In this document: positions 1 to 64,000 of the stretch, piece after piece | Layout: every line of letters begins with the position of its first letter | How positions within the stretch are numbered: the stretch's first letter is position 1 | Assembly (NCBI GenBank): GCA_035570235.1 | Contig: DATMML010000091.1 | Location: 124,001 to 188,000, forward strand | DNA from: Vicinamibacteria bacterium | GTDB lineage: Bacteria > Acidobacteriota > Vicinamibacteria > Fen-336 | Direction: 5' to 3' | Length of the DNA: 64,000 nt | The notes under the pieces: model-generated | What the model saw: the letters and a program-made list of their open reading frames with translations, nothing else | Database searches by the model: none | What the model was told of the DNA's origin: nothing | Program-made: the position numbers and the translations under genes

Positions 1-2750
1 AGGCGACCGCAGAGGGCCGCCATCTGCCGAGCCCCCAGGTTGCCGCAGCTCCCGAGGAAGCTGTGGGCCAGCCGCTCCAGGGAGGGGGCGTCGCCCTTCT
101 GGCCGGCCTTGCGCAAGCCCGCCAACCGCAGGGGCGCGATGCGGAGGAAAGTGTCGATCACCTCGCGCAGGAGCGATCCGTCGCCGTCGATGGCCCAGAG
201 GGTGGCGAGCACGGCCTCGTCCACCGGGGCCACCGAACGCGGGGCATCCGCGACTGGCTCCTCCTGAGCCCCCGCGGGCACGCCCTCGCGCGCTACCCAG
301 CGCTGGAGGATGGCGGCCAGCGCCTCCGGGTCCACCGGCTTGCTCACGTAGTCGTCCATCCCCGCGGCCAGGCATCTCTCCCGGTCTCCCTTCATGGCGC
401 TCGCGGTCATGGCGATGATAGGCGTGCGGGGCCCCGCGCCCTGCCGCTCTCGGATGCGGGCGGTGGCCTGGAAGCCGTCCATCTCCGGCATTTGGCAGTC
501 CATGAGGAGGGCGGCGTAGGGCGTCTTCAGGCAAGCCTCCACCGCCTCCCGACCGCTGTCCGCCACGTCCACCCGGTAGCCCAGCTTCTCCAGGATGCGC
601 ACGGCGACCTTCTGGTTCACCTCGTTGTCCTCCGCCACCAGCACGCGGGCCGCGGAGGGGGGCCGTGATTCCCGCAGGCTGTGGCGGGTGACCAGGGAGG
701 GGCGCTCCTTTGTCGCGGCCCCGAAGAGAACCTGACCCAGGCAGTCATGGAGGTCGGCCTCGTCCACGGGCTTGGTGAGGTAGCCGGAGACGCCCGCCTG
801 TTTGGCCTCCGCGCCTTGGCCCTTGGTTCCGAAGGAAGTAAGCAGGATCAGCTTGAGATCCTTCAGGGCCGGGTCCTCCTTGATGAGGCGCGCCAGGGCC
901 AGCCCGTCCATGCCCGGCATCTTCATGTCGAGGACGGCGAGGTCGTAACGCGAGCCCACGGAGGCGGCGGCCCGCAGCGCGGCCAAGGCCTTGGGGCCAT
1001 CTTCCATGCTGGCGACGCGCATCCCCCAGTAGGCGAGCTGCTGGCGAAGGATCTGGCGGTTGGTGGCGTTGTCGTCCACGATGAGGACGCGGGTGCCGGC
1101 CAGCCTCTGGGGGGGAACGGGCGCGGCCGGCTCCTCGACGGCTTGTCTCTCCAGGCGGGCGGTGAAGAAGAAGCGGCTCCCCTTGCCGGGCGTGCTCTGC
1201 ACGCCGACCTCGCCCCCCATGAGACCGACCAGGCGTTTGGAGATGGCCAGGCCCAGTCCGGTCCCCCCGTATTTCCGGGTGGTGGAGCCGTCGGCCTGCG
1301 CGAAGGCCTTGAAGAGCCGTCCCTGGGCCTCGGCCGCGATGCCGATCCCGGTGTCGGTGATCTCGAAGCGGACGAGGGCGGTCTCGGTGGCGGCTTCGGC
1401 CAGACTCGCGCGCAGCACCACCTCTCCTTGCTCGGTGAACTTGATGGCGTTGCCCACGAGGTTGGCCAGGACTTGGCGCAGCCGGCCGGGGTCGCCGCGC
1501 AAGGCCCCCGGCACCCCGTGGTGAATGAGGCAGAGCAGTTCGAGGCCTTTAGCGTGCGCCGACTCCTTGAAGGTGCTCAACACCTCCCGCACCGCCTGCC
1601 GGAGGTCGAAGTTCACGACCTCGAGGTCCAGGCGACCGGCTTCGATCTTCGAGAAGTCCAGGATGTCGTTGATGATCTCGAGGAGGGCGCGCCCCGAGCT
1701 GTCGATGATCTCGGCGTACTCGCGTTGCTCGGGATCGAGATCGGTGTCCAGGAGAAGGCGCGTCATGCCGATGACGCCGTTCATGGGGGTCCGGATCTCG
1801 TGGCTCATGTTGGCCACGAACTCGGACTTGAGGCGCGAAGCCTCGAGGGCGGCTTGGCGGGCCCGGACGAGCAGGTCCACGTTCTGAGCCACCATCACCA
1901 CCCCGTCCACCGAGCCCTGGGGCCCCCGCCAAGGGTGGGCGGTCCAGCGCATGTACACCCGCGTCCCGTCCTCGCGCTCGATGGCGTCCTCGGGGTCGGA
2001 GACGATCTCCCCCGCGAGAGCGCGGGCCAAGACGGCCCCGTACTTCTCGGGTAGGCGGGGGGAAGCCTTGTGGAACTCGTGTCCCACCACGGAGTCCTCC
2101 CCCACGCCTAGGTACCTGACCCATTCCGCGCTGTGGGCGATGTAGCGACGATCACGGTCCAGCAGGGCCATGGCCACGGGGGCGTGGGTCACGATTTGGC
2201 GCAGCTGCTCGCGTTCGCGCTCCACCGCCTGCTCGGCGCGCTTGCGCTCCGTGATCTCGCGGGCCAGGGCCTGGAAGCCGAGGATCCGCTCCCCCTCCAT
2301 CACGAGTTGGACGTGTTGGCCGATCCAGACCTCGTCCCCGTCCCGGAACAGGGCCGGGAACTCGCAATAGGTGTTGGGAATTCGTTGCGCGAACTGGTCC
2401 CCGTAGAAGCGCTCCGCCACCTCCCGGTAATCCGGCCGCACCAGCTCCCGGAAATGCAGGCCCAGGAGCTGGCCCTCGGGAAGGCCCGCCGCGCGCTGGG
2501 TGGCGGGGTTGGCGTAGACAAAGCGGCCCTTCTCGTCGGTTACGTAGATGATGTCGTCCGCCGACTCTACGATCTGGCGATAGCGCCCCTCGCTCTCCCG
2601 GAGCGCCTCGGCTTGGTGCTCCCTCTCCTCGAGGAGGTTGGCCAGTTCCCGGACTCGGGCCTCCGCGCTCCGTCGGCGCGAGAGACTCCACCCCGCGGCT
2701 CCGAGGGAGCCGACCGCGACCAGAAGAAGCAGCAGCCCGGCAAGCGCCAC
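1..2750 (-). CDS. Hybrid sensor histidine kinase (PAS-PAS-HisKA-HATPase-REC-REC-Hpt), C-terminus cut by window edge
   Basis: Membrane-linked phosphorelay kinase. From the GTG at 2750 the protein has one hydrophobic segment (residues 1-20), a short coiled coil, two PAS domains (about 45-165 and 175-290), a HisKA dimerisation box SHEIRTPMNGVIG with phosphoacceptor His317, a HATPase with the DTGIGI and GGTGLGLAI boxes, two receivers with acceptor Asp608 (LDMKMPG) and Asp751 (MDCQMPEMDG), and an Hpt domain whose AHSFLGSCGNLGA motif carries His896. All parts of a multistep His-Asp-His relay are present. The frame is open from the window edge, so the very C-terminus is missing. An in-frame TGA lies upstream, and GGAGAGG sits nine bases before the GTG, which fixes the start. 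It is divergent from the hydrolase at 2853. The ligand sensed by the PAS domains is unknown. Confidence 0.95.
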   Translation of the reverse strand, partial: MALAGLLLLLVAVGSLGAAGWSLSRRRSAEARVRELANLLEEREHQAEALRESEGRYRQIVESADDIIYVTDEKGRFVYANPATQRAAGLPEGQLLGLHFRELVRPDYREVAERFYGDQFAQRIPNTYCEFPALFRDGDEVWIGQHVQLVMEGERILGFQALAREITERKRAEQAVEREREQLRQIVTHAPVAMALLDRDRRYIAHSAEWVRYLGVGEDSVVGHEFHKASPRLPEKYGAVLARALAGEIVSDPEDAIEREDGTRVYMRWTAHPWRGPQGSVDGVVMVAQNVDLLVRARQAALEASRLKSEFVANMSHEIRTPMNGVIGMTRLLLDTDLDPEQREYAEIIDSSGRALLEIINDILDFSKIEAGRLDLEVVNFDLRQAVREVLSTFKESAHAKGLELLCLIHHGVPGALRGDPGRLRQVLANLVGNAIKFTEQGEVVLRASLAEAATETALVRFEITDTGIGIAAEAQGRLFKAFAQADGSTTRKYGGTGLGLAISKRLVGLMGGEVGVQSTPGKGSRFFFTARLERQAVEEPAAPVPPQRLAGTRVLIVDDNATNRQILRQQLAYWGMRVASMEDGPKALAALRAAASVGSRYDLAVLDMKMPGMDGLALARLIKEDPALKDLKLILLTSFGTKGQGAEAKQAGVSGYLTKPVDEADLHDCLGQVLFGAATKERPSLVTRHSLRESRPPSAARVLVAEDNEVNQKVAVRILEKLGYRVDVADSGREAVEACLKTPYAALLMDCQMPEMDGFQATARIRERQGAGPRTPIIAMTASAMKGDRERCLAAGMDDYVSKPVDPEALAAILQRWVAREGVPAGAQEEPVADAPRSVAPVDEAVLATLWAIDGDGSLLREVIDTFLRIAPLRLAGLRKAGQKGDAPSLERLAHSFLGSCGNLGARQMAALCGR

Positions 2751-2852
2751 GGATCGAGCCCTCTCCGCTCCGAACAGTACGCTGCGACTCGGGGGGGGTC
2801 AAGGGCGCCCGCTGCGCTTCCGGGGCGCGTCGAACGGGGCGATGATGACCCC

Positions 2853-3728
2853 ATGAGGCCCTTCTTCACCACGCGGCGGGGACGCCTCTGGGCTCGGCTA
2901 GCCCTGTACGGAGGCGCCCTCGGCCTGGGCCTCCCCGCCGCCTGCTCCCAGGTCTTGGTCGGCACCATCCGCCAGCCCACATCCCGCCCGCCCTCCGCTT
3001 ACGAGGAGATCGCGCTTCGGTCGGAGGGCCTGCGTCTTAGGGGTTGGCTGATCGAAGGCCGCGGGGACCGGGCCGCGGTGCTCGTCGCCCACGGCCTGGG
3101 GGACAGCCTGGAGAGCTACGAGGGCCTCGCCGCCAAACTCCAGCGACGCGGCCATACCGTTCTCCTCCTCGATCTCCGCGGGCACGGGGGCAGCGAGGGG
3201 CACACGACCACGCTCGGGGGCCGGGAACGGGAGGACGTGCGGGCGGGCTTGCGGGCGCTGCGTGAGCGGGGCCGGGCCGGTTCCGGTACCGTGCTTTTCG
3301 GGGTGTCCATGGGCGCGGTGGCGGTCCTGCGTGCGGCCGCTCAAGAGGCGGACGTGCGGGCCGTGGTTGCGGAGGCCCCTTTCGACACCTACCGTGCCTC
3401 CGTCGCCCACCACGCATGGCTCCTGTACGGGCTGCCGCCCTGGATCCCGCTGATTCCCCTCTCCATCAGGGTGGCGGAGTGGCGCGCCGGCTTCCGGGCG
3501 GATGATGTGGATGCGGTGGCGGCGGCTCGCCTCGTGCGGGCACCCCTGTTAGCGATCGTGGATGGAGCAGACCCGCGGATGCCGGAAGCGGTCGTGCGCC
3601 GTGTGTTCGATGCCCACCCCGGCCCCAAGCGGCTCTGGATGGCGCCGGGGGCTCCCCATGCGGGCGCGTTTTTCGCCCCCGGCTATTGGACCGAGGTCAC
3701 GGGTTTCCTGGAGGCAAACGGACTCTAG
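2853..3728 (+). CDS. Alpha/beta hydrolase, secreted or membrane-anchored
   Basis: A 291-residue serine hydrolase. The nucleophile elbow is GVSMGA (Ser152), the oxyanion HG motif is VAHGLGD near residue 79, the acid is Asp237 or Asp240 in IVDGADP and the base is His269 in GAPHAG, so the triad looks complete. Residues 10-32 form a hydrophobic segment ending LPAACS, which could be a signal anchor or a weak lipobox (Cys31). LDLRGHGGSEG around 107-116 is typical of the esterase/lysophospholipase-like branch. Substrate cannot be told from sequence. The gene stands alone, divergent from the histidine kinase, and runs convergently into the M49-like peptidase ten bases away. Confidence 0.88.
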   Translation: MRPFFTTRRGRLWARLALYGGALGLGLPAACSQVLVGTIRQPTSRPPSAYEEIALRSEGLRLRGWLIEGRGDRAAVLVAHGLGDSLESYEGLAAKLQRRGHTVLLLDLRGHGGSEGHTTTLGGREREDVRAGLRALRERGRAGSGTVLFGVSMGAVAVLRAAAQEADVRAVVAEAPFDTYRASVAHHAWLLYGLPPWIPLIPLSIRVAEWRAGFRADDVDAVAAARLVRAPLLAIVDGADPRMPEAVVRRVFDAHPGPKRLWMAPGAPHAGAFFAPGYWTEVTGFLEANGL

Positions 3729-3738
3729 GCGCGCGGTC

Positions 3739-5427
3739 TCAGCGCCGGGTCAGCTCCTCCGCGGTCACGAAGCGTGGCTCCACGTCCACGGGCACCGCCC
3801 GCAAACGGTCGAGCACCTGCTGCACCGGCGGGCGTACGACCGCCAAGCGGGCCAGCATGTCCCGGGCGAGCGCGGAGTCCCCCCGGGCCTGGAGGGTCAT
3901 GATCTCGCGGGTGAGAGCGGTCACACCCTCCTTGATCCGCGCCGGATCGACGCCGAAGGTTCCGTCCGCGGCCACCTTGAAGGAACCGTGGTCCAGGAGG
4001 TAGTTGAGCTGGAGGGCGATGCCCTTGCCGTGGGCCTCGCTCAGACCGAAGCGGATGGAGCGGAAGGCGGAGGCCAGGAAAGTCGTGTAGAGCCCCTTCT
4101 CGATGGACTTGTCGATCACGCCCTTATCGATGAGCTGCTGGAGGGCCCAGAGGCCGGAGATGTCCGCCTTGGCCTCCTCCAGGCTGCTGTAGGCGTCCTT
4201 CAGCTCCTGGCGCACGGTGGTGGCCCGGCCGCCCACCGTGATGTTGTGGGGGCCGAGGCCGTGCATGAGTTCGTGCATCAGGATGTGGGTGAAGAAGGCC
4301 TCGAAGGAGAGGCTCGCGTGGTCGGCGGGGGCGAGGGCCACCTGGGAGACGGGAACCAGCACCTTCCGGAACTTGGCCTCCTGGGTGTTCCTGAGCATCA
4401 CCCGTTTGCTTCCCTTCTCGGCCACCGTCCGCTCGTCGTTAGGCAGGTTGTAGGCTGCGGTCTGCACGCCCCGGTTGCCATCTCCCGCGGAGAAGATCAC
4501 GTCCACCACCCGGATGGGGGCCAGGGCCCCCAATTTCGGGTTGCGCAGGGCAGGGTCGATCGGGAGGTGGTCCTCCAGCCATTGCAATTCACCCGCGAAG
4601 CGCTTGAGCTTGGCGGTCTCCGCCTCGTCGCGCACGGTGATGAAGGCCTCGAATGCGGCCTTGGCGTTGAACCATTCGTCCTCGTAGACCTCGTAGGGCC
4701 CGATGGTGGGTTCGATGCTGGCGTCCAGTTCCAGCCAAGCCACGTCGCTGGCGCGGTAGTCGTTACTAAGAAGAGCCTCCGCCCGCTTGGAGAGGAAGGT
4801 TTTGAGGGTGGGCTGGACGGTGAGCTGGGCGGCCTCCTTGAGCAGGGCCGACATGAGGGCCAGCTCGCCCTGGTACTCCAGGCTGTAAGGCACGGTCATG
4901 AACGTCCCGTCGGGCCCCCGCCGAACGGTGGTGAAGAAGCCGGTGGCCTGGGCCCGCGCTGCCTCCGTGAGCGTCCGGTGCCAGGCCTCGACCTCGTCCC
5001 GGGTCGCCCCCGCGGGATAGAAGTTGGCGCCCCCCGGCTTGGCGGGTAGCCCCGGGATGAAGGGGGCATCAAGGTCGAGCCGCGACCAGGGGCCCTTGTT
5101 GATCAGAAAGTAGTGCAGGCGTGCGCGGCCCCGGGGGGAAACGTCGCCGAGCAGTTCCATGAGGAGGGACTCATTTCCCGCCCAGGACTGCCGCAGGAAG
5201 AGCCCGTCGACGATCCGGGCCGCCTCGATGAGCCGGGCCAGGGCCTGCCGCTCGTTCGGAGGCAGGGCCCGCAGGTCGGCTCCGATGTCCACGGGAGCGA
5301 AGCGGGCGGCCATGGTCTCGAGTTGGGTCGCATCGAGAGGCACGGGAGTCGCACTCGCGGCCAGGGTCGCCCGGGACGTCATGAGAGAGGCACAAAGAAC
5401 AAGCACGCCGGTCCGGGTCGTGAGCAC
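3739..5427 (-). CDS. Dipeptidyl-peptidase III-like (family M49) zinc metallopeptidase
   Basis: A 562-residue zinc peptidase. The metal site is HELMH at residues 385-389 within ILMHELMHGLGPHN, and a second helix motif LEEAKAD near 416-422 supplies the third ligand (Glu417 or Glu418). Classical M49 enzymes have HELLGH and EECRAE; the bacterial long-branch members have this shorter HExxH form. An N-terminal hydrophobic stretch ending ATLAAS suggests export. The start is GTG with AAAGGAGG five bases upstream. It is the last gene of a leftward cluster, 28 bases after the M24 peptidase, which fits a shared role in peptide turnover (inference). Substrate specificity is not predictable. Confidence 0.85.
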   Translation of the reverse strand: MLTTRTGVLVLCASLMTSRATLAASATPVPLDATQLETMAARFAPVDIGADLRALPPNERQALARLIEAARIVDGLFLRQSWAGNESLLMELLGDVSPRGRARLHYFLINKGPWSRLDLDAPFIPGLPAKPGGANFYPAGATRDEVEAWHRTLTEAARAQATGFFTTVRRGPDGTFMTVPYSLEYQGELALMSALLKEAAQLTVQPTLKTFLSKRAEALLSNDYRASDVAWLELDASIEPTIGPYEVYEDEWFNAKAAFEAFITVRDEAETAKLKRFAGELQWLEDHLPIDPALRNPKLGALAPIRVVDVIFSAGDGNRGVQTAAYNLPNDERTVAEKGSKRVMLRNTQEAKFRKVLVPVSQVALAPADHASLSFEAFFTHILMHELMHGLGPHNITVGGRATTVRQELKDAYSSLEEAKADISGLWALQQLIDKGVIDKSIEKGLYTTFLASAFRSIRFGLSEAHGKGIALQLNYLLDHGSFKVAADGTFGVDPARIKEGVTALTREIMTLQARGDSALARDMLARLAVVRPPVQQVLDRLRAVPVDVEPRFVTAEELTRR

Positions 5428-5455
5428 GGCTCCTCCTTTCGCGACGGGTCTGGCA

Positions 5456-6592
5456 TCAGATCTCGAGCTGCTTGGGGACGCGGGTCAGGTTGCGGGAGCC
5501 CTGGCGGGTGACCAGGGCCACATCCTCTAGGCGCACCCCGCCCAGGCCGATGTAATAGAGGCCGGGCTCCACGGTCACGACGTGGCCGGCGCGCAGGGTG
5601 CAGCGCCGCTTCCCGATGGAGGGGGCTTCGTGGATCTCCAGGCCCAGGCCGTGGCCGGTGCCGTGAAAGAAGCCTTGCATGCGCCCCGCCTTCACGCCCG
5701 TGGGGTAGCCCTGGCGGTCGAAGAGGGCCTGGATCCGGCGGTGGATCTCGAGGCCCTCGGCGCCGTCCCTGACCAACCCGTGGCCGAGGCGGACGCCCTC
5801 GTGGACCACCGCGTAGAGCTCGTGCAAGCGATGGCTGGCCCGGCCACGCACGACTGTGCGCGTGAGGTCGCCATAGTAACCCGTGCTCTCGGAGCGGGGG
5901 AAGATGTCCATGACGATCGGGGTGTGGGCGCGAATCGGCCCCCGGCCTTCCTCGTGCGGGTCCACCGCCTGGTCCCCGGGAGCACAGATGGTGTGGGAGG
6001 GGACGCAGCCTTCGGCCATGATCCGGGTGTTGACGGCCGCGCGCAGGTCTTCGGCGGTGAAAGAGCGGCCGTCCCGCCGCAGGTAGCCGCTCCGGATGCG
6101 ACAGGCCTTTAGGGCGGCGATCCCGGCCAGAAGCCCCGCCTCCGCCGCGCGCAGCGCGGCCTCGATGGCCCGCACCTCGCGCGGGCTCTTGACCTCGCGC
6201 TCCGGCCAGAAGGGGTCGGGCCCCATCTCCAGGCGGATGCCGCGTGCGTCTAGCTCGATGGCCAGTCCCAGGGAGAAGCCCCGCGGCACCTGCACGCGGC
6301 GGATCCCGAGCTGGCGCAGGGCGGCCACGATGACGTCGGCGGGGCCCGCTTTCCTGGTGCCCGTCTCCAGGGGCTTGGCAATGGCCGACCAGGAGAGCAC
6401 GCGGTCCACAGTGGCTTGACGCCGGGCCCGGTCCATCTCCAGGTCGCTCATGACCAGGATCCGCCGTCTCCCCACCTCGATGAACAGGAAAGGATCGGGG
6501 GCGAAGAAGCCGGTGGGATAGAGGATGTCGGCGTCGGTCTCGGACGCGGCGTAGAGGAGGCGGGGGATTCTCCTTCGGGCAGCGATCCTCAA
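5456..6592 (-). CDS. M24 family Xaa-Pro aminopeptidase/creatinase-like peptidase, probable TTG start
   Basis: A pita-bread fold dimetal peptidase, about 378 residues. The five ligands are visible: Asp in IVMDIFPR, Asp in YYGDLTRT, His in GTGHGLGLEIHE, Glu in VTVEPGLY and Glu in VRLEDVAL. The N-terminal half is the usual creatinase_N-like domain (LLYAASETDADILYPTGFF). No ATG or GTG lies near the expected N-terminus. A TTG at 6592 overlaps the TGA of the upstream oxidoreductase as TTGA and has GGAGG about ten bases before it, so I chose it. The same frame stays open to 8611, but that upstream part is a shadow of the oxidoreductase gene. It is translationally coupled within the 3.7-11.8 kb cluster. 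Confidence 0.9.
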   Translation of the reverse strand: MRIAARRRIPRLLYAASETDADILYPTGFFAPDPFLFIEVGRRRILVMSDLEMDRARRQATVDRVLSWSAIAKPLETGTRKAGPADVIVAALRQLGIRRVQVPRGFSLGLAIELDARGIRLEMGPDPFWPEREVKSPREVRAIEAALRAAEAGLLAGIAALKACRIRSGYLRRDGRSFTAEDLRAAVNTRIMAEGCVPSHTICAPGDQAVDPHEEGRGPIRAHTPIVMDIFPRSESTGYYGDLTRTVVRGRASHRLHELYAVVHEGVRLGHGLVRDGAEGLEIHRRIQALFDRQGYPTGVKAGRMQGFFHGTGHGLGLEIHEAPSIGKRRCTLRAGHVVTVEPGLYYIGLGGVRLEDVALVTRQGSRNLTRVPKQLEI

Positions 6593-8664
6593 GCGGGCGC
6601 CACCTCCACCAGCGCGTCGTAGAAGGTGGCCCCCTCCCCCAAGTCCGTTAGCTCCTGACCCGTGACGGCATTGGCGTTGCGGCCCCCCGGGCACATCTTC
6701 GGCCACCAGATCGAGAGGCCCACCACCACCCCGGGGCGCGCGGCCGGGGAGACGCGGGCGGTGGCCAGAAAGGAGCCACGATCGTTGAAGGTCCGGACCT
6801 CCTGCCCGTCGCATATGCCGCGGACCTCCGCGTCCTGGGGGTGAAGGGTTAGAAAGGGCTGGCTCTCGCGCCGCACAAAGGCGGGCTGGGCGGAGAAGGT
6901 CGCGTTCAGGAAGTGGTGGGCGGGAGGCGAGATGAAGGCCAAGGGATACTTCCGGGCCCGCTCCGGCGCGGAGGCCGCGCTTTCCCGCGGGGGGGTGTAG
7001 CCGGCCAGGGGATCGAGTCCCGCCTTCTCGAGGGACGCGGAGACGAGCTCGCACTTTCCAGAGGGGGTGGGAAAGCCTCCCTGCGCAAAGGGGGTGTAGG
7101 GGTCCCCCACCCGCAGGCGCAGGGAGCCCTCCCGCTCCAGCTGCTCGAACGTGATGCCGGCGAGTTTCGAGTCTGTCCAGTCGAGGGCCTGGCGGGCCAT
7201 CTCCTCGTCGGTCTCGCGCAGGCAGGGGTGCTCGAGCCCCATCCGGGCCGCGAGCAGGCGGAAGACCTCGGTGTTGGGCTTGCACTCGCCGAGGGGGGCG
7301 ATGGCGGGCCGGCTGAGGCTCAGGTAGAGGTGGCCGTAGGCCTTGTGCAGGTCGTAGTGCTCGAGGGTAGTGGTGGCGGGAAGGACGATGTCTGCGAAGT
7401 CCACGGTATCGGTGCGGAACAACTCGTGGACGACGGTGAAGAGGTCCTCCCGGGCGAGCCCCGCCCACACCGACTCCTGCTCGGGCGCCACCGCCGCCGG
7501 ATTGGAGTTGTAGACGAACAAGGCCTTCACGGGGGGCGCGAGGGACGCGTCCCCGAGAATGTGCCCGAGCCGGCTCATGTTGAGGGTGCGCGTGCCGGGC
7601 GGGATCAGATCCGGGCGCTCCAGGGCCTCCGCCCTCACCGGAAAGGTGCCGGAGGTGGAGAGGAGCACGCCCCCGCCCGCATGGCGCCAGTCCCCCGTGA
7701 TCGCGGGTAGGCAGGCGATGGTGCGCACCGCCATCCCTCCGCCCGCGTGGCGTTGCAAGCCGTAGTTCACGCGGATGGCCGCCGGCCGCGTGGTGCCGAA
7801 CTCGCGCGCGAAGGACTCGACCTCGGCCACGGGAAGGCCCGTGGTCTCCGCCACCCGGCTCGGGGTCCACTCCCGGGCCCGTTCCCGCAGCCGCTCCCCG
7901 CCCACGGTGTGAGCGGTCAAGTAGTCGACGTCCTCGAGGCCATCCCGGAAGAGTATGTGCATGACGCCGAGGGCGAGAGCCGCGTCCGTCCCCGGGAGCA
8001 GGGCCAGGTGCCGGTCGGACTTCTCCGCCGTCTTTGAGCGGTAGGGGTCGATGGTGATGAGCCGGGCCCCCCTCCGCCGGGCCTCCTCGACTAGTGGCCA
8101 GAGGTGGACGTTGGAGCTGACAATGTTGGCCCCCCAGGCCACGACCAAGCGGGCCTCCACGATGGCCTCGGGGTCGAAACCCATGCTCTTGCCGAGGGTG
8201 GCCTTGAGCCCGGCCCCTCCCGCACTCGAGCAGATCGTGCGCGCGAGCAGGCTCGCCCCCAGGGCGTGGAAAAAGCGCCGGTCCATGCTCCCGTAGGACA
8301 GCAGCCCCATGTTGCCCGCGTAGGAATAGGGCAGTATGGCCTGCGGCCCGTGAGCGGCCATGATCCCGTGGAAACGGGCGGTAATCGTGTCCAGGGCCTC
8401 GTCCCAAGAGATGCGTTGAAACTTCCCCTCTCCCTTCTTCCCCACCCGCTTCAAGGGATGGAGGATTCGGTCGGGGCTGTAGACGCGGTCCAGGTAAGGG
8501 TTGACCTTGGCACACAGGAAGCCACGCGTGAAGCGATGCTCGGTATCGCCGCCCAAGGCCACCGCCCGATCGCCTTCCAGCGTCACCGTCATCACGCAGG
8601 TATCGGGACAATCGTGGGGGCAGACCACCTTGTGGGTGCGGCGGGAAGAGGGTGTCGTGCCCAT
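6589..8664 (-). CDS. Molybdopterin-dependent oxidoreductase with one 4Fe-4S cluster (formate dehydrogenase/DMSO-reductase family)
   Basis: A 691-residue member of the DMSO-reductase superfamily. The N-terminal cluster motif is Cys15-x3-Cys19-x3-Cys23-x27-Cys51 (CPHDCPDTC and FLCAKV). Molybdopterin-binding regions follow, with GANIVSSNVHLWPL, a Rossmann-like ITIDPYRSKTAEKSD and a C-terminal dinucleotide-binding domain around PQDAEVRGICDGQEV. There is no twin-arginine signal, so it should be cytoplasmic. The family acts on formate, nitrate, thiosulfate and other small substrates; which applies here is unknown. The ATG at 8664 follows the upstream stop by two bases, and the downstream M24 gene overlaps its stop, so it sits inside the operon. 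No membrane or electron-transfer subunit is adjacent, suggesting a soluble single-subunit enzyme. Confidence 0.9.
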   Translation of the reverse strand: MGTTPSSRRTHKVVCPHDCPDTCVMTVTLEGDRAVALGGDTEHRFTRGFLCAKVNPYLDRVYSPDRILHPLKRVGKKGEGKFQRISWDEALDTITARFHGIMAAHGPQAILPYSYAGNMGLLSYGSMDRRFFHALGASLLARTICSSAGGAGLKATLGKSMGFDPEAIVEARLVVAWGANIVSSNVHLWPLVEEARRRGARLITIDPYRSKTAEKSDRHLALLPGTDAALALGVMHILFRDGLEDVDYLTAHTVGGERLRERAREWTPSRVAETTGLPVAEVESFAREFGTTRPAAIRVNYGLQRHAGGGMAVRTIACLPAITGDWRHAGGGVLLSTSGTFPVRAEALERPDLIPPGTRTLNMSRLGHILGDASLAPPVKALFVYNSNPAAVAPEQESVWAGLAREDLFTVVHELFRTDTVDFADIVLPATTTLEHYDLHKAYGHLYLSLSRPAIAPLGECKPNTEVFRLLAARMGLEHPCLRETDEEMARQALDWTDSKLAGITFEQLEREGSLRLRVGDPYTPFAQGGFPTPSGKCELVSASLEKAGLDPLAGYTPPRESAASAPERARKYPLAFISPPAHHFLNATFSAQPAFVRRESQPFLTLHPQDAEVRGICDGQEVRTFNDRGSFLATARVSPAARPGVVVGLSIWWPKMCPGGRNANAVTGQELTDLGEGATFYDALVEVAPA

Positions 8665-8666
8665 CG

Positions 8667-9539
8667 TTACCGGATGGAGGTCGGCCGTCCGTGCTCGTCC
8701 ACGGCCACGAGCACGACTTCGGCCTCCGTGACTTTTACCCGCTCTCCGCGACCGGCTCCCCACCGCTCCGCTTCCACCGAGACCTTGACCGTGAGGGAAG
8801 TGCGCCCGATGCTCACGGTCTTGGTGAAGAAGTTCACGATGTCCCCCAGAAACACGGGCTCGTGGAACTCCACCTCCCGCATTGCCTTGGTCACGTACCG
8901 GCGGGCCGCCACCTTGCGCGCCTCGACCGCGGAAGCGAGGTCAATGTGGGAGAGGATGACCCCCCCGAATATCGTCCCCAGGGCGTTGGTGTCCTTGGGC
9001 AGGAGGAGCACCTTGATGGCGGGGACGCGCTCCTCGGCCATGGCCAAGGATACCTCGGGAGGCGGAGCGCTAATGGGAATCCGACGGGGCTGGCCGGCGG
9101 GGTCGACGGATCCCGTGCTCAGGTTCTCCTGAACGGCAGCGCCCGCCAGGCGCGCCCGCTCTTGCACCACCGCCTCGTAGCGGGACGAGGGCGGCCCGGT
9201 GTGGTTGCCGCGACGACGCCAGTAGATTTGGGCGGCCACGGGCTCGCCTCCCTCCGGCTGCACGTACACCGAGTCGCGGGGCAGGTGGGTCGATTCCTGG
9301 CGATCCAGGAGGGCGAGGTCGTCCCCGCTGAGACCCTCGATGAGGACGCCCACCACGGTGGCTCCCGGTGCATGCTCCACGTTCAAGACCCCGCCTCCCC
9401 ATTCGTCGCGGTGGACATTCCACACCCGCCGCCATCCTGTCAGTCGCGCCACCTTGAAAATAAGGGTCTCCACGCGATTCCCGAGGACCGCGCGGAGCCC
9501 GTCCGCGGCCATGAGCGTCCCGTAGACGAAGAGGTTCAT
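8667..9539 (-). CDS. Fusion protein: gamma-glutamylcyclotransferase-like domain + hotdog acyl-CoA thioesterase
   Basis: One 290-residue frame holds two unrelated enzymes. Residues 1-125 are a gamma-glutamylcyclotransferase (AIG2/GGCT) fold: the start MNLFVYGTLM carries the YGTL signature and Glu82 in LLDRQES matches the conserved catalytic acid. Residues 172-290 are a hotdog thioesterase of the YciA/BACH type with NALGTIFGGVILSHID (Asn185, Asp200) and EFHEPVFLGDIV. A Pro/Ala-rich linker (about 135-170) joins them. No stop or frameshift separates the parts. In the family, GGCT releases 5-oxoproline from glutamyl peptides and hotdog enzymes hydrolyse acyl-CoA; why they are joined is unknown. 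It lies six bases after the M28 gene in the same operon. Confidence 0.87.
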   Translation of the reverse strand: MNLFVYGTLMAADGLRAVLGNRVETLIFKVARLTGWRRVWNVHRDEWGGGVLNVEHAPGATVVGVLIEGLSGDDLALLDRQESTHLPRDSVYVQPEGGEPVAAQIYWRRRGNHTGPPSSRYEAVVQERARLAGAAVQENLSTGSVDPAGQPRRIPISAPPPEVSLAMAEERVPAIKVLLLPKDTNALGTIFGGVILSHIDLASAVEARKVAARRYVTKAMREVEFHEPVFLGDIVNFFTKTVSIGRTSLTVKVSVEAERWGAGRGERVKVTEAEVVLVAVDEHGRPTSIR

Positions 9540-9545
9540 GCCATC

Positions 9546-11198
9546 TCAGGGGGAACCCGCGGCGCCCCCGGGGGGAGCGGAGGGGCGGGGGAGCGGCTTG
9601 CGCGGGATCATCTCCGGCCGCATGGCCGCGTGGTAGACGATGGAGGCCATCACGACCGATGCCTGCATGAGATCCTCCCCACGCGCGCGATCAAAGACGT
9701 CCATGTTGGTGTGGTGGGTCCCGAAGAACTGCGGGCCGGAGCCCGCCCGATACTCGATATCGTCTTGGATAAACTGGAAGGCGGGCAATCCCACGGCGTC
9801 GAAGGGCACGTGGTCGGTGGACTCCGTATTGCGCAGGGTGAGGGTGGTGGCGCCGAGGTCGTTCAGGGGCTTGAGCCAGGCCGCGAAAATGGGGAAGACG
9901 GCCGCGTTCTCCTGGAGGTAGAGGCCGCGGATCTTCCCCGTGCCGTTGTCCAGGTTGAAGTAGGCGGAGAGACGAGCGTGCTCGGGTTTGATGGTCAGGG
10001 GCCCCGTGTCCGACCGAAGGGCAGAGGGTAGCTCCCGCTGCTCGGGGTCGTTGGGCTCGGGCCGGGAGGCGAAGTGCTGGCTCACGTACTCCCGCGACCC
10101 GAGCAGCCCCTGCTCCTCCCCCGTCCAGAGCGCGACCCGGATGGTCCGCTTGGGATTGACCTCCAGCACCCTAAGGATGCGGACCGCTTCCATGGCCACG
10201 CCCACTCCCACCGCGTTGTCGGTGGCCCCGGTTCCCCCGTGCCAGGAGTCCAGGTGGGCGCCCAGCATGACCACCTCCCCTCTCTTGTCCGTCCCCGGGA
10301 TCTCCGCGATCGTGTTGTAGCCGAGGGGGTCGTCGTCGTGGAACGTGGTCCGCACGTCAAGCTCCAGCTCCACCTCGATCTTCCGGTCCAGCAGCCGGGC
10401 CACGCGGTTGTAGTGGGCCGCGGCCATGACGAGGGCGGGCACGCCCGGGGGATCTTCCTTCCGCCGGGCCCCCCCGCCCATCACGCGCAGGGTGCCGCCG
10501 TCCCGCGCACTCGGCTCCACCGTGGCCAGCGCCCTCTCCTCGGCCAGGAAGCGGTTGAGGGACCGCTGGAAGCGGCGCCGCTTGAGGATGGCCGCGCGCT
10601 CGGCCGCCCGGTCCTTAGGAACCTGGTACTGGGACAACTCCTCCAGGTCCTTTTCGGAGTAGCGCCCGTCAACCTTCTCCTCGCCCTTGAGCTCACGGGC
10701 ATTGTCCAGCCACAGGATCCGCCCCGCCAACCGGCCCCGGTACTGCTCGAAGTCGGCCTCCGACTCGAGCTTGACTCTGAGCGCTTTGCCCCGGACGACG
10801 CCCTCGGTGCCGGGTGTCCAGGCCTTGGGCAGAGCGATCAGGGGAGCGGTGTTGGGCGCCACCATGTGGACCGAGCAGTGCTCGAGGCTCCAGCCCCGGC
10901 CGAAGGGCCCCCAGCTCTCGAGGTGGGCCCGAACGAGCCCCCAGGCTTCGAGCTGTTGCCTCGTCCACTCGTTGGCTCGGCGGGCCAGAGGGGAGTTGGT
11001 AAGGCGGGGCCCGATGACGTCCGTGAGTTGGGCCACGGTCTCCATCACCGCCGAGTGGTGGAAGCCCTCGGCACGGATCTTGGTCAGCATCTCCAGATCA
11101 ACGCCCTCCTCGGCCCCAACCGCGAGGGGGAGGATGGCCAGGGCGAGGGTGACGGCGGGTCGCAAGGGCACGCCATACCTCCCATGAAGGGGCCTCAA
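9546..11198 (-). CDS. Secreted M28 family aminopeptidase with PA-like insert
   Basis: A 550-residue cocatalytic zinc aminopeptidase. Residues 1-29 form a signal peptide ending AVGAEE. A protease-associated-like region spans about 130-290, then the M28 core starts with AHLDSWHGG (His315, Asp317), GATDNAVG, the catalytic pair in WTGEEQGLLGS, DNGTG and the late histidine in FFGTHHTNMD. All ligand motifs are present. The C-terminus is a Pro-rich tail. Its ATG overlaps the stop of the MBL gene as ATGA, so it is the second gene of the leftward operon. It probably trims peptides in the periplasm or outside the cell. Confidence 0.92.
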   Translation of the reverse strand: MRPLHGRYGVPLRPAVTLALAILPLAVGAEEGVDLEMLTKIRAEGFHHSAVMETVAQLTDVIGPRLTNSPLARRANEWTRQQLEAWGLVRAHLESWGPFGRGWSLEHCSVHMVAPNTAPLIALPKAWTPGTEGVVRGKALRVKLESEADFEQYRGRLAGRILWLDNARELKGEEKVDGRYSEKDLEELSQYQVPKDRAAERAAILKRRRFQRSLNRFLAEERALATVEPSARDGGTLRVMGGGARRKEDPPGVPALVMAAAHYNRVARLLDRKIEVELELDVRTTFHDDDPLGYNTIAEIPGTDKRGEVVMLGAHLDSWHGGTGATDNAVGVGVAMEAVRILRVLEVNPKRTIRVALWTGEEQGLLGSREYVSQHFASRPEPNDPEQRELPSALRSDTGPLTIKPEHARLSAYFNLDNGTGKIRGLYLQENAAVFPIFAAWLKPLNDLGATTLTLRNTESTDHVPFDAVGLPAFQFIQDDIEYRAGSGPQFFGTHHTNMDVFDRARGEDLMQASVVMASIVYHAAMRPEMIPRKPLPRPSAPPGGAAGSP

Positions 11199-11845
11199 AG
11201 GTCGGCCAGGAAGGGGTTGCGGCGGCGCTCGCGCCCGATTGTCGTCTCCGGTCCATGGCCGGGAATCACCCGCGTCCGGTCATCGAGGGCGAGGAGGCGC
11301 TCGCGGATGGAGGCGATCTCCTGGTCGTAGTCGCCCCCCCAGAGATCGGTACGCCCTATGCTCCCCGCGAAGAGGGTGTCACCGGACAGGAGGAGGGCCT
11401 CCCCATCGAGATGGAAGCACAGGCTCCCGGGAGTGTGGCCAGGGGTGTGGAGAACCTCGGCCACGACCCCCCCCGCCCTCACCCGGTCCCCTTGGTGGAT
11501 GGTCTCGTCGACGCCGGCCCGGGGGGGAGCGGGCATGAGCCCGCCCAGCATGAGGGCCTGGGCCCCCAGATTATCGTAGAGGGGGAGGTCCGCCTCGTGC
11601 AGCAGGAGTCGCGCCCCGGTCGCCTCTTTGAGGGCTTGGTTCGCACCTACATGGTCGATGTGGGTGTGAGTGTTCAAGATGGCCCGACACGTCAGTCCTT
11701 CATCCCGTAGCACGTCCAGCACTTTCTGCCCTTCGTCCCCGGGATCCACGACCACGGCCTGGCGACTCTCGGGGTCGCCAAGGACCGTACAGTTGCACTG
11801 GAGGAGACCGACAGGGAAGCTGCGCACAATCAGGGGTAGGCGCAC
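11195..11845 (-). CDS. MBL-fold hydrolase, glyoxalase II-like
   Basis: A 216-residue metallo-beta-lactamase-fold hydrolase. The dimetal site THTHIDH (His60, His62, Asp64, His65), HTPGHTPGS, LSGDTLF and the final PGHGPET histidine are all present. Length and motif order match the short glyoxalase II/YcbL group, which hydrolyses thioesters such as S-lactoylglutathione; the substrate here is not proven. No signal peptide is seen. It is the first gene of the leftward peptidase/oxidoreductase operon, with ATGA overlap to the M28 gene, so the operon promoter should lie in the 152-base gap shared with the divergent RRM gene. Confidence 0.92.
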   Translation of the reverse strand: MRLPLIVRSFPVGLLQCNCTVLGDPESRQAVVVDPGDEGQKVLDVLRDEGLTCRAILNTHTHIDHVGANQALKEATGARLLLHEADLPLYDNLGAQALMLGGLMPAPPRAGVDETIHQGDRVRAGGVVAEVLHTPGHTPGSLCFHLDGEALLLSGDTLFAGSIGRTDLWGGDYDQEIASIRERLLALDDRTRVIPGHGPETTIGRERRRNPFLADL

Positions 11846-11997
11846 GGCTACATCTTAAGGCGAAAGCCCGCGTTGGAAAGGGTCGCACTTTCTGTTAGAG
11901 TCCTGGAGCCCCGGCCGCCGCGCCCCGGGGTGTTCCTGGGTCGCCCCAGACGGCGACAACGGGCGGCCTTTGACACACCCGATGAGGAGGTCCGGCC

Positions 11998-12438
11998 ATT
12001 TCGAATAAGGTGTTCGTGGGCAACCTGAGCTTCGACGTCACGCGTGAGGAGCTCATTGAGGCTTTCAGTGCCGCGGGCAAGGTCGTGGATGCGAAGGTGC
12101 CCACCGACCGCGAGACCGGACGTCCCCGAGGCTTCGCCTTCGTGGAGTTCGAGGACGACGACGCCGCGCAGAAGTCAATCGCGCTGATGAACGGGAAGGA
12201 CCTGAAGGGTCGACCCCTGCGCGTGAACGAGGCCGAGAACCGGCCCCCACGGCCGGCGGGTGCGGGAGGGGGTTACCGTCCCGCTTTCGGGGCGGGGAAC
12301 TCGTACCGGCCAGGAGGGCCCCCCGCCTTTGGCGCCCCCCCGAGCTTCAGTGACTTCCCGACCGACGATCGCGGCCGCCCGTTCCGGAGTAAGGGCAGCC
12401 GCCGCAACATCCGGCGCCGCAAGCGCGGGTTCGATTAA
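11998..12438 (+). CDS. RNA-binding protein with single RRM domain, probable ATT start
   Basis: A 146-residue RNA-binding protein. The RRM has RNP2 KVFVGNLSF (residues 4-12) and RNP1 RGFAFVEF (44-51), followed by a Gly/Pro/Arg-rich, strongly basic tail ending RRNIRRRKRG. Bacterial homologues usually begin MSNKxFVGNL. Here the matching codon is ATT at 11998, placed seven bases after GAGGAGG (11984-11990). The first conventional candidate, GTG at 12010, is 19 bases from that site and would delete the start of beta-strand 1. I therefore favour ATT. Family members bind single-stranded RNA and some respond to cold; the role here is unknown. The prolyl oligopeptidase follows without a gap. Confidence 0.85.
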   Translation: MSNKVFVGNLSFDVTREELIEAFSAAGKVVDAKVPTDRETGRPRGFAFVEFEDDDAAQKSIALMNGKDLKGRPLRVNEAENRPPRPAGAGGGYRPAFGAGNSYRPGGPPAFGAPPSFSDFPTDDRGRPFRSKGSRRNIRRRKRGFD

Positions 12439-14473
12439 TCCCCCCCGTCCGCCCGTTACCCGCCCGCAAGCGCTGATCGAAGTCTGCCACGGCGTGGCCG
12501 TGTCGGATGCGTACCGCTGGCTGGAGGAGGCCGACTCCCCGGAGGTGGCGGCCTGGACTGCCGCCCAGGGCCACTTCGCGCGACTTGTCCTCGATGCGCT
12601 CCCGGGGCGAGACGCGGTCCGAGCGCGGCTAGACGCCCTTTTTTCCATTGGCACTGTCTCCCCCCCCACCCTTCGGGGGGGGCGCTACTTCTATCAGCGG
12701 CGGGAGGGCGCGCAGGAGCAGCCGGTGCTCTATAGGCGGGACGGCCCCGCGGGGACCGACCGGGTCCTCGTCGATCCCGCCGCGCTTAGCCCCGACGCGA
12801 CCTCGGCTCTGGACTGGTACTACCCGAGCCCGGACGGCCGCTTGCTGGCCTACGGTGTGTCCGAAGGCGGGAGCGAAAAGAGCACCCTCCGCGTACGGGA
12901 GGTGGAAACAGGCCGGGACCTGCCGGATGTCATCCCCTGGACGCGGGCCTGCTCGTTGGAATGGCGCCCCGACGGCTCGGGTTTCTTCTACACCCGTTAT
13001 CCGGAGCGGGGCCGGGTGCCCCCGGGCGAAGAGGACTACCATCGTCGCGTCTTCGAACACTCCCTCGGGGAGGACTGGCGGCGCGACCCCCTGCTTTTCG
13101 GGGAGGGGCGGGCGCCCGAAGACTGGACGTCGATCCACCTCTCTCCCGACGGCCGGTTCCTGGCCGTCAGTGTCTCGCTTGGCTGGACGCGCACCGACGT
13201 CTACCTTAAGGACCGGGTGGGCGGGGGTGGCTTCGTCCCCGTCGTGGAGGGGATCGACTCACTCTTCGGCGTCACCCTCCGCAACGATCGGCTCTACCTT
13301 CATACGAACCACGGGGCCCCACGCTACCGTCTCGTCGCCGCCGACCTCAAGCGTCCCGGACCCGAATCCTGGCAGGACGTCATCCCGGAAGGCCCGGATG
13401 TCCTGGAGGGGGCCCTCCTGGTAGGCCAGTGGATCCTCGTCCTCCGGCTCCGCGACGCCTCCTCGCGCCTGTCCCTCTACGACCTCCGGGGTCGCCTCCA
13501 GCGCGAGCTGGAGTTGCCGGGAATCGGCACCGTGGAGGCGATGACCGGAGAATGGGACGGGAAGGAGGCCTTCTTCGGCTTCTCCTCCTTCACCACCCCG
13601 CCCGTGGTCTACCGCCTGGCCCTGCCGGAGGGGCCGCCCGCGCCCTGGCGGGCGGTGGAAGGGGACGTGAACCCGCAAGCCTACACGGTCCGCCTCGTCC
13701 GCTACGCCTCAAAGGATGGCACCCCGATCTCGATGTTCCTGGTCCACGGCCGGGACCGCCCGCCGGGGGGACCGGCCCTGCTCACCGGCTACGGTGGATT
13801 CAACGTCAGCCTCACCCCCGCCTTTGGGCGCAGCCTCCTGCTCTTCCTGGAGCGCGGGGGGCTCTACGCCGTGGCTCATCTCCGGGGCGGGGGGGAGTAC
13901 GGCGAGGACTGGCACCGGGCCGGGATGCGGGAACACAAACAGAACGCCTTCGACGACTTCCTGGCCGCAGCTGAGTTCCTCCACCGCGAGGGCCACGCCG
14001 AGCGCGGACGCCTCGCGATCATGGGCGGGAGCAACGGCGGCCTGCTCGTGGGGGCGGCCCTGACCCAGCGGCCCGAGCTCTTCGCGGCCGTGGTCTGCCA
14101 GGTCCCCCTCCTGGACATGCTTCGCTACCACCGCTATCGCATCGCGCGGCTGTGGATCGCGGAGTACGGCTCCCCGGAGGATCCCGACGCCTTCCGCTGG
14201 CTCTATGCCTACTCGCCCTACCATCACGTGCGGGAGGGCACGCGCTATCCGGCCGTCCTCCTCACCGCCGGCGAGGCGGACAGCCGCGTCGATCCCATGC
14301 ACGCGCGCAAGATGGCCGCCCGCCTCCAGGCGGCAACCGCCTCCGGCCGCCCGATCCTGCTCCGCCTGGAAACGCGGGCGGGCCACGGTCAAGGCAAGCC
14401 CGTCTCCAAGCTCGTGGCAGAGTGGGCCGATGTCTGGAGTCTCCTCCTCGCCGAGCTGGGGATGTCGTCCTGA
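12434..14473 (+). CDS. Prolyl oligopeptidase (S9A), start uncertain
   Basis: A cytoplasmic-type S9A serine peptidase, about 680 residues. The propeller begins at HGVAVSDAYRWLEEADSPE, the usual N-terminal signature. The catalytic domain has GGSNGG (Ser533 counted from 12434), EADSRVDP (Asp616) and AGHGQGKP (His651), so the triad is intact. There is no ATG near the expected start. The frame is open upstream through the RRM gene: possible starts are the ATT at 12434 overlapping the RRM stop, a GTG at 12350, or a GTG at 12260, none with a good Shine-Dalgarno. The coordinate given is the homology boundary. No signal peptide is visible. It cleaves short proline-containing peptides by family knowledge. 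Confidence 0.9.
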   Translation: MNPPRPPVTRPQALIEVCHGVAVSDAYRWLEEADSPEVAAWTAAQGHFARLVLDALPGRDAVRARLDALFSIGTVSPPTLRGGRYFYQRREGAQEQPVLYRRDGPAGTDRVLVDPAALSPDATSALDWYYPSPDGRLLAYGVSEGGSEKSTLRVREVETGRDLPDVIPWTRACSLEWRPDGSGFFYTRYPERGRVPPGEEDYHRRVFEHSLGEDWRRDPLLFGEGRAPEDWTSIHLSPDGRFLAVSVSLGWTRTDVYLKDRVGGGGFVPVVEGIDSLFGVTLRNDRLYLHTNHGAPRYRLVAADLKRPGPESWQDVIPEGPDVLEGALLVGQWILVLRLRDASSRLSLYDLRGRLQRELELPGIGTVEAMTGEWDGKEAFFGFSSFTTPPVVYRLALPEGPPAPWRAVEGDVNPQAYTVRLVRYASKDGTPISMFLVHGRDRPPGGPALLTGYGGFNVSLTPAFGRSLLLFLERGGLYAVAHLRGGGEYGEDWHRAGMREHKQNAFDDFLAAAEFLHREGHAERGRLAIMGGSNGGLLVGAALTQRPELFAAVVCQVPLLDMLRYHRYRIARLWIAEYGSPEDPDAFRWLYAYSPYHHVREGTRYPAVLLTAGEADSRVDPMHARKMAARLQAATASGRPILLRLETRAGHGQGKPVSKLVAEWADVWSLLLAELGMSS

Positions 14474-14558
14474 GCCAGCGACGACCTCTCTTCAGGAGCC
14501 GGGGACACCGCGGGCAGGAGTGATCGGGCGCACTCCAGTGTCAAGAATGTTAAACCCC

Positions 14559-14577
14559 GGACCGCGGCCCACGGTCC
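14559..14577 (+). terminator. Hairpin between prolyl oligopeptidase and heptad protein
   Basis: A six-base-pair GC stem (GGACCG/CGGTCC) with a seven-base loop, 24 bases before the next start. There is no U tract, so it may be a weak terminator of the upstream gene or simply part of the leader. Confidence 0.3.
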
Positions 14578-14600
14578 CATCCCCTGAAAGGAGGCCGTAT

Positions 14601-15047
14601 ATGAGCATCAGCCGCTTGACTCGCAGACTCATTCCTCTTCTCGGTGTGGCCTTCGGCCTGGCCGCTCCCGCCGCTCGCGCGCAATCCGCGGCCGACCCCC
14701 AAGACAAGAAGGACATCCATCGCGACGCCAAGGACTTGGGGGCCGACGGTAAGGATCTTCGCCACGACCTGCGGGACCGGAACCACGATCGCACCGATGT
14801 TCGCCACGATCAGCGCGATCTGAACCAGGATCGGCGCGACCTGCGTCACGATGCGAAGGCCTACGGAAAGGACAGCGCGCAGGTGAAATCCGACGCCAAG
14901 GAAATCGCTTCCGACCGCAAGGACGTCCACCACGACCGTAGCGAGGTCCGCCGGGACACAAAGGACATCCGCCACGACCGGACCGACCTGCATCGGGACC
15001 GCAAGGACTTGTACAAAGACAAGAAGGGTGCCGGCGGCCACAGCTGA
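14601..15047 (+). CDS. Secreted protein of 16 tandem Asp-rich heptads
   Basis: A 148-residue exported protein that I do not recognise as a named family. Residues 1-28 are a signal peptide (cut near ARAQ). From Asp35 to the end it is one perfect array of sixteen seven-residue units, each starting with Asp: pattern D-x-(K/R/T)-(D/E)-(L/I/V)-x-(H/R/K), such as DRKDLYK and DRTDVRH. Position 5 is usually aliphatic, and the units are not identical, so this is a long-diverged repeat and not a recent expansion. The phase never slips. It should form an extended, highly charged helix with one polar face; metal or polyanion binding is a guess from the Asp/His content. The start has AAAGGAGG upstream. 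It stands alone between hairpins. Confidence 0.85.
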   Translation: MSISRLTRRLIPLLGVAFGLAAPAARAQSAADPQDKKDIHRDAKDLGADGKDLRHDLRDRNHDRTDVRHDQRDLNQDRRDLRHDAKAYGKDSAQVKSDAKEIASDRKDVHHDRSEVRRDTKDIRHDRTDLHRDRKDLYKDKKGAGGHS

Positions 15048-15074
15048 TCCGGCTCTCTTCGCACGATGTCAGGA

Positions 15075-15096
15075 GGGCCCGGATCTCTCCGGGCCC
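15075..15096 (+). terminator. Strong GC hairpin after the heptad gene
   Basis: Perfect nine-base-pair stem GGGCCCGGA/TCCGGGCCC with a TCTC loop, followed by a pyrimidine-rich run. Its position 28 bases after the stop marks the end of the heptad gene, and argues that the next gene starts downstream at 15147 and not at the upstream ATG at 15066. Confidence 0.65.
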
Positions 15097-15146
15097 TCGC
15101 CCTCTCTCTCCCCGCGGGGAGGGAGCGGTGTAAGATACCCGCCCGC

Positions 15147-16817
15147 ATGGTCCAAGGCCTGGTCGCCCTCCTTCTTGCTGCCAGCTCGACCCGTCCTTTC
15201 CCTGAGGAGCGGCTCCTCCTGGATCGTCGCCTCGAGACCCTGCGCCGGATACTCCCCGACGGCCCGAATCTCGCGACCGACGCGGCGCTCGTGAAGGACC
15301 TGGCCGAGGGAGCCAAGCTGGCCCGGGTGGAGGTGCAGTCGCGTCCGCCCCAGGAGACCGGGATCCGGGGCGATGTCGTCGTGGAGCTGTCCGCGCAAGG
15401 GCGTTTTGGGGACGTGGACCGGTTCTTCCGTCAGGTCGCCTTGTCCCCTCGCCTTCCGGACGTGGAGAGCCTCACGATTTCCGCCACCTCCGAGGGCATC
15501 GTGCGGCTGGCGGCCGTCCTGCGACTCCCCTATCGGCCACTGAAGGCGCCCCTCCCCCCCCCGCCGGACGGACTCCGCTCGCGGCTCAACGGGGTCGCCC
15601 GGCCCGCGGCCGACGCCTTTCTCCGGGACCAGGCCCTGGCCCTGGCCAAATCCGAGACCGTCGCCGCCCTCCGCCGCACCCGCCGCAACCCGCGGCTGTT
15701 TCTCTCCGAGCTCGCGGTCGTGGTGCGGGACCGCCCGGTGGTCCTTACCCACGCCGCCCTGAGCGACGAGTTCGTGGTGCGGGGCTTGACCGTGGGGGAG
15801 GGTTCCGTGCGGGGCCTCGAGACGAGGTTCGAGCGCGGCTTCTTCCGGATCTCCGACTTTCTGGTGGCGCGGCAGGCTGCGTGCCATCGCTTCGAGGTAC
15901 GGGGCAAGAGCCCGGTGGCGGGGGTGGAGGCGGAACTTCCCTTTCCTGCGGAGGACCCCTTCGACCAAGACGAAACCCCTTGCCGGGTGGACCGGGACCA
16001 GGCCCGCAGCATCGTCCTGAAGGGGCCGACGGGCAAAATCTCGGGCAAAGGAACCCTGAGCCTCCGTCTGCGCGACGTGGACCTGGCCGACGTCTTCCGC
16101 GTCCTTCACCTCGTCACCTCCCAGGCCTTCATCGTGGACGGGGACGTGACGGGGCGGGTGAGCCTGGACTTCACGCGCTTGACCCTCGATGAGGCACTCA
16201 CCGCGCTCACGAAGTCTGGTCTGGACCTGTCCATCTCCGAGCCGGGCCTCCTGCGGCGCGTCTCCGCGGTCCGCGGAACGCTACCCTCGCTTCCGACCAC
16301 AGGCGGCTCGCCGGCCGCGAGCTTTGCCCTGAAGCGCGCGGAAGTTCGAGACATCCTGGCCGTGATGACGGACATGGATGCCGGCCTGGCCGCCCTCGGG
16401 CCGCAGGGCTTCCTCGGCCGCGTGAGCCTCTGGGCGAAGGACCTGCCCGTGGCTAGCCTGAGGGCAGCGGTGTTGGACGCGGTGGGGCTGACGGAGCGGA
16501 CGGAGGAGGGCCGACGGATCCTGACCCGGCGGGCGGGCTCCGAGGAAGCGGTCTTCCCGGTGGCGGGGACGCCTCCCGAGCGACGTCTCGTGCTGCGGCC
16601 GAAGGACCTGGCCGTATTGGAGTTCGAGCTGGCCGGGGTGGCCTCCGCGGGGGAAGCCTGGACGGCTTACGCCTACTCGCCTACCGGAGCCCTGAACGCC
16701 TACCGCGCGGGAGACGCCTTGGCCGACGGGGTCATCAAGTCGGTGGATTCGACCGACATCGTTATTGACACCGACGAGGGTCCCCTGCGTCTCCCCATCG
16801 TGCCCCTGCTGAAGTAG
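15147..16817 (+). CDS. Composite PilO / secretin N-domain / PilP-like envelope protein
   Basis: A 556-residue probable envelope protein built from type IV pilus-type pieces. After a short hydrophobic signal (residues 2-13) comes a PilO-like alpha/beta module (about 20-125: RRILPDGPN, then FGDVDRFFRQVALSPRLPDV). A middle region (130-290) is not recognised. Residues about 320-385 match the secretin/TonB short N-terminal domain (LRDVDLADVFRVLHLVTSQA, VDGDVTGRVSLDF). The C-terminal 70 residues resemble PilP (DLAVLEFELAG, YRAGDALADGVIKSVDSTDI). PilO and PilP normally are separate inner-membrane proteins that align with the PilQ secretin. No other pil gene is nearby, so this may be a stand-alone adaptor. 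Domain calls are by eye and moderate in strength. Confidence 0.65.
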   Translation: MVQGLVALLLAASSTRPFPEERLLLDRRLETLRRILPDGPNLATDAALVKDLAEGAKLARVEVQSRPPQETGIRGDVVVELSAQGRFGDVDRFFRQVALSPRLPDVESLTISATSEGIVRLAAVLRLPYRPLKAPLPPPPDGLRSRLNGVARPAADAFLRDQALALAKSETVAALRRTRRNPRLFLSELAVVVRDRPVVLTHAALSDEFVVRGLTVGEGSVRGLETRFERGFFRISDFLVARQAACHRFEVRGKSPVAGVEAELPFPAEDPFDQDETPCRVDRDQARSIVLKGPTGKISGKGTLSLRLRDVDLADVFRVLHLVTSQAFIVDGDVTGRVSLDFTRLTLDEALTALTKSGLDLSISEPGLLRRVSAVRGTLPSLPTTGGSPAASFALKRAEVRDILAVMTDMDAGLAALGPQGFLGRVSLWAKDLPVASLRAAVLDAVGLTERTEEGRRILTRRAGSEEAVFPVAGTPPERRLVLRPKDLAVLEFELAGVASAGEAWTAYAYSPTGALNAYRAGDALADGVIKSVDSTDIVIDTDEGPLRLPIVPLLK

Positions 16818-16821
16818 GCCA

Positions 16822-17100
16822 GGCAAAAAGACCCGGGAGCCTCAAGCTCCCGGGTCATGAACGGGGCATGCTGCCCTGCGCACCACAGGGTGCGCCGTTC
16901 GTTTTCGCTTTGATCGTGGGCTCCTAAGGCCCTGCGGTGCCCGGCGGACTGCCGTCAAATTCCATAGGCACCTCCTCAAACGGCCGAAGAACCGTACTTT
17001 GCAAACGGCCACGAGACGCCGGTCACAAGCCATCAAGAGCGGCACCCGAGGCGGTCTCGCTCGCCTGCCCCCTCCTTCGGGCCGGGGCACCGATCTCCAT
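16822..17100 (-). ncRNA. Candidate structured small RNA with intrinsic terminator
   Basis: The minus strand carries a block with RNA features and no convincing gene. It ends in a perfect 11-bp hairpin (16830-16856) followed by a T run, a textbook intrinsic terminator. Directly before it, 16859-16900 folds as a perfect three-way junction: closing stem GAACG/CGUUC, arms GCGCACC-CUGU-GGUGCGC and GGGCA-GCA-UGCCC. Further upstream is GAGGAGG six bases before an ATG that opens a 13-codon frame (MEFDGSPPGTAGP); its Shine-Dalgarno region can pair through GGUGCC/GGCACC. A TTGACA lies at 17132-17127 with only a weak -10. It could be a free sRNA, or a leader whose gene is lost. Boundaries are approximate. 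Confidence 0.5.
16830..16856 (-). terminator. Bidirectional intrinsic terminator
   Basis: Perfect 11-base-pair stem GACCCGGGAGC/GCTCCCGGGTC with a five-base loop. On the minus strand it is followed by TTTTT, so it is strongest for leftward transcription of the candidate RNA; it also lies 12 bases after the stop at 16817 and can serve that rightward gene. Confidence 0.8.
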
Positions 17101-17192
17101 TCAAAGATCGCGCGCAGGGCAGCGGCTGTCAAGAGAAAATTTCCCGGACGGCACATTTGACACAACAACTGCATGCTCTCGCAGGTTTGTTC

Positions 17193-17220
17193 TTGACATT
17201 CACGGACGTCACTTGATACT
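17193..17220 (+). promoter_or_regulatory. Probable sigma70-type promoter for the Asp-box gene
   Basis: TTGACA at 17193-17198, 16-base spacer, GATACT at 17215-17220, giving a leader of about 165 bases before the ATG at 17394. The surrounding 100 bases are AT-richer than the flanks. Confidence 0.5.
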
Positions 17221-17393
17221 CATTCGCCGCTCGAGACCCTCTCGCCATTCGAGCGCTGGGTGAGCACGTGTGGAACGACCCCGGTAACTAATCGCTGTCT
17301 ATCTTCACAGAAGAGAACAAGCTGGCGCTCCCATTTTCGCTGCGCGGAAGGCTCGACCTCCCTTTGGGACGAGCCAGTTGTTGAGGAGGAAAA

Positions 17394-19136
17394 ATGAAAC
17401 ACCCAACGCGAAGCTGGCTAAGAACCGCGGCCTTTGGGCCGGGCGCAGTCCTATCGTTGTGCCTGGCCAGCTTGGGGCTGGGCGCGGGAACTGGGTCCGC
17501 CCAGACCCTTCAGCAGCGGCTGAACGTCGTCTCCGCCCGCATGAAGCAACTTAGGGACCTATCGGCGCGCTTGGACGAGTCCACGAAAGGGAAGCTCTCG
17601 AGCGGCGCCCAGCACCTCCTCCGGATGGCGACGACCTGGGACCAGATTGAACCGGTGCTCGCCCGGAGCGCCGGGAGCCTCAACGCTCCTCTGCTTGGGC
17701 GATCCCTTCATCCTTCGGGGGCCCTCGGGCAGGGTGCGGTGTCAGACCCCGGCACGGACCTGTCCTTCAGCCGGATGGGGGGCTTTACCCAGAGCGAGAC
17801 CTCGACCGCGTGGTGCGGAAGCCATGTCTTGGTGGCCTACAATGACTCGGGAAGCTTCCTCGAGACCTTCCCCATTCCCGGGATCGGCCAATCCTTCAAC
17901 GGCTACTCGCTCTCCACGGATGGTGGACGCTCGTTTACGGACCTCGGGTTCTTGAACCCCGGGCAGGACCTCTCCAATTCCCTCGGCGGCGACCCGGTCG
18001 CGGTGTGCACCGACGAGAACACTTTCTATCAGTCGTCGATCTTCCAATTTTTGTTCTCGACCGGCGTCTCCGTCTCTAAGTCGACCGACGGAGGACGGAC
18101 CTTCGCCGATCCCGTGGTACCGGTACTGAAGGATGGTGCCACGCACTTCATCGACAAGCCCTGGATGGCCACCGATCCCTCGAACCCGGCGAGGCTTTAC
18201 GTCACCTATACCGACGTCGACAGCACGGGTTTCTTCGGCGGGCCCGCGCTCTGCCCCGGGACCCTACGACTCGGAATCGAGCTCGTCCGCTCGACCGACG
18301 GAGGAGCTACCTGGAGCGCTCCCACCGTCGTCGACAATGGCTGTTTCCCGAACCGGGACCAGGGCTCCAACGTCGCCGTGGACCGCGCGGGCAACGTCTA
18401 TGTCGCGTGGGAGCAGCTCCCCGCTTTCAGTCCCACCAACGAGATCGACATTGCCAAGTCGACCGACGGGGGGGCGACCTTCGCGCCCAAGAGCACGGTC
18501 GCCACCGTGACCATTGTCGGGAGCAACTTCTTCGGCCTGCTCCAGGGGGGTTTCCGCAACAACGAGTTCCCGAGCCTCGCCATAGACCTGTCGCACGGGG
18601 GCACGAGCCCGCTCTACATCTCCTGGAACGATGGGCGGTTCGGGGTCACACCCGACGGCTTTCCACCGTTTTTCAGCGGCGTCACCTATAACTTTGGCGA
18701 CGCTCTCGTCAGCCGCTCCGACGACGGGGGCAAATCCTGGTCGAGCCCGGTGAAGGTCAACAGCGATACCTCTCCCGCCGACCATTTCCTGCCGGGGGTC
18801 GCCGTGGACCCCAACGGTACGGTCGGCGTGTGCTTTTATGACCGGCATCGCGACCCCACGAACTTTTTCATCGATCGCGAATGCGCCCGTTCCAACGACG
18901 GAGGGCAGACATGGACGAGTCACCGGGTCACGAAGAGAAGCTTCGCCCCCAGCATCGCGGGCGACCTGCTCATCAACTCCGTCTACATGGGCGACTACGA
19001 CGGCCTGGCCGCAGACACGACCGGGGGGTCGAGGGGATTCCTCGGGGCTTACGGTGACAACTCCCGCGGTAATCCGGACGTTAAGATCTCGAAACGCTTC
19101 GGCACGGAAGACAGCGACGACGGCGACGACAACTGA
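17394..19136 (+). CDS. Secreted Asp-box (BNR) beta-propeller, sialidase-like
   Basis: A 580-residue exported protein. An N-terminal signal region (about 1-36, ending GSAQ) is followed by a helical segment and then a propeller with six Asp-box motifs: STDGGRSF, STDGGRTF, STDGGATW, STDGGATF, SDDGGKSW and SNDGGQTW. These turns are typical of sialidases and related propellers, but the Arg triad and nucleophile of sialidases cannot be assigned with confidence, so activity is open. The C-terminus is very acidic (EDSDDGDDN). GAGGAGG lies before the ATG. It is monocistronic with its own promoter, and faces the candidate RNA divergently. Confidence 0.8.
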   Translation: MKHPTRSWLRTAAFGPGAVLSLCLASLGLGAGTGSAQTLQQRLNVVSARMKQLRDLSARLDESTKGKLSSGAQHLLRMATTWDQIEPVLARSAGSLNAPLLGRSLHPSGALGQGAVSDPGTDLSFSRMGGFTQSETSTAWCGSHVLVAYNDSGSFLETFPIPGIGQSFNGYSLSTDGGRSFTDLGFLNPGQDLSNSLGGDPVAVCTDENTFYQSSIFQFLFSTGVSVSKSTDGGRTFADPVVPVLKDGATHFIDKPWMATDPSNPARLYVTYTDVDSTGFFGGPALCPGTLRLGIELVRSTDGGATWSAPTVVDNGCFPNRDQGSNVAVDRAGNVYVAWEQLPAFSPTNEIDIAKSTDGGATFAPKSTVATVTIVGSNFFGLLQGGFRNNEFPSLAIDLSHGGTSPLYISWNDGRFGVTPDGFPPFFSGVTYNFGDALVSRSDDGGKSWSSPVKVNSDTSPADHFLPGVAVDPNGTVGVCFYDRHRDPTNFFIDRECARSNDGGQTWTSHRVTKRSFAPSIAGDLLINSVYMGDYDGLAADTTGGSRGFLGAYGDNSRGNPDVKISKRFGTEDSDDGDDN

Positions 19137-19413
19137 TTCCGTCGGAGGATAGGCAGGGGAATCGTCCACCTAAGAGCGGCCGCTGCCGCCGCCGCCGCGT
19201 CGGGAGGCGGCGGTTCTCAGCTCGGCCCGGGGAGAGGTCGGAGGTGTCCCCGGGGACGCCCCGGGGGTTGACCGGGCCCGTTTCCCGCGCCTCTAGGGCA
19301 CGCTGCGCCCCTCCGAGAGACGACTCCTGCTGGAGGCGCCGGGGCAAGATCGAAGGTCCCGTCCTCTCTCTGGTGCGAAAGCGCCTAGGGATGTGCTCGC
19401 CGGGACGGCGGCG
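19137..19413. other. Convergent intergenic region
   Basis: 277 bases between two converging genes. It holds a GCCGCC-rich inverted repeat near 19170-19215 and a 12-base palindrome of the form GTCCCCGGGGAC near 19246, either of which could end transcription. No gene is supported. Confidence 0.4.
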
Positions 19414-20433
19414 CTACTTGACTTCCCAAGTGTCGCCCGCGCGGAGCAACGAGGCGAGGTCGCCCTTGCCCTTCTTCGCGATCACCTGCCGCACTTGATC
19501 GTTCATGGAGGTCTCGTAGGCGGGAGCGTCCACCGCCCGCAGGACGCCCAGGGGGGTGGGGAAACCGGGAGTCCCGTCCATCCGTGAGAGGAGGAAGCCG
19601 AAGGCAGGCTTGGGGTGGTGCTCGTCGTGAACGAGGAGGTCCTTCTCGGTGACACCATTCCCGAGGGCCACGACCTCGAGGTTGAGGCCGTTCATCCGGA
19701 TTCCCTGGTCATGGTTCTTGCCGAAGATCAGGGGTTGACCGTGCTCGAGCTGGATCGTGTGGTCGTCCCGGAGGTCCTTCTCGGTGAGGTTTTCCCAGGC
19801 CCCGTCGTTGAAGATGTTGCAGTTCTGCAGAATCTCCACGAAAGCCGTTCCTTTGTGGGCGGCCGCCCTCTTGAGCGTGGCCTTGAGGTGCCCCTGGAAG
19901 ATGTCCACCGAGCGCGCGACGAACGTGGCCTCCGCCCCCAGGGCCAGGGAGAGGGGGTTGAAGGGGCGGTCGAGGGAGCCGTAGGGCGTGGACTTCGCCT
20001 TCTTCCCCATCTCCGAGGTCGGGGAGTACTGACCCTTGGTGAGCCCATAGATCCGGTTGTTGAAGAGGAGGACCTTCAAGCCCACGTTCCTTCGCAGCAT
20101 GTGGATAAAGTGGTTGCCGCCGATGCTGAGGGCGTCCCCATCCCCGGTGGCGATCCACACCTCGAGTTCGGGCCGCGAGATCTTGAGACCGGTGGCCACC
20201 GCGGGGGCCCGGCCATGGATGGTGTGGAATCCATAGGTGTTCATGTAGTAGGGAAAGCGGCTGGAACAACCGATCCCGGACACCACCACGAACTTCTCGC
20301 GGGGGATCCCGAGCTCGGGGAAGATCGACTGCACGGCGGAGAGAATCGCGTAGTCCCCGCAGCCGGGGCACCACCGAACCTCCTGATCCGTCTGGAAATC
20401 CTTTTTGCTGTAGGCGGGCAGGGTCGCGGTCAC
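19414..20433 (-). CDS. korB: 2-oxoacid:ferredoxin oxidoreductase, beta subunit (TPP-binding)
   Basis: A 339-residue beta subunit. WCPGCGDYAILSAVQ is the family opening; the thiamine-diphosphate Mg site is GDGDALSIGGNHF followed by NNRIYGLTKGQYSPTS. Together with the alpha subunit it oxidatively decarboxylates a 2-oxoacid to the acyl-CoA with reduction of ferredoxin. Sequence style (FPDFPAEIRAP in the partner, TKGQYSPTS here) points to the 2-oxoglutarate type. The GTG at 20433 overlaps the alpha stop as GTGA, giving translational coupling; upstream in-frame ATG or GTG candidates lie inside korA and are not needed. Confidence 0.92.
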   Translation of the reverse strand: MTATLPAYSKKDFQTDQEVRWCPGCGDYAILSAVQSIFPELGIPREKFVVVSGIGCSSRFPYYMNTYGFHTIHGRAPAVATGLKISRPELEVWIATGDGDALSIGGNHFIHMLRRNVGLKVLLFNNRIYGLTKGQYSPTSEMGKKAKSTPYGSLDRPFNPLSLALGAEATFVARSVDIFQGHLKATLKRAAAHKGTAFVEILQNCNIFNDGAWENLTEKDLRDDHTIQLEHGQPLIFGKNHDQGIRMNGLNLEVVALGNGVTEKDLLVHDEHHPKPAFGFLLSRMDGTPGFPTPLGVLRAVDAPAYETSMNDQVRQVIAKKGKGDLASLLRAGDTWEVK

Positions 20434-22277
20434 TGCAGAACCTCCTCGATCTTGGCTTCGATCTCCGCCTGCTTGAAGGGCTTCCCTTGGATCTTGTTGA
20501 AACCCTCGGCGTCCACTAGGTACTTGGCTCGGAGCAACCACACGAGCTGCCCCATGTTCATCTCCGGAACCACGACCCTCTTGTAGCGCTTCAGCACGGA
20601 ACCGAGGTTTCGGGGCAACGGATTCAAATGGCGCAGGTGCACGTGTCCGAGCCTCCGCTTCTTCTCCCGCTGGGCGCGGAGGGCGGCGGTGATGGGTCCG
20701 TAGGTGGATCCCCAGCCCACGAGCAGGAGGTCGCCGTCGGGGTCGCCGGCGGGAACAACATCCGGCACCTCCTGGGCGATGGCCTCCACCTTGGCCGCCC
20801 GCAAGCGCACCATTCGCTCGTGGTTCAGGGGCTCGTAGTTGACGTTGCCGGTTCCGTCCTGCTTCTCGAGGCCCCCAATGCGGTGCTCGAGGCCGGGGGT
20901 GCCCGGCACCGCCCAGGGCCGGGCCAGCGTCTCGGGGTTCCGCAAGTAGGGCATGAAGCCATCGGGGTCGGTGCGGAACTTGACGGGAATATCCGGCAGT
21001 TCCCGGAGGTCGGGGATCTTCCAGGGCTCGGCCCCGTTGGCGAGATAGCCGTCGGAAAGCACGATGACAGGCACCATGTACTTGATGGCGATGCGGCTGG
21101 CCTCGAGCGCGACCCAGAAGCAGTCGCCGGGGGTGGCCGCGGCCAGCACGGGGATGGGGGCTTCGGAGTTGCGACCGAAAAGGGCCTGGAGGAGGTCGGC
21201 CTGCTCGGTCTTGGTGGGGAGCCCGGTGGAGGGACCCCCGCGCTGGATGTCGCAGATCACCAGCGGAAGCTCGACCGCGATGGCCAGGCCCATGGCCTCC
21301 GTCTTCAAGGCCATGCCCGGCCCCGAGGTGGTCGTGAGGCCGAGGGCCCCCCCGTAGGCGGCGCCGATGACAGAGGTGATGGCTGCGATTTCGTCCTCAG
21401 CCTGGAAGGTGATCACCCCGAACTCCTTGAACATCGAGAGTTCGTGGAGGATGTCAGAGGCGGGGGTGATGGGATAGGAGCCCTGGAAGAGGGGGATGCC
21501 CGCCTTCTGCGAAGCGGCCACGAAACCGAGGGCGAGGGCCGTGTTGCCGCTGATGTTGCGGTAAACGCCCGGGGCCAGTCGGGCGGGGGGAATCTCGTAA
21601 CTGACCTGGAAGGCCTCGGTGGCGTCGCAGTAGGCGTAGCCCGCCTTCATGGCCAGCTTGTTGGCCTCGGCCAGGACCGGCTTCTTCGCGAACTTCTCGT
21701 CTAGCCACTTGTAGGTGGCCTCCATAGACCGGTTGTAGAGCCAGTAGCACATGCCGAGCGCGAAGAAGTTCTTGCAACGGTCCATGCTCTTGGCGTCCAA
21801 GCCCAGGTCGCGGAGGGCCAGGCGGGTGAGCTTGGTGAGCTCCACCGGGAAGAGGCGGTAGCCCTCGAGGGAATGGTCCTCGAGCGGGTTGGACGTCATC
21901 TGCGCCTTCTTGAGGTCGGTCTCCTTGAAGTTGTCGACGTTGAGGATGAGGATCCCCCCCGTGCGCAGGTCGGCCAGGTTGGTCTTGAGGGCGGCCGGGT
22001 TCATAGCCACCAGCACGTCCACCGCATCCCCGGGGGTGAAGACGTCGGTGGCGGCAAAGTTGACCTGGAAGCCGGAGACCCCGGGCAGGGTACCCGCGGG
22101 GGCGCGGATTTCCGCCGGGAAGTCGGGGAACGTCGCCAAGTCGTTGCCGAAGAGGGCAGCGGTGTTTGTGAACTGGCTCCCCGTGATCTGCATGCCGTCG
22201 CCGGAGTCGCCCACGAAGCGAATGACGGCCCGCTCCCGGACCTCGCGCCTTCGGGGAGGGGCTTCGGTTGTCGCCAT
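20430..22277 (-). CDS. korA: 2-oxoacid:ferredoxin oxidoreductase, fused gamma-alpha subunit
   Basis: A 615-residue subunit with the gamma domain at the N-terminus (FVGDSGDGMQITG, about 20-195) and the alpha pyrimidine-binding domain after it (GSYPITPASDILHEL, AEDEIAAITSVIGAAYGG, TTTSGPGMALKTE). This gamma-alpha order is usual for KorA-type enzymes such as those of Thermus and actinobacteria. It works with KorB and ferredoxin in the TCA cycle, oxidatively or reductively. It is first in a two-gene operon and begins 120 bases from the Kgd stop, so both 2-oxoglutarate systems may be expressed together. Confidence 0.93.
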   Translation of the reverse strand: MATTEAPPRRREVRERAVIRFVGDSGDGMQITGSQFTNTAALFGNDLATFPDFPAEIRAPAGTLPGVSGFQVNFAATDVFTPGDAVDVLVAMNPAALKTNLADLRTGGILILNVDNFKETDLKKAQMTSNPLEDHSLEGYRLFPVELTKLTRLALRDLGLDAKSMDRCKNFFALGMCYWLYNRSMEATYKWLDEKFAKKPVLAEANKLAMKAGYAYCDATEAFQVSYEIPPARLAPGVYRNISGNTALALGFVAASQKAGIPLFQGSYPITPASDILHELSMFKEFGVITFQAEDEIAAITSVIGAAYGGALGLTTTSGPGMALKTEAMGLAIAVELPLVICDIQRGGPSTGLPTKTEQADLLQALFGRNSEAPIPVLAAATPGDCFWVALEASRIAIKYMVPVIVLSDGYLANGAEPWKIPDLRELPDIPVKFRTDPDGFMPYLRNPETLARPWAVPGTPGLEHRIGGLEKQDGTGNVNYEPLNHERMVRLRAAKVEAIAQEVPDVVPAGDPDGDLLLVGWGSTYGPITAALRAQREKKRRLGHVHLRHLNPLPRNLGSVLKRYKRVVVPEMNMGQLVWLLRAKYLVDAEGFNKIQGKPFKQAEIEAKIEEVLQ

Positions 22278-22397
22278 TGGCTAACCCTTACCTCGTCGTT
22301 TGGGAGGCCGCCTCGCGACCCCCGGGGAAGAGCCGACAAATGGATATTATAGCGCAGTGCAGGGCGGGGGCTCCCGGCGCACGACGCCGCGCCCCCA

Positions 22398-25300
22398 TCA
22401 GTCCCAGAGGGCCTCCCTCACGATCGCTTCCTGCTCCTGCAAGTGGACCCTGTGCGAGCCCGGCGCGGGGCTGGCGCTGGCCACCCGGCCCACGTAGCGG
22501 GGCACACGCCGGCCCGGATCGGCGATCTCGCCGTCCAGGAACGACTCGCGCACGAACCGCCAGGCCCCCATGTTGCGCGGCTCCTCTTGCGCCCAAACCA
22601 GGTCCGCGGAGAGCGAGTAGCGACTGAGGGCCCGCAAGAGCTCCCGGGCCGGGAAGGGGTAGAACTGCTCCTGCCGCAGGAGGGCCACCTGGTCTGCCTT
22701 TCGCTCCTCGCGCGCCTTGAGCAAATCGTAATAGAGCTTGCCGCTGGTCAAGATCACGCGCCGGATGCGGGCGGGGTCGGCGGCTTCGTCCTCGAGGATG
22801 GGCGCGAAAGCGCCTCCCGCCAGATCGGTGAGCTCGGAGAGGCAGCGGGGGTGGCGCAGCAGGCTCTTGGGGGTCATGACCACGAGCGGCTTCTCCACGG
22901 CGTCGCGCCCCTGCCGGCGCAGGAGGTGGAAGTAGGAGGCGGGCGTGGACGGATAGCAGACCCTCATGTTGTCCTCGGCGCAGAGGGTCAGGAAGCGCTC
23001 TATGCGGGCGCTCGAGTGCTCGGGCCCCTGGCCCTCGTAGCCGTGGGGCAGAAGCAACGTGAGGCCGGTGGGCTGCCCCCACTTGGTCTCGGAACCGGCT
23101 AGGAACTGGTCGATGATGACCTGGGCCCCGTTCATGAAGTCGCCGAACTGGGCCTCCCACATGACGAGGGCGTGATGCTCGGCCACCGAATAGCCGAACT
23201 CGAAGCCCATGACCGCGGCCTCGGAGAGGAGGCTGTCGTACACCTCGAAACGCGCGCCCGCGGGGGCGAGCGCGTTCAGGGCGACGTACTCCTTGCCGTC
23301 GCGCACGTCGTAGAGGATGGCGTGGCGCTGACTGAACGTGCCTCGGCCCGAGTCCTGGCCGGACAGCCGCACCGAGATCCCTTCTAGGAGCAGGGTGCCG
23401 AAGGCGAGGGCCTCCGCCGTCGCCCAGTCCACCTGTCCCCGACCCTCCGCCAGCTCCGCCCGCTTCCGGATGTGGGGGATGAGCTTGGGGTGGACCTCGA
23501 AGCCTTCGGGTAACGAGCCTAGGACCTTGAGGGCGGCCCGCAGCCGCGCCCACATGGCGCCCGCGTCCACCGGGGACGGTTCCACGCCGGGCCTCTTGGC
23601 GATCCGGGCCAAGGGCCCGCTCTCCCCCTCCCGTTGCATCTGGGCTTTTTTGTCTTCCCAGAGGGCGTCCAGTTCCTCACGCGTGACCAGCCCCGAACGG
23701 ACCATCTGCTCGGCATAGAGCTGCGCCACCGAGGGGTGGCTCTTGATCCGGGCGTACATCAAGGGTTGGGTGTAGCTGGGCTCGTCGCCTTCGTTGTGAC
23801 CCCAGCGACGGTATCCCACGACATCGACGACCACGTCCTTCTTGAAGCGCTGTCGGTACTCCAGGGCCAGACCCGCCACGTACACCACCGCCTCCGGGTC
23901 GTCGCCGTTGACGTGGAAGGCAGGGGCATGGACCATCTTGGCCACGTCCGTGCAGTACGTGGAGGAGCGAGCGTCCTCGGGGAGGGTGGTGAAGCCGATC
24001 TGGTTGTTCACCACCACGTGGATGGTGCCCCCCGTGCGGTAGCCATGCAGGCCGGCCAGGTTGAGGGTCTCGGCCACGATCCCTTGTCCGGCGAAGGCGG
24101 CGTCGCCGTGCAGCAAGATGGGAATGACCTGCGATCGCTGGCCGTCCCCCAGCGCATCCTGCTTGGCGCGCACCATCCCCTCCACGACGGGGTTCACCCA
24201 CTCCAGATGGCTGGGGTTGGGGGCCACGGTCAGGGTCAGGGTCTCCCCGGTGTCCGCGTGATGTTGCCCGGTGGCGCCCAAGTGGTACTTGACGTCCCCC
24301 GAGCCCTGGGTGGAGTCCGGGTCCACGTTGCCCTCGAACTCCGCGAAGATTTGGGCCAAGGGCTTGCCGACCGTGTTGGCGAGGACGTTCAGGCGCCCGC
24401 GGTGGGACATGCCGATCACGACCTCGCGCACGCCCTGCTGGGCGGCGTCGTTCAAGATGCGGTCCAGAAGGGGAATCAGGGCCTCCCCCCCCTCCAGCGA
24501 GAAGCGCTTGTGCCCAATGAACTTCGCGTGCAGGAAGCGCTCGAAGCTCTCCGCCTCCACCAGCTTCTCGAGCACGCGCCGTTTGCTCCCCGCGTCCAAG
24601 GCGGGGTAGTTGCGGGTGGACTCCATCCGCTGCTGGAGCCACTCCTTGCGCTCGGGGTCGGCGATGTACATGTACTCCACGCCGATCGTCCCGCAGTAGG
24701 TGTCCCGCAAGACCTCCAGGATTTCGCGCAGGCTGGCTTTGTCCTTGCCGCTCAGCCCGTTGGTGATGAACTCGCGGTCCAGGTCCCAGAGGGTGAGGCC
24801 GTAGGTGGCGGGATCGAGGTCCTTGTGGGGGGCACGCTTTGAGTCGAGGGGGTCGAGATCGGCGACGAGGTGCCCGCGCACACGGTAGTTGTGGATGAGC
24901 TGCAGGACCTTGGCCTGCTTCTCCACCTCCTCCCGGCTGCCCGCCGGCCCGCCGAGCCCGGGAGCGGTGTCGATCTCCCAATGCATCGGCCGGTGGGGCA
25001 CGCCCAAGTCCTCGAAGATGCGCTCGTAGAAGCCGTCGCCGCCCTTGAGGAGCTCCTCCATGCGCGAGAGGAAGAGCCCAGACTCCGCCCCCTGTATGAT
25101 CCGGTGATCGTAGGTCGAGGTCACGGTCATGACTTTGCTGATCCCGAGCAGAGAGAGCGTGCGGGGAGCCATGGAGCGGTACTCGGCAGGGTAGTCGAGA
25201 GCGCCGGTGGCGATGATCAGGCCCTGGCCGGGCATGAGGCGGGGCGCAGACGAGGTCGTCCCCACCGTGCCGGGGTTGGTGAGGGAGAGGGTGGTGCCGA

Positions 25301-26048
25301 TGAAGTCGTCGGGGGATATCGTCCCCTGGCGGGCTCGGGCCACAAGGTCATCAAAGGCCTTGAGGAAGGCGGCAAAGTCCATTCGCCCCGCGTCCTTGAG
25401 GTTGGGAACGAGGAGCGTGCGCGTGCTGTCCTTGCGCAGCACGTCCACCGCGATGCCCAGGCGCACGGCGTCGCGCTGGATGCGGTGGGGCTGACCCTCG
25501 AGCTCCGCGTAGGCGTCGTTCAGGCGGGGGAAGGCATCGAGGCCCCGCAGAATGGCCCAAGCCACCAGGTGGGTGAAGCTGACCTTGCCCGCCCCCGCGG
25601 CCTCGCGGTGCTTGTTGAGGATGCGCCGATTCTCCTCCAGGGTCCGGACGGGGAGGGTCCGGATGGAGGTGGCGGTGGGGACCTGGAGGCTGGCCTCCAT
25701 GTTCTCCACGATGCGGACTGCGCCCCCCCGGATGGGCTGGGCGATGTCGCCGGGCAGGATGGCGGGAATGGCTACCGCCTTCGATCGCGGCCCCCCCGCC
25801 AGGGCCGCTCCCGGGCGGCGGACGAGGGAGGAGCGCTCGGGGGCGGCCGGGGGGACGATCACGGTCACGGGCGCGGGCTCCCCTTCCGGCTTCACGCCCA
25901 GAGCCTTATCGAAGTACTCCCGCCAGCTCGGGTCTACGGAGTGGCGGTCGTGCCGGTATTGCTCCAGCACGTCGAGGGCGAAGACGTAGTTGCCGCCGAA
26001 ATCGCTGATCAACGAATCCAGGAGCGGATCGGCGGGCGCGGTGCTCAT
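22398..26048 (-). CDS. kgd: Multifunctional 2-oxoglutarate dehydrogenase E1 / succinyltransferase (Kgd/OdhA type)
   Basis: A 1216-residue fusion like the mycobacterial and corynebacterial enzyme. Residues 1-45 match the E1 N-terminal motif (NYVFALDVLEQY, WREYF). Residues about 105-345 are an acyltransferase (E2) catalytic domain ending in TYDHRIIQGAESG. The rest is the thiamine-diphosphate E1: MSHRGRLNVLAN, GDAAFAGQG, NNQIGFTT and YRRWGHNEGDEPS are all intact. No lipoyl domain is present, as in the actinobacterial form, which uses the lipoyl domain of another E2. It converts 2-oxoglutarate to succinyl-CoA or succinic semialdehyde. It sits directly upstream of korAB on the same strand. Confidence 0.95.
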   Translation of the reverse strand: MSTAPADPLLDSLISDFGGNYVFALDVLEQYRHDRHSVDPSWREYFDKALGVKPEGEPAPVTVIVPPAAPERSSLVRRPGAALAGGPRSKAVAIPAILPGDIAQPIRGGAVRIVENMEASLQVPTATSIRTLPVRTLEENRRILNKHREAAGAGKVSFTHLVAWAILRGLDAFPRLNDAYAELEGQPHRIQRDAVRLGIAVDVLRKDSTRTLLVPNLKDAGRMDFAAFLKAFDDLVARARQGTISPDDFIGTTLSLTNPGTVGTTSSAPRLMPGQGLIIATGALDYPAEYRSMAPRTLSLLGISKVMTVTSTYDHRIIQGAESGLFLSRMEELLKGGDGFYERIFEDLGVPHRPMHWEIDTAPGLGGPAGSREEVEKQAKVLQLIHNYRVRGHLVADLDPLDSKRAPHKDLDPATYGLTLWDLDREFITNGLSGKDKASLREILEVLRDTYCGTIGVEYMYIADPERKEWLQQRMESTRNYPALDAGSKRRVLEKLVEAESFERFLHAKFIGHKRFSLEGGEALIPLLDRILNDAAQQGVREVVIGMSHRGRLNVLANTVGKPLAQIFAEFEGNVDPDSTQGSGDVKYHLGATGQHHADTGETLTLTVAPNPSHLEWVNPVVEGMVRAKQDALGDGQRSQVIPILLHGDAAFAGQGIVAETLNLAGLHGYRTGGTIHVVVNNQIGFTTLPEDARSSTYCTDVAKMVHAPAFHVNGDDPEAVVYVAGLALEYRQRFKKDVVVDVVGYRRWGHNEGDEPSYTQPLMYARIKSHPSVAQLYAEQMVRSGLVTREELDALWEDKKAQMQREGESGPLARIAKRPGVEPSPVDAGAMWARLRAALKVLGSLPEGFEVHPKLIPHIRKRAELAEGRGQVDWATAEALAFGTLLLEGISVRLSGQDSGRGTFSQRHAILYDVRDGKEYVALNALAPAGARFEVYDSLLSEAAVMGFEFGYSVAEHHALVMWEAQFGDFMNGAQVIIDQFLAGSETKWGQPTGLTLLLPHGYEGQGPEHSSARIERFLTLCAEDNMRVCYPSTPASYFHLLRRQGRDAVEKPLVVMTPKSLLRHPRCLSELTDLAGGAFAPILEDEAADPARIRRVILTSGKLYYDLLKAREERKADQVALLRQEQFYPFPARELLRALSRYSLSADLVWAQEEPRNMGAWRFVRESFLDGEIADPGRRVPRYVGRVASASPAPGSHRVHLQEQEAIVREALWD

Positions 26049-26066
26049 CGTCCTCCCCGCGTGAGT

Positions 26067-28550
26067 CTAGTCCGGCGTCGCGGGATGGAGCAACTCACGC
26101 GACGGGCGCACGAATGCCGCTCGCACAGGGGGAGGCATGGGGGAACCCGCGCCCCGCACCGACTTCCACAGGATTTCGTTCATCTCGCGCATGGGGATCC
26201 GGTCCGCGTCCTCGAAGTCCATGGCCGAAGACGCGGCCGCGCCGTAGGCGGAGGCCTCGTTCCGCTCCTCTAAGGAGATGCGGGGGGGCAGGTGGGCGAA
26301 GGGCTTGAGGTCAGGAGACTCCGTGAAGGCGGCATACCAGGGAGTAGCGGAGGCATCGTACTGGCTCAGGGGCTGCAGGCCCAAGATTAGCTCGATCGTG
26401 CGCAGCATCCCCGAGGTGGTGTAAAGCGTGCTGTCCAGGGCGCCCCGCCGGGCGTAGGGGCTGGCCAAAAGGGCCACCGAGCGGTGGGCATCGACGTGAT
26501 CCGGCCCGTTCTGGGCGTCGTCCTCGATCACGAAGATAGCGGACTCCTTCCAGAAGCGGCTCTCCGAGATGGCTTCCACCAACCGGCCCAGGGCCAAGTC
26601 GTTCTCCGCAATCATGGCCCGGGGGGTCGGGAATCCCGGCTTGGTGCCCCCGGTGTGGTCGTTGCCAAGACGGATGATGGACAGTTGGGGCAGGCCACCC
26701 TCCCTCTCGAAGCGGTGGAGTTCCTGGAGCCACACGTCCACCCGTCGGTTGTCCGGGATCTTCAGATCCCAGGGGGGATAGTCCGGGCTGACGAGGCCGG
26801 CCAAGCCGGGCACGTTGGCTTCGACCGGGCCCTTCCCGGAGTCGGTCTCCATTTCGTCTCCGCGGTGCGCGAACTCGCCGTAGCTGCGGACGCTCACCCC
26901 CGCCCGCCGGGCCGCGTCCCAGAGGTAACCCAGGGGGGGGGCTGCGACGTTGCCGTACGCGTTGCGCACCCCCCTCCCTCCCTCCGTCAGGTAGGAACCG
27001 CCCCGGTGGGCGTAGTTCATGGGCCAGGTCTTCTCGATGAAATCGGTGGCATAGGCCCCCATCGAAAAGGCGTGGCCATCCGCGCTCACCTCGGCGTCCA
27101 CGTAGAAGTTGTCGAGGAGCACGAACTCGCGGGCCAGGGCGTGGGCGTTGGGCGTGACCTCCTCCCCGAAAAGGCAGATGTTGGGGTCCCCGTTACCCAA
27201 CCCCAGATCGCCGAGGATCTGGTCGTAGCTCCGGTTCTCCCGGATGAGGTAGAAGACGTGCTTGATGGGCGAGGCCTCCCCCACCCGGCGGGGGATCGGA
27301 GAGTGCTCCGGCGCCTGGGCCGGGGCGAGGCGCGTGGTGTCCGTGTAGGGGGTGAGGGAGTAGACCTTCTTGGTGAAGGCGGCTAGGGCGGCGGGGTCGG
27401 GCATAGGCAGGATGGAAAGCGTGCCCTGCAAAATCTGCCCGATATAGAAAGGGTCGTGGGGGCCGTGCGGGTTGGCCATCGAGGTAAGGCCCTTGCCGCT
27501 CAGGATGAAGACCCGGCTCCCGTCTCCGCTGAAGCGGGCGGCGGTGGGATACCAGCCGGTGGGGATGAAGCCCCGTACCTCGCTGTCTCCCGGCCGCGAG
27601 ACGTCCACCACCGCGAGCGCGTTGTTGTCCGCGTTGGCCACGAGCAGGGTCTTTCCATCCGGCGACAACCCCAGGCCGTTGGGCGTGCTCCCCGGGGGGG
27701 CTTGGGGGTAGAGGGCGACGGATATCTGTTCCAGGGCCTTGTTGGCCACGAGGTCCACCACCCAGACCGCGTTCGTGTTGGCACAGGCCACGAAAAGGCG
27801 CGTGCCGTCCCGAGAGAGGGCCATCGCGCTCGGATGCTCGCCCACCGGGATCTCCCCGCGAGTGGCGAGGGTCGTGGAATCGAGAAGCAGGATCCTTGCT
27901 CCGCCCCAGAGGGAGACAAAGAGTGTCCGGCCGTCGCGGGAGAGGAGCGAGGTGTACGGTTCGGCGGGAAGGCTCACCGTTCGGGTCACCACGCCCCGCG
28001 CCAGGTCCACTGCGCTCAGCGAATCCCCCAAGACCTGGAGCGCGAAGATCCGCGAGCCGTCCGAGCTCGCGGCCAGACCGCCCACGAAGCTCTCTTTGTC
28101 GCGCTTTTGAAGGGTAACGGTCCGGCCCAGCCGGAGTTTCCCTTTCGAAAAGAGGAGCTCCAGGATCGTGCCGTCCCCGCCCCCGGACGCGTAGAGCCGC
28201 TGGCCGTCCGGGTGCCAAGCCAGGCCGAGCCAAGCGTTCGGGATGGGCACGCGCTGGGTCACCTGGAGTTGTTTCAGGTCCACGACACTCAGGATCGGCT
28301 TCGCATACCCGTCGTTGGTGACGACGAGGTATCGGCCATCGCTCGACTCCACCATCTCCATCGGAAGGTCGCCGAGGGGGATGTGCTGCCCGGCGGGAGC
28401 GATCTTCCAGCCGTTGGGCAGGAGAACTGTGCCGCCGCCTTCGTGGCCAGGCCGCTGGGACTGATCCGCGGCGGTCGGTGAGCCCAGGGGTCCCGCAGCG
28501 GTGAGGGCCGCTAGGACCCCAACTCCCCAGATTTCAAGGACTACTCTCAT
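26067..28550 (-). CDS. Secreted YVTN beta-propeller + phosphoesterase (phospholipase C/AcpA-like)
   Basis: An 827-residue exported protein. After a signal peptide (MRVVLEIWGVGVLAAL) comes a seven-bladed YVTN/NHL-type propeller (about 40-370), with repeats such as HPSAMALSRDGTRLFVA and NALAVVDVSRPG. The C-terminal domain (about 410-800) is a phosphoesterase of the PF04185 type: HVFYLIRENRSYDQILGDLG carries the metal-binding Glu-Asn, and FVIEDDAQNGPDHVDAHRS the acidic/histidine set. It probably releases phosphate from organic esters outside the cytoplasm. I chose the ATG at 28550 over an upstream ATG at 28595 because it starts the signal peptide and has GGGG before it. It is divergent from the TetR gene. 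Confidence 0.85.
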   Translation of the reverse strand: MRVVLEIWGVGVLAALTAAGPLGSPTAADQSQRPGHEGGGTVLLPNGWKIAPAGQHIPLGDLPMEMVESSDGRYLVVTNDGYAKPILSVVDLKQLQVTQRVPIPNAWLGLAWHPDGQRLYASGGGDGTILELLFSKGKLRLGRTVTLQKRDKESFVGGLAASSDGSRIFALQVLGDSLSAVDLARGVVTRTVSLPAEPYTSLLSRDGRTLFVSLWGGARILLLDSTTLATRGEIPVGEHPSAMALSRDGTRLFVACANTNAVWVVDLVANKALEQISVALYPQAPPGSTPNGLGLSPDGKTLLVANADNNALAVVDVSRPGDSEVRGFIPTGWYPTAARFSGDGSRVFILSGKGLTSMANPHGPHDPFYIGQILQGTLSILPMPDPAALAAFTKKVYSLTPYTDTTRLAPAQAPEHSPIPRRVGEASPIKHVFYLIRENRSYDQILGDLGLGNGDPNICLFGEEVTPNAHALAREFVLLDNFYVDAEVSADGHAFSMGAYATDFIEKTWPMNYAHRGGSYLTEGGRGVRNAYGNVAAPPLGYLWDAARRAGVSVRSYGEFAHRGDEMETDSGKGPVEANVPGLAGLVSPDYPPWDLKIPDNRRVDVWLQELHRFEREGGLPQLSIIRLGNDHTGGTKPGFPTPRAMIAENDLALGRLVEAISESRFWKESAIFVIEDDAQNGPDHVDAHRSVALLASPYARRGALDSTLYTTSGMLRTIELILGLQPLSQYDASATPWYAAFTESPDLKPFAHLPPRISLEERNEASAYGAAASSAMDFEDADRIPMREMNEILWKSVRGAGSPMPPPVRAAFVRPSRELLHPATPD

Positions 28551-28622
28551 CCCCACAATTTGCCCCCTGCGGTTGACGCACAGCCGACATGGCAAAATCG
28601 CCGCCGATTCTGTAACACTAAT

Positions 28623-28714
28623 CCGTTGAAAACAAGCTATTTGTGAACGTTGTCTTGCTTTAATGGAACATTCCTCTGATACTTAACGTTGTTCAGTTCA
28701 GGACCGTTGATAAC
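28623..28714 (+). promoter_or_regulatory. Array of four CGTTG elements between phosphoesterase and TetR gene
   Basis: The 179-base divergent gap is the most AT-rich stretch nearby. It holds two CCGTTGAwAAC elements (28623-28633 and 28704-28714) flanking two AACGTTGT elements (28646-28653 and 28685-28692), spaced 39 bases apart. This nested direct-repeat layout suggests a regulator-binding array, possibly for the adjacent TetR protein. Promoter hexamers are not clear enough to assign. Confidence 0.35.
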
Positions 28715-28729
28715 CTAGCAGGAGTGAGG

Positions 28730-29350
28730 ATGGGCATCGTTGAGAGGCGGGAGCGGGAGCGGGAGGAGGTGCGGCGGAAAATCCTCGACGCCGCTCACGA
28801 ACTCTTCGCAAGCGAAGGCTACGACCGGGTCACGATGCGTCGCGTCGCAGAGGCCATAGAGTACTCCCCCACCACGATCTACAACCACTTCGAGGACAAG
28901 GACGACCTCGTGAACGCCCTCTGCGAGGAGGATTTCAGCAAGCTCCTCGCCCTCTTCGAGGGGCAGCCCCCCCCCGCGGACCCCGTGGAGTGGATCCGTC
29001 AGCTCGGCCGCGCCTACGCGACGTTTGGCCTGCAGAATCCCAACCACTACCGGTTCATGTTCATGACTCCCGCCAAGTTCGAGCGTGTCCCGCAGGCCAG
29101 CGCTTCGGGTGTGCAGTCCTTTAGCCTGTTCCGCTCGGCGGTGGAGAAGGCGATCACCGCCGGGCAGTTCCGGCCGGGTGACCCCCAGGCCCTGGCCCAA
29201 GTGCTGTGGGCGAGCCTCCATGGAGCGGTGGCCCTGCTGATCACCCTCCAGCCACAGCACTGGCCAGAGGGCGCGGCCGTTCCCGATCTAGTCGAGCGCG
29301 TGATCGAGAACGGGATCCGGGGCTTGGTCGCCCGTCCGGCCCGGGACTGA
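28730..29350 (+). CDS. TetR/AcrR family transcriptional regulator
   Basis: A 206-residue regulator. The N-terminal helix-turn-helix is canonical (ILDAAHELFASEGYDRVTMRRVAEAI, then YSPTTIYNHFEDKDDL at residues about 45-60). The C-terminal ligand domain is of the WHG/TetR_C type with a hydrophobic pocket region (FMFMTPAKFERV). GGAG lies five bases before the ATG; a GTG six bases upstream is also possible. It heads a four- or five-gene operon for a DevBCA-type exporter and most likely represses it, being relieved by the transported compound (inference from context). Confidence 0.93.
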   Translation: MGIVERREREREEVRRKILDAAHELFASEGYDRVTMRRVAEAIEYSPTTIYNHFEDKDDLVNALCEEDFSKLLALFEGQPPPADPVEWIRQLGRAYATFGLQNPNHYRFMFMTPAKFERVPQASASGVQSFSLFRSAVEKAITAGQFRPGDPQALAQVLWASLHGAVALLITLQPQHWPEGAAVPDLVERVIENGIRGLVARPARD

Positions 29351-29355
29351 AGGCC

Positions 29356-30480
29356 ATGGTCTCCCTCGCCCGCAAGAACCTCTTCCACGATCGGCTCCGC
29401 TTCGTGATCACGGTGGCGGGCGTGGCCTTCGCGGTGACCCTGGTGCTGGTGCAGGTGGGCTTGTTCATGGGCCTGCTCGACAAGGCCACGGTGACCATCG
29501 AGCACGCGAACGCCGAAGTCTGGATCACCTCTCACAACACCCCCAACGTGGACTTCGCCCACACTTTCCCGGAGACAGCCGTGCTGCGCGCGCGCGGTGT
29601 TCCCGGGGTGGCGAGGGCGGAGAACCTGCTCATCCAGTTCATGAACATCCAGCTCCCTAACGGCGCGGAGGAAGGTGCCCTCGTATACGCCATGAACGAC
29701 TTCGAGGGGTGGAACCTCCCTTGGGAAGTCAACGAGGGCGACGTGCGGGACCTGAAGCGGGGAGCTTATATATTGATGGACCGTTCGGCCAGCCGCCGTT
29801 TCGGACCGTTCGCGGTGGGCGACTACCGGGAGATCCTGGGCAAGCGCTTCAAGATCATCGGCACGACCTCCGGGGCCGCGTCCTTCACGACCGCACCCAT
29901 CGTCTTCATGGACTTCAAGAATGCCCAGGAGCTGCTCCAGACCGTGCAGGGCAAGACCCACTACGTCCTAGTCGGGCTGGAGCCGGGGGCCGACGCGGGG
30001 GCGGTGGCGGCGGAAATCCGAAGCCGGTTGCCCTTCAACGACGTCTACACGAAGGCCGCCTGGGCGGCGCGCTCTCGGGCTTACTGGGTGGTCTCTACCG
30101 GGTTGGGCATGAACATGGGCATCACCGTCTTCTTGGGGGTGCTGGTCGGTATCGTGATCGTGGCCCAGACCCTCTACACCTCGGCCGTGGAGCACGTGAA
30201 GGAGTTCGGGACCGTGAAAGCGATCGGCGGCTCGAACTGGGACATCTACCGAATCTTGGGGGAGCAGGCCGTGATCGCAGCCGTGGTGGGCTTCGTCCTA
30301 GGAGGGACGATGTCGCTAGCCATGCGCCCCCTGCTGGCCAGACTCTACCTCAACGTCATGGTGTCGCCCCGCTTTGCGCTTGCGGTTTTCGCGGGCACCG
30401 TGCTCATGTGCCTGGGAGCGGCCATGCTCTCCTTCCGGCGGGTCGCGACCATCGATCCCGCCCTCGTTTTTCGCGCTTGA
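29356..30480 (+). CDS. ABC transporter permease, DevC/FtsX-like
   Basis: A 374-residue inner-membrane permease. One transmembrane segment near the N-terminus (residues 14-38, ITVAGVAFAVTLVLVQVGLF) precedes a large periplasmic domain, then three more segments at about 250-275, 300-320 and 340-365. LKAIGGS-type sequence (TVKAIGGSNWDIYRILGEQA) is the cytoplasmic coupling helix of the FtsX/MacB/DevC fold. It pairs with the ATPase and adaptor that follow. DevBCA systems export glycolipids or other amphiphiles together with TolC. The ATG is five bases after the TetR stop. Confidence 0.9.
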   Translation: MVSLARKNLFHDRLRFVITVAGVAFAVTLVLVQVGLFMGLLDKATVTIEHANAEVWITSHNTPNVDFAHTFPETAVLRARGVPGVARAENLLIQFMNIQLPNGAEEGALVYAMNDFEGWNLPWEVNEGDVRDLKRGAYILMDRSASRRFGPFAVGDYREILGKRFKIIGTTSGAASFTTAPIVFMDFKNAQELLQTVQGKTHYVLVGLEPGADAGAVAAEIRSRLPFNDVYTKAAWAARSRAYWVVSTGLGMNMGITVFLGVLVGIVIVAQTLYTSAVEHVKEFGTVKAIGGSNWDIYRILGEQAVIAAVVGFVLGGTMSLAMRPLLARLYLNVMVSPRFALAVFAGTVLMCLGAAMLSFRRVATIDPALVFRA

Positions 30481-30497
30481 AGGCGTCGGGAGGTCCC

Positions 30498-31175
30498 ATG
30501 AACGACACGGTGCTGGCCGCGCAGGACGTGGTCAAGGTCTTCGAAGAGGGGGCCCAGAAAGTGGAGGTGCTGCGGGGCGTCTCCCTGGAGGTGAGCGCGG
30601 GCGAGGTGGTGGCCCTGGAAGGACCGTCCGGCTCCGGCAAGACCACTCTGCTCTCGATCATGGGCTGCATCCTCACCGCGACCTCGGGCCGGGTGACGGT
30701 GGCGGGCCGGGCCGTGGACCCGCAACGGCCCGACCTTCTGCGCGAGGTGCGGCGTCGCTCCATTGGCTTCGTCTTCCAGCAGTACAACCTCTTCCCGGCC
30801 CTCACCGCCCTCGAGAACGTGGAGTACTCGCTCAACGTCAAGGGCGTCCGGGGCGGGGCGGCGCAGGCCGAGGCGCGGCGCGTGCTGGAGCGGGTGGGCC
30901 TGGGCGACCGGCTGCACTTCCTTCCCCGCGACCTTTCGGGCGGGCAGAAGCAGCGGGTGGCGATCGCGCGGGCCCTGGCCGGGTCGCCCCGGGTCATCCT
31001 CGCCGACGAGCCCACCGCCAACCTGGACAGCGCGGTGGGCGTGCAGGTCCTGGAGCTGTTCCGGGACCTCGCCAAGACGGAGTCGAGGGGGCTTTTGGTC
31101 GTCACCCACGACCCCAAGGTACGCGCGGTGGCGGACCGGGTGGTGGGGATTCGGGACGGTCGGTTAGCGGCGTGA
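30498..31175 (+). CDS. ABC transporter ATPase, DevA/LolD/MacB-like
   Basis: A 225-residue ATPase with Walker A GPSGSGKTT (residues 42-50), Q-loop FVFQQYNLFP, signature LSGGQKQR, Walker B VILADEPTANLD and switch His in VVTHD. The sequence is of the LolD/DevA/MacB type that drives FtsX-fold permeases. It lacks any extra domain, in contrast to its paralogue at 59344. GGGAGG precedes the ATG, 17 bases after the permease stop. It energises the exporter encoded by the flanking genes. Confidence 0.95.
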   Translation: MNDTVLAAQDVVKVFEEGAQKVEVLRGVSLEVSAGEVVALEGPSGSGKTTLLSIMGCILTATSGRVTVAGRAVDPQRPDLLREVRRRSIGFVFQQYNLFPALTALENVEYSLNVKGVRGGAAQAEARRVLERVGLGDRLHFLPRDLSGGQKQRVAIARALAGSPRVILADEPTANLDSAVGVQVLELFRDLAKTESRGLLVVTHDPKVRAVADRVVGIRDGRLAA

Positions 31176-31227
31176 AGGCCGCGGTGGCGAGCGGGGCTCG
31201 ACGTGCGGGGGCGGGGAGATCGGAGTC

Positions 31228-32106
31228 ATGAGAATGAGAACGCTGGCCTTGAGTGGAATCGTGGGCGCGGTGCTGATCGTGACCGCGGGATGGCAGGCGC
31301 GGGGCGCCGCCCCCGCCGCGCCGGCCGCCGTGGGCGCCCCCGCCGCCGCCCGCGTGGTGGCGGCCGAGGGTCGGGTGGTCGCCTACCCCGGGGCCGAGGT
31401 CAAGGTGGGGGCCGAGCGGCCCGGCCGCCTGGTGCGGGTCGTCGTTCAAGAGGGCCAGACCGTCCACCGCGGTGACCTCCTGGCGGAGATCGAGTCCGAG
31501 GAACTGAGGGCCTCGCTGGCCGAGGCGCGGGCCCACGTTGCGGAGACGGAGGCGGAGGCCCGTCTGGCCGACCTTGCCCGCGAACGGCGCCGCCAGCTCT
31601 TCCAGGAGAAGATCGTGGCCGTGCACGACCTGGATCAGGCCACGCGAGACCTGGAGATCGCCCAGGCCCGGCGGGACACGGCCGGCGCCACCGTGGCCCG
31701 TTACGAGGCCCAGCTCCGCAAGTCCCGGATCCTGGCCCCCATCTCCGGCACCGTGACCCTGCGCAGGGTGGACGAGGGCCAAACCGTGGAGGCCGGCGAC
31801 GCCGCCTTCACGATCGCGGACTTGAGCCGGCTGCGCGTCGAGGGCGAGGCCCACGAGGCCGACGCGGGGGCCATTGCCGTCGGGGCTCCGGTCATCATCA
31901 GCGCCGAGGGCTTTCCGGGTAGGGCCTGGCGGGGGCGCGTCGAGGAAGTCCCGGACTCGGTCACCCTCCGTCGGCTCAAGCCCCAAGACCCGAGCCGCCC
32001 CACCGACACCCGGATCCTGGCCGTTAAGGTGGCGTTCTCGGAGCCCACCCCCCTGAAGCTCGGGACCACGGTGGAGCTCAAGATCGATCCGGCCCCCATT
32101 CCATGA
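31228..32106 (+). CDS. Periplasmic adaptor (HlyD/DevB-like membrane fusion protein)
   Basis: A 292-residue membrane fusion protein. It has an N-terminal membrane anchor or signal (residues 6-26), a split lipoyl domain (RPGRLVRVVVQEGQTVHRGD and SRILAPISGTVTLRRVDEGQ), a short alpha-helical hairpin between them (about 88-155, rich in Ala/Glu/Arg) and a beta-barrel region after ADLSRLRVEGEAHE. The hairpin would contact a TolC-like outer-membrane protein, which is not encoded here. It completes the TetR-DevC-DevA-DevB operon and overlaps the next gene as ATGA. Confidence 0.9.
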   Translation: MRMRTLALSGIVGAVLIVTAGWQARGAAPAAPAAVGAPAAARVVAAEGRVVAYPGAEVKVGAERPGRLVRVVVQEGQTVHRGDLLAEIESEELRASLAEARAHVAETEAEARLADLARERRRQLFQEKIVAVHDLDQATRDLEIAQARRDTAGATVARYEAQLRKSRILAPISGTVTLRRVDEGQTVEAGDAAFTIADLSRLRVEGEAHEADAGAIAVGAPVIISAEGFPGRAWRGRVEEVPDSVTLRRLKPQDPSRPTDTRILAVKVAFSEPTPLKLGTTVELKIDPAPIP

Positions 32107-33002
32107 AGGCGCCAGGGCCAGCGGCTCCGGTGGCCATCGGCTTGCCTTTCCTCTGGCGCCGCTTCCGGGCCACCCTCGCCCCCCGGCCGGGCGGGGCCCC
32201 CACCGTCCCCTACGACCGTGAGGCCCTCCTCAAGAACCCGGGCGTGACGTGGATCGGCCACGCCACCCTCCTCGTCCGCATGGACGGCGCGGGCTTTCTC
32301 ACCGACCCCGTCTTCTCGGAGCGCGCGAGCCCCCTCTCCTTCGCGGGGCCGCGGCGGCTGGTGCCGCCGGGCGTGCCCCTGGGAGAGCTGCCCCCGCTGG
32401 CGTTCGCTCTGCTCTCCCACGACCATTACGACCACGCCGACCTGCCCTCTATCAAGGTCCTCGCCGCGCGCGGTCTCCGCTTCATCGTCCCCCGGGGGGT
32501 GGCCGAGCTCGTCGCTCGGGTGGGGGGAGAGGCGGTGGAGCTGGGCTGGTGGGACTCAGTCATGATTGGCGCCCTGCGCGTGACCTGCGTGCCCGCTCAG
32601 CACTTCTCGGGCCGCACCCTGACCGACCGCAACCGCCGACTCTGGGCAGGCTGGGTCGTGGCGGGTCCCACCCGCCGCTTTTATTTCGCCGGGGACACCG
32701 CCTACTTTCCGGGTTTCGCGGAGATCGGCCGTCGGCTGGGCCCGCTCCACTTGGCCGCCGTCCCCATCGGCGCCTACTCCCCCCGCGAGATCATGAGCCC
32801 GGTCCACACCACGCCCGAGGAGGGCCTGCAAGCGGCGCTCGACGCCGGGGCGGAGCGCGTCCTGGGCATGCACTTCGGCACCTTCGACCTGGCTGACGAG
32901 CCTCTGGATGAGCCGCCCCGTCGCTTCCTGGCCGAGGCCGCGCGCCGCGAGTTGGGCGAGCGCGCCTTCGTGCTCAAGGTGGGCGAGACACGGGGCTTCT
33001 GA
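32103..33002 (+). CDS. MBL-fold metallohydrolase, NAPE-PLD/UlaG-like
   Basis: A 299-residue metallo-beta-lactamase-fold enzyme. The core motif is LLSHDHYDHAD, the other ligands are in VPAQHFSGR, FAGDTAYF and LGMHFGTFDL. VTWIGHATLLVRMDGAGFLTDP is the opening seen in the NAPE-phospholipase D/UlaG-like group, so a phosphodiester lipid is a plausible substrate. It is translationally coupled (ATGA) to the exporter adaptor, hinting at a link between this hydrolase and the exported lipid-like molecule (inference). Confidence 0.87.
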   Translation: MKAPGPAAPVAIGLPFLWRRFRATLAPRPGGAPTVPYDREALLKNPGVTWIGHATLLVRMDGAGFLTDPVFSERASPLSFAGPRRLVPPGVPLGELPPLAFALLSHDHYDHADLPSIKVLAARGLRFIVPRGVAELVARVGGEAVELGWWDSVMIGALRVTCVPAQHFSGRTLTDRNRRLWAGWVVAGPTRRFYFAGDTAYFPGFAEIGRRLGPLHLAAVPIGAYSPREIMSPVHTTPEEGLQAALDAGAERVLGMHFGTFDLADEPLDEPPRRFLAEAARRELGERAFVLKVGETRGF

Positions 33003-33212
33003 TCCGCCCTCCCCGGTGGGTCGGCGGCCGCCCGAACGACGGATACCCCCGCCCCCGGCCTGGGGACGCTCCCCTCTCCGCGAGAAGGCGAGGCCAGCCC
33101 CGGACCGGGGGTACGGGAGGGCGCGTGGTATCATCCTTTTTCGGGAAGCGCGTGGCCTAGGCTTGGAATCCGGCGGTCGCCGGAGTTCGATGCGACCGCG
33201 GGGAGGCACCGC

Positions 33213-34463
33213 ATGACGACTCTGCGCATCTCGGACCGTGGTCGGCAGATGCCGGCCTCCCCCATCCGCAAGCTGATGCCGCTGGCCGAGGAAGCCAAGC
33301 GCCGCGGCGTCCGCGTCTACCACTTGAACATCGGTCAGCCCGATCTGGAAACGCCCGCGCCCATGCGCGAGCGCCTGGAACGCGTCCCCCGGGTGTTGGC
33401 CTACACGCCGTCCGCGGGCACGCCGGAGTATCTGGCCTCGCTCCAGGCGTACTACCGCCGTCTGGGCGTTGCGCTCAGCGAAGGGGAGCTGGTCGCCACC
33501 ACCGGGGGCAGCGAAGCCATCCTCTTCGCCCTCGTGGCTTGCGCGAACCAGAACGACGAGGCACTGCTCGTGGAGCCGTTCTATACCAACTATGCCGCCT
33601 TCGCGACCATGGCCGGGGTTCGCCTCCGGCCCCTCACCAGCAGCAGCGAGGACGGTTTCCACCTGCCCGCGCGAGAGGCCTGGGAGCAGGCCCTGACCCC
33701 GGCCACCCGCCTCGTCATCCTCTGCAACCCCAACAACCCCACGGGCACGGTGTACACCACCGAGGAGATGGAGGTGCTGGCCGAGTTCTGCCGTGATCAC
33801 GGCCTCTTCCTGGTCGTGGACGAGGTGTACCGCGAGTTCGTTTACGACGGCCGCCGGCCCTTCAGTGCCCTCATGCTGCCCGGTTTCGCGGAGCAGGTGA
33901 TCGTAGTGGACAGCCTCTCCAAGCGGTACAGCGCCTGCGGCATCCGCCTGGGGGCCCTAGCCACCCGCAACCGCGACGTCCACCAGGCCTGCGTGCGGAT
34001 GGCGCAGGGGCGGCTCTCCGCCCCTGGCCTGGCCCAGCTCGTTGCATTGGGGGCCCAAGAGCTAGGCCCCGAGTATGCGCAGGAAGTGGTGGGGGAATAC
34101 CAAGGCCGCCGGGATCTCCTCTTCCGCGCCCTCTCCGCGATTCCCGGGGTCTTCCTGCGCAAGCCGGAAGGGGCTTTCTATTTCGTGGCCCGTCTCCCCA
34201 TCCGCGACAGCGAGGACTTCGCGGCCTGGATGCTCACGGATTTCCAGGAGGACGGAGCCACGGTGATGGTCGCCCCCGCCCCCGGCTTCTATGCCACCCC
34301 CGGCCTGGGTCGGGACGAAGTTCGGATCGCCTACGTTCTCAAGAAGAACGACCTCGAGGCGTGCGTGCGGATCCTGGCCTCCGGCCTCCGGGCCTACGCC
34401 AAGGCCCGCGGTCTGGCCCCGTCGCCAGCCCCCGCCGCCGTGACCTCTCCTAGCGGCCGGTGA
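33213..34463 (+). CDS. Pyridoxal-phosphate-dependent aminotransferase, class I/II
   Basis: A 416-residue fold-type I aminotransferase. The Schiff-base lysine is in VVDSLSKRYSACGIRLG, the Asp that binds the pyridine ring in LVVDEVYREFVYD, the substrate-orienting NPNNPTGTVY is intact, and the final Arg is in EVRIAYVLKKN. Overall pattern is that of the aspartate aminotransferase Ib-like group; substrate is not certain. GGGGAGG precedes the ATG. The following tag gene overlaps its stop as GTGA, so the two are co-translated although functionally unrelated. Confidence 0.92.
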   Translation: MTTLRISDRGRQMPASPIRKLMPLAEEAKRRGVRVYHLNIGQPDLETPAPMRERLERVPRVLAYTPSAGTPEYLASLQAYYRRLGVALSEGELVATTGGSEAILFALVACANQNDEALLVEPFYTNYAAFATMAGVRLRPLTSSSEDGFHLPAREAWEQALTPATRLVILCNPNNPTGTVYTTEEMEVLAEFCRDHGLFLVVDEVYREFVYDGRRPFSALMLPGFAEQVIVVDSLSKRYSACGIRLGALATRNRDVHQACVRMAQGRLSAPGLAQLVALGAQELGPEYAQEVVGEYQGRRDLLFRALSAIPGVFLRKPEGAFYFVARLPIRDSEDFAAWMLTDFQEDGATVMVAPAPGFYATPGLGRDEVRIAYVLKKNDLEACVRILASGLRAYAKARGLAPSPAPAAVTSPSGR

Positions 34464-35041
34464 AAGCCCGTCTCCGGTGCCCCTGGGCGGGGACCGATCC
34501 CCTCTACCTCGCCTACCACGATCGGGAGTGGGGCGTTCCCGAGCACGACGACAAACGGCTCTTCGAGATGCTGATCCTGGAGGGCGCCCAGGCCGGCCTG
34601 AGCTGGATCACCATCCTCCGAAAGCGCCCGCACTACCGGAGGGTTTTCGCCGGCTTCGACCCCCGCCTTGTGGCGCGCTTCGACCGGCGTCGGATCGCGG
34701 CCCTGCTCCGCGATCCCGGCATCGTCCGTAACCGCCGGAAGGTAGAGGCGACGGTGCAGAACGCAAAGGCCTTCCTGGCGATCGCGGCTGAGGAGGGAGG
34801 CTTCGACCGGTACCTGTGGCGGTTCGTGGGGGGGGAGCCCATCAGGAACCGCTGGGTCCGGATGGGCCAGGTGCCCGCGGAGACGGACGAGTCACGCGCC
34901 CTGAGCCGAGACCTCAAGAAGCGCGGCTTCGCTTTCGTGGGCCCCACCATCTGCTACGCCTTCATGCAGGCGGTGGGACTGGTCAACGACCACCTCACGG
35001 GCTGCTTCCGATACCGCCCGCTCCCCCGCCGAAGGCCTTAA
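34460..35041 (+). CDS. tag: DNA-3-methyladenine glycosylase I
   Basis: A 193-residue base-excision repair enzyme. RCPWAGTDPLYLAYHDREWG is the family start with the zinc-snap Cys and His; LEGAQAGLSWITILRKRPHYRRVFAGF forms the substrate pocket with the conserved Glu and Trp; GPTICYAFMQAVGLVNDHLTGCFRY gives the remaining zinc ligands (His and Cys). It removes 3-methyladenine from alkylated DNA. Start is GTG, overlapping the aminotransferase stop. Confidence 0.96.
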   Translation: MKARLRCPWAGTDPLYLAYHDREWGVPEHDDKRLFEMLILEGAQAGLSWITILRKRPHYRRVFAGFDPRLVARFDRRRIAALLRDPGIVRNRRKVEATVQNAKAFLAIAAEEGGFDRYLWRFVGGEPIRNRWVRMGQVPAETDESRALSRDLKKRGFAFVGPTICYAFMQAVGLVNDHLTGCFRYRPLPRRRP

Positions 35042-35078
35042 GCCCGAGTCCAGACGCGGCCGCCCGGCCGAACGGCCT

Positions 35079-35097
35079 CGCGCCCCCCGCGGGCGCG
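35079..35097. terminator. GC hairpin between converging genes
   Basis: Seven-base-pair stem CGCGCCC/GGGCGCG with a five-base loop, between the tag stop and the stop of the leftward Asp-box gene. No U tract on either strand; plausible shared terminator. Confidence 0.4.
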
Positions 35098-35117
35098 GCC
35101 AAAGCGACGCCATGACC

Positions 35118-38100
35118 TCAGGGCTTTCCGGCGGCCTCCGGCAGGACCACGTAGGAGGTGCCCAGGTCCCGCGCCTTCTGGTCGAGTGCGGTGAGATCGG
35201 CGGACGCGATCCCCTTCCACTCGTCCTCGTACTGCTTCATCTCCCGGGCCAGCTCCGCATACATATCGCGCATCCCCTGGGTCGGAGCGCCGTCCGCGTC
35301 GTCCACCCACTCCAGGAGCGGGCTCAGCTTGGAGTAGAGCTTGGCCCCTCCCCGCTGGGCCAGGATGTCATAGGTGACCTGGGCCTTCGGATTGTGGAGC
35401 TTCTCCTCGAGGGCGTCGCACTTGCGGAGGAGGTCTCCCCCGGCCTGCACCAGAGCGGCCCCCCCTTTGTCCGCCTTCAGCAGCTCGTTCTTGGCCAGGA
35501 TCTGCTCCCGGACCGACCGGATCTGGTGCACGATTCCGGTGAGCCGCGTGATGTCCCCGCGGAGGGCGAGGGCGAACTGGAGCTGCTCCTTGAGCTCGGC
35601 CGCGGGTACGGCCACCCGGGGGTCGGGGCGCACCTCAAAGGGGGTGGTGAGGCTCTGGCCGTCCACGATCAGCTTCGCGGTGTAGCCACCGGGCAGGGCC
35701 CAGGGGCCGATGGCCGGATTCCCGGCGTCGACCTTGGCCCCCCGGATCTTGACCGACCCCGCGTAGCGCAGGTCCCAAGTCACGCGCTGCACCCCGGGGT
35801 CGGTCGCGAGCACCACCGGCTTGCGGGGGCGGGCGGCGTCGGGGTCGTCTTCCTCTTCCTCGGGCGGCTCCTTCTTGCTGGAGAGCGTCCGGACCACGGC
35901 GCCGTCGGCATCCAGGACCTGGAGGGACAACTCCCCCGCCGGCTTCGCCTTCAGGTAGTAGGAGATGGCCACGCCCGCGGGCGGGTTCTCACCCGGGCCC
36001 TTGAGGTGGGAGGAGACCGGGCTGTGGGCACGCCAGCGGATGGCGGGGGGGACGGCGAAGAGGTGCGCGGCCTTGGCGGCGATCGGCGCCGACCACTCCC
36101 GGATGGGGGTGAGGTCATCGAAGATCCAGATCGAGCGGCCGTGGGTGCCCACCACGAGGTCGTCGCCCTTCACCACGAGGTCGTGCACGGCCACCGTGGG
36201 CAGGTTCAGCCTCAAAGGGGTCCAGGTGGCGCCGTCGTCGGGCGAGAACGAGACCCCGCGCTCGGTACCGAGGTAGAGGAGGCCCCTGCGCTTGGGGTCC
36301 TCCCGGACGGCATGGAGGTACACGTCAGGGGGGAGCGCGGCGGCCAGGCTTCGCCACGTCTTGCCAAAGTCCGTTGTCTGGTAGAGATAGGGCCTCGTGT
36401 CGTCCAGGCGGTGGGCGTCTGCGATCACGTAGGCGGTGGCGGCGTCGAAGGGTGAGGGCTCGATGAGGTCGATGGTGGCCCACTCCGGCAGACGGGGGAT
36501 ACCCGCGGTCACGTTCGTCCAGGTAGCCCCGCCGTCGCGCGTGACCTGGACCAGGCCGTCGTCGGTGCCCACCCAGATCAGCCCTTTCTGCCTCGGGGAC
36601 TCCGCGATCGCGAAGATGGTGCAGTAGTACTCGACCCCCGTGTTGTCCCCCGTGATGGGGCCCCCCGACCATCTCTGTTTGCTCTTGTCGTTGCGGGTGA
36701 GGTCAGGGCTGACCGCCGTCCAGCTCTGGCCTCCGTCGCTGGTGCGGAAGAGCACGTTGCCGCCGTGGTAGACCACCTTGGGATCGTGGGGCGAGACGTG
36801 GATGGGGGCCGTCCACTGGAAGCGGTAGCGGCCGTCCTCCGCCCCGTGCCCGGACAGGTTGTTGGGGTAGGCGCTCACGGCGCGCACCTGCTGCGTGCGA
36901 TGGTCGTAGCGCGAGATGAAGCCGAGGTATTCGCCCGCGTAGACCACGTTGGGATCGGAGGCATCGTGGGCGGTGTGGCCGGCCTCCCCCCCGCCCACGG
37001 CGTACCAGTCGCCGAGCGTGATGCCCCCCGAGGAGAGGCTGTTGCTGGGGCCGGAAGCGGTGCCCAGGTCCTGCATGGCTCCAGACACGCGGTAAGGCAC
37101 CTGGTTGTCCACGGCCACGTGGTAGAACTGCGCGATGGGCAGGGGGGGCGCGTACCAGGTCTCCCCCCCGTTGGAGCTGATGTCGACTCCGCCGTCGTTG
37201 GCGGCGATGACGCGGCGGGGGTTGCGGGGATCGATCCACACGTCGTGGTGATCTCCGTGATGGAGCTCTTTCACTTTCTTGATGGTCTTGCCGCCGTCGA
37301 TCGTCCTCAACATCGGCACCTGGGGGAACCAGACGACGTCGGGGTTGCCGGGATCCACGGAGAGGGTGGTGTAGTACCAAGCCCGCTGCCGGAGCGAGTG
37401 GTGTTCGCTCGCCAGCTTCCAGCTCTCGCCCCCGTCGTCGGACCGGAAGAGCCCGCCTTTCTCGGCCTCGATGAGCGCGTAGACACGGCGGCCATCGGAG
37501 GGGGCTACCGCCACGCCCACCTTGCCCCAGGGCCCTTCCGGCAGCCCCTTCTCCTTGAGCTGCCTCCACGTCTCACCCAGATCCCGCGACACGTAGAGGC
37601 CGCTGCCGGGGCCCCCGCTCGTCAACTCCCAGGGGCGACGCCGCGCCTGCCAGAGGCCCGCGAACACGATGTTCGGGTTCGAGGGGTCGAAAGCCACGTC
37701 GGAAGCGCCCGTGTCCGCATCCCTGGAAAGCACCCTCTGCCAGCTCTTCCCGCCGTCCCTCGTCCGGTACACGCCCCGCTCCGGGTTGGGCCCGAAGGGA
37801 CGGCCGAGCACGGCGGCCAGGGCAAGATCCGGGTTGGTGGGATGAACGACGAGGGCGCCGATCTGACCCTCCTGTTTCCATACGTGGTTCCAGGTCTTGC
37901 CCGCGTCGACGGATTTGTAGATCCCATTGCCCATGGCCACGTTGCCGCGGATGTTGGCCTCTCCCGAGCCGACATAGATGATGTTGGGGTCCGAAGGAGC
38001 GACCGCGATGGAGCCGATGGAGGAGACCGGCTGCTCATCGAAGACCGGCTTCCAGCGAATCCCGCCGTCCCCGGACTTCCACACCCCGCCCCCAGCGGTG

Positions 38101-38318
38101 GCCGCGTAGTAGGTGAAAGGATCACCGGGGACGCCGGCCACGCGCGCGACCCGGCCCCCGGCGGGGGGACCAACCAGCCGAAACTTGAGGCCCGCGAACT
38201 CTTTGGGGGGGCCCTTCGGAGGCTCCGGCTCGTCGGCCCACCCGCCCGCCGCCAGGGCCAGACCAGCCAGGGAGAACACGATCGCGGCCGCGCTCCTACA
38301 CCTGCTCAGAGTCGCCAT
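35118..38318 (-). CDS. Large secreted Asp-box (VPS10/sortilin-like) propeller protein
   Basis: A 1066-residue exported protein, usually annotated as 'glycosyl hydrolase' or 'sortilin-like', with no proven activity. A signal peptide (1-28, ending GGWADE) precedes two propeller halves containing about ten Asp-boxes, among them SGDGGIRW, SVDAGKTW, TRDGGKSW, SDDGGESW, TSDGGQSW, TRDGGATW and TTDFGKTW. The propeller ends near 740 (GTHGRSIWIFDDL). A beta-sandwich (about 800-900) and a helical tail (910-1060) follow. It is a clear paralogue of the protein at 48694. It is monocistronic and begins 59 bases from the alcohol dehydrogenase. Confidence 0.85.
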   Translation of the reverse strand: MATLSRCRSAAAIVFSLAGLALAAGGWADEPEPPKGPPKEFAGLKFRLVGPPAGGRVARVAGVPGDPFTYYAATAGGGVWKSGDGGIRWKPVFDEQPVSSIGSIAVAPSDPNIIYVGSGEANIRGNVAMGNGIYKSVDAGKTWNHVWKQEGQIGALVVHPTNPDLALAAVLGRPFGPNPERGVYRTRDGGKSWQRVLSRDADTGASDVAFDPSNPNIVFAGLWQARRRPWELTSGGPGSGLYVSRDLGETWRQLKEKGLPEGPWGKVGVAVAPSDGRRVYALIEAEKGGLFRSDDGGESWKLASEHHSLRQRAWYYTTLSVDPGNPDVVWFPQVPMLRTIDGGKTIKKVKELHHGDHHDVWIDPRNPRRVIAANDGGVDISSNGGETWYAPPLPIAQFYHVAVDNQVPYRVSGAMQDLGTASGPSNSLSSGGITLGDWYAVGGGEAGHTAHDASDPNVVYAGEYLGFISRYDHRTQQVRAVSAYPNNLSGHGAEDGRYRFQWTAPIHVSPHDPKVVYHGGNVLFRTSDGGQSWTAVSPDLTRNDKSKQRWSGGPITGDNTGVEYYCTIFAIAESPRQKGLIWVGTDDGLVQVTRDGGATWTNVTAGIPRLPEWATIDLIEPSPFDAATAYVIADAHRLDDTRPYLYQTTDFGKTWRSLAAALPPDVYLHAVREDPKRRGLLYLGTERGVSFSPDDGATWTPLRLNLPTVAVHDLVVKGDDLVVGTHGRSIWIFDDLTPIREWSAPIAAKAAHLFAVPPAIRWRAHSPVSSHLKGPGENPPAGVAISYYLKAKPAGELSLQVLDADGAVVRTLSSKKEPPEEEEDDPDAARPRKPVVLATDPGVQRVTWDLRYAGSVKIRGAKVDAGNPAIGPWALPGGYTAKLIVDGQSLTTPFEVRPDPRVAVPAAELKEQLQFALALRGDITRLTGIVHQIRSVREQILAKNELLKADKGGAALVQAGGDLLRKCDALEEKLHNPKAQVTYDILAQRGGAKLYSKLSPLLEWVDDADGAPTQGMRDMYAELAREMKQYEDEWKGIASADLTALDQKARDLGTSYVVLPEAAGKP

Positions 38319-38377
38319 CCCCGTTTCACCTCTCTATAAAAAGACGGGGGGCAGGATAGCGTCTTAGCGGGGGACCT

Positions 38378-39361
38378 TCAAACAATGAGAACGGCAGCGC
38401 CGCGGATACGGCCGGCCCGTAGCGCCTGCAGGGCCTCGTTGGCGGCGGCCAGGGGGAAGGCTTCGGCCTCGATCCGCACCGGGATGCGGCGGGCGAGGTC
38501 GAGAAACTCCTCGCCGTCGCGGCGGGTCAGGTTCGCCACCGAGCGCAGGATGCGCTCCTCCCACAGAATGCGGTACGGGAAGGAGGGGATGTCGCTCATG
38601 TGGATGCCGGCGCAGACCACGGTTCCCCCCTTGTCCACCGCGCGCAGGGCCGCGGGCACCAGCTCCCCCGCGGGGGCGAAGATTATGGCCGCGTCGAGGG
38701 GCTGGGGCAGGTTAGCGCCGGCGTCGCCGGCCCAGATCGCACCCAGGCCCCGCGCGAAGTCCTGGCCCGGCCGGTCCCCCGCCCGGGTGAAGGCATAGAC
38801 CTGGCGGCCCTGATGGCGGGCCACCTGGATGACGATGTGAGCGGCGGCCCCGAAACCGTAGAGGCCCAGCCTCTCGCCCCCCCCGGCGAGAAGGAGGGAG
38901 CGGTAGCCGATGAGGCCAGCGCAGAGGAGGGGTGCGACCTTGAAGTCGGGTTCGTCGGTCCCGATCGCGAAGCAATAGCGGGCATCCGCGGCTACCTGCT
39001 CCGCGTAGCCGCCGTCGATGTCATACCCCGTGAAGCGAGCGGCGTCGCACAAATTCTCCCGGCCGGCCCGGCAGTGGCGGCACCGACCGCAGGTCCAGCC
39101 CAGCCAGGGCACGCCCACGCGGTCGCCCGGGGCGAGGCCCGTGACCCCTTCCCCCGTCCGCTCCACCACGCCCACGATCTGGTGCCCGGGGATGAGGGGT
39201 CGCTTCCGCTCCGGGAGCTCCCCGTCCACGACGTGGAGGTCCGTGCGGCAGACGCCGCAGGCCCGTACGCGCAAGAGGACCTGGCCCGGCCCCGGGGCCG
39301 GAGAGGGAACGTCCGCTTCCCTCAGCGGCCGGCCCGGCTCCTCCAAGATCATGGCCCGCAT
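38378..39361 (-). CDS. Zinc-dependent alcohol dehydrogenase (MDR family)
   Basis: A 327-residue medium-chain dehydrogenase. Catalytic zinc ligands are in [14 protein letters not shown] and [10 protein letters not shown]; the structural zinc site is [15 protein letters not shown]; the nucleotide site is [15 protein letters not shown]. Length and the [16 protein letters not shown] motif fit the bacterial AdhA-like 'zinc-binding alcohol dehydrogenase' group. It interconverts an alcohol and aldehyde using NAD(P). I use the ATG at 39361, with GGAGG 12 bases upstream; an upstream TTG at 39373 has no usable spacing. It follows the GGDEF gene by 18 bases and could be co-transcribed. Confidence 0.9.
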
Positions 39362-39379
39362 GCCGCGGCTCAACCTCCG

Positions 39380-40594
39380 TCACACCTTGATCTCGCGTCG
39401 CGCCTTCTTGCGCCAGTACATGGCGTCGTCGGCCCGCTCGATGGCCCGCTCCAGGGAGGCGGGGCTCGAGAAGGAGGCGATCCCCCAAGAAACGGTGACG
39501 CTGATGGGCTCCGCCAGGCCGGGCACGGCCAGCCCGGCGAGAGCGGGATCGAGTCCCTCCAGGCGCCGACGGGTCTCCTCCTCGGAGACCCCGAAGAGAA
39601 CGATCAAGAACTCGTCCCCGCCCCAGCGGAAGACCAAGTCATCGGCGCGAACCATCCGGCGGATGGCACCGCTCACCGCCCGGATGACGGCGTCGCCCGC
39701 GGCGTGGCCCAGCGCGTCGTTGATAGGCTTTAGAGAGTCGATGTCCACCACCGCAACGCACCCCCCGGGGGCGGCCTCGGGTGACAGGCGGTTGTCCTCC
39801 ACCAGGGAGTAGAAAGCGTGACGGTTCAGGGACTCGGTGAGGGGGTCCAAGCGGGCCTGGCTCTCCATTCGGTCCCGGGCCAACCGCAGCTCGCGGTTGG
39901 CTTCCTGTGCCTCCCGATGCACGTCCTCCATGACGAGGATGACGGTCCCGAAGCCCAACAGAGTCTCCAAGATCAAGTCGAAGAGGGAGGTGTACGAGCT
40001 GTAGATCGAGAAGAGCCGCACTTGGTTGGCCAGGGAGTACCAGAGCACGGGCACGTAGGACAGGAAGTTCAGGCTCAGGACCAGCAGAGCCACGGAGGTG
40101 ATGCTCAGTCCCGTGCCTTCGCGGTGGGGGCGCCCCTGCTGCAACTGCCAGAAGGCGACCCCGAACAACCCGGCCAGGATGGCCGAGTGGGCGATGAAGC
40201 GGCCCGAAAAGTCCGGATGGATCGAGGGAAGGAGGACGGCGAGAAGGAGCCCCGGGATCAGGGCCAGCAGGTGCGGGGGCCTGAGCTGAGCTCCCCTCGC
40301 GTAGTTCCGGCAGCCCGCGATGAGCAGGTAACCAAAGGCGTACTCACCCAAGAAGTAGAGAGGCTCAAGCAGGAGCCGAGCGGACTCCAGCCAGAAGCTC
40401 AGAAAGAGCGCGGTGAGGGCGGCGGCCAGGCAGGTCCACGCCTTCCACCAGTAGCTCAGGTAGACCCGGTCAATCGACCGGCCCAGGAAGAAAGAAAGGA
40501 CGGCGATGAGGGTTATGCCCACGGCCTGAATGAGAAGGGCCAGCAGGCTCGGGGTGAGGTTCGCCTCCAATCGGCCTCCGTGGGCCCTCGACAC
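39380..40594 (-). CDS. Membrane diguanylate cyclase (GGDEF)
   Basis: A cyclase of about 404 residues. The N-terminal half holds roughly seven hydrophobic segments (residues 15-215), a 7TM-type sensor. A short coiled coil leads to the GGDEF domain (about 250-404) with [20 protein letters not shown] and an intact active site [10 protein letters not shown]. No upstream RxxD inhibitory site is obvious, and there is no EAL domain, so it should make cyclic di-GMP. The track start is GTG at 40594 without a ribosome site; a TTG at 40570 has GGAGG four bases before it and is an alternative start. The signal sensed is unknown. Confidence 0.9.
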
Positions 40595-40705
40595 GGGGAG
40601 GGCCCGAGAAGAACAGGGAGTCTAGCACCGGCCCGGGAGAGGGCGGGAGCCAAGGCTTGACGAGGGTCCCAGGGAAGGCTAGGTTGCGGGGCTCGAGACT
40701 GCTCC

Positions 40706-41140
40706 ATGCCCGCGCCCATCCACGTGACCCCCACCGTCGTCGTCCCCGCCCGCGCCATCACCCTCCGCATGGTGCGCTCCTCCGGCCCCGGGGGCCAGAA
40801 CGTGAACAAGGTGGCCTCCAAGGTCGAGCTGCGGGTTGACCTGGAGCAGGTGCAGGGCCTCAACGAGGGGGCCCGGGGCCGGCTGACGGAGGCGGCGGCC
40901 CGGCGGCGCGATGCCGACGGGCGGCTCCTCGTCACCAGCCAGAAAACCCGCGACCAGGGCCGGAACCTGGAAGATGCCCGGAACAAGGTGGCGGTCCTGA
41001 TAGAAGGCAGCCTCCGCGCTCCCAAACCCCGGCGGCCGACCCGCAAGACGCACGCCTCCCGCGAGCGGCGCCTAGCGGAGAAAAAGCGGTCGGGAGCCCG
41101 CAAACGGGAGCGGCGGACGGTGGGAGGAGAGATCGATTGA
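40706..41140 (+). CDS. arfB: Peptidyl-tRNA hydrolase ArfB/YaeJ-like ribosome-rescue factor
   Basis: A 144-residue single-domain release factor. The catalytic loop is SSGPGGQNVNKVASKVELR, with the GGQ tripeptide, and the C-terminal 45 residues form the long basic tail (KKRSGARKRERR) that enters the empty mRNA channel of stalled ribosomes. Codon-recognition domains are absent. This matches ArfB, which frees nascent chains on non-stop complexes. The gene stands alone. Confidence 0.92.
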   Translation: MPAPIHVTPTVVVPARAITLRMVRSSGPGGQNVNKVASKVELRVDLEQVQGLNEGARGRLTEAAARRRDADGRLLVTSQKTRDQGRNLEDARNKVAVLIEGSLRAPKPRRPTRKTHASRERRLAEKKRSGARKRERRTVGGEID

Positions 41141-41455
41141 GCCGGGGGGCCGGGCCCGGCCGTCTTTCCGCGCCCTCGAAACCTCGATAGGGAGGCGCAA
41201 CCCACGGAGTCCGTGAGGCGCCCGTAGATAGCCGTGCACGCGACGATTCCTTTTCTCTACCCGCGCGCCCCTTGACGCTCGTTCGGCCGGAAGCGTAGCA
41301 TTCCGCCTCTGTACTCAAGACGTCGAGGGACATGCGATGGGTGTCTGGGAGGCCGACGAATTGTTCCCCGCTTCGCTCGATGAGAGTGCTGTCGGAGTTC
41401 AGTCCGACGGAGCTTCGCCCTTTCCCATAACGGTGACGCTGGGTCGTCAGCCCAA
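41141..41455. other. Intergenic region with a candidate promoter
   Basis: 315 bases. TTGACG at 41272-41277 and TAGCAT at 41296-41301 with an 18-base spacer could drive the secreted protein downstream, leaving a leader of about 150-190 bases. Nothing else is supported. Confidence 0.35.
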
Positions 41456-42727
41456 ATGAATTTGTCCATGGACAGAAAAGAGGTCGTGCGAGATATGGAA
41501 CAGTTTGTTGGACGTCCGGCAAGAAGCCCGATCCTGAGATTGCGTTGGGCAATTCTGGTCGGCTTGCTGGTGGTGCCGGGGCTTGTCTTCGCCGCCCCCC
41601 AACCTTCGGCGCCCGCAACCGTTGCCCGCAAGCCCGCCCATGTAATCGCTGATCCTGCTGCCTTCGCTAAGGAGCTTCACGCCCACGGCTACAAGGCCAA
41701 GGGCGGCATCGACCGGGCGGAGACCGATAGCAGCGACGAGCGCATGCGCTCGTTCCCGCATTTCACTTCGTCCTTCACCTTCCAGGGTGTCGACTATCCG
41801 TACACCATGGTCGGCCACCCGCCCGCGTCCGGTCGTAGCACAACCCTTCGCACGGTGATCGTGCCCCTCCGGATGAACTTCGTCTTCTTCGAGCAAAACC
41901 CGGTGATCTTCGAACCGGGCAAGGCCGTCAACAACATCATGAACTCGCCCATGTATAAGGAGGCATCCTTCCCGAACGGAGTCGGGCAGTTTGGCGATCA
42001 AATACAGCGCGCCACGTTCTGGAACAAGATGGACGCCGACCACAGCTGGCATGTCAGGCTGGACCAGCCGCGGGTCGCCCGCACTTTCGACGTCTTGGTG
42101 GAGCCGGACATTGGCGATCTTTTCTTGACCGCCCCCCCCAGCGATCCGAACAGCATGCTCATCGGCTCCCTGAAGTTCGGCGCCTTGGACTCGACGATCC
42201 ACACCATCCTGCAATCCATCGATATCGAACCCGACGAGGTACCGATCTTCGTCACTTACAACGTCTCCGCAGACGTGGCCCTCGGCTATCACGACGCCTT
42301 CTCGGTCGGGAAGGACGACGGCACCGATGTCCTGCAGACGTTGATTTACACGAGCTGGCTCGAGCCGGCCGCTTTCGGCGACCTCCTCGCCGACGTCAGC
42401 ACCTTCAATCACGAGCTCGCCGAGCTGCTCAACGACCCGTATGTCAACAATGTCGTGCCGGCATGGAAGTACCCACCCGACAGTGACCCGCGATCGACCT
42501 GTGCTTTCAACCCCTTCCTCGAGGTCGGCGACCCGGAGGGCAATGGGGCGACGTTCGATGACTTCCCGACTGTGCCCATCGAACTTCACGGGTACACCTA
42601 CCATCTGCAAGATCTGGTCATGCTGCCCTGGTTCACGGGCGAGAAGCCTTCCAGCGCTCAGAACGGCTGGTACGACTTCCCCAACACGACCCTGATCACC
42701 GTGCCGTTCGTGCCTTGCTCGCCATAG
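41456..42727 (+). CDS. Secreted protein of unknown function with HELxE motif
   Basis: A protein of up to 423 residues that I do not recognise as a named enzyme. A signal peptide runs through WAILVGLLVVPGLVFAAP. The mature part is rich in aromatic and Asp residues and contains TFNHELAELLNDPYVNNVVP. That segment resembles the His-Glu-x-x-Glu plus Asn-Asp-Pro helix of a group of secreted acidobacterial proteins; it lacks the second His of a true HExxH zincin. The start may be the ATG at 41456, 41468 or 41495; the last gives the neatest signal peptide. It is monocistronic, with a strong hairpin after it. Confidence 0.6.
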   Translation: MNLSMDRKEVVRDMEQFVGRPARSPILRLRWAILVGLLVVPGLVFAAPQPSAPATVARKPAHVIADPAAFAKELHAHGYKAKGGIDRAETDSSDERMRSFPHFTSSFTFQGVDYPYTMVGHPPASGRSTTLRTVIVPLRMNFVFFEQNPVIFEPGKAVNNIMNSPMYKEASFPNGVGQFGDQIQRATFWNKMDADHSWHVRLDQPRVARTFDVLVEPDIGDLFLTAPPSDPNSMLIGSLKFGALDSTIHTILQSIDIEPDEVPIFVTYNVSADVALGYHDAFSVGKDDGTDVLQTLIYTSWLEPAAFGDLLADVSTFNHELAELLNDPYVNNVVPAWKYPPDSDPRSTCAFNPFLEVGDPEGNGATFDDFPTVPIELHGYTYHLQDLVMLPWFTGEKPSSAQNGWYDFPNTTLITVPFVPCSP

Positions 42728-42749
42728 CAAGCCAACCGTCGTCGTTCCC

Positions 42750-42780
42750 GGGAAGGCCCCGGCGTAGCCGGGGCCTTCCC
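42750..42780 (+). terminator. Strong hairpin after the secreted protein
   Basis: Perfect 14-base-pair stem GGGAAGGCCCCGGC/GCCGGGGCCTTCCC with a three-base loop, 23 bases after the stop. No U tract, but the stem is exceptionally stable. Confidence 0.65.
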
Positions 42781-43076
42781 CGCGTACCTGGTGGCCTCGG
42801 GCTGACGCTCGCGATGGGCGTAAAGGGCACGGGCCACACTTCCAGGAGCTGATTCCCAGGCTCGTCCTGCCAGCGGTTTGCGAACGGGCGACGACAAGAG
42901 CTTGCCCCTACCTCCGAGCGAGGACTTTGTCACCCCGTAAAGCCCGTCGCCGGAGGCGGCCCCGGTCGTCCGCCACTAGCGAGGCGTCGCGGGCGTTCTT
43001 CGTCACTTAGGCACGCGGCATGGCCGGGAAGCCTCACGACCATCCCACGCTCGCTGGCACCGCGAAGGCAGCACCC
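42781..43076. other. Intergenic region, nothing recognised
   Basis: About 300 bases between converging transcription units. I see no gene, tRNA or further strong hairpin. Confidence 0.4.
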
Positions 43077-44378
43077 TTACGGTGACTGAGCTTTGTGGCT
43101 CCACTGCACGTCGGCGAATTTCAGATACTGCTCCCAGTCGTATGCGGTCACATCATGCTTGCCCGCGCGAATGTGATACCTCACCGTGTGCCCGACCGGC
43201 TGGTGCAAGCCCGGCATGGCCTCCGCGGTGAGCGCCTTTTCGCCCAGAAGCTCATAGACAGGCCCCGCATTCACGGCGCCCAGGAACTCGCCGCGCGGAT
43301 CGGACCAACGGTCTTCCTCGGCGCTCGACACGTAAAGAGCGCGAGGAGCAATCAACGCCAGCAGCATGTGCGAATCGAACGGCATCCGGTCTTCGTGGTC
43401 GCTGTACCTTTTGAAATTGCCGTCGAACCAGTGCGGAAACCGGGTGTTCAGGTCCTTGGTCCGCTCGCCGTAGAGGCGGCGGCTGATGGCGGCGCCGCCT
43501 TCGCCCGACTCATTTGAAATCACCATTGAAAAGCGCGTGTCCTGAGCGCCCGCCCACAGCGCAGCCTTGCCCAGCCGCGAGTGGCCCATGACGGCCACGC
43601 GCGCGGCGTCGATATCGCGGTCGGTCTCGACATAATCCATCGTGCGGCTCAGGCCCCACGACCACGCGGCGATGGCGCCCCAGTCGTCCGCCGCGGGCTC
43701 GGTCTGGCCCGGTTTGAGGAAGAGGGACCGCACACCGTACTTCATGCCCCCGACGAAATCCGGTTCGATGTCGCCGTAGAAAACCGTGGCCAGCCCGTAG
43801 CCGTGCCCCAATATCTGATCTAGCTGCCACTGCTGGGCGCTGGATCCGCGCGACGCCTCGGGCGCGCGCTGCTTGACCATTTCGTTGCTGACGGCGTCGC
43901 GTACCCACCGATCGCCGAGGGCAACCCCCGGATCGGCGGACACCGCCTCATTGCCCACAAAAGACAGGGCCAGAAACAGCGGGACCGGTTTTGTCGCACC
44001 CGTCGGCAAATAGATGAGGGCCTTCATCTTTAGGGTACCGGTCCCGGCTGCGACGGAGATGGTGACCTGCTTGCGTACGGCCCGGCCGCCCAGAGCGTGC
44101 CTCTCGACCGAGTCCACATCGAAGGCCATCGAGGCCGGTCGTTCCGGGCTGCGCCCGTACACTTCGGTGCGGTAGATTTCGAGAATCTCGGGCCGCCGCC
44201 GGCTGGTCCAGGTGCTCGCGTCGCGAACCCGCTCGCCATTGTTCATGACCAGCGGATCCGGCAGGGAGTACTTGGGCACCTTCGCTTCGTCATAGATCAC
44301 ATCGGGCTTCTGCGCAGCCGCGTGGGAACCCATCAAGGCGGCGGCGCAAAGAAGTACGTAAGGGGCTCGTGGGGTCAT
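43077..44378 (-). CDS. CE15-type glucuronoyl esterase-like secreted hydrolase
   Basis: A 433-residue exported serine esterase. The signal peptide is residues 1-22 (YVLLCAAALMGSHAAAQ). The nucleophile is Ser267 in MGHSRLGKAALWAGAQD, the acid lies in VISNESGEGGAA and the base is His408 in AGKHDVTAYDWEQ. These match bacterial CE15 enzymes, which cut ester links between lignin and 4-O-methylglucuronate of xylan. The ATG at 44378 has AGGAGG eight bases upstream; the frame stays open to 44594 but that extension is unlikely. It stands alone, so a hemicellulose locus is not evident. Confidence 0.85.
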   Translation of the reverse strand: MTPRAPYVLLCAAALMGSHAAAQKPDVIYDEAKVPKYSLPDPLVMNNGERVRDASTWTSRRRPEILEIYRTEVYGRSPERPASMAFDVDSVERHALGGRAVRKQVTISVAAGTGTLKMKALIYLPTGATKPVPLFLALSFVGNEAVSADPGVALGDRWVRDAVSNEMVKQRAPEASRGSSAQQWQLDQILGHGYGLATVFYGDIEPDFVGGMKYGVRSLFLKPGQTEPAADDWGAIAAWSWGLSRTMDYVETDRDIDAARVAVMGHSRLGKAALWAGAQDTRFSMVISNESGEGGAAISRRLYGERTKDLNTRFPHWFDGNFKRYSDHEDRMPFDSHMLLALIAPRALYVSSAEEDRWSDPRGEFLGAVNAGPVYELLGEKALTAEAMPGLHQPVGHTVRYHIRAGKHDVTAYDWEQYLKFADVQWSHKAQSP

Positions 44379-44689
44379 AAAGGTTGCCTCCTTGCCGATT
44401 GTATTTCGTCGCGCTTCTCGGCGCCTGAAGCGGCGCCCTGTGATCGTCGCGGGCGACGTTGTCCGAGGGCTCACCGTCTCGGTTCTAGCCACCAGGGTCT
44501 GCGCTGAAAAGGGCGTGCTTCCGATCATGATCGCCGCCGTGGTCGTGGATCGCGAGGAGTCCTGCGCCTCACGCAGTGCTCCGCGGAAGGCCATGTCAAG
44601 GGTCCGACCCGCAAGACCGTCCAGCGTCAGCCGACGGTTTTCATCCGCAAGAGTACGTAGTCACGGTCACCACGGCACCTCTGCGGGGA
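44379..44689. other. Intergenic region upstream of the esterase
   Basis: 311 bases between two leftward genes. It includes a GGCGCC-containing inverted repeat near 44420-44440 but no clear promoter pair or gene. Confidence 0.35.
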
Positions 44690-46753
44690 CTACCAGACCA
44701 GGCAGCGCTGCTCGGGCGGCCTCACCATGGCCGATCCGGCCCTGCATGCGAAGGCCTGCTGGAACTCCGGCGCATTCGACAGCGGCCCGATCACTCGGTA
44801 CTTGGAGGTCGGGTGCGGATCCGCCTTCACCATTTGACGCTGCAGCTCCGTGCTCTCGACCGCGCCGCGGAACTGACCCCAGGCGATGAAGAACTGCTGT
44901 GCGGGGCTGAGGCCGTCGATCACGGGCACCGGGTCACTCTCCATCGATCGCTGGAGGGCCACGTACGCCAAGCGCACGCCGGCGAGATCGCCGAGCGCCT
45001 CACCGAGGACTTGCCTTCCCTGGTGGTGCACGCCGGGCTCGATCGCATAGCCGTCGTACTGATCGACGACGCACTGGCCGAGCTTCTCGAACGCGTCGCG
45101 ATCGGCCTCCATCCACCAGTTCCGCGGCTGCCCCGTCGAGTCGAATTCGGCACCCAGGGCGTCGATCGCGTGCGTGAGGTCATGTGCAACCCCGATCCCA
45201 ATCGCACCGTAGTTCACGGCGTCCGATGCGGCAAGGTCGAACGCCGGCGCTTGCAGGAAGCCAGCCGGCAAGGCCATCAGGTTGAGCTGGACGTCGATGT
45301 ACGCATCAGGTGACGACGGCGGCAGCTGCCAGATCGCGCGGCTCGTGCGTTGCCCAACGCGCTTGCGGTCGGCCTCGACGCCGAAGCGCCGACACGCGGC
45401 CACGTTGGCCCAGAACGCGTCACGGCGAATGACGAGCGCCGAGTGGTCGGTCCACGCGTCGGGGTAGCCCACCTTCACGTCGTAGGCTTCCACCTTCGCG
45501 AGGGCCTGCCGCTTGGTCGTGTCGGACATCCACTTCAGCTCGCGGAGGTCGTCCTTCAAGACTGCGAGCAGGGTACGGACCATCTCCTGGACCTTGGCCT
45601 TGGCGGCGGGAGGAAAGTACCGCTCGGCGTACATGCGGCCGAGGGGCTCTCCGAGCAATGCCTCCGTCGATTCGAGACAGCGCATCGCCCGGGGCTTCAC
45701 CGCGGTCGCCCCGCCGAGGTACTTGTCCCTGAAGGCGAAGGACTCGTCGGCGAAAGGCTTCGAAAGCCACGGCGCCGCCGACTCGAGCAGGTGCCACGTC
45801 AGATAAGCCCTCCATACCGTCACTGGCGTCGTCTCGAGCTCTCGGTTCAGGCGCTCGAGAAACGCGGGCTCGGCGACGTTGACATCGATCCGCGGGAGCC
45901 CGGCCTCTGCGAAGTAGCGTCCCCAGTCGAAGCGCGCAGCGAGCTGCGAGAGTTGCGCGAAGGTCAGTTTGTGCGCTGTCGTCGCCGGATCGGCGGCCTG
46001 CGAGGCCGGCAAGCTTGCCTCGGCCAGGCGTGTTTCGAGCGCGAGGATCTCGTCTGCGGCCTTCCGCGCCGGCCCGGCGACCATTCCGGCGAGCGTCAAG
46101 ACGCTGGCCACGTGCGCTCGATACTTCTCGCGCGCCTCCGCGAAGCGCGGCTCGGGCTTCAGATAGTAGTCGCGATCCGGCAACCCCAGACCGCCGGCAG
46201 CGATGTTCGCGACCACGCTGGCCGGATCGTGGTAGTCCGAGGCGCCGGTGACCACCAACGGAGCCGGGACGGCCAGCTCGTGAAGCCGGCGGATCATCCG
46301 TTGGACGCCGGCGGCATCCTGGACACCGGCGATGTCCGCCAGCAAAGGAGCCAGCGGGGTCGTACCCGCAGCGTCGATCGCCGCCTCGTTCGTGCACGAT
46401 GCGAAATGATCCCCAAGCTGCTGCTCGACGCTTCCACGGGGTCGATCGGCCCTGGCGGCCAGCTCCTCCAGGAGGGTCTTCAACTGCTGTCGGTTCGCCT
46501 CGCGCGCGGCCGCTCGCCGGCTCCAGCGCTGTGTCCCGGCCGGGATGGGGTTCGCGGCGCGCCAGGCGCCGTTGGCGAACGCGTAGAAGTCGGTGCACGG
46601 GTCCGCGGCATGATCCAAATCGCTCAGCTCTATGCCCTTCAGCGCCGAGCCCTGCGCCCCAGGCACGGACACTTGGCCACCCACGGAGATCGGGGCGATA
46701 CGTGCGAAAAGGCCCAGCATCGCCGCGACGACCACGATGCGCGTCGGGCTCAT
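44690..46753 (-). CDS. M13 (neprilysin-like) peptidase homologue with altered active site
   Basis: A 687-residue exported protein of the M13 family. The signal peptide is followed by the typical PCTDFYAFANGAWRAANPIP start, and the end CLVW preserves the family Cys-x-x-Trp. The zinc helix reads VAHDLTHAIDALG (HDLTH at 524-528), where active members have GHExTHGFDDQG: the catalytic Glu is Asp and the following Gly-Phe-Asp-Asp is changed. The third ligand Glu585 in GEALGDLAGV is kept, but the NAYY substrate motif is replaced (VQLNLMALPAG). Activity is therefore doubtful. It overlaps the cysteine hydrolase gene as ATGA. Confidence 0.88.
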   Translation of the reverse strand: MSPTRIVVVAAMLGLFARIAPISVGGQVSVPGAQGSALKGIELSDLDHAADPCTDFYAFANGAWRAANPIPAGTQRWSRRAAAREANRQQLKTLLEELAARADRPRGSVEQQLGDHFASCTNEAAIDAAGTTPLAPLLADIAGVQDAAGVQRMIRRLHELAVPAPLVVTGASDYHDPASVVANIAAGGLGLPDRDYYLKPEPRFAEAREKYRAHVASVLTLAGMVAGPARKAADEILALETRLAEASLPASQAADPATTAHKLTFAQLSQLAARFDWGRYFAEAGLPRIDVNVAEPAFLERLNRELETTPVTVWRAYLTWHLLESAAPWLSKPFADESFAFRDKYLGGATAVKPRAMRCLESTEALLGEPLGRMYAERYFPPAAKAKVQEMVRTLLAVLKDDLRELKWMSDTTKRQALAKVEAYDVKVGYPDAWTDHSALVIRRDAFWANVAACRRFGVEADRKRVGQRTSRAIWQLPPSSPDAYIDVQLNLMALPAGFLQAPAFDLAASDAVNYGAIGIGVAHDLTHAIDALGAEFDSTGQPRNWWMEADRDAFEKLGQCVVDQYDGYAIEPGVHHQGRQVLGEALGDLAGVRLAYVALQRSMESDPVPVIDGLSPAQQFFIAWGQFRGAVESTELQRQMVKADPHPTSKYRVIGPLSNAPEFQQAFACRAGSAMVRPPEQRCLVW

Positions 46754-47343
46754 GACGCACTCCTCGAGGAATTGGGAACCTGCAAGGCGGCGATCACCGC
46801 ACCTGTGTCGACCACAGTGGCGAACTCGCCGTGGAGGTCCGACAGCGCGATTGCGTGGATGTGCTCAGCGAGATGCTCGACACCGTCGGGGCCAACGCGA
46901 TCGAAGGTGGCCGTCGCGTCGGACACGACCCAGGTCGCGAATCCCAGGTTTCCGGCCATGCGTGCGGTGGTCGAGACGCAGTGATTCGTCGTGAGCCCCA
47001 CGATCACCAACCCGCTACACCCGGCGCGCCGCAGATCGGTCTCGAGGGACGTCCCGATGAAGGCGCTGTTGACGCGCTTTTCGATCACCGCTTCGCCCGC
47101 AAGGGGAGCCCCCTCGGGCTTGAACTCGTTCCCGGGCTGACCGGGGCGCAGCGGCGACAACGGTTTGGTCGACATGTGCCGCACGTGTACGACAGGGCGC
47201 CCGGTCGGGCGCCACGCGCGCAGCAACTCGGAGGTTCGCTGCTCCAGGCAGGGGTTGTTGCGCCGACCCCAGCACGGCTCGTCGAATCCGACCTGGAGGT
47301 CGACGACCAGCAGGGTGACCGCGTGCGGCTCGAGTGAGAGCAT
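46750..47343 (-). CDS. Isochorismatase-like cysteine hydrolase
   Basis: A 197-residue cytoplasmic hydrolase of the isochorismatase fold. The triad Asp15 (LVVDLQVGF), Lys89 (VIEKRVNSAF) and Cys122 (GLTTNHCVST) is complete, with the usual cis-peptide before the Cys. Substrates in the family include nicotinamide and other amides; the specific one is unknown. The ATG is at 47343; longer in-frame versions run into the divergent LysR gene. It and the M13 gene form a two-gene operon, facing LysR across 80 bases, which fits control by that regulator. Confidence 0.92.
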   Translation of the reverse strand: MLSLEPHAVTLLVVDLQVGFDEPCWGRRNNPCLEQRTSELLRAWRPTGRPVVHVRHMSTKPLSPLRPGQPGNEFKPEGAPLAGEAVIEKRVNSAFIGTSLETDLRRAGCSGLVIVGLTTNHCVSTTARMAGNLGFATWVVSDATATFDRVGPDGVEHLAEHIHAIALSDLHGEFATVVDTGAVIAALQVPNSSRSAS

Positions 47344-47394
47344 GGCGCCACCGTACCGGCGCGCGGCCCCCGCACCAAAACGCCGATGCTGCCT

Positions 47395-47409
47395 ATCGGC
47401 GAGGTCGAT
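47395..47409 (+). promoter_or_regulatory. Candidate LysR-type operator
   Basis: Inverted repeat ATCG-N7-CGAT (with flanking T it also fits T-N11-A-like spacing) in the 80-base divergent gap, 15 bases before the LysR start. This is the usual place for an autoregulatory LTTR box controlling both directions. Confidence 0.4.
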
Positions 47410-47423
47410 GATAATGTCGTGCG

Positions 47424-48377
47424 GTGAAGACCGACTTGGAACTGCGGCACCTGCGGGTCTTCGCGGCGGTGGTCGACGCCGGGACCCACACGCGCGCGGC
47501 CCGGGCGCTCGGCATCTCGCAGTCGACGGTTTCCGAAACGCTAAGCGCGCTGGAGCGCACGTTGGGCGTCGAGCTGTTTCGCAAGGCGGCCAAAGGCATG
47601 CCGGCGCTGACCCCGTCGGGCGTGGTCCTCCTCGGGTACGCGCGCCGCATGTTCGCACTGAGCAGCGAGCTCGTCGGGGCGCTCGCCGACGCATCGACCC
47701 GCGTCAACGCCACGCTGGTGGTCTCAGCCGTCGAGTCGATCGGCGCCTATGTGCTCCCGTCGCGACTGGCCGCCCTTCGCGCTCGGTGGCCGTCGGTGCG
47801 CGTGGAGGTGCTCACCGGCAGTTGCGGCGAGATCCGCGAGCGCGTCGGCGCGGGCGAGAGCGACCTCGGCTTGGTGCTCGAGCCTGAGACCGGGCCCGAG
47901 GCCGGCGCAATCCTGGCGAAGGCGCGCCTGCTGATCCTCGGCGCCCCAACCCACCCGCTGACGCGTGGCGTCGCCGCGGCGGACGAGCTTCGCCGCTGCG
48001 ACTTCTACATGTGCGACGCGGGGGGGAACTACCATCAGACGCTGCGGCAGCACTTCGAGGCGGCCGGGGTTCCGGCTCCGCGCATCCAGGCGATGGGCAC
48101 CATCGAGGGTGTGAAGCGAGGGATCCTGGCCGGCGGGACCGCGCTCGGCCTCTTGCCGCAGCACGCCGTCGAGCCGGAGCTGCGCGACGGCGTGCTCGCC
48201 GAGGTGCGCGTCAGTCCGGCGTTGCCATGCGTGGTGCTGCGAGCCGTGCTCGCGACTGGCGGGCTGCGCTCACCGGTGGTCGACGACCTGATGGACGCTT
48301 TGCACGGCTCGCCTCAGCGCGGGCTGCTGCTCACGGCCGCCGCGGAGACTGGCGGCCGCCTACCGAGCCCAAGCTAA
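47424..48377 (+). CDS. LysR family transcriptional regulator
   Basis: A 317-residue regulator. The winged helix-turn-helix is at residues 5-65 (LRHLRVFAAVVDAGTHTRAARALGISQSTVSETLSALER), followed by the substrate-binding domain with VLPSRLAALRARWPSVRVEV and GTALGLLPQHAV. GTG start. It is divergent from the cysteine hydrolase and M13 genes and probably controls them in response to a small ligand (inference). Its end lies 14 bases from the first decayed tRNA-Asp fragment, marking the left border of the island. Confidence 0.95.
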   Translation: MKTDLELRHLRVFAAVVDAGTHTRAARALGISQSTVSETLSALERTLGVELFRKAAKGMPALTPSGVVLLGYARRMFALSSELVGALADASTRVNATLVVSAVESIGAYVLPSRLAALRARWPSVRVEVLTGSCGEIRERVGAGESDLGLVLEPETGPEAGAILAKARLLILGAPTHPLTRGVAAADELRRCDFYMCDAGGNYHQTLRQHFEAAGVPAPRIQAMGTIEGVKRGILAGGTALGLLPQHAVEPELRDGVLAEVRVSPALPCVVLRAVLATGGLRSPVVDDLMDALHGSPQRGLLLTAAAETGGRLPSPS

Positions 48378-48390
48378 CTTTGTTCAAGAG

Positions 48391-48437
48391 TGGCGGTGTG
48401 GAGAGAACTCGAACCCGCGATCTCCCAGGTGACAGGC
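48391..48437 (-). repeat. Decayed tRNA-Asp 3'-half (att-like site 1)
   Basis: Aligns without gaps to the 47-nt 3' half of the tRNA-Asp at 63889 with seven mismatches. The T-loop (TTCGAGT on the minus strand), CCA and anticodon-loop CTGTCAC are kept, but T-stem pairing is lost, so it is not a functional tRNA. Confidence 0.65.
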
Positions 48438-48548
48438 GAAAGGGTAGCACGGGAGCTGAACCGCCGACCATCTACGCCCAAGGGCAACCCATCCGGACCC
48501 CGGGCCGGCCCCCGCAGACGAAGCCGACGACCATAGCTTGTTAAAGAA

Positions 48549-48610
48549 TAGCGGTGGACGGGACTCGGAGTCGGTCAACGACTCCCTGTGACGCCTCAAC
48601 GCGTTCCGGT
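48549..48610 (-). repeat. Second partial att-like remnant
   Basis: Fifteen bases GGTGGACGGGACTCG exactly match the acceptor/T-arm part of the tRNA-Asp, followed by CCTCAACGCGTTCCGG, which resembles the conserved flank beside the 53.4 and 57.6 kb copies. It seems to be a rearranged remnant of an older integration. Confidence 0.4.
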
Positions 48611-48693
48611 ATGCAGGATGGCCATCCGATCCGTTCTCCGCTCGAGGTCGGTGGTACACTCGGCCGCGATTTTCTGGGGGATGGGAGGTGGCG

Positions 48694-51600
48694 ATGGTGA
48701 AGGCAACCCAATTGACCCTCGGGCTTGCGGTCTTGATGAGCGCGACGCTCGGTGCGGCGGAGAGGCCGCCGGGCGCAGCGAAGCCCGCGGCGACCTCGTC
48801 GCCGAAGGCCTCGCCGTCCCCGGCCGCTCCTGCTAGCGGCCCCTTCGGGGCCCTGAAGTTCCGTTACATCGGCCCCGAGGGCAATCGTGTCTCCGCCATT
48901 GCGGGCATTCCCGGCGATCCGAGCGTCTACTACGCGGGTGCCGCCTCCGGCGGGATCTTCAAGTCTAGCGACGGCGGCGTTCACTGGCAGGCCATCTTCG
49001 ACGACCAATCGGTGTCGTCAATCGGCGCGCTGGCCGTAGCTCCGTCCGATTCCAACGTGGTGTGGGCGGGAACGGGGGAGGCCTTCATCCGCAGCAACAT
49101 CTCGATCGGCTGGGGCGTCTACCGGTCAGTCGACGCCGGCCGCACCTGGGCGCGCGCCGGGCTCGAGGCGACGGGACGAATCAGCCGTATCCTCGTCGAC
49201 CCGCGCGATGCCGACATCGCGCTCGCCTGCGCGCTCGGTACGGCGTACGGCCCCCAACCCGACCGCGGCGTCTTCCGGACGAGCGACGGCGGCAAGACGT
49301 GGGCGAAAACGCTGTTCGTCGACGAGAGGACCGGCTGCTCCGACCTCGTGATGGATCCCAACAACCCGCGAGTACTCTTCGCCGGGATGTGGCAGCTCGA
49401 GATCCACACCTGGGGCCGCGAGAGCGGCGGGCCGGGCAGCGGCATGTATCGATCGAGCGACGGCGGCCTGACCTGGAAGCCGGTCGAAGGCACCGGCCTC
49501 CCGCCCAAGCCGTGGGGCAAGGTGGGCCTCGCCATGACGCGTGCCAACTCGGGCCGCGTCTACGCGCTGCTCGAAGTGGGCGACGGCCAGCCGTGGAAGG
49601 GGAACGACACCCCTACGGGGCGCCTCTGGCGCTCGGACGACGGCGGTGAGAAGTGGGCGCTCATGACCCCCGACCGCCAGGTCGCTGGTCGCACACACTA
49701 CTACAACAGGATGGGCGTCGAGCCCGACGATCCAGACGAGGCGTACTTCCTCACGGCAGCGTGGGCGAAGACGCGCGACGGGGGCAAGACAATCATCGAT
49801 CCGCCGCCGCTCGATGCGCCCGGGGGTGACCACCACGACATCTGGATCGATCCGACCAACGGCAACCGGATCGCGGTGAGCCATGACGGCGGGGTCTCGA
49901 TCAGCACCAACCGCGCGAAGACGTGGCTCCAAGTCCAGCTCCCGATCGCGCAGATCTATCACGTGGCCGTAGACGACCGGATCCCGTACTGGGTCTACGG
50001 CAACCGCCAGGACGGGCCGTCGAGCCGTGGTCCGAGCAACAGCAAGCTCGGCGTCAAGGATGATCAGCCCAACATCACGCGCGGCATGTGGATGGGCGTC
50101 GGCGGTGGCGAGAGCGGCTGGGCGACCCCCGACCCCGAAGAACCGTCTATCGTCTGGTCGAGCGCGTCGGGCTTCGGCAGCGTCGGCGGGATCGTCACCC
50201 GTTACGACGCGCGCACCAACACAGCCCGTAGCGTAGAGGTCTGGCCGCGCGCTACTATCGGCTGGCCGGCTGCGGATCTGAAGTACCGTTTCGTATGGAC
50301 GTTCCCGCTGACGATCTCGCCTCACGACCACAACCGGATCTACGTCGGCAGTCAGCACGTCCATCAGACGACCGACGGCGGCACCACCTGGCAGGTGATC
50401 AGCCCGGACCTCACGCTGAACGACAAGGCGCGGCAGCAGAGTTCGGGCGGCCTCACCCCCGACAACATCGGCGTCGAGTACGCGGGCGTCGTGTTCGCGA
50501 TCGCCGAGTCGCGGTCGAAGGCGGGGCTGATCTGGGCCGGGACCAACGACGGGCAGCTCCATGTAACGCAGGACGGCGGCAAGAACTGGACGAACGTCAC
50601 CGCTCATGTGCCCGGCGTGCCCGCGTGGGGCACCGTGAGCTGGATCGAGCCCTCGCGGTTCGACGCAGGTACAGCCTACGTCGTCTACGACCTGCACCAG
50701 GTCGACAACCGCGAGCCGTGGGTCTTCAAGACTTCTGACTACGGCCGCACCTTCAAGCCGATCGTCGCCGGGATCCCACACAGCCCGCTCTCCTACGCCC
50801 ACGTACTACGCGAGGATCCGTCGCGCCGCGGCCTGCTATACGTAGGAACCGAAAATGGCGTTTATGTGTCATTCGACGACGGCGCGCAGTGGCAGCAGCT
50901 TCAGTCGGGCCTGCCGCACGCGCCCGTCTACGGCCTCGCCGTTCAGGAGCGCTTCGGTGACCTCGTGGTCGCCACCTACGGCCGCGGCTTCTGGATCCTG
51001 GACGACCTGACCGCGTTGCGGCAGTTCGCCGGCAGCGCGCCGAAAGAGGCGCAGCTCCTGCCGCCGCGGCCGACCTACCGCTTCCGCGGCGCCGAAGCTC
51101 CGTATGCGGCTTTCTACGATCCGGTTGCCGGCTTTAATCCGCAAGACGGCGTGCCGATTCACTACTGGCTGCCGTCGGCGATCAAGGGCGAAAAGGACAA
51201 GGAGAGCGGCGAGCAGAGGGACGAGATCGAGATCAAGGTCGAGGACGTGTCGGGAACCGTCGTGCGGACGTTCAAGGGGCCGGCGAAGGCGGGCTTGAAC
51301 CGCGCGTACTGGGATCTCGCCTTCGACAAGACGCTCGAGGCGCGGCTGCGTACGAGCCCGCTCAGCGCGAAGTACATCACGGTGGGCGTCGAGGGGGTCC
51401 CCGCGCCGGGCGTCCAGCGGCTAGCCGTCCTCGCGCCGATCGGTGAGTACAAGCTCAAGATCAGGGTCGGCGACCGCGAGTTGGCCCAGCCCGTCACACT
51501 CCTCAAGGATCCGGGTGCAGGCGGCAGCGAGGTTGAAGTCCGCGCTCAGGGAGACCTGGTCAAGGACCTGCTCGACGACGTGAAGCAGACGATCGAAGCC

Positions 51601-52029
51601 ATCAACCAGGCCGAGAACGCGCGCGGGCAGCTCGCGGGGCTCCAGGTGCGGCTCGGGGAGAAGAAGGACGGGAAGGAGCCGCTTCACAAGAACGTGAAGG
51701 ACGCGGCCGAGGCGCTCGACAAGAAGATCGTGGCCGTCGAGGAGACGCTGTTCCAAATGCGCGTCACCGGCCGCGGCCAGGACATCCTGCGCTGGCCGAT
51801 GAAGATGGCGGAGCAGCTGCTCTACCTGCTAGGCCGTGTCGCCGAGAGCGATTTCGCTCCGACCGCGGCGCAGCGCGAGGTGCACCAGCTCCTGCACGAC
51901 GAGGCGGCGAAATCCCGCAAGGCGCTGGACGAAGTCTTCTCGACTGACCTCGTGAAGTTCAACGAGCTGCTGACGGAGAAGCAGCTCGCGGGCGTCGTTC
52001 CGAACCTGCCGGCGACCGCAGGCCCGTAG
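48694..52029 (+). CDS. Large secreted Asp-box (VPS10/sortilin-like) protein, paralogue
   Basis: A 1111-residue exported protein of the same architecture as the one at 35118: signal peptide (MVKATQLTLGLAVLMSATLGAAE), Ala/Ser/Pro-rich spacer, two propeller halves with about ten Asp-boxes (SSDGGVHW, SVDAGRTW, TSDGGKTW, SSDGGLTW, SDDGGEKW, TTDGGTTW, TQDGGKNW, TSDYGRTF), then a beta-sandwich and helical tail. The shared block VSSIGxxAVAPSD shows clear kinship. Biochemical role is unknown; the family is sometimes called glycosyl hydrolase without proof. The ATG at 48694 has GGGAGG six bases upstream. It is the only large gene in island segment 1. Confidence 0.85.
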   Translation: MVKATQLTLGLAVLMSATLGAAERPPGAAKPAATSSPKASPSPAAPASGPFGALKFRYIGPEGNRVSAIAGIPGDPSVYYAGAASGGIFKSSDGGVHWQAIFDDQSVSSIGALAVAPSDSNVVWAGTGEAFIRSNISIGWGVYRSVDAGRTWARAGLEATGRISRILVDPRDADIALACALGTAYGPQPDRGVFRTSDGGKTWAKTLFVDERTGCSDLVMDPNNPRVLFAGMWQLEIHTWGRESGGPGSGMYRSSDGGLTWKPVEGTGLPPKPWGKVGLAMTRANSGRVYALLEVGDGQPWKGNDTPTGRLWRSDDGGEKWALMTPDRQVAGRTHYYNRMGVEPDDPDEAYFLTAAWAKTRDGGKTIIDPPPLDAPGGDHHDIWIDPTNGNRIAVSHDGGVSISTNRAKTWLQVQLPIAQIYHVAVDDRIPYWVYGNRQDGPSSRGPSNSKLGVKDDQPNITRGMWMGVGGGESGWATPDPEEPSIVWSSASGFGSVGGIVTRYDARTNTARSVEVWPRATIGWPAADLKYRFVWTFPLTISPHDHNRIYVGSQHVHQTTDGGTTWQVISPDLTLNDKARQQSSGGLTPDNIGVEYAGVVFAIAESRSKAGLIWAGTNDGQLHVTQDGGKNWTNVTAHVPGVPAWGTVSWIEPSRFDAGTAYVVYDLHQVDNREPWVFKTSDYGRTFKPIVAGIPHSPLSYAHVLREDPSRRGLLYVGTENGVYVSFDDGAQWQQLQSGLPHAPVYGLAVQERFGDLVVATYGRGFWILDDLTALRQFAGSAPKEAQLLPPRPTYRFRGAEAPYAAFYDPVAGFNPQDGVPIHYWLPSAIKGEKDKESGEQRDEIEIKVEDVSGTVVRTFKGPAKAGLNRAYWDLAFDKTLEARLRTSPLSAKYITVGVEGVPAPGVQRLAVLAPIGEYKLKIRVGDRELAQPVTLLKDPGAGGSEVEVRAQGDLVKDLLDDVKQTIEAINQAENARGQLAGLQVRLGEKKDGKEPLHKNVKDAAEALDKKIVAVEETLFQMRVTGRGQDILRWPMKMAEQLLYLLGRVAESDFAPTAAQREVHQLLHDEAAKSRKALDEVFSTDLVKFNELLTEKQLAGVVPNLPATAGP

Positions 52030-52498
52030 CGGCTATACGAAAGACGGGACTTACGGCCCTCGGCCGTAGCCGGTCAGGGGCGCAAAGCGAGAGGCTAGGT
52101 GTCGGTACCCATAACGCCGCCTAGCTCGCGACTGACCGGCTCCTCTGGACTCGAGCGAAGTCGTCTACCCCCCTGCAAGTGGTCCGGGTTCCCAATTGGC
52201 ACGGTGTCGACAGACTGGACAGGGGGTCCCTAGGTCCTTTGAGGTGCGTAGTAGTACGGACTAGACCGCCTCAGCAGATTCGACTCCCACCCGCTTCTGC
52301 CACTTCGAGAGGGTCCAAGCCTTTGAGCGACTTCTAACGAGCCTTCCGGTCGGGGGCCCGCGTGTGAGTGTCTTGTGATGTTCGATTGTCGCCACGTTGC
52401 GTTGCGGAGACGGGCGATGCGAGAAGCGGAGGAATGGAGTTGGTGCAGGAAGACGGATGAACCGGTCCCGGGAGAGAGTGACTTAGTAGGAAACCTGA
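52030..52498. other. Long non-coding stretch, nothing recognised
   Basis: 469 bases after the Asp-box gene. I find no plausible gene, tRNA or strong hairpin. Frequent stops in all frames and mixed composition suggest decayed DNA within the island. Confidence 0.4.
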
Positions 52499-53104
52499 TT
52501 AAGGGGCATCCGCACTCCCACAGGGTCCCTTGCTCCCACAGGCGGACAAGGTAACCGTTCCGTTTGCTGAACGGGACACCAGCACATTGTAGGGCTGCGA
52601 GGGATCAACAGTAATATCAGCTGGACCGGACACGGTCCAAGTGGGAGGACCACCGAATAGTTCGTCATCGCACGTCGCGTAGGAAGTAGGAACGTCAATC
52701 ACTCCGATGTAGCAACAACGGGTCCCACAATGTCCCAAGGGCATGTCATTGGGAGGGGAATTCACACACAACTGAGTGCTCTCCGTGTAGTGACCACCAC
52801 CAAAGCTGGCGACTATTACTTTCACATAATGGTTTCCATCCACCTTGAGGGGGCAAGAAGAGGTCACAGGTGCTGGTGTGGGAGAAGGTAGGGGAGTGTT
52901 TGGTGTCGGGGTGGGCGCGAGCGCCGGAGCGGGGGCGGGGGTCGGCTTCGCTGACGGCACAGGGTTGATCGTGATTGGGGTTGTGCCCGGAAGGGGCGCG
53001 ACCACAGGGGGGTTCGGCCTTGTGGGGACCACCTCGGTAAGAAGCGTCTGGTTGCAGCCCCAGAGGCACAGAGCGCAAAGTCCGGCGAAACCCGTTTTCC
53101 ACAT
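52499..53104 (-). CDS. Cys-rich lipoprotein with Pro-rich stalk
   Basis: A 201-residue putative lipoprotein, not recognised. The signal ends in a lipobox (LCLWGC, Cys17). Residues 25-80 are a Pro/Thr/Ala stalk with repeats such as PTPAPAPALAPTPTP. The compact C-terminal domain (82-201) has eight Cys, including an adjacent pair in GTRCCYIG, implying disulfides outside the cytoplasm, and ends in a Gly/Ser/Cys-rich tail. Base composition is far more AT-rich than the neighbours, so it looks recently acquired. A promoter lies just upstream. It is alone in the right part of island segment 1. Confidence 0.7.
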   Translation of the reverse strand: MWKTGFAGLCALCLWGCNQTLLTEVVPTRPNPPVVAPLPGTTPITINPVPSAKPTPAPAPALAPTPTPNTPLPSPTPAPVTSSCPLKVDGNHYVKVIVASFGGGHYTESTQLCVNSPPNDMPLGHCGTRCCYIGVIDVPTSYATCDDELFGGPPTWTVSGPADITVDPSQPYNVLVSRSANGTVTLSACGSKGPCGSADAP

Positions 53105-53136
53105 TGATCGCCCTTCCCACCTAGAAAATACTTCAT

Positions 53137-53166
53137 ATTTTCGACAATAACTACAATCCTTGTCAA
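53137..53166 (-). promoter_or_regulatory. Probable promoter of the Cys-rich lipoprotein
   Basis: On the minus strand TTGACA (53166-53161), 18-base spacer and GAAAAT (53142-53137), in an AT-rich patch of about 110 bases that contrasts sharply with the surrounding DNA. Confidence 0.45.
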
Positions 53167-53339
53167 CCTTTTTTCGCTATTTTTCCACTATTTTCCCAAG
53201 GGTAGAAATGAGGCCTAGGAGCCAATTGACTTCTGCTGAAATCGGCACCGGTGATCCCGAGGGGTCGCGCGAGGTCCTGTGGGCTGAGAGCCAGCTCTCA
53301 CTGGTTCTGGGCCGGCCTCAGGCGTCCCCTAAATGGACC

Positions 53340-53390
53340 CCTCAGCGGGTTCCGGAGACAAGCGCCGACAAAGGGCGACACGAATGGACC
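53340..53390. repeat. Third copy of the island flank motif
   Basis: About 50 bases that closely match 57727-57776 (core GTTCCGGnGACAAGCGCCG), lying immediately to the left of att-like site 2. It suggests that an older element end was trapped here before a further insertion. Confidence 0.5.
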
Positions 53391-53399
53391 GCTCAAGGA

Positions 53400-53446
<47 letters not shown>

Positions 53447-53574
53447 GAGAAGAGTAGGCGAGCCCCTCAACGACTTGCTGAGATTCCTCAGCGAGTTCCG
53501 GCGGCACGCCCCGACACGCGCCGACACGAAAAGACCCCTTTAGACGGCCCGAAGTGACACGCGTAGTGCACAGT
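53447..53574. repeat. Island flank repeat, copy A
   Basis: 128 bases following att-like site 2 that align with 57687-57814 at roughly four of five positions, with equal length and a shared end (AGTGCACAGT). It may be an attP arm region or the relic of an integrase 3' end; the conserved frame cannot be proved. Confidence 0.65.
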
Positions 53575-53669
53575 CCTGACCTCGGGCCAGCACGTCAGAA
53601 CGTCCGTTCGCCCACGGCACACCTACTCCATTGTCGGTGCTTGGTTTCCTGCGCAATGGCAATGTCTCT

Positions 53670-54089
53670 CTACTTCGGATACCAGCGCTCGATGCGGCCA
53701 GCCGCGCCTGCGCTCTCGGCGAGCTGCGCTGGAGTTGCCCGGTAGACCTTTGCGATGACCGGCGCAGGTGCGTCCTCGAGAAAGGCCTCGATGCGTTCTC
53801 TGGTCGCCACGAACGACGCGGCCAGGTCTGGGAACGGGGCTTTGCCGACGATCACCAAGAGTCGCACTTGGTGCCGGATAACCGCCGCGAGCTCGTTCGG
53901 CTTGTACCGGATCCGGGTGTCGTGGCTCAGAGCGACCCATTCACGCTTGCCGACCTCCGCCAACCAGTCCTCGTCGGGACAGTCGGGCGGGAAGTGTTCG
54001 CGGTGTCGCTCGACGGCAAACCCCGCGCGCTTCAGGATCTCCGGAAAGGCGTTGCCGAGGTCGCGATCGGTGAAGAAGACGAGTGTCAA
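53670..54089 (-). CDS. VapC45-like PIN-domain toxin
   Basis: A 139-residue PIN-like ribonuclease toxin candidate. Acidic residues expected of the metal site are in FFTDRDLGNAFPEIL (Asp8, Asp10), the DEDW patch and LSHDTRIRY. Size and partner match the VapBC45 type of toxin-antitoxin pair (138-residue toxin with a DUF433 antitoxin of about 240 residues). It would cleave RNA when freed from its antitoxin. The start is TTG overlapping the antitoxin stop as TTGA, so translation is coupled to the antitoxin. Last gene of a leftward three-gene run in island segment 2. Confidence 0.75.
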   Translation of the reverse strand: MTLVFFTDRDLGNAFPEILKRAGFAVERHREHFPPDCPDEDWLAEVGKREWVALSHDTRIRYKPNELAAVIRHQVRLLVIVGKAPFPDLAASFVATRERIEAFLEDAPAPVIAKVYRATPAQLAESAGAAGRIERWYPK

Positions 54090-54832
54090 GCCGCCCGCTC
54101 GAAGACGACGGCCTCCTCAACCGCCGCGTTCGTGAGGTCGTAGTCGCGCGCGACATTCTCGACTTTCTCCCCTGCATCGATCCGGTCGAGGATGATACGT
54201 GTGGAAATGAACGCCTTGCCGACCACCGGACGGCCGAAGGAGATCTGCGGGTCGATCATGATAGGCTTGGCGTCGACACCCTCTGAAACCACGAACGGGT
54301 AGAGGCGAACTGCGGACCGGAGCTTCCCCCATTCGACACGCGTGAGGTGAGCTTCGAAGACCTTGCGCATCGCGAGCTGGCTTGAGGCGGAGAGGTTCAC
54401 TAGTTCTCCATATCGGTCGAGAAATAACTTCCCGCCGGCCGTCCGGAGCTCCTCCCGCAACAGTAGCTGGTCGATGTTCAGCTTCTGCTGAGCGTACGCG
54501 AGCGCCTGGCGAACCTCGACGAGCGGAACGCCGTGCTCGGTCCGGAGCGCTCGCAGGACGTGAGCCTCGATCAGGTTCGAGAAGGAAAGCGTCGCCGGGT
54601 CCCTCTTCGCCAGCCTCAAGACCGGGGCGAACTGGCTGAGCCCCTTGGCCGTCGGGTAGGGCCGTCCCAAGAACCAGGACCGCAACGTGGCGGGCGACAG
54701 CCTCAAGTAGCGGCCGGCTTCGGTGATCGAGTAGGCGGGCTCGTTACGTGAATCCAGCTTAGGCAGGGGCTCCTCCAGCCCGTATTGTGCCTCAAGTTCG
54801 CGGTCCAGGTGCCTCCTGACCGCAGAAAGCAT
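54086..54832 (-). CDS. DUF433-type (VapB45-like) antitoxin with HTH
   Basis: A 248-residue protein. The N-terminal part has a MerR-like helix-turn-helix (YSITEAGRYLRLSPATLRSW), the middle is helical, and the C-terminal DUF433 domain reads DPQISFGRPVVGKAFISTRIILDRIDAGEKVENVARDYDLT. This order and length fit antitoxins of the VapB45 kind, which bind their own promoter and neutralise the paired PIN toxin. It lies 78 bases after the primase-helicase gene on the same strand, so it may help keep that segment in the genome or act in the same defence response (inference). Confidence 0.78.
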   Translation of the reverse strand: MLSAVRRHLDRELEAQYGLEEPLPKLDSRNEPAYSITEAGRYLRLSPATLRSWFLGRPYPTAKGLSQFAPVLRLAKRDPATLSFSNLIEAHVLRALRTEHGVPLVEVRQALAYAQQKLNIDQLLLREELRTAGGKLFLDRYGELVNLSASSQLAMRKVFEAHLTRVEWGKLRSAVRLYPFVVSEGVDAKPIMIDPQISFGRPVVGKAFISTRIILDRIDAGEKVENVARDYDLTNAAVEEAVVFERAA

Positions 54833-54910
54833 CAGCCGGCGCTACTTGCTGCGATCCGGCTGTACCCACCCAGATCCTCGGGCCCTCGCCCGCACGCCAC
54901 CAAGGCATTC

Positions 54911-57430
54911 TCAGGAGAAATCGAGAAAGTCCCCGGTGGGACGACGGCCGCCGGCGTCCTCGACCCGCTCTTCTTGCGTTGCCTCGACAAGGCCCAGCGG
55001 TGCGTCTTCTCGAGCGTACCCGATAGCCCGGTAACCACGCAGCCGACGTTCGAACATTCGAAGCAGCATCGGCACCTCGCGGTCCACGTAGTCGAAGATG
55101 CGAACCTCTGTCTTTCCTGGGTGCAGCCGATGAAGCCGGCCCGTATACTGAACGAGCGTCCCCTTCCACGAAACGGGTAGGGCCAGAAGGAGCGTGTCGA
55201 GCCGAGGGTCGTCAAACCCCTCTCCGATGTATCGCCCGGTCGCCAGGACGAGTCGCTCTTGCTCGGGCGGGATAGCTGAAAGCTGATCCTTGACTGCCTT
55301 TCTTGCGCCCGACGTCATGCCACCGTGAAGAACGACGAGATGCCGAGCGAACTTCCGTAACTTCTCGGCGAAGTAGTCGAGATGGTCCCGCCTCTCAGTC
55401 AGCAGAATCGGTGACCGCCCTTCCTCCAGGCAAGCGATCGCATCGTTGAGCACCAGCTCGTTGCGCCTTTCGTTCCTCGCCAGCGCAGCGTAGAGCTCCT
55501 GGATACTTGGAGCTCTGTCGCGGAGCGGAACCTTGAAGCGCGTCTCTCGCACGATGAGGCGGTGCTCGAACGGCCGCCGCGCAGCTTGGCCCTTCGGGTC
55601 GACCGTGAAGCGAGCGGGGCCGATCTGCATCTCGATGATTGGATCGTGGCCGTCTCGTCGCTGCGGCGTTGCTGTCAGCCCGACGACATATCGGGCTTTC
55701 ACCTCCGCCAACACACGTTCGAAGGAGACCGCGGGCACGTGGTGGCACTCGTCCACGATCACCTGTCCGTAATTGGCGACGAGGTCGGCAACCTTGCCGC
55801 TGCGGACGAGACTCTGGATCATGGCGACGTCCAAGTGGCCGTTCGCCGATCGCTTCCCCGCCCCAATCTGTCCGATCTCCTTGACGTCGATTCCCAGGAA
55901 GAGAGAGAGCTGAGCGAGCCACTGATCGAGCAGAGGTTGGCGGTGCACGAGGATGAGTGTGCTACAACCGCGCTCCGCGACGAGGTACGTCCCGACCACC
56001 GTCTTGCCGACTCCAGGTGGTGCGACGAAGGCCCCGATGTCGTGCGCGAGAAGGGCTCCCACCGCCTTTTTCTGCACTCCCGCCAGACTGCCCTGGAAAT
56101 GGAACCTGACAGCCTTTCCGCTCTCGCGTTGGTCCTCAACCTCCAGCGCGACCGAGTGCTGACGAAGCAGATCCTTGAGCTCGGGCCCAAGCCCTCGTGG
56201 TAGACCGATGTGCTGTGGAAATTCCTCGGCGCAGCCGACCACCCGCGGCGTCATTGCGGTCGATAACCGCATGCTCTGCTTCTTGTAGAACTCCGGGTTC
56301 TGGAACGCGGCGAGCCGCTTGATTTGGTTGAGCAATGGCGACGGTAGACCGACCTTTTCCACGAACAACCGCTGAGCGAGAACCGCGCGGACTCGCGAGG
56401 GCAGCGGCCCTAGGATCGGAACGAATTCTGCCCGGCCGGAAGGGGGACATGTCCACGGGGCTAACTCGTCCTCTTCCACTGGCTCGGCAGCCCGAACACC
56501 GATGACCGAGCCGCGCCGGGTCGCTTCGCCGGCGATGGTTTCGACGGTACGTCGGTCGATCCGCGGCACCCCGGCCAGGTGTGCCCACTGCCGGTCGTCG
56601 GGGTACGGCTGGAGGTGGTCGTCGAGGAAGACCGAGTTCCCGTGCTGCCGTGGTCCATGCTGGAGCGGTAGCGCGATCAGGTTGCCGAAGCCACCCCTGG
56701 GCATCGTGTCCTGGCTCGGAAACAGGCGGTCGTAGGAGTCCAAGCTGAGCTCATGACGGCGAGACATCGTCTCCGTGATGAGGTAACAGCCCATCTTTCG
56801 GGCGGCTGCCGCGGCGATGGGCTCGCTGAAGAAGAACCATACGTGCGCTCCGTTGCCCGAACGTGAGCGTTCGACCGAAGCAGGAAGGCCGACCTCCCGA
56901 CAGGTGGCAATGAACGCGGCGACGTCCTCGGCCCAGTTCCTCTTGTCGAAGTCGACAGCCAAGAACCAGCAGGCCTCGTCTTCCAGAAGGGGGTACACGC
57001 CCATGACATGCTGGCCTCGCAGGTGCGCCAGGATGGCCGCGTCATCCACCGGGACGAACGCCTGGTTCGGGCACTCGCCGCACTTTATCTTCGGAAGCTC
57101 GCACACTCCCCGCACGAACTTGTTCCGGCAGGCCGGTGCGTACCCCGGCTTGCTGGTCCGTTTGTTGACGAAGCGCGTGGGAAAGACATCCTGTCGACCG
57201 CGGAAAAGCTGCCGGAACAGCTTCACCTTCTGCTCAGCCGTCGTGGGTGTGGCCAATGCGCTGCTGGCGGGGAGACGCACCCGGATTCTTGTTTGCGTAG
57301 CATCGACGGAAGCCAACTCGGCCCTCAGGGCGGCGAGCCGGCCACGAGCTTGACTCTCCTCGCCGGCCAGTCGTGCGAGCACGGCCTCGACCGCCTCGAT
57401 CTCATTGATCAGTTGCTCTCGCCGTGACAC
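54911..57430 (-). CDS. AEP primase-SF2 helicase fusion (TOTE-conflict-system type)
   Basis: An 839-residue fusion. A coiled coil (residues 5-45) is followed by a Cys cluster (Cys101, 110, 117, 120), then an archaeo-eukaryotic primase domain with AVDFDKR (Asp160, Asp162) and the SGNGAHVWFFF histidine (His196). The C-terminal half is a superfamily 2 helicase: Walker A PPGVGKT (471-477), DECH (560-563), GLTATPQRRDG, and motifs V/VI in GEGFDDPRLDT and QYTGRLHRL. All catalytic motifs are intact. Such primase-helicase proteins are listed among TOTE conflict-system components, so an anti-invader role is likely. I use the GTG at 57430 with GGGGAGAG five bases upstream; GTG 57475 lacks a site. Confidence 0.85.
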   Translation of the reverse strand: MSRREQLINEIEAVEAVLARLAGEESQARGRLAALRAELASVDATQTRIRVRLPASSALATPTTAEQKVKLFRQLFRGRQDVFPTRFVNKRTSKPGYAPACRNKFVRGVCELPKIKCGECPNQAFVPVDDAAILAHLRGQHVMGVYPLLEDEACWFLAVDFDKRNWAEDVAAFIATCREVGLPASVERSRSGNGAHVWFFFSEPIAAAAARKMGCYLITETMSRRHELSLDSYDRLFPSQDTMPRGGFGNLIALPLQHGPRQHGNSVFLDDHLQPYPDDRQWAHLAGVPRIDRRTVETIAGEATRRGSVIGVRAAEPVEEDELAPWTCPPSGRAEFVPILGPLPSRVRAVLAQRLFVEKVGLPSPLLNQIKRLAAFQNPEFYKKQSMRLSTAMTPRVVGCAEEFPQHIGLPRGLGPELKDLLRQHSVALEVEDQRESGKAVRFHFQGSLAGVQKKAVGALLAHDIGAFVAPPGVGKTVVGTYLVAERGCSTLILVHRQPLLDQWLAQLSLFLGIDVKEIGQIGAGKRSANGHLDVAMIQSLVRSGKVADLVANYGQVIVDECHHVPAVSFERVLAEVKARYVVGLTATPQRRDGHDPIIEMQIGPARFTVDPKGQAARRPFEHRLIVRETRFKVPLRDRAPSIQELYAALARNERRNELVLNDAIACLEEGRSPILLTERRDHLDYFAEKLRKFARHLVVLHGGMTSGARKAVKDQLSAIPPEQERLVLATGRYIGEGFDDPRLDTLLLALPVSWKGTLVQYTGRLHRLHPGKTEVRIFDYVDREVPMLLRMFERRLRGYRAIGYAREDAPLGLVEATQEERVEDAGGRRPTGDFLDFS

Positions 57431-57639
57431 TGGAACTCTCCCCTTGTCGGGCCGACCCCCAGCGCGATCGCTCACCGTAGGATCGCTCGGAGTGATCTCG
57501 GTATTATTGGCCCACCGAGAGGAAATGCGGTGGACTTGATCGCCCAGGTGCTCCTCAGTGACACAGCTGCTGACACACCGGCGCCCGAGGACGACGGCGA
57601 TGAACAGGAGGGACCGGAAACGCTTGTGTCTAAAGGAAT

Positions 57640-57686
<47 letters not shown>

Positions 57687-57814
57687 GAAAAGAGTAGGTG
57701 AGCCCCTCAACGACTTCCCGAGATTCTTCAGCGAGTTCCGGCGACAAGCGCCGACACAGGGCGACACGAAGAGACCCGCTTGGACGGCCTCTAGTGACAC
57801 ACCCAGTGCACAGT
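57687..57814. repeat. Island flank repeat, copy B
   Basis: Second copy of the 128-base flank found at 53447-53574. The two copies keep length and order but differ by scattered substitutions, so they come from related elements integrated at different times. Confidence 0.65.
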
Positions 57815-57836
57815 GAAAAGGGCGTCGTCGCACCCC

Positions 57837-58070
57837 TCATCGACCGTGGACGGATGCGTGCAGTGTTTCGAAGTCGGGGCTCGCGAGCGGACGAAACCCC
57901 TGGGGCCAGGACGCGTCCAAGGCGCAGAGTGCACGAAATTGTGCCGGCGTCGGGGGGGCGTTGACGCGCTGCACCCGAGCCTGCGGCTGTTCGCCGGCTG
58001 CCGCGAGGAGTTCATGCACCTCCTGGCAAAGATAGCGCGGCACGAACCCGATATGGACGCCATCACCTGC
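57837..58070 (-). pseudogene. 5'-truncated HIRAN-domain gene fragment
   Basis: The minus-strand frame encodes about 77 residues, GDGVHIGFVPRYLCQEV through WPQGFRPLASPDFETL, which match the second half of HIRAN-domain proteins (a module tied to DNA repair and bacterial conflict genes). The first half, with the NPxDxxAV motif, is missing, and the sequence becomes unrelated just before the permease gene. It is a fragment left at the edge of island segment 3. Recognition is by eye. Confidence 0.55.
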
Positions 58071-58135
58071 TATCCTGGCGCCACGGCGGCGAGCCCCTGG
58101 ACGCGGGCCGCGCCTGGCGGACAGGGAGGTCTGAG

Positions 58136-59347
58136 GTGGTCGTGGGACGCCTGGGCACCACAAACATGCGTGCACCCTGGGCTCTGGCCTGGAGCCAGCT
58201 CGTGCGCGAGCGGGCCCGGTTCGCGATGGCCCTGGCCGGAGTCGGCTTCGCGGTCATCCTCATGCTCGTGCAGCTCGGGTTCCGGAGCGCTGCCTTCGAC
58301 GGCGCCGTCCGGCTGCACCGTGTCCTCGCCGCGGAGGTGGTGATTGTGCATCCGCGGACCAACGTCCTGGCGGACGTCGCCGGCTTCCCGCGCCGCCGGC
58401 TGGACCAGGCGCGGGCGGTCCCGGGCGTCCGCGCGGTGACCGGGGTCAACGCGCGACTCCTGCCCTGGACCAACCTGGACGAGGGGGGGAGCCGATACAT
58501 CTTTGTCGTGGGCATCGACCCCAGCGCGCACGCCCTCGACCTGCCCGAGGTGAACGCACAATTGGACCGGTTGAAGCTGCCCGAAACGGTCCTCTTCGAC
58601 CTCAGCTCCCGGCCCGAGTTTGGGATCTCCGGCGACCAGCCCCCCAGGCGGCAGGCGCCGGGAATGAACGGGGGCACCTCCCCCGCCGTGGAGATCAACG
58701 GCTACCGCGTGCAGGTGGCGGGGTTCTACCGGCTGGGCATCTCGTTCGCCATCGACGGCACGGTGGTGACCAGCGACCTGAACTTCCTCCGTCTCGTACC
58801 CGGGCACCCGCCGGGCCTGATCGAGATCGGCCTCGTGCAGCTGACTCCCGGCGCCGACCCCCTCCTCGTCCGGGACGACCTGGTGCGGACGCTTCCGCCG
58901 GATGTGCGCGTGCTCACCAGGAAGGAGTACATGGACCGCGAGGTACACTACTGGGACACGTCGATGTCGATCGGCATCGTCTTTGGGTTCGGCGTGCTGG
59001 TGGGGTTCGGAGTGGGGGCGGTGGTCGTGGCGCAGATCCTGTTCTCCGACGTCACGGACCACCTCGACGAGTACGCGACGCTGAAGGCCATCGGCTTCGG
59101 TAACCGCTATCTCTACGGGGTCGTGCTCTGGGAGGCCTTCTTCATGGCGTGTCTCGGCTTCGTACCGGGCGTGGGCGCCTCGGCCCTGCTTTACCGGCTG
59201 GTGGTGGCGATGACGGGCCTGCCCATGGTCTTCGACCCGACGAGGGCGGGCCTCGTCCTGGGCCTCACCGTGCTCATGTGCTTCGCCGCGGGGCTTCTGG
59301 CGCTACGCAAGCTGGAGACCGCCGATCCGGCGGAGATGTTCCGCTGA
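58136..59347 (+). CDS. ABC transporter permease, DevC/FtsX-like (second system)
   Basis: A 403-residue permease, paralogous to the one at 29356. One N-terminal transmembrane segment (about 30-52, FAMALAGVGFAVILMLVQLGF), a periplasmic domain, then three segments near 290-315, 340-365 and 375-395. The coupling helix reads DEYATLKAIGFGNRYLYG. The GTG at 58136 has GGGAGG six bases upstream; an ATG at 58166 would still keep the first segment. First gene of the exporter operon in island segment 3. Confidence 0.88.
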   Translation: MVVGRLGTTNMRAPWALAWSQLVRERARFAMALAGVGFAVILMLVQLGFRSAAFDGAVRLHRVLAAEVVIVHPRTNVLADVAGFPRRRLDQARAVPGVRAVTGVNARLLPWTNLDEGGSRYIFVVGIDPSAHALDLPEVNAQLDRLKLPETVLFDLSSRPEFGISGDQPPRRQAPGMNGGTSPAVEINGYRVQVAGFYRLGISFAIDGTVVTSDLNFLRLVPGHPPGLIEIGLVQLTPGADPLLVRDDLVRTLPPDVRVLTRKEYMDREVHYWDTSMSIGIVFGFGVLVGFGVGAVVVAQILFSDVTDHLDEYATLKAIGFGNRYLYGVVLWEAFFMACLGFVPGVGASALLYRLVVAMTGLPMVFDPTRAGLVLGLTVLMCFAAGLLALRKLETADPAEMFR

Positions 59348-60672
59348 GCTCCCCGGCCCCGCCCATTATCCGGGCCGAAGGCGTGTGCCATGCGTACGAC
59401 GCGGACACCCGGAGAGTGCTCGACGACATCACGCTCGAGGTCTCGCCTGGCGAGATCGTGATCATGACCGGCCCCTCGGGGTCGGGGAAGACGACGCTGC
59501 TCTCGTTGATCGGCGCGCTGCGTTCCACCCAGGACGGCAGCTTGCGCGTGCTCGGTCGCGAGCTGCGGGGGGCGGCTCGGGGCGACCTCCTCGAGGTGCG
59601 GAGGCGCATCGGCTACATTTTCCAGGCCCACAACCTGCTCGACTCGCTCTCCGCCCGGCGGAATGTGGAGATGTCCCTGGTGCACCAGCACGCCTGTCCC
59701 TCCCAGGAGATGGCGGGCCGGGCATCCGCCATGCTGCGCGCGGTGGGCCTGGAGGCGCACGTGGAGAAACGCCCGGCCCAGCTCTCGGGCGGGCAGAGAC
59801 AGCGGGTGGCCATCGCCCGAGCCCTGGTGGGAGAGCCGCGGATCGTGCTGGCGGACGAGCCCACCGCGTCCCTCGACAAGGAGTCGGGGCGCCAGGTCGT
59901 GCAGCTGATCCACGATCTGGCGCGGGGGAACGGTTGCGCCGTCCTGCTGGTGACCCACGACAACCGCATCCTGGACGTCGCCGACCGCGTCGTACACATG
60001 GAGGACGGCCGCCTGTCGTCGTTCACGGCGGCTGTCACAACGGACGCCCAGCGCATGTTGGAGGCGCTCGCTCGCAACACCCGCAAGGGCGACCTCGTGC
60101 AGCGCGTGGAGGACATGCCGCTGGCCTCGTTCTCGGCCCTGCTCGAGCAAGTCACCGCGGAGTCCGAGCAGCTCCTGCGCGTGCTGTCCCTGAGCCAGAA
60201 CCACGCCTTCGAGAGCATGCTCGACCAAGTGCTGAACGCGTTCACGCTCAAGATCGGCAGGCTCATGTCGGCGGACAGGGCGACGCTCTTCGTGGTCGAC
60301 GCCGCCTCCTCCGAGCTGTGGTCGAGGTCGGGAGAAGAGCACGTGGAGATCCGCGTCCCCCTGGCCGCCGGGATCGCCGGCTTCGTGGCACGGACAGGGC
60401 AGCCTCGGAACGTCCCCGACGCCTACGCGGAGCCACTGTTCAATCGGCGTGTCGACGAGGAGACAGGCTACCGGACGCGCTCGCTGCTCTCCATCCCGAT
60501 CGTGAACGCAGCCGGCGGCGTGTTCGCGGTGCTGCAGCTCCTGAACAAGATCGGCGGGCAGCCCTTCGGGGAGGCCGACGAGCGCCTGTCGCGCGAGCTC
60601 ACCGGCCGGCTGGGCGTGATCCTGGAGACGTGGACGACCATGAAACGCACCCAGCGCGACGTCGCGACGTGA
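59344..60672 (+). CDS. ABC ATPase fused to a GAF domain with NKFDE motif, probable CTG start
   Basis: A 442-residue fusion. Residues 5-225 are a LolD/DevA-type ATPase: Walker A GPSGSGKTT (43-51), LSGGQRQR, Walker B VLADEPTASLD and VTHD. A helical linker (235-290) leads to a GAF domain (about 292-430) with the cyclic-nucleotide signature NK-x5-F-x3-DE (Asn401, Lys402, Phe408, Asp412, Glu413). GAF domains with this signature bind cAMP or cGMP in phosphodiesterases and cyclases. No ATG/GTG exists at the expected start; a CTG overlaps the permease stop as CTGA with GGAG eight bases before it. The fusion suggests ligand-gated export (inference). Confidence 0.88.
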   Translation: MSSPAPPIIRAEGVCHAYDADTRRVLDDITLEVSPGEIVIMTGPSGSGKTTLLSLIGALRSTQDGSLRVLGRELRGAARGDLLEVRRRIGYIFQAHNLLDSLSARRNVEMSLVHQHACPSQEMAGRASAMLRAVGLEAHVEKRPAQLSGGQRQRVAIARALVGEPRIVLADEPTASLDKESGRQVVQLIHDLARGNGCAVLLVTHDNRILDVADRVVHMEDGRLSSFTAAVTTDAQRMLEALARNTRKGDLVQRVEDMPLASFSALLEQVTAESEQLLRVLSLSQNHAFESMLDQVLNAFTLKIGRLMSADRATLFVVDAASSELWSRSGEEHVEIRVPLAAGIAGFVARTGQPRNVPDAYAEPLFNRRVDEETGYRTRSLLSIPIVNAAGGVFAVLQLLNKIGGQPFGEADERLSRELTGRLGVILETWTTMKRTQRDVAT

Positions 60673-60793
60673 TGACATGTGTCTCCGGGACCTACCTCGC
60701 CTATGAGGACGACGCCCCGGCACGGCCAGACGTGACGCCGCCGCAGGCCGGTCGGACCATGCTGCTCGGCCGAGAAAAGCGGTAGTATCTGCT

Positions 60794-61861
60794 ATGAGTT
60801 CTGCGCCGTCCCCCACCTCGCGTCCCCTGTTCTGCTACTCCCGAGAATCGTCGCCCGACGCGGCGATCCTCGGGCCGACCGACGGGACACGTTCACGTGC
60901 ACGGCAGGGCGTCGCCGTTCTCTCGACTCTGGAGTCTCGACTGAGGGCGGCGGCTCTTCGGTTGTTCGGGAGCGCCGCTCTGTGGCTCCTCGCCGTCCTC
61001 GGTGCGGCCGGCTGCGGCGCCCACGGGGACGCCCGGGCCGAGGCGCATCCGTCCTTGCCGGCTCCCGCCGCGCGCGTGGCCGCGCGCGGGCGCCTGCAGC
61101 CGCGAGGCGGCCTTCAGCGGATCGCCGGGGCCTCCGACCCCGTCACCGTGGTCGCTCGCCTGCGCGTCGCGGAGGGCCAGTCCGTGCGCGCCGGGCAGGT
61201 CCTGGCCGAGCTCGACACCCTGCCCGCGCGGCAGTCCGCGGTGGAGCGCGGCGGGGCGGGCATCGCCGTGCGGCGGGCCACCATCGATCGCCTGCGGGCC
61301 GAGTTGGCGATGACCGAGGCCGAGGAGCGACGGCAGGCACGCCTGCACGCAGAGGGAGTGACCGCCGCCGCTGTCCGCGAGGACGCAGCCAGCCGGGTCG
61401 AAGCCGGCCGGGCGGCGCTCAAAGAGGCCGAGGCGGCGCTGGCCCTGGCCGAAGCGGACCTCCGCGGCGCACAGGGCGAGCTCGCCCGGGCCGTCGTCCG
61501 AGCCCCCGTCGGCGGTCTGGTGGTCAAGGTGATCGCCCATGCCGGCGAGCAGGTCGGCCCCGCCGGGATCCTGGAGCTGGCTGAGACCGGGCTCATGTAC
61601 GCGGTGGCGGAGGTCTACGAGACCGATGTCGCCCGCGTCCGTCCCGGCCAGCAGGCGATCGTCCGCAGCGCGGCGCTCAGGGACGCGCTGGCGGGCGTCG
61701 TCGAGCGCGTGGGCATGAAGGTCGCTAGGCTGGACGCGCTCGGAACCGATCCCGCGGCGAGGAGCGACGCCCGCGTGGTGGAGGTGTGGATCTCCCTCGC
61801 GGACCCCGCGCGCGTAGCCGGCCTCACCGATCTCGAGGTCCAAGTCGAGATCACACCCTGA
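60794..61861 (+). CDS. Periplasmic adaptor (HlyD/DevB-like), second system
   Basis: A 355-residue membrane fusion protein. The hydrophobic segment comes late (about residues 55-73, LFGSAALWLLAVLGAAGCG), so the first 45 residues may be a cytoplasmic extension or an over-long start. The split lipoyl halves are ARLRVAEGQSVRAGQVLAEL and ARAVVRAPVGGLVVKVIAHAGEQ, joined by a long Ala/Glu/Arg-rich helical hairpin, then YAVAEVYETDVARVRPGQ in the barrel. It bridges the permease to an outer-membrane channel. Third gene of the exporter operon, 121 bases after the ATPase. Confidence 0.85.
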   Translation: MSSAPSPTSRPLFCYSRESSPDAAILGPTDGTRSRARQGVAVLSTLESRLRAAALRLFGSAALWLLAVLGAAGCGAHGDARAEAHPSLPAPAARVAARGRLQPRGGLQRIAGASDPVTVVARLRVAEGQSVRAGQVLAELDTLPARQSAVERGGAGIAVRRATIDRLRAELAMTEAEERRQARLHAEGVTAAAVREDAASRVEAGRAALKEAEAALALAEADLRGAQGELARAVVRAPVGGLVVKVIAHAGEQVGPAGILELAETGLMYAVAEVYETDVARVRPGQQAIVRSAALRDALAGVVERVGMKVARLDALGTDPAARSDARVVEVWISLADPARVAGLTDLEVQVEITP

Positions 61862-61931
61862 GCCACGGCTGTGGCTTGCGAGGCAGGGCAGGTCGGGAGC
61901 AAATCAGCCCGGTGCGAAGGGCGCCCATCCC

Positions 61932-62339
61932 ATGATCTCCAGGACCGACCGTGAGGTGGGCGACGTCGTCGTGACTGCCAGTGACGATCACGCGGCGAGG
62001 GTGCTGGAGATGCATGCGGTCGACTACCTGGTGAAGCCGGGGGAGCCCGAGCGGCTGGAGGCGGGCGCGAAGAGCGCCGGCCCGGAGCGCGTGCTCGTCC
62101 GCCAGGGGAGCCGCGTCCGCCTGCTGGGAGTGGACGACATCGACTACATCTCGGCCCAGGAGGACCGGGTCCTACTGCGCCAGGGCGCCGAAGAGTACCT
62201 GAAGGACCGGAGCCTGGCCGACAAGGAGGCGCCCCTGGGTCCCGCCCGCTTCGTGAGCATCCACGAGGACTGCTTGGTCAACGTCCAGCGGCTCCCGGAG
62301 ATCGAGCAGGACGACGCGGCGGCAGCATGGCCGTCCTGA
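61932..62339 (+). pseudogene. Remnant of a LytTR response regulator
   Basis: The 135-codon frame starts inside a receiver domain: VVTASDDHAARVLEMHAVDYLVKPGEPERL equals beta4-alpha4-beta5, so the phospho-acceptor Asp half is missing. The rest is a LytTR DNA-binding domain (RVLVRQGSRVRLLGVDDIDYI, then FVSIHEDCLVNVQRLPEIE), in which the usual HRSxLVN is altered. It ends early in an Ala-rich tail. This looks like a decaying two-component regulator that once belonged to the exporter locus. It could still bind DNA, but could not be phosphorylated. Confidence 0.7.
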
Positions 62340-62442
62340 CAGATGGTACCCGTCTGTCCATGAGCGCGGCGGGGCTCGTGCGCCTGCAGCGGCTCCTGTA
62401 GCTACCATGGCCCGGGCGCGCGCGGCGGGACGGAGGCGCGTG

Positions 62443-63414
62443 ATGACCCTCCGCGACATCGTCTCCATCGTCGAGCACGATCTGGCCGCGGTGGAGGTCC
62501 TCCTGGAGGAGCAGCTCCGTTCCGGCCTGCTCCCCCAAGAGGACGTCGGGCACCTCCTCCAGGAACGTGGGGAAAGGCGCCTCCACCCCGCCCTGTTGCT
62601 GCTGGGCTGCGGTTTGACCGGGTACAACGGCGACCGGGCGGCCCCGCTCGGAGTGGCGGTGGAGCTCATCCACACCGCCACCCGCCTGCACGACGGCATC
62701 ATCGGCGAGGTCCCGCTGCGCGCGGCCTGCCGCCTCGGCCACCGTTGGGGCAAAGATCTCACCGTGCTCCTCGGCGACTTCCTCCAGGTGAAGTGGGTGT
62801 CGATGGCGCTCTCGCAGGACGACCTGCGTATCCCGCGCCTGCTCCTGGACGTCACCCTGCGCATCGTCGAGGGCCAGATTCTGGACCGGGAGCGCTACGG
62901 CGACCCCGATGTACCCGAGGCCGACCACCTGGACATCGTCCGGCGCAAGTCCGCGGACCTGTTCTCGGCCTGCCTGCGCATCGGCGGCATCCTCGGCAAC
63001 GTTGGGGAGGAGCGGGAGCACGCGCTGGCGAGCTACGGTCTGAATGTCGGGATGTGCCTGCAGGTCGTCGACGACATCCTCGACTTCACGGCTCACGGGA
63101 GGGAAGAGGGCAGGGCGGCCGCCTCCAGCCTCGGGGACGGCAGGGTCACCCTGCCAGCGATCTACCTCATGCGACGCGCGGGAGCGCGCGGGATCGAGGC
63201 GGTCTCGACCATCCTCCGGGACCGTGCCTTCGACCACGTCTCGCGCGAGGAGATCGTGTCCCTCGTGCGTGAGCACGGCGCCCTCGACCAGGCCACAGCC
63301 GCCGCGGAGCGCTACGCGGAGTCCGCACGCCAGGACCTCGGCGCCTTCGGGCCGTCGAGCTACCGGGAAGCCCTGGAGAGGGTCCCCCACTACATCCTCT
63401 CGCGCCACCACTGA
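62443..63414 (+). CDS. Polyprenyl synthetase-like protein with degenerate first Asp-rich motif
   Basis: A 323-residue protein of the trans-isoprenyl diphosphate synthase fold. The second Asp-rich motif is intact (LQVVDDILDF), and LIHTATRLHD, VLLGDFL and RVTLPAIYL match the family. The first motif, DDxxD in active enzymes, is D84-G-I-I-G88, and the adjacent RRG-x-P-T segment is also replaced (LRAACRLGHRWG). Loss of two of three Mg-binding Asp argues for an inactive or partner-type subunit. The ATG at 62443 has GGAGG six bases before it; an ATG at 62407 has none. Last gene of segment 3. Confidence 0.85.
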   Translation: MTLRDIVSIVEHDLAAVEVLLEEQLRSGLLPQEDVGHLLQERGERRLHPALLLLGCGLTGYNGDRAAPLGVAVELIHTATRLHDGIIGEVPLRAACRLGHRWGKDLTVLLGDFLQVKWVSMALSQDDLRIPRLLLDVTLRIVEGQILDRERYGDPDVPEADHLDIVRRKSADLFSACLRIGGILGNVGEEREHALASYGLNVGMCLQVVDDILDFTAHGREEGRAAASSLGDGRVTLPAIYLMRRAGARGIEAVSTILRDRAFDHVSREEIVSLVREHGALDQATAAAERYAESARQDLGAFGPSSYREALERVPHYILSRHH

Positions 63415-63888
63415 GAGCGCTCCCGCGGACGTTTTTATCGTGCCGCGAGGGGCTCGGCAGATCGTTGATGTCGGTGCCCTCACCGTCGGCTCGATCCACG
63501 AGGACTTACAGGATCCACCGTTGCCGTTTGGACTATCTGCCGCAGAGCAGGGCTCCGCCTCGAGCGGCCCAGGTGGGGGGCGGACGTTATCGGAGCAACA
63601 AAAAATACTGCGAGCACTCTTGAGCTGTCAACATTTCACTCTTGGTGTGTCAACTAAGTCTCGTCCCGAAGCTGCCCTATTCTGGCGCGCAACTGGGGTT
63701 TCGAGAGTGCAGGTACGCTCGTTCGGTAGGTGCGGCCGATGAACCAGACTCTCAGTCCAGATCGCCCGGATCAGGTTCGCACACGCGCCCTAGCTATCCT
63801 ACAGAGCGCGCGGGACTCGGCGTGGCTGGTGACGAGGGCGTCCATCTAAGGTCGTGCGTCAACGTCTTCAGCCCTCGACTTGGGTGAA
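63415..63888. other. Non-coding region between the prenyl-synthase-like gene and tRNA-Asp
   Basis: 474 bases with several stops in every frame. Two TGTCAAC elements 22-24 bases apart near 63627-63655 read as TTGACA on the minus strand but lead nowhere obvious. A 36-codon frame at 63739 has no ribosome site. No integrase fragment is recognisable here, although this is where one would be expected beside the attachment site. Confidence 0.4.
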
Positions 63889-63965
<77 letters not shown>

Positions 63966-64000
63966 GCTGGTGGTGACACGACCGGGCAGAGGCGGTCGTC

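Follow-up and report, generated by a model that had tools for sequence, protein, structure and literature searches.

Within a window of 64,000 nucleotides from a Vicinamibacteria bacterium, meaning the whole stretch of DNA that was analysed, we found a gene that joins a DevA-type exporter ATPase to a C-terminal GAF domain. The gene, here called devA::GAF (59344..60672, + strand), encodes a protein of 442 aa and is accompanied by genes for the other components of a DevBCA-type exporter. Sequence matches in the PDB, a fold search and phylogenetic trees support placing the GAF domain in the cyclic-nucleotide (CyaB/PDE) branch of GAF domains. Taken together, the observations are best explained by a GAF-bearing DevBCA exporter that would be gated by a cyclic mononucleotide, an explanation in which our confidence falls slightly below even. 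Direct gating by a cyclic nucleotide, most likely cAMP, is thus put forward as a plausible reading of the sequence.

The genes are ordered devC, devA::GAF and devB, all on the + strand. The product of devC (58136..59347) is a MacB/FtsX-type permease that matched the devC model TIGR01185 with 389.5 bits (cut-off 290.35) and the FtsX family PF02687; the first GTG of the frame was taken as its start, and translation probably begins at a codon further into the frame. The fusion protein scored 316 bits with the NCBIfam model TIGR02982 (heterocyst_DevA, cut-off 295.8), and devB (60794..61861), which codes for a HlyD-type membrane fusion protein and has an uncertain start codon, scored 185.5 bits with TIGR02971 (heterocyst_DevB, cut-off 129). 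Since the DevA, DevC and DevB models were all matched above their cut-offs in adjacent genes, the locus reads as a complete DevBCA-type exporter. The original prediction that the ATPase belongs to an exporter is supported by the TIGR02982 match within this full set.

The devA::GAF frame is open along 59344-60672 and overlaps devC by four bases. The codon at 59344 is CTG, which overlaps the stop codon of devC as CTGA, and a GGAG that may serve as a ribosome-binding site lies 8 nt before it (59332..59335). This overlap, the upstream GGAG and the ATG that relatives carry near the same place make the CTG most likely the start codon, although it is unusual and unproven.

Around the locus, a short frame at 61932-62339 (+) contains the end of a receiver domain and part of a LytTR domain and looks like a truncated or decayed response regulator; it is followed by a polyprenyl diphosphate synthase-like gene (62407-63414, +) that reached the cut-off of no NCBIfam equivalog. 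Just upstream of the exporter, a gene on the − strand (54911-57475) encodes 854 aa with the archaeo-eukaryotic primase domain of TOTE conflict systems (PF22548, E 2.4e-94) ahead of a helicase, and this protein is likely a component of a conflict system. Two overlapping genes at 53670-54832 (−), one for an HTH and DUF433 protein (54086-54832) and one for a 139-aa partner, resemble a toxin-antitoxin pair. An Rfam search of the window returned one tRNA as its sole match.

The locus has the DevA, DevC and DevB families and the operon components in common with the DevBCA-HgdD (TolC) heterocyst glycolipid exporter of Anabaena and the paralogues of that exporter. A further likeness is seen in G253, a distant Acidobacteriota member, where an outer membrane factor gene adjoins the fusion. 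DevA is usually a single-domain ATPase, which does not strictly define it. The cyanobacterial DevA copies that were retrieved end after the ATPase, with matches stopping near residues 225-245, whereas a linker and a GAF domain are added here. The window also holds a second DevC-DevA-DevB-like set (29356-32106, +), with a TetR-like regulator gene in front so that the whole spans 28724-32106. Its ATPase (30513-31175) has 220 aa and lacks a GAF domain, and it scored 231 bits with TIGR02982, under the DevA cut-off of 295.8. Pfam and NCBIfam therefore agree with the expectation that the paralogue near 30498 is a plain single-domain ATPase, unlike the fusion.

The fusion protein consists of three parts. 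Residues 1-224 form the nucleotide-binding domain (59344..60015), which is delimited by PF00005, the sequence and invariant alignment columns; the Pfam match to ABC_tran covers residues 26-175 (E 2e-33). Its Walker A motif GPSGSGKTT (59470-59496), signature LSGGQ (59782-59796), Walker B motif IVLADE (59842-59859) and H-loop His205 (59956-59958) are all intact and (nearly) invariant among relatives in the alignment. A linker of about 65 residues follows (225-289; 60016..60210), which AlphaFold2 predicts to be helical. In an AlphaFold2 model of linker and GAF, helices were predicted at model residues 3-22, 26-32 and 36-59 of the linker with low to moderate confidence, while the pLDDT is about 90 in the GAF core. 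The GAF domain occupies residues 290-428 (60211..60627) according to PF01590, AlphaFold2 and fold matches; in Pfam it was found at residues 293-425 with 54.8 bits (cut-off 22.4), and CBS was absent. A model of the full-length protein gave a pTM of 0.49 and a linker pLDDT of 41-71, a low confidence in the domain placement, and this placement underlies no claim made here.

Because the assembly is a draft of 138 contigs and the gene starts with CTG, the frame might be thought an assembly or gene-finding artefact that joins two genes, or else a gene in decay. Both are highly improbable and are rejected on the basis of homologues: other genomes, spread over four phyla and including one complete plasmid record, share this junction and linker; the ATPase motifs are intact, and Ka/Ks between relatives is low. 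A full-length fusion is present in a Vicinamibacteria MAG (L009, whose protein recurs unchanged as G411/L155), and others were found in a Binatia MAG (L010), a Myxococcales MAG (L011), the single-contig genome of G253 (L119) and three genomes from a single genus of the source's own family (L090-L092, L096), with two copies in one of them. The fusion of Nostoc sp. C052 lies on a complete plasmid and is annotated just as 'ATP-binding cassette domain-containing protein'. Databases thus already contain such fusions under generic names. The usual gene order among the fusions is devB-devC-devA::GAF, and the linker is 35-54% identical over 65 columns between fusions of different phyla.

The fusion is rare and patchy, yet recurrent in four phyla. 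It was detected in 5 of the 17 genomes of the order, and a sample of 396 genomes of the phylum yielded 2 fusions with the window protein counted. One further candidate, G326, was rejected as a fusion, as its sequence reads cNMP-GAF-GAF-PAS-cyclase. In a tree of the nucleotide-binding domains that includes the Nostoc copy, one fusion event and several were left unseparated (p-AU 0.458); when this copy was left out, the fusions grouped with a support of just 74/74. Comparison of G011/G013 with G012 gave a Ka/Ks of about 0.08 for the linker and about 0.16-0.18 for the GAF domain, and the value for the ATPase (G011-G012) was 0.14. These values indicate purifying selection on devA::GAF, and within the compared pair the linker has changed most slowly.

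Among solved structures, the tandem GAF of Anabaena CyaB2 (1YKD, E 1.5e-47) comes closest to the GAF domain in sequence, and further PDB matches were obtained with PDE2A, PDE10A, PmGH, PDE5 and PDE6. A Foldseek search with the GAF model gave PmGH as top match and also returned CyaB2, PDE2A, PDE10A, PDE5, PDE6 and cAMP-bound Lcd1. In GAF trees, which were of small sampling and also took in the relatives' NKFDE GAFs from GAF-GAF-PAS-cyclases and PP2C-type proteins, a supported branch (98/93) set the fusion GAFs and CyaB2 GAF-A apart from the rest, and the grouping was kept when the Nostoc copy was added (99/94). Derivation of the fusion GAF from the GAF of a CyaB-type cyclase is the best reading of these sequence data, though not proof. 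CyaB2 itself binds cAMP through GAF-A/GAF-B, and it shares NKFDE and the Arg/Thr/Asp contacts with the fusion GAF. It differs in having a tandem GAF, a cyclase output and Ile308, whereas the window protein has a single GAF, an ABC ATPase output and Ser. PmGH, a GAF-HD-GYP protein of Persephonella marina (4MCW), resembles the fusion in that a close GAF is attached to a non-cyclase output. This output is an HD-GYP domain, unlike the ABC ATPase here, and the accessible part of the PmGH paper reports no ligand for the GAF (PMC4159591), which counts against the cyclic-nucleotide reading.

The NKFDE motif is present in full as N401-K402-IGGQP-F408-GEA-D412-E413 (60544..60582), an exact NK-x5-F-x3-DE. 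Pfam, the translation and homologues in four phyla thus uphold the architecture that had been proposed, an ATPase with a C-terminal GAF domain carrying the intact motif. The motif is not a generic feature of GAF domains, since NKFDE with a spacing of 4-9 residues occurs in 2 of the 44 GAF matches of the own genome. Further NKFDE GAFs lie in this genome only at C117:2722-3228 and C84:17686-18117, and the motif on C117 is split by a long insert. In the fusions L010, L090 and L096, NKFDE shows one-residue changes. When NKFDE is mutated in PDE2 and PDE5, binding is weakened or lost, but its residues make no ligand contact and the motif stabilises the fold (PMC11977230), so that the signature alone is no proof of binding. 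This agrees with another reading, in which the GAF domain would be a sensor or regulatory domain for the cargo, for some other metabolite or for a partner protein and the ancestral NKFDE scaffold would merely have been kept. GAFs of the same branch also sit on PP2C-type and HD-GYP proteins, as such a role would allow, whereas the nearest solved relatives are cyclic-nucleotide GAFs. We give this reading a substantial but clearly minor share of the probability.

The residues of the ligand pocket bear on the same question. In CyaB2 GAF-B, cAMP is contacted by R291 (adenine N1), T293 (N6/N7), I308 (adenine), D356 and N359 (PMC4411481), which are read in the aligned window protein as R, T, Ser, D and T. 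R312 and T314 of ADRAT (60277..60285) correspond to R291 and T293 (PMC4411481), Ser329 (60328..60330) takes the adenine-contacting position of Ile308, and D371, T374 and T378 of DEETGYRT (60454..60477) align with D356/N359/T363. PDE2A, PDE10A and CyaB2 GAF-A likewise have Thr at the position of N359. Most polar contact residues are thus preserved in the window protein and in the relatives close to it, which speaks against a ligand of another kind, and the alignment shows a conserved pocket in the majority of the fusion family. Ser329, on the other hand, alters a base-contact position and is the weak point of the cyclic-nucleotide pocket reading; among the other eight aligned fusions, seven have Ile or Val at this position and the Nostoc copy has Asn. 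The I308A mutation of CyaB2 GAF-B lowers cAMP binding and does not abolish it (PMC4411481). Two fusions have lost part of the pocket: in G253 it is decayed (R to H, D to G, NK lost), and in the Myxococcales copy NKFDE is degenerate and the pocket partly altered. Both retain the GAF domain, which indicates that the domain is useful even then and is in line with a ligand other than a cyclic nucleotide.

We also examined cyclases as a source of the ligand. The own genome has four class III cyclase matches, at least two of which are FHA-GAF-cyclases whose GAFs lack NKFDE. FHA-GAF-class III cyclases of this genome lie on C73 and C114, with the adenylyl-type Lys and Thr/Ser in their cyclase domains. 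Among the other genomes with a fusion, class III cyclases were detected in 6 of 7, and the Myxococcales genome has 3 cyclase matches despite its degenerate NKFDE. G253 (99% complete) lacks both class III and class I cyclases and also has the most decayed pocket (n=1); class I adenylyl cyclase was found in none of the five genomes tested. Absence of cyclases together with decay of the pocket in G253 is what cyclic-nucleotide sensing predicts, in one case. As 103 of 149 genomes of the phylum (69%) have cyclases, their presence gives weak support, and co-occurrence was rejected as proof of the ligand because of this base rate.

Judging from the gene neighbourhoods of the relatives, the cargo may be a glycan or lipid of the envelope, or else a secondary metabolite. 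The L009 fusion is found beside genes for a glycosyltransferase, a sugar epimerase, an ATP-grasp protein and a DegT aminotransferase. On the Nostoc sp. C052 plasmid pC052_C (L172:2821-11563), DevB-DevC-DevA::GAF is embedded in a PKS/NRPS cluster that also contains genes for carbamoyltransferase and diaminobutyrate transaminase, and this pump possibly exports the product of the cluster. The glycan genes beside L009 and the PKS/NRPS cluster of Nostoc would also suit sensing of the cargo by the GAF domain. Next to the Myxococcales fusion, a gene at L011:870-2720 (−) encodes a cyclic-nucleotide-binding domain and a patatin phospholipase.

For gating by a cyclic mononucleotide, the most likely mechanism is the following. 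Two ATPase subunits would sit under a DevC dimer, and the helical linker, together with the long terminal helix, would let their C-terminal GAF domains pair below the ATPases. A cyclic mononucleotide, presumably cAMP and in second place cGMP, would enter the GAF pocket and shift the helices, by which closure of the ATPase dimer would be either favoured or blocked. Export might then be turned up or down without new transcription. Transmission through the linker is proposed by analogy with the CBS domains of OpuA and from the dimeric habit of the GAF branch. Pairing of this kind could also be the only task of the GAF domain, which would then bind no ligand and would stabilise the two ATPases by dimerising or tethering them. 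Terminal-helix GAF dimers are usual in the branch, and the PmGH dimer relies on its GAF and long helix (PMC4159591); the slow evolution of the linker in the pair compared and the tolerance of a decayed pocket in G253 point the same way. However, in the majority of the fusions the pocket residues persist along with all or most of NKFDE, for which a pure dimeriser has no obvious need, and we regard this possibility as unlikely. The original prediction of a cyclic-nucleotide-gated exporter is partly supported: the exporter ATPase and the cyclic-nucleotide-branch GAF stand, while binding of a cyclic nucleotide and gating of the pump are plausible.

The gating principle is not new, as the CBS domains of OpuA bind c-di-AMP and shut this importer, a known case of direct gating by a cyclic dinucleotide (PMC10710835). 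The osmolyte importers OpuA/OpuC carry the ligand domain on the ATPase subunit, as here, and are under direct control of a cyclic nucleotide messenger (PMC10710835). They differ in being importers with CBS domains and c-di-AMP as ligand, whereas we describe a MacB-type exporter with a GAF domain and, according to Pfam, no CBS; the domain and the transporter class are new. In the open-access literature that was searched, no DevA- or MacB-type ATPase was described as bearing a GAF domain. The devA::GAF product is a soluble protein of ATPase and GAF, is easy to test, and makes a specific prediction.

Control of tripartite exporters is usually described at the level of transcription, and a TetR-like gene stands beside the paralogue in this window. 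To our knowledge, little is known about fast, ligand-driven control of such exporters. Our data may tentatively be taken to define a MacB/DevBCA-type exporter family, found in four phyla, that would be switched directly by cAMP (or cGMP) via a CyaB-type GAF domain. If the GAF domain binds cAMP, the second-messenger state would be tied directly to the export of envelope or secondary-metabolite products.
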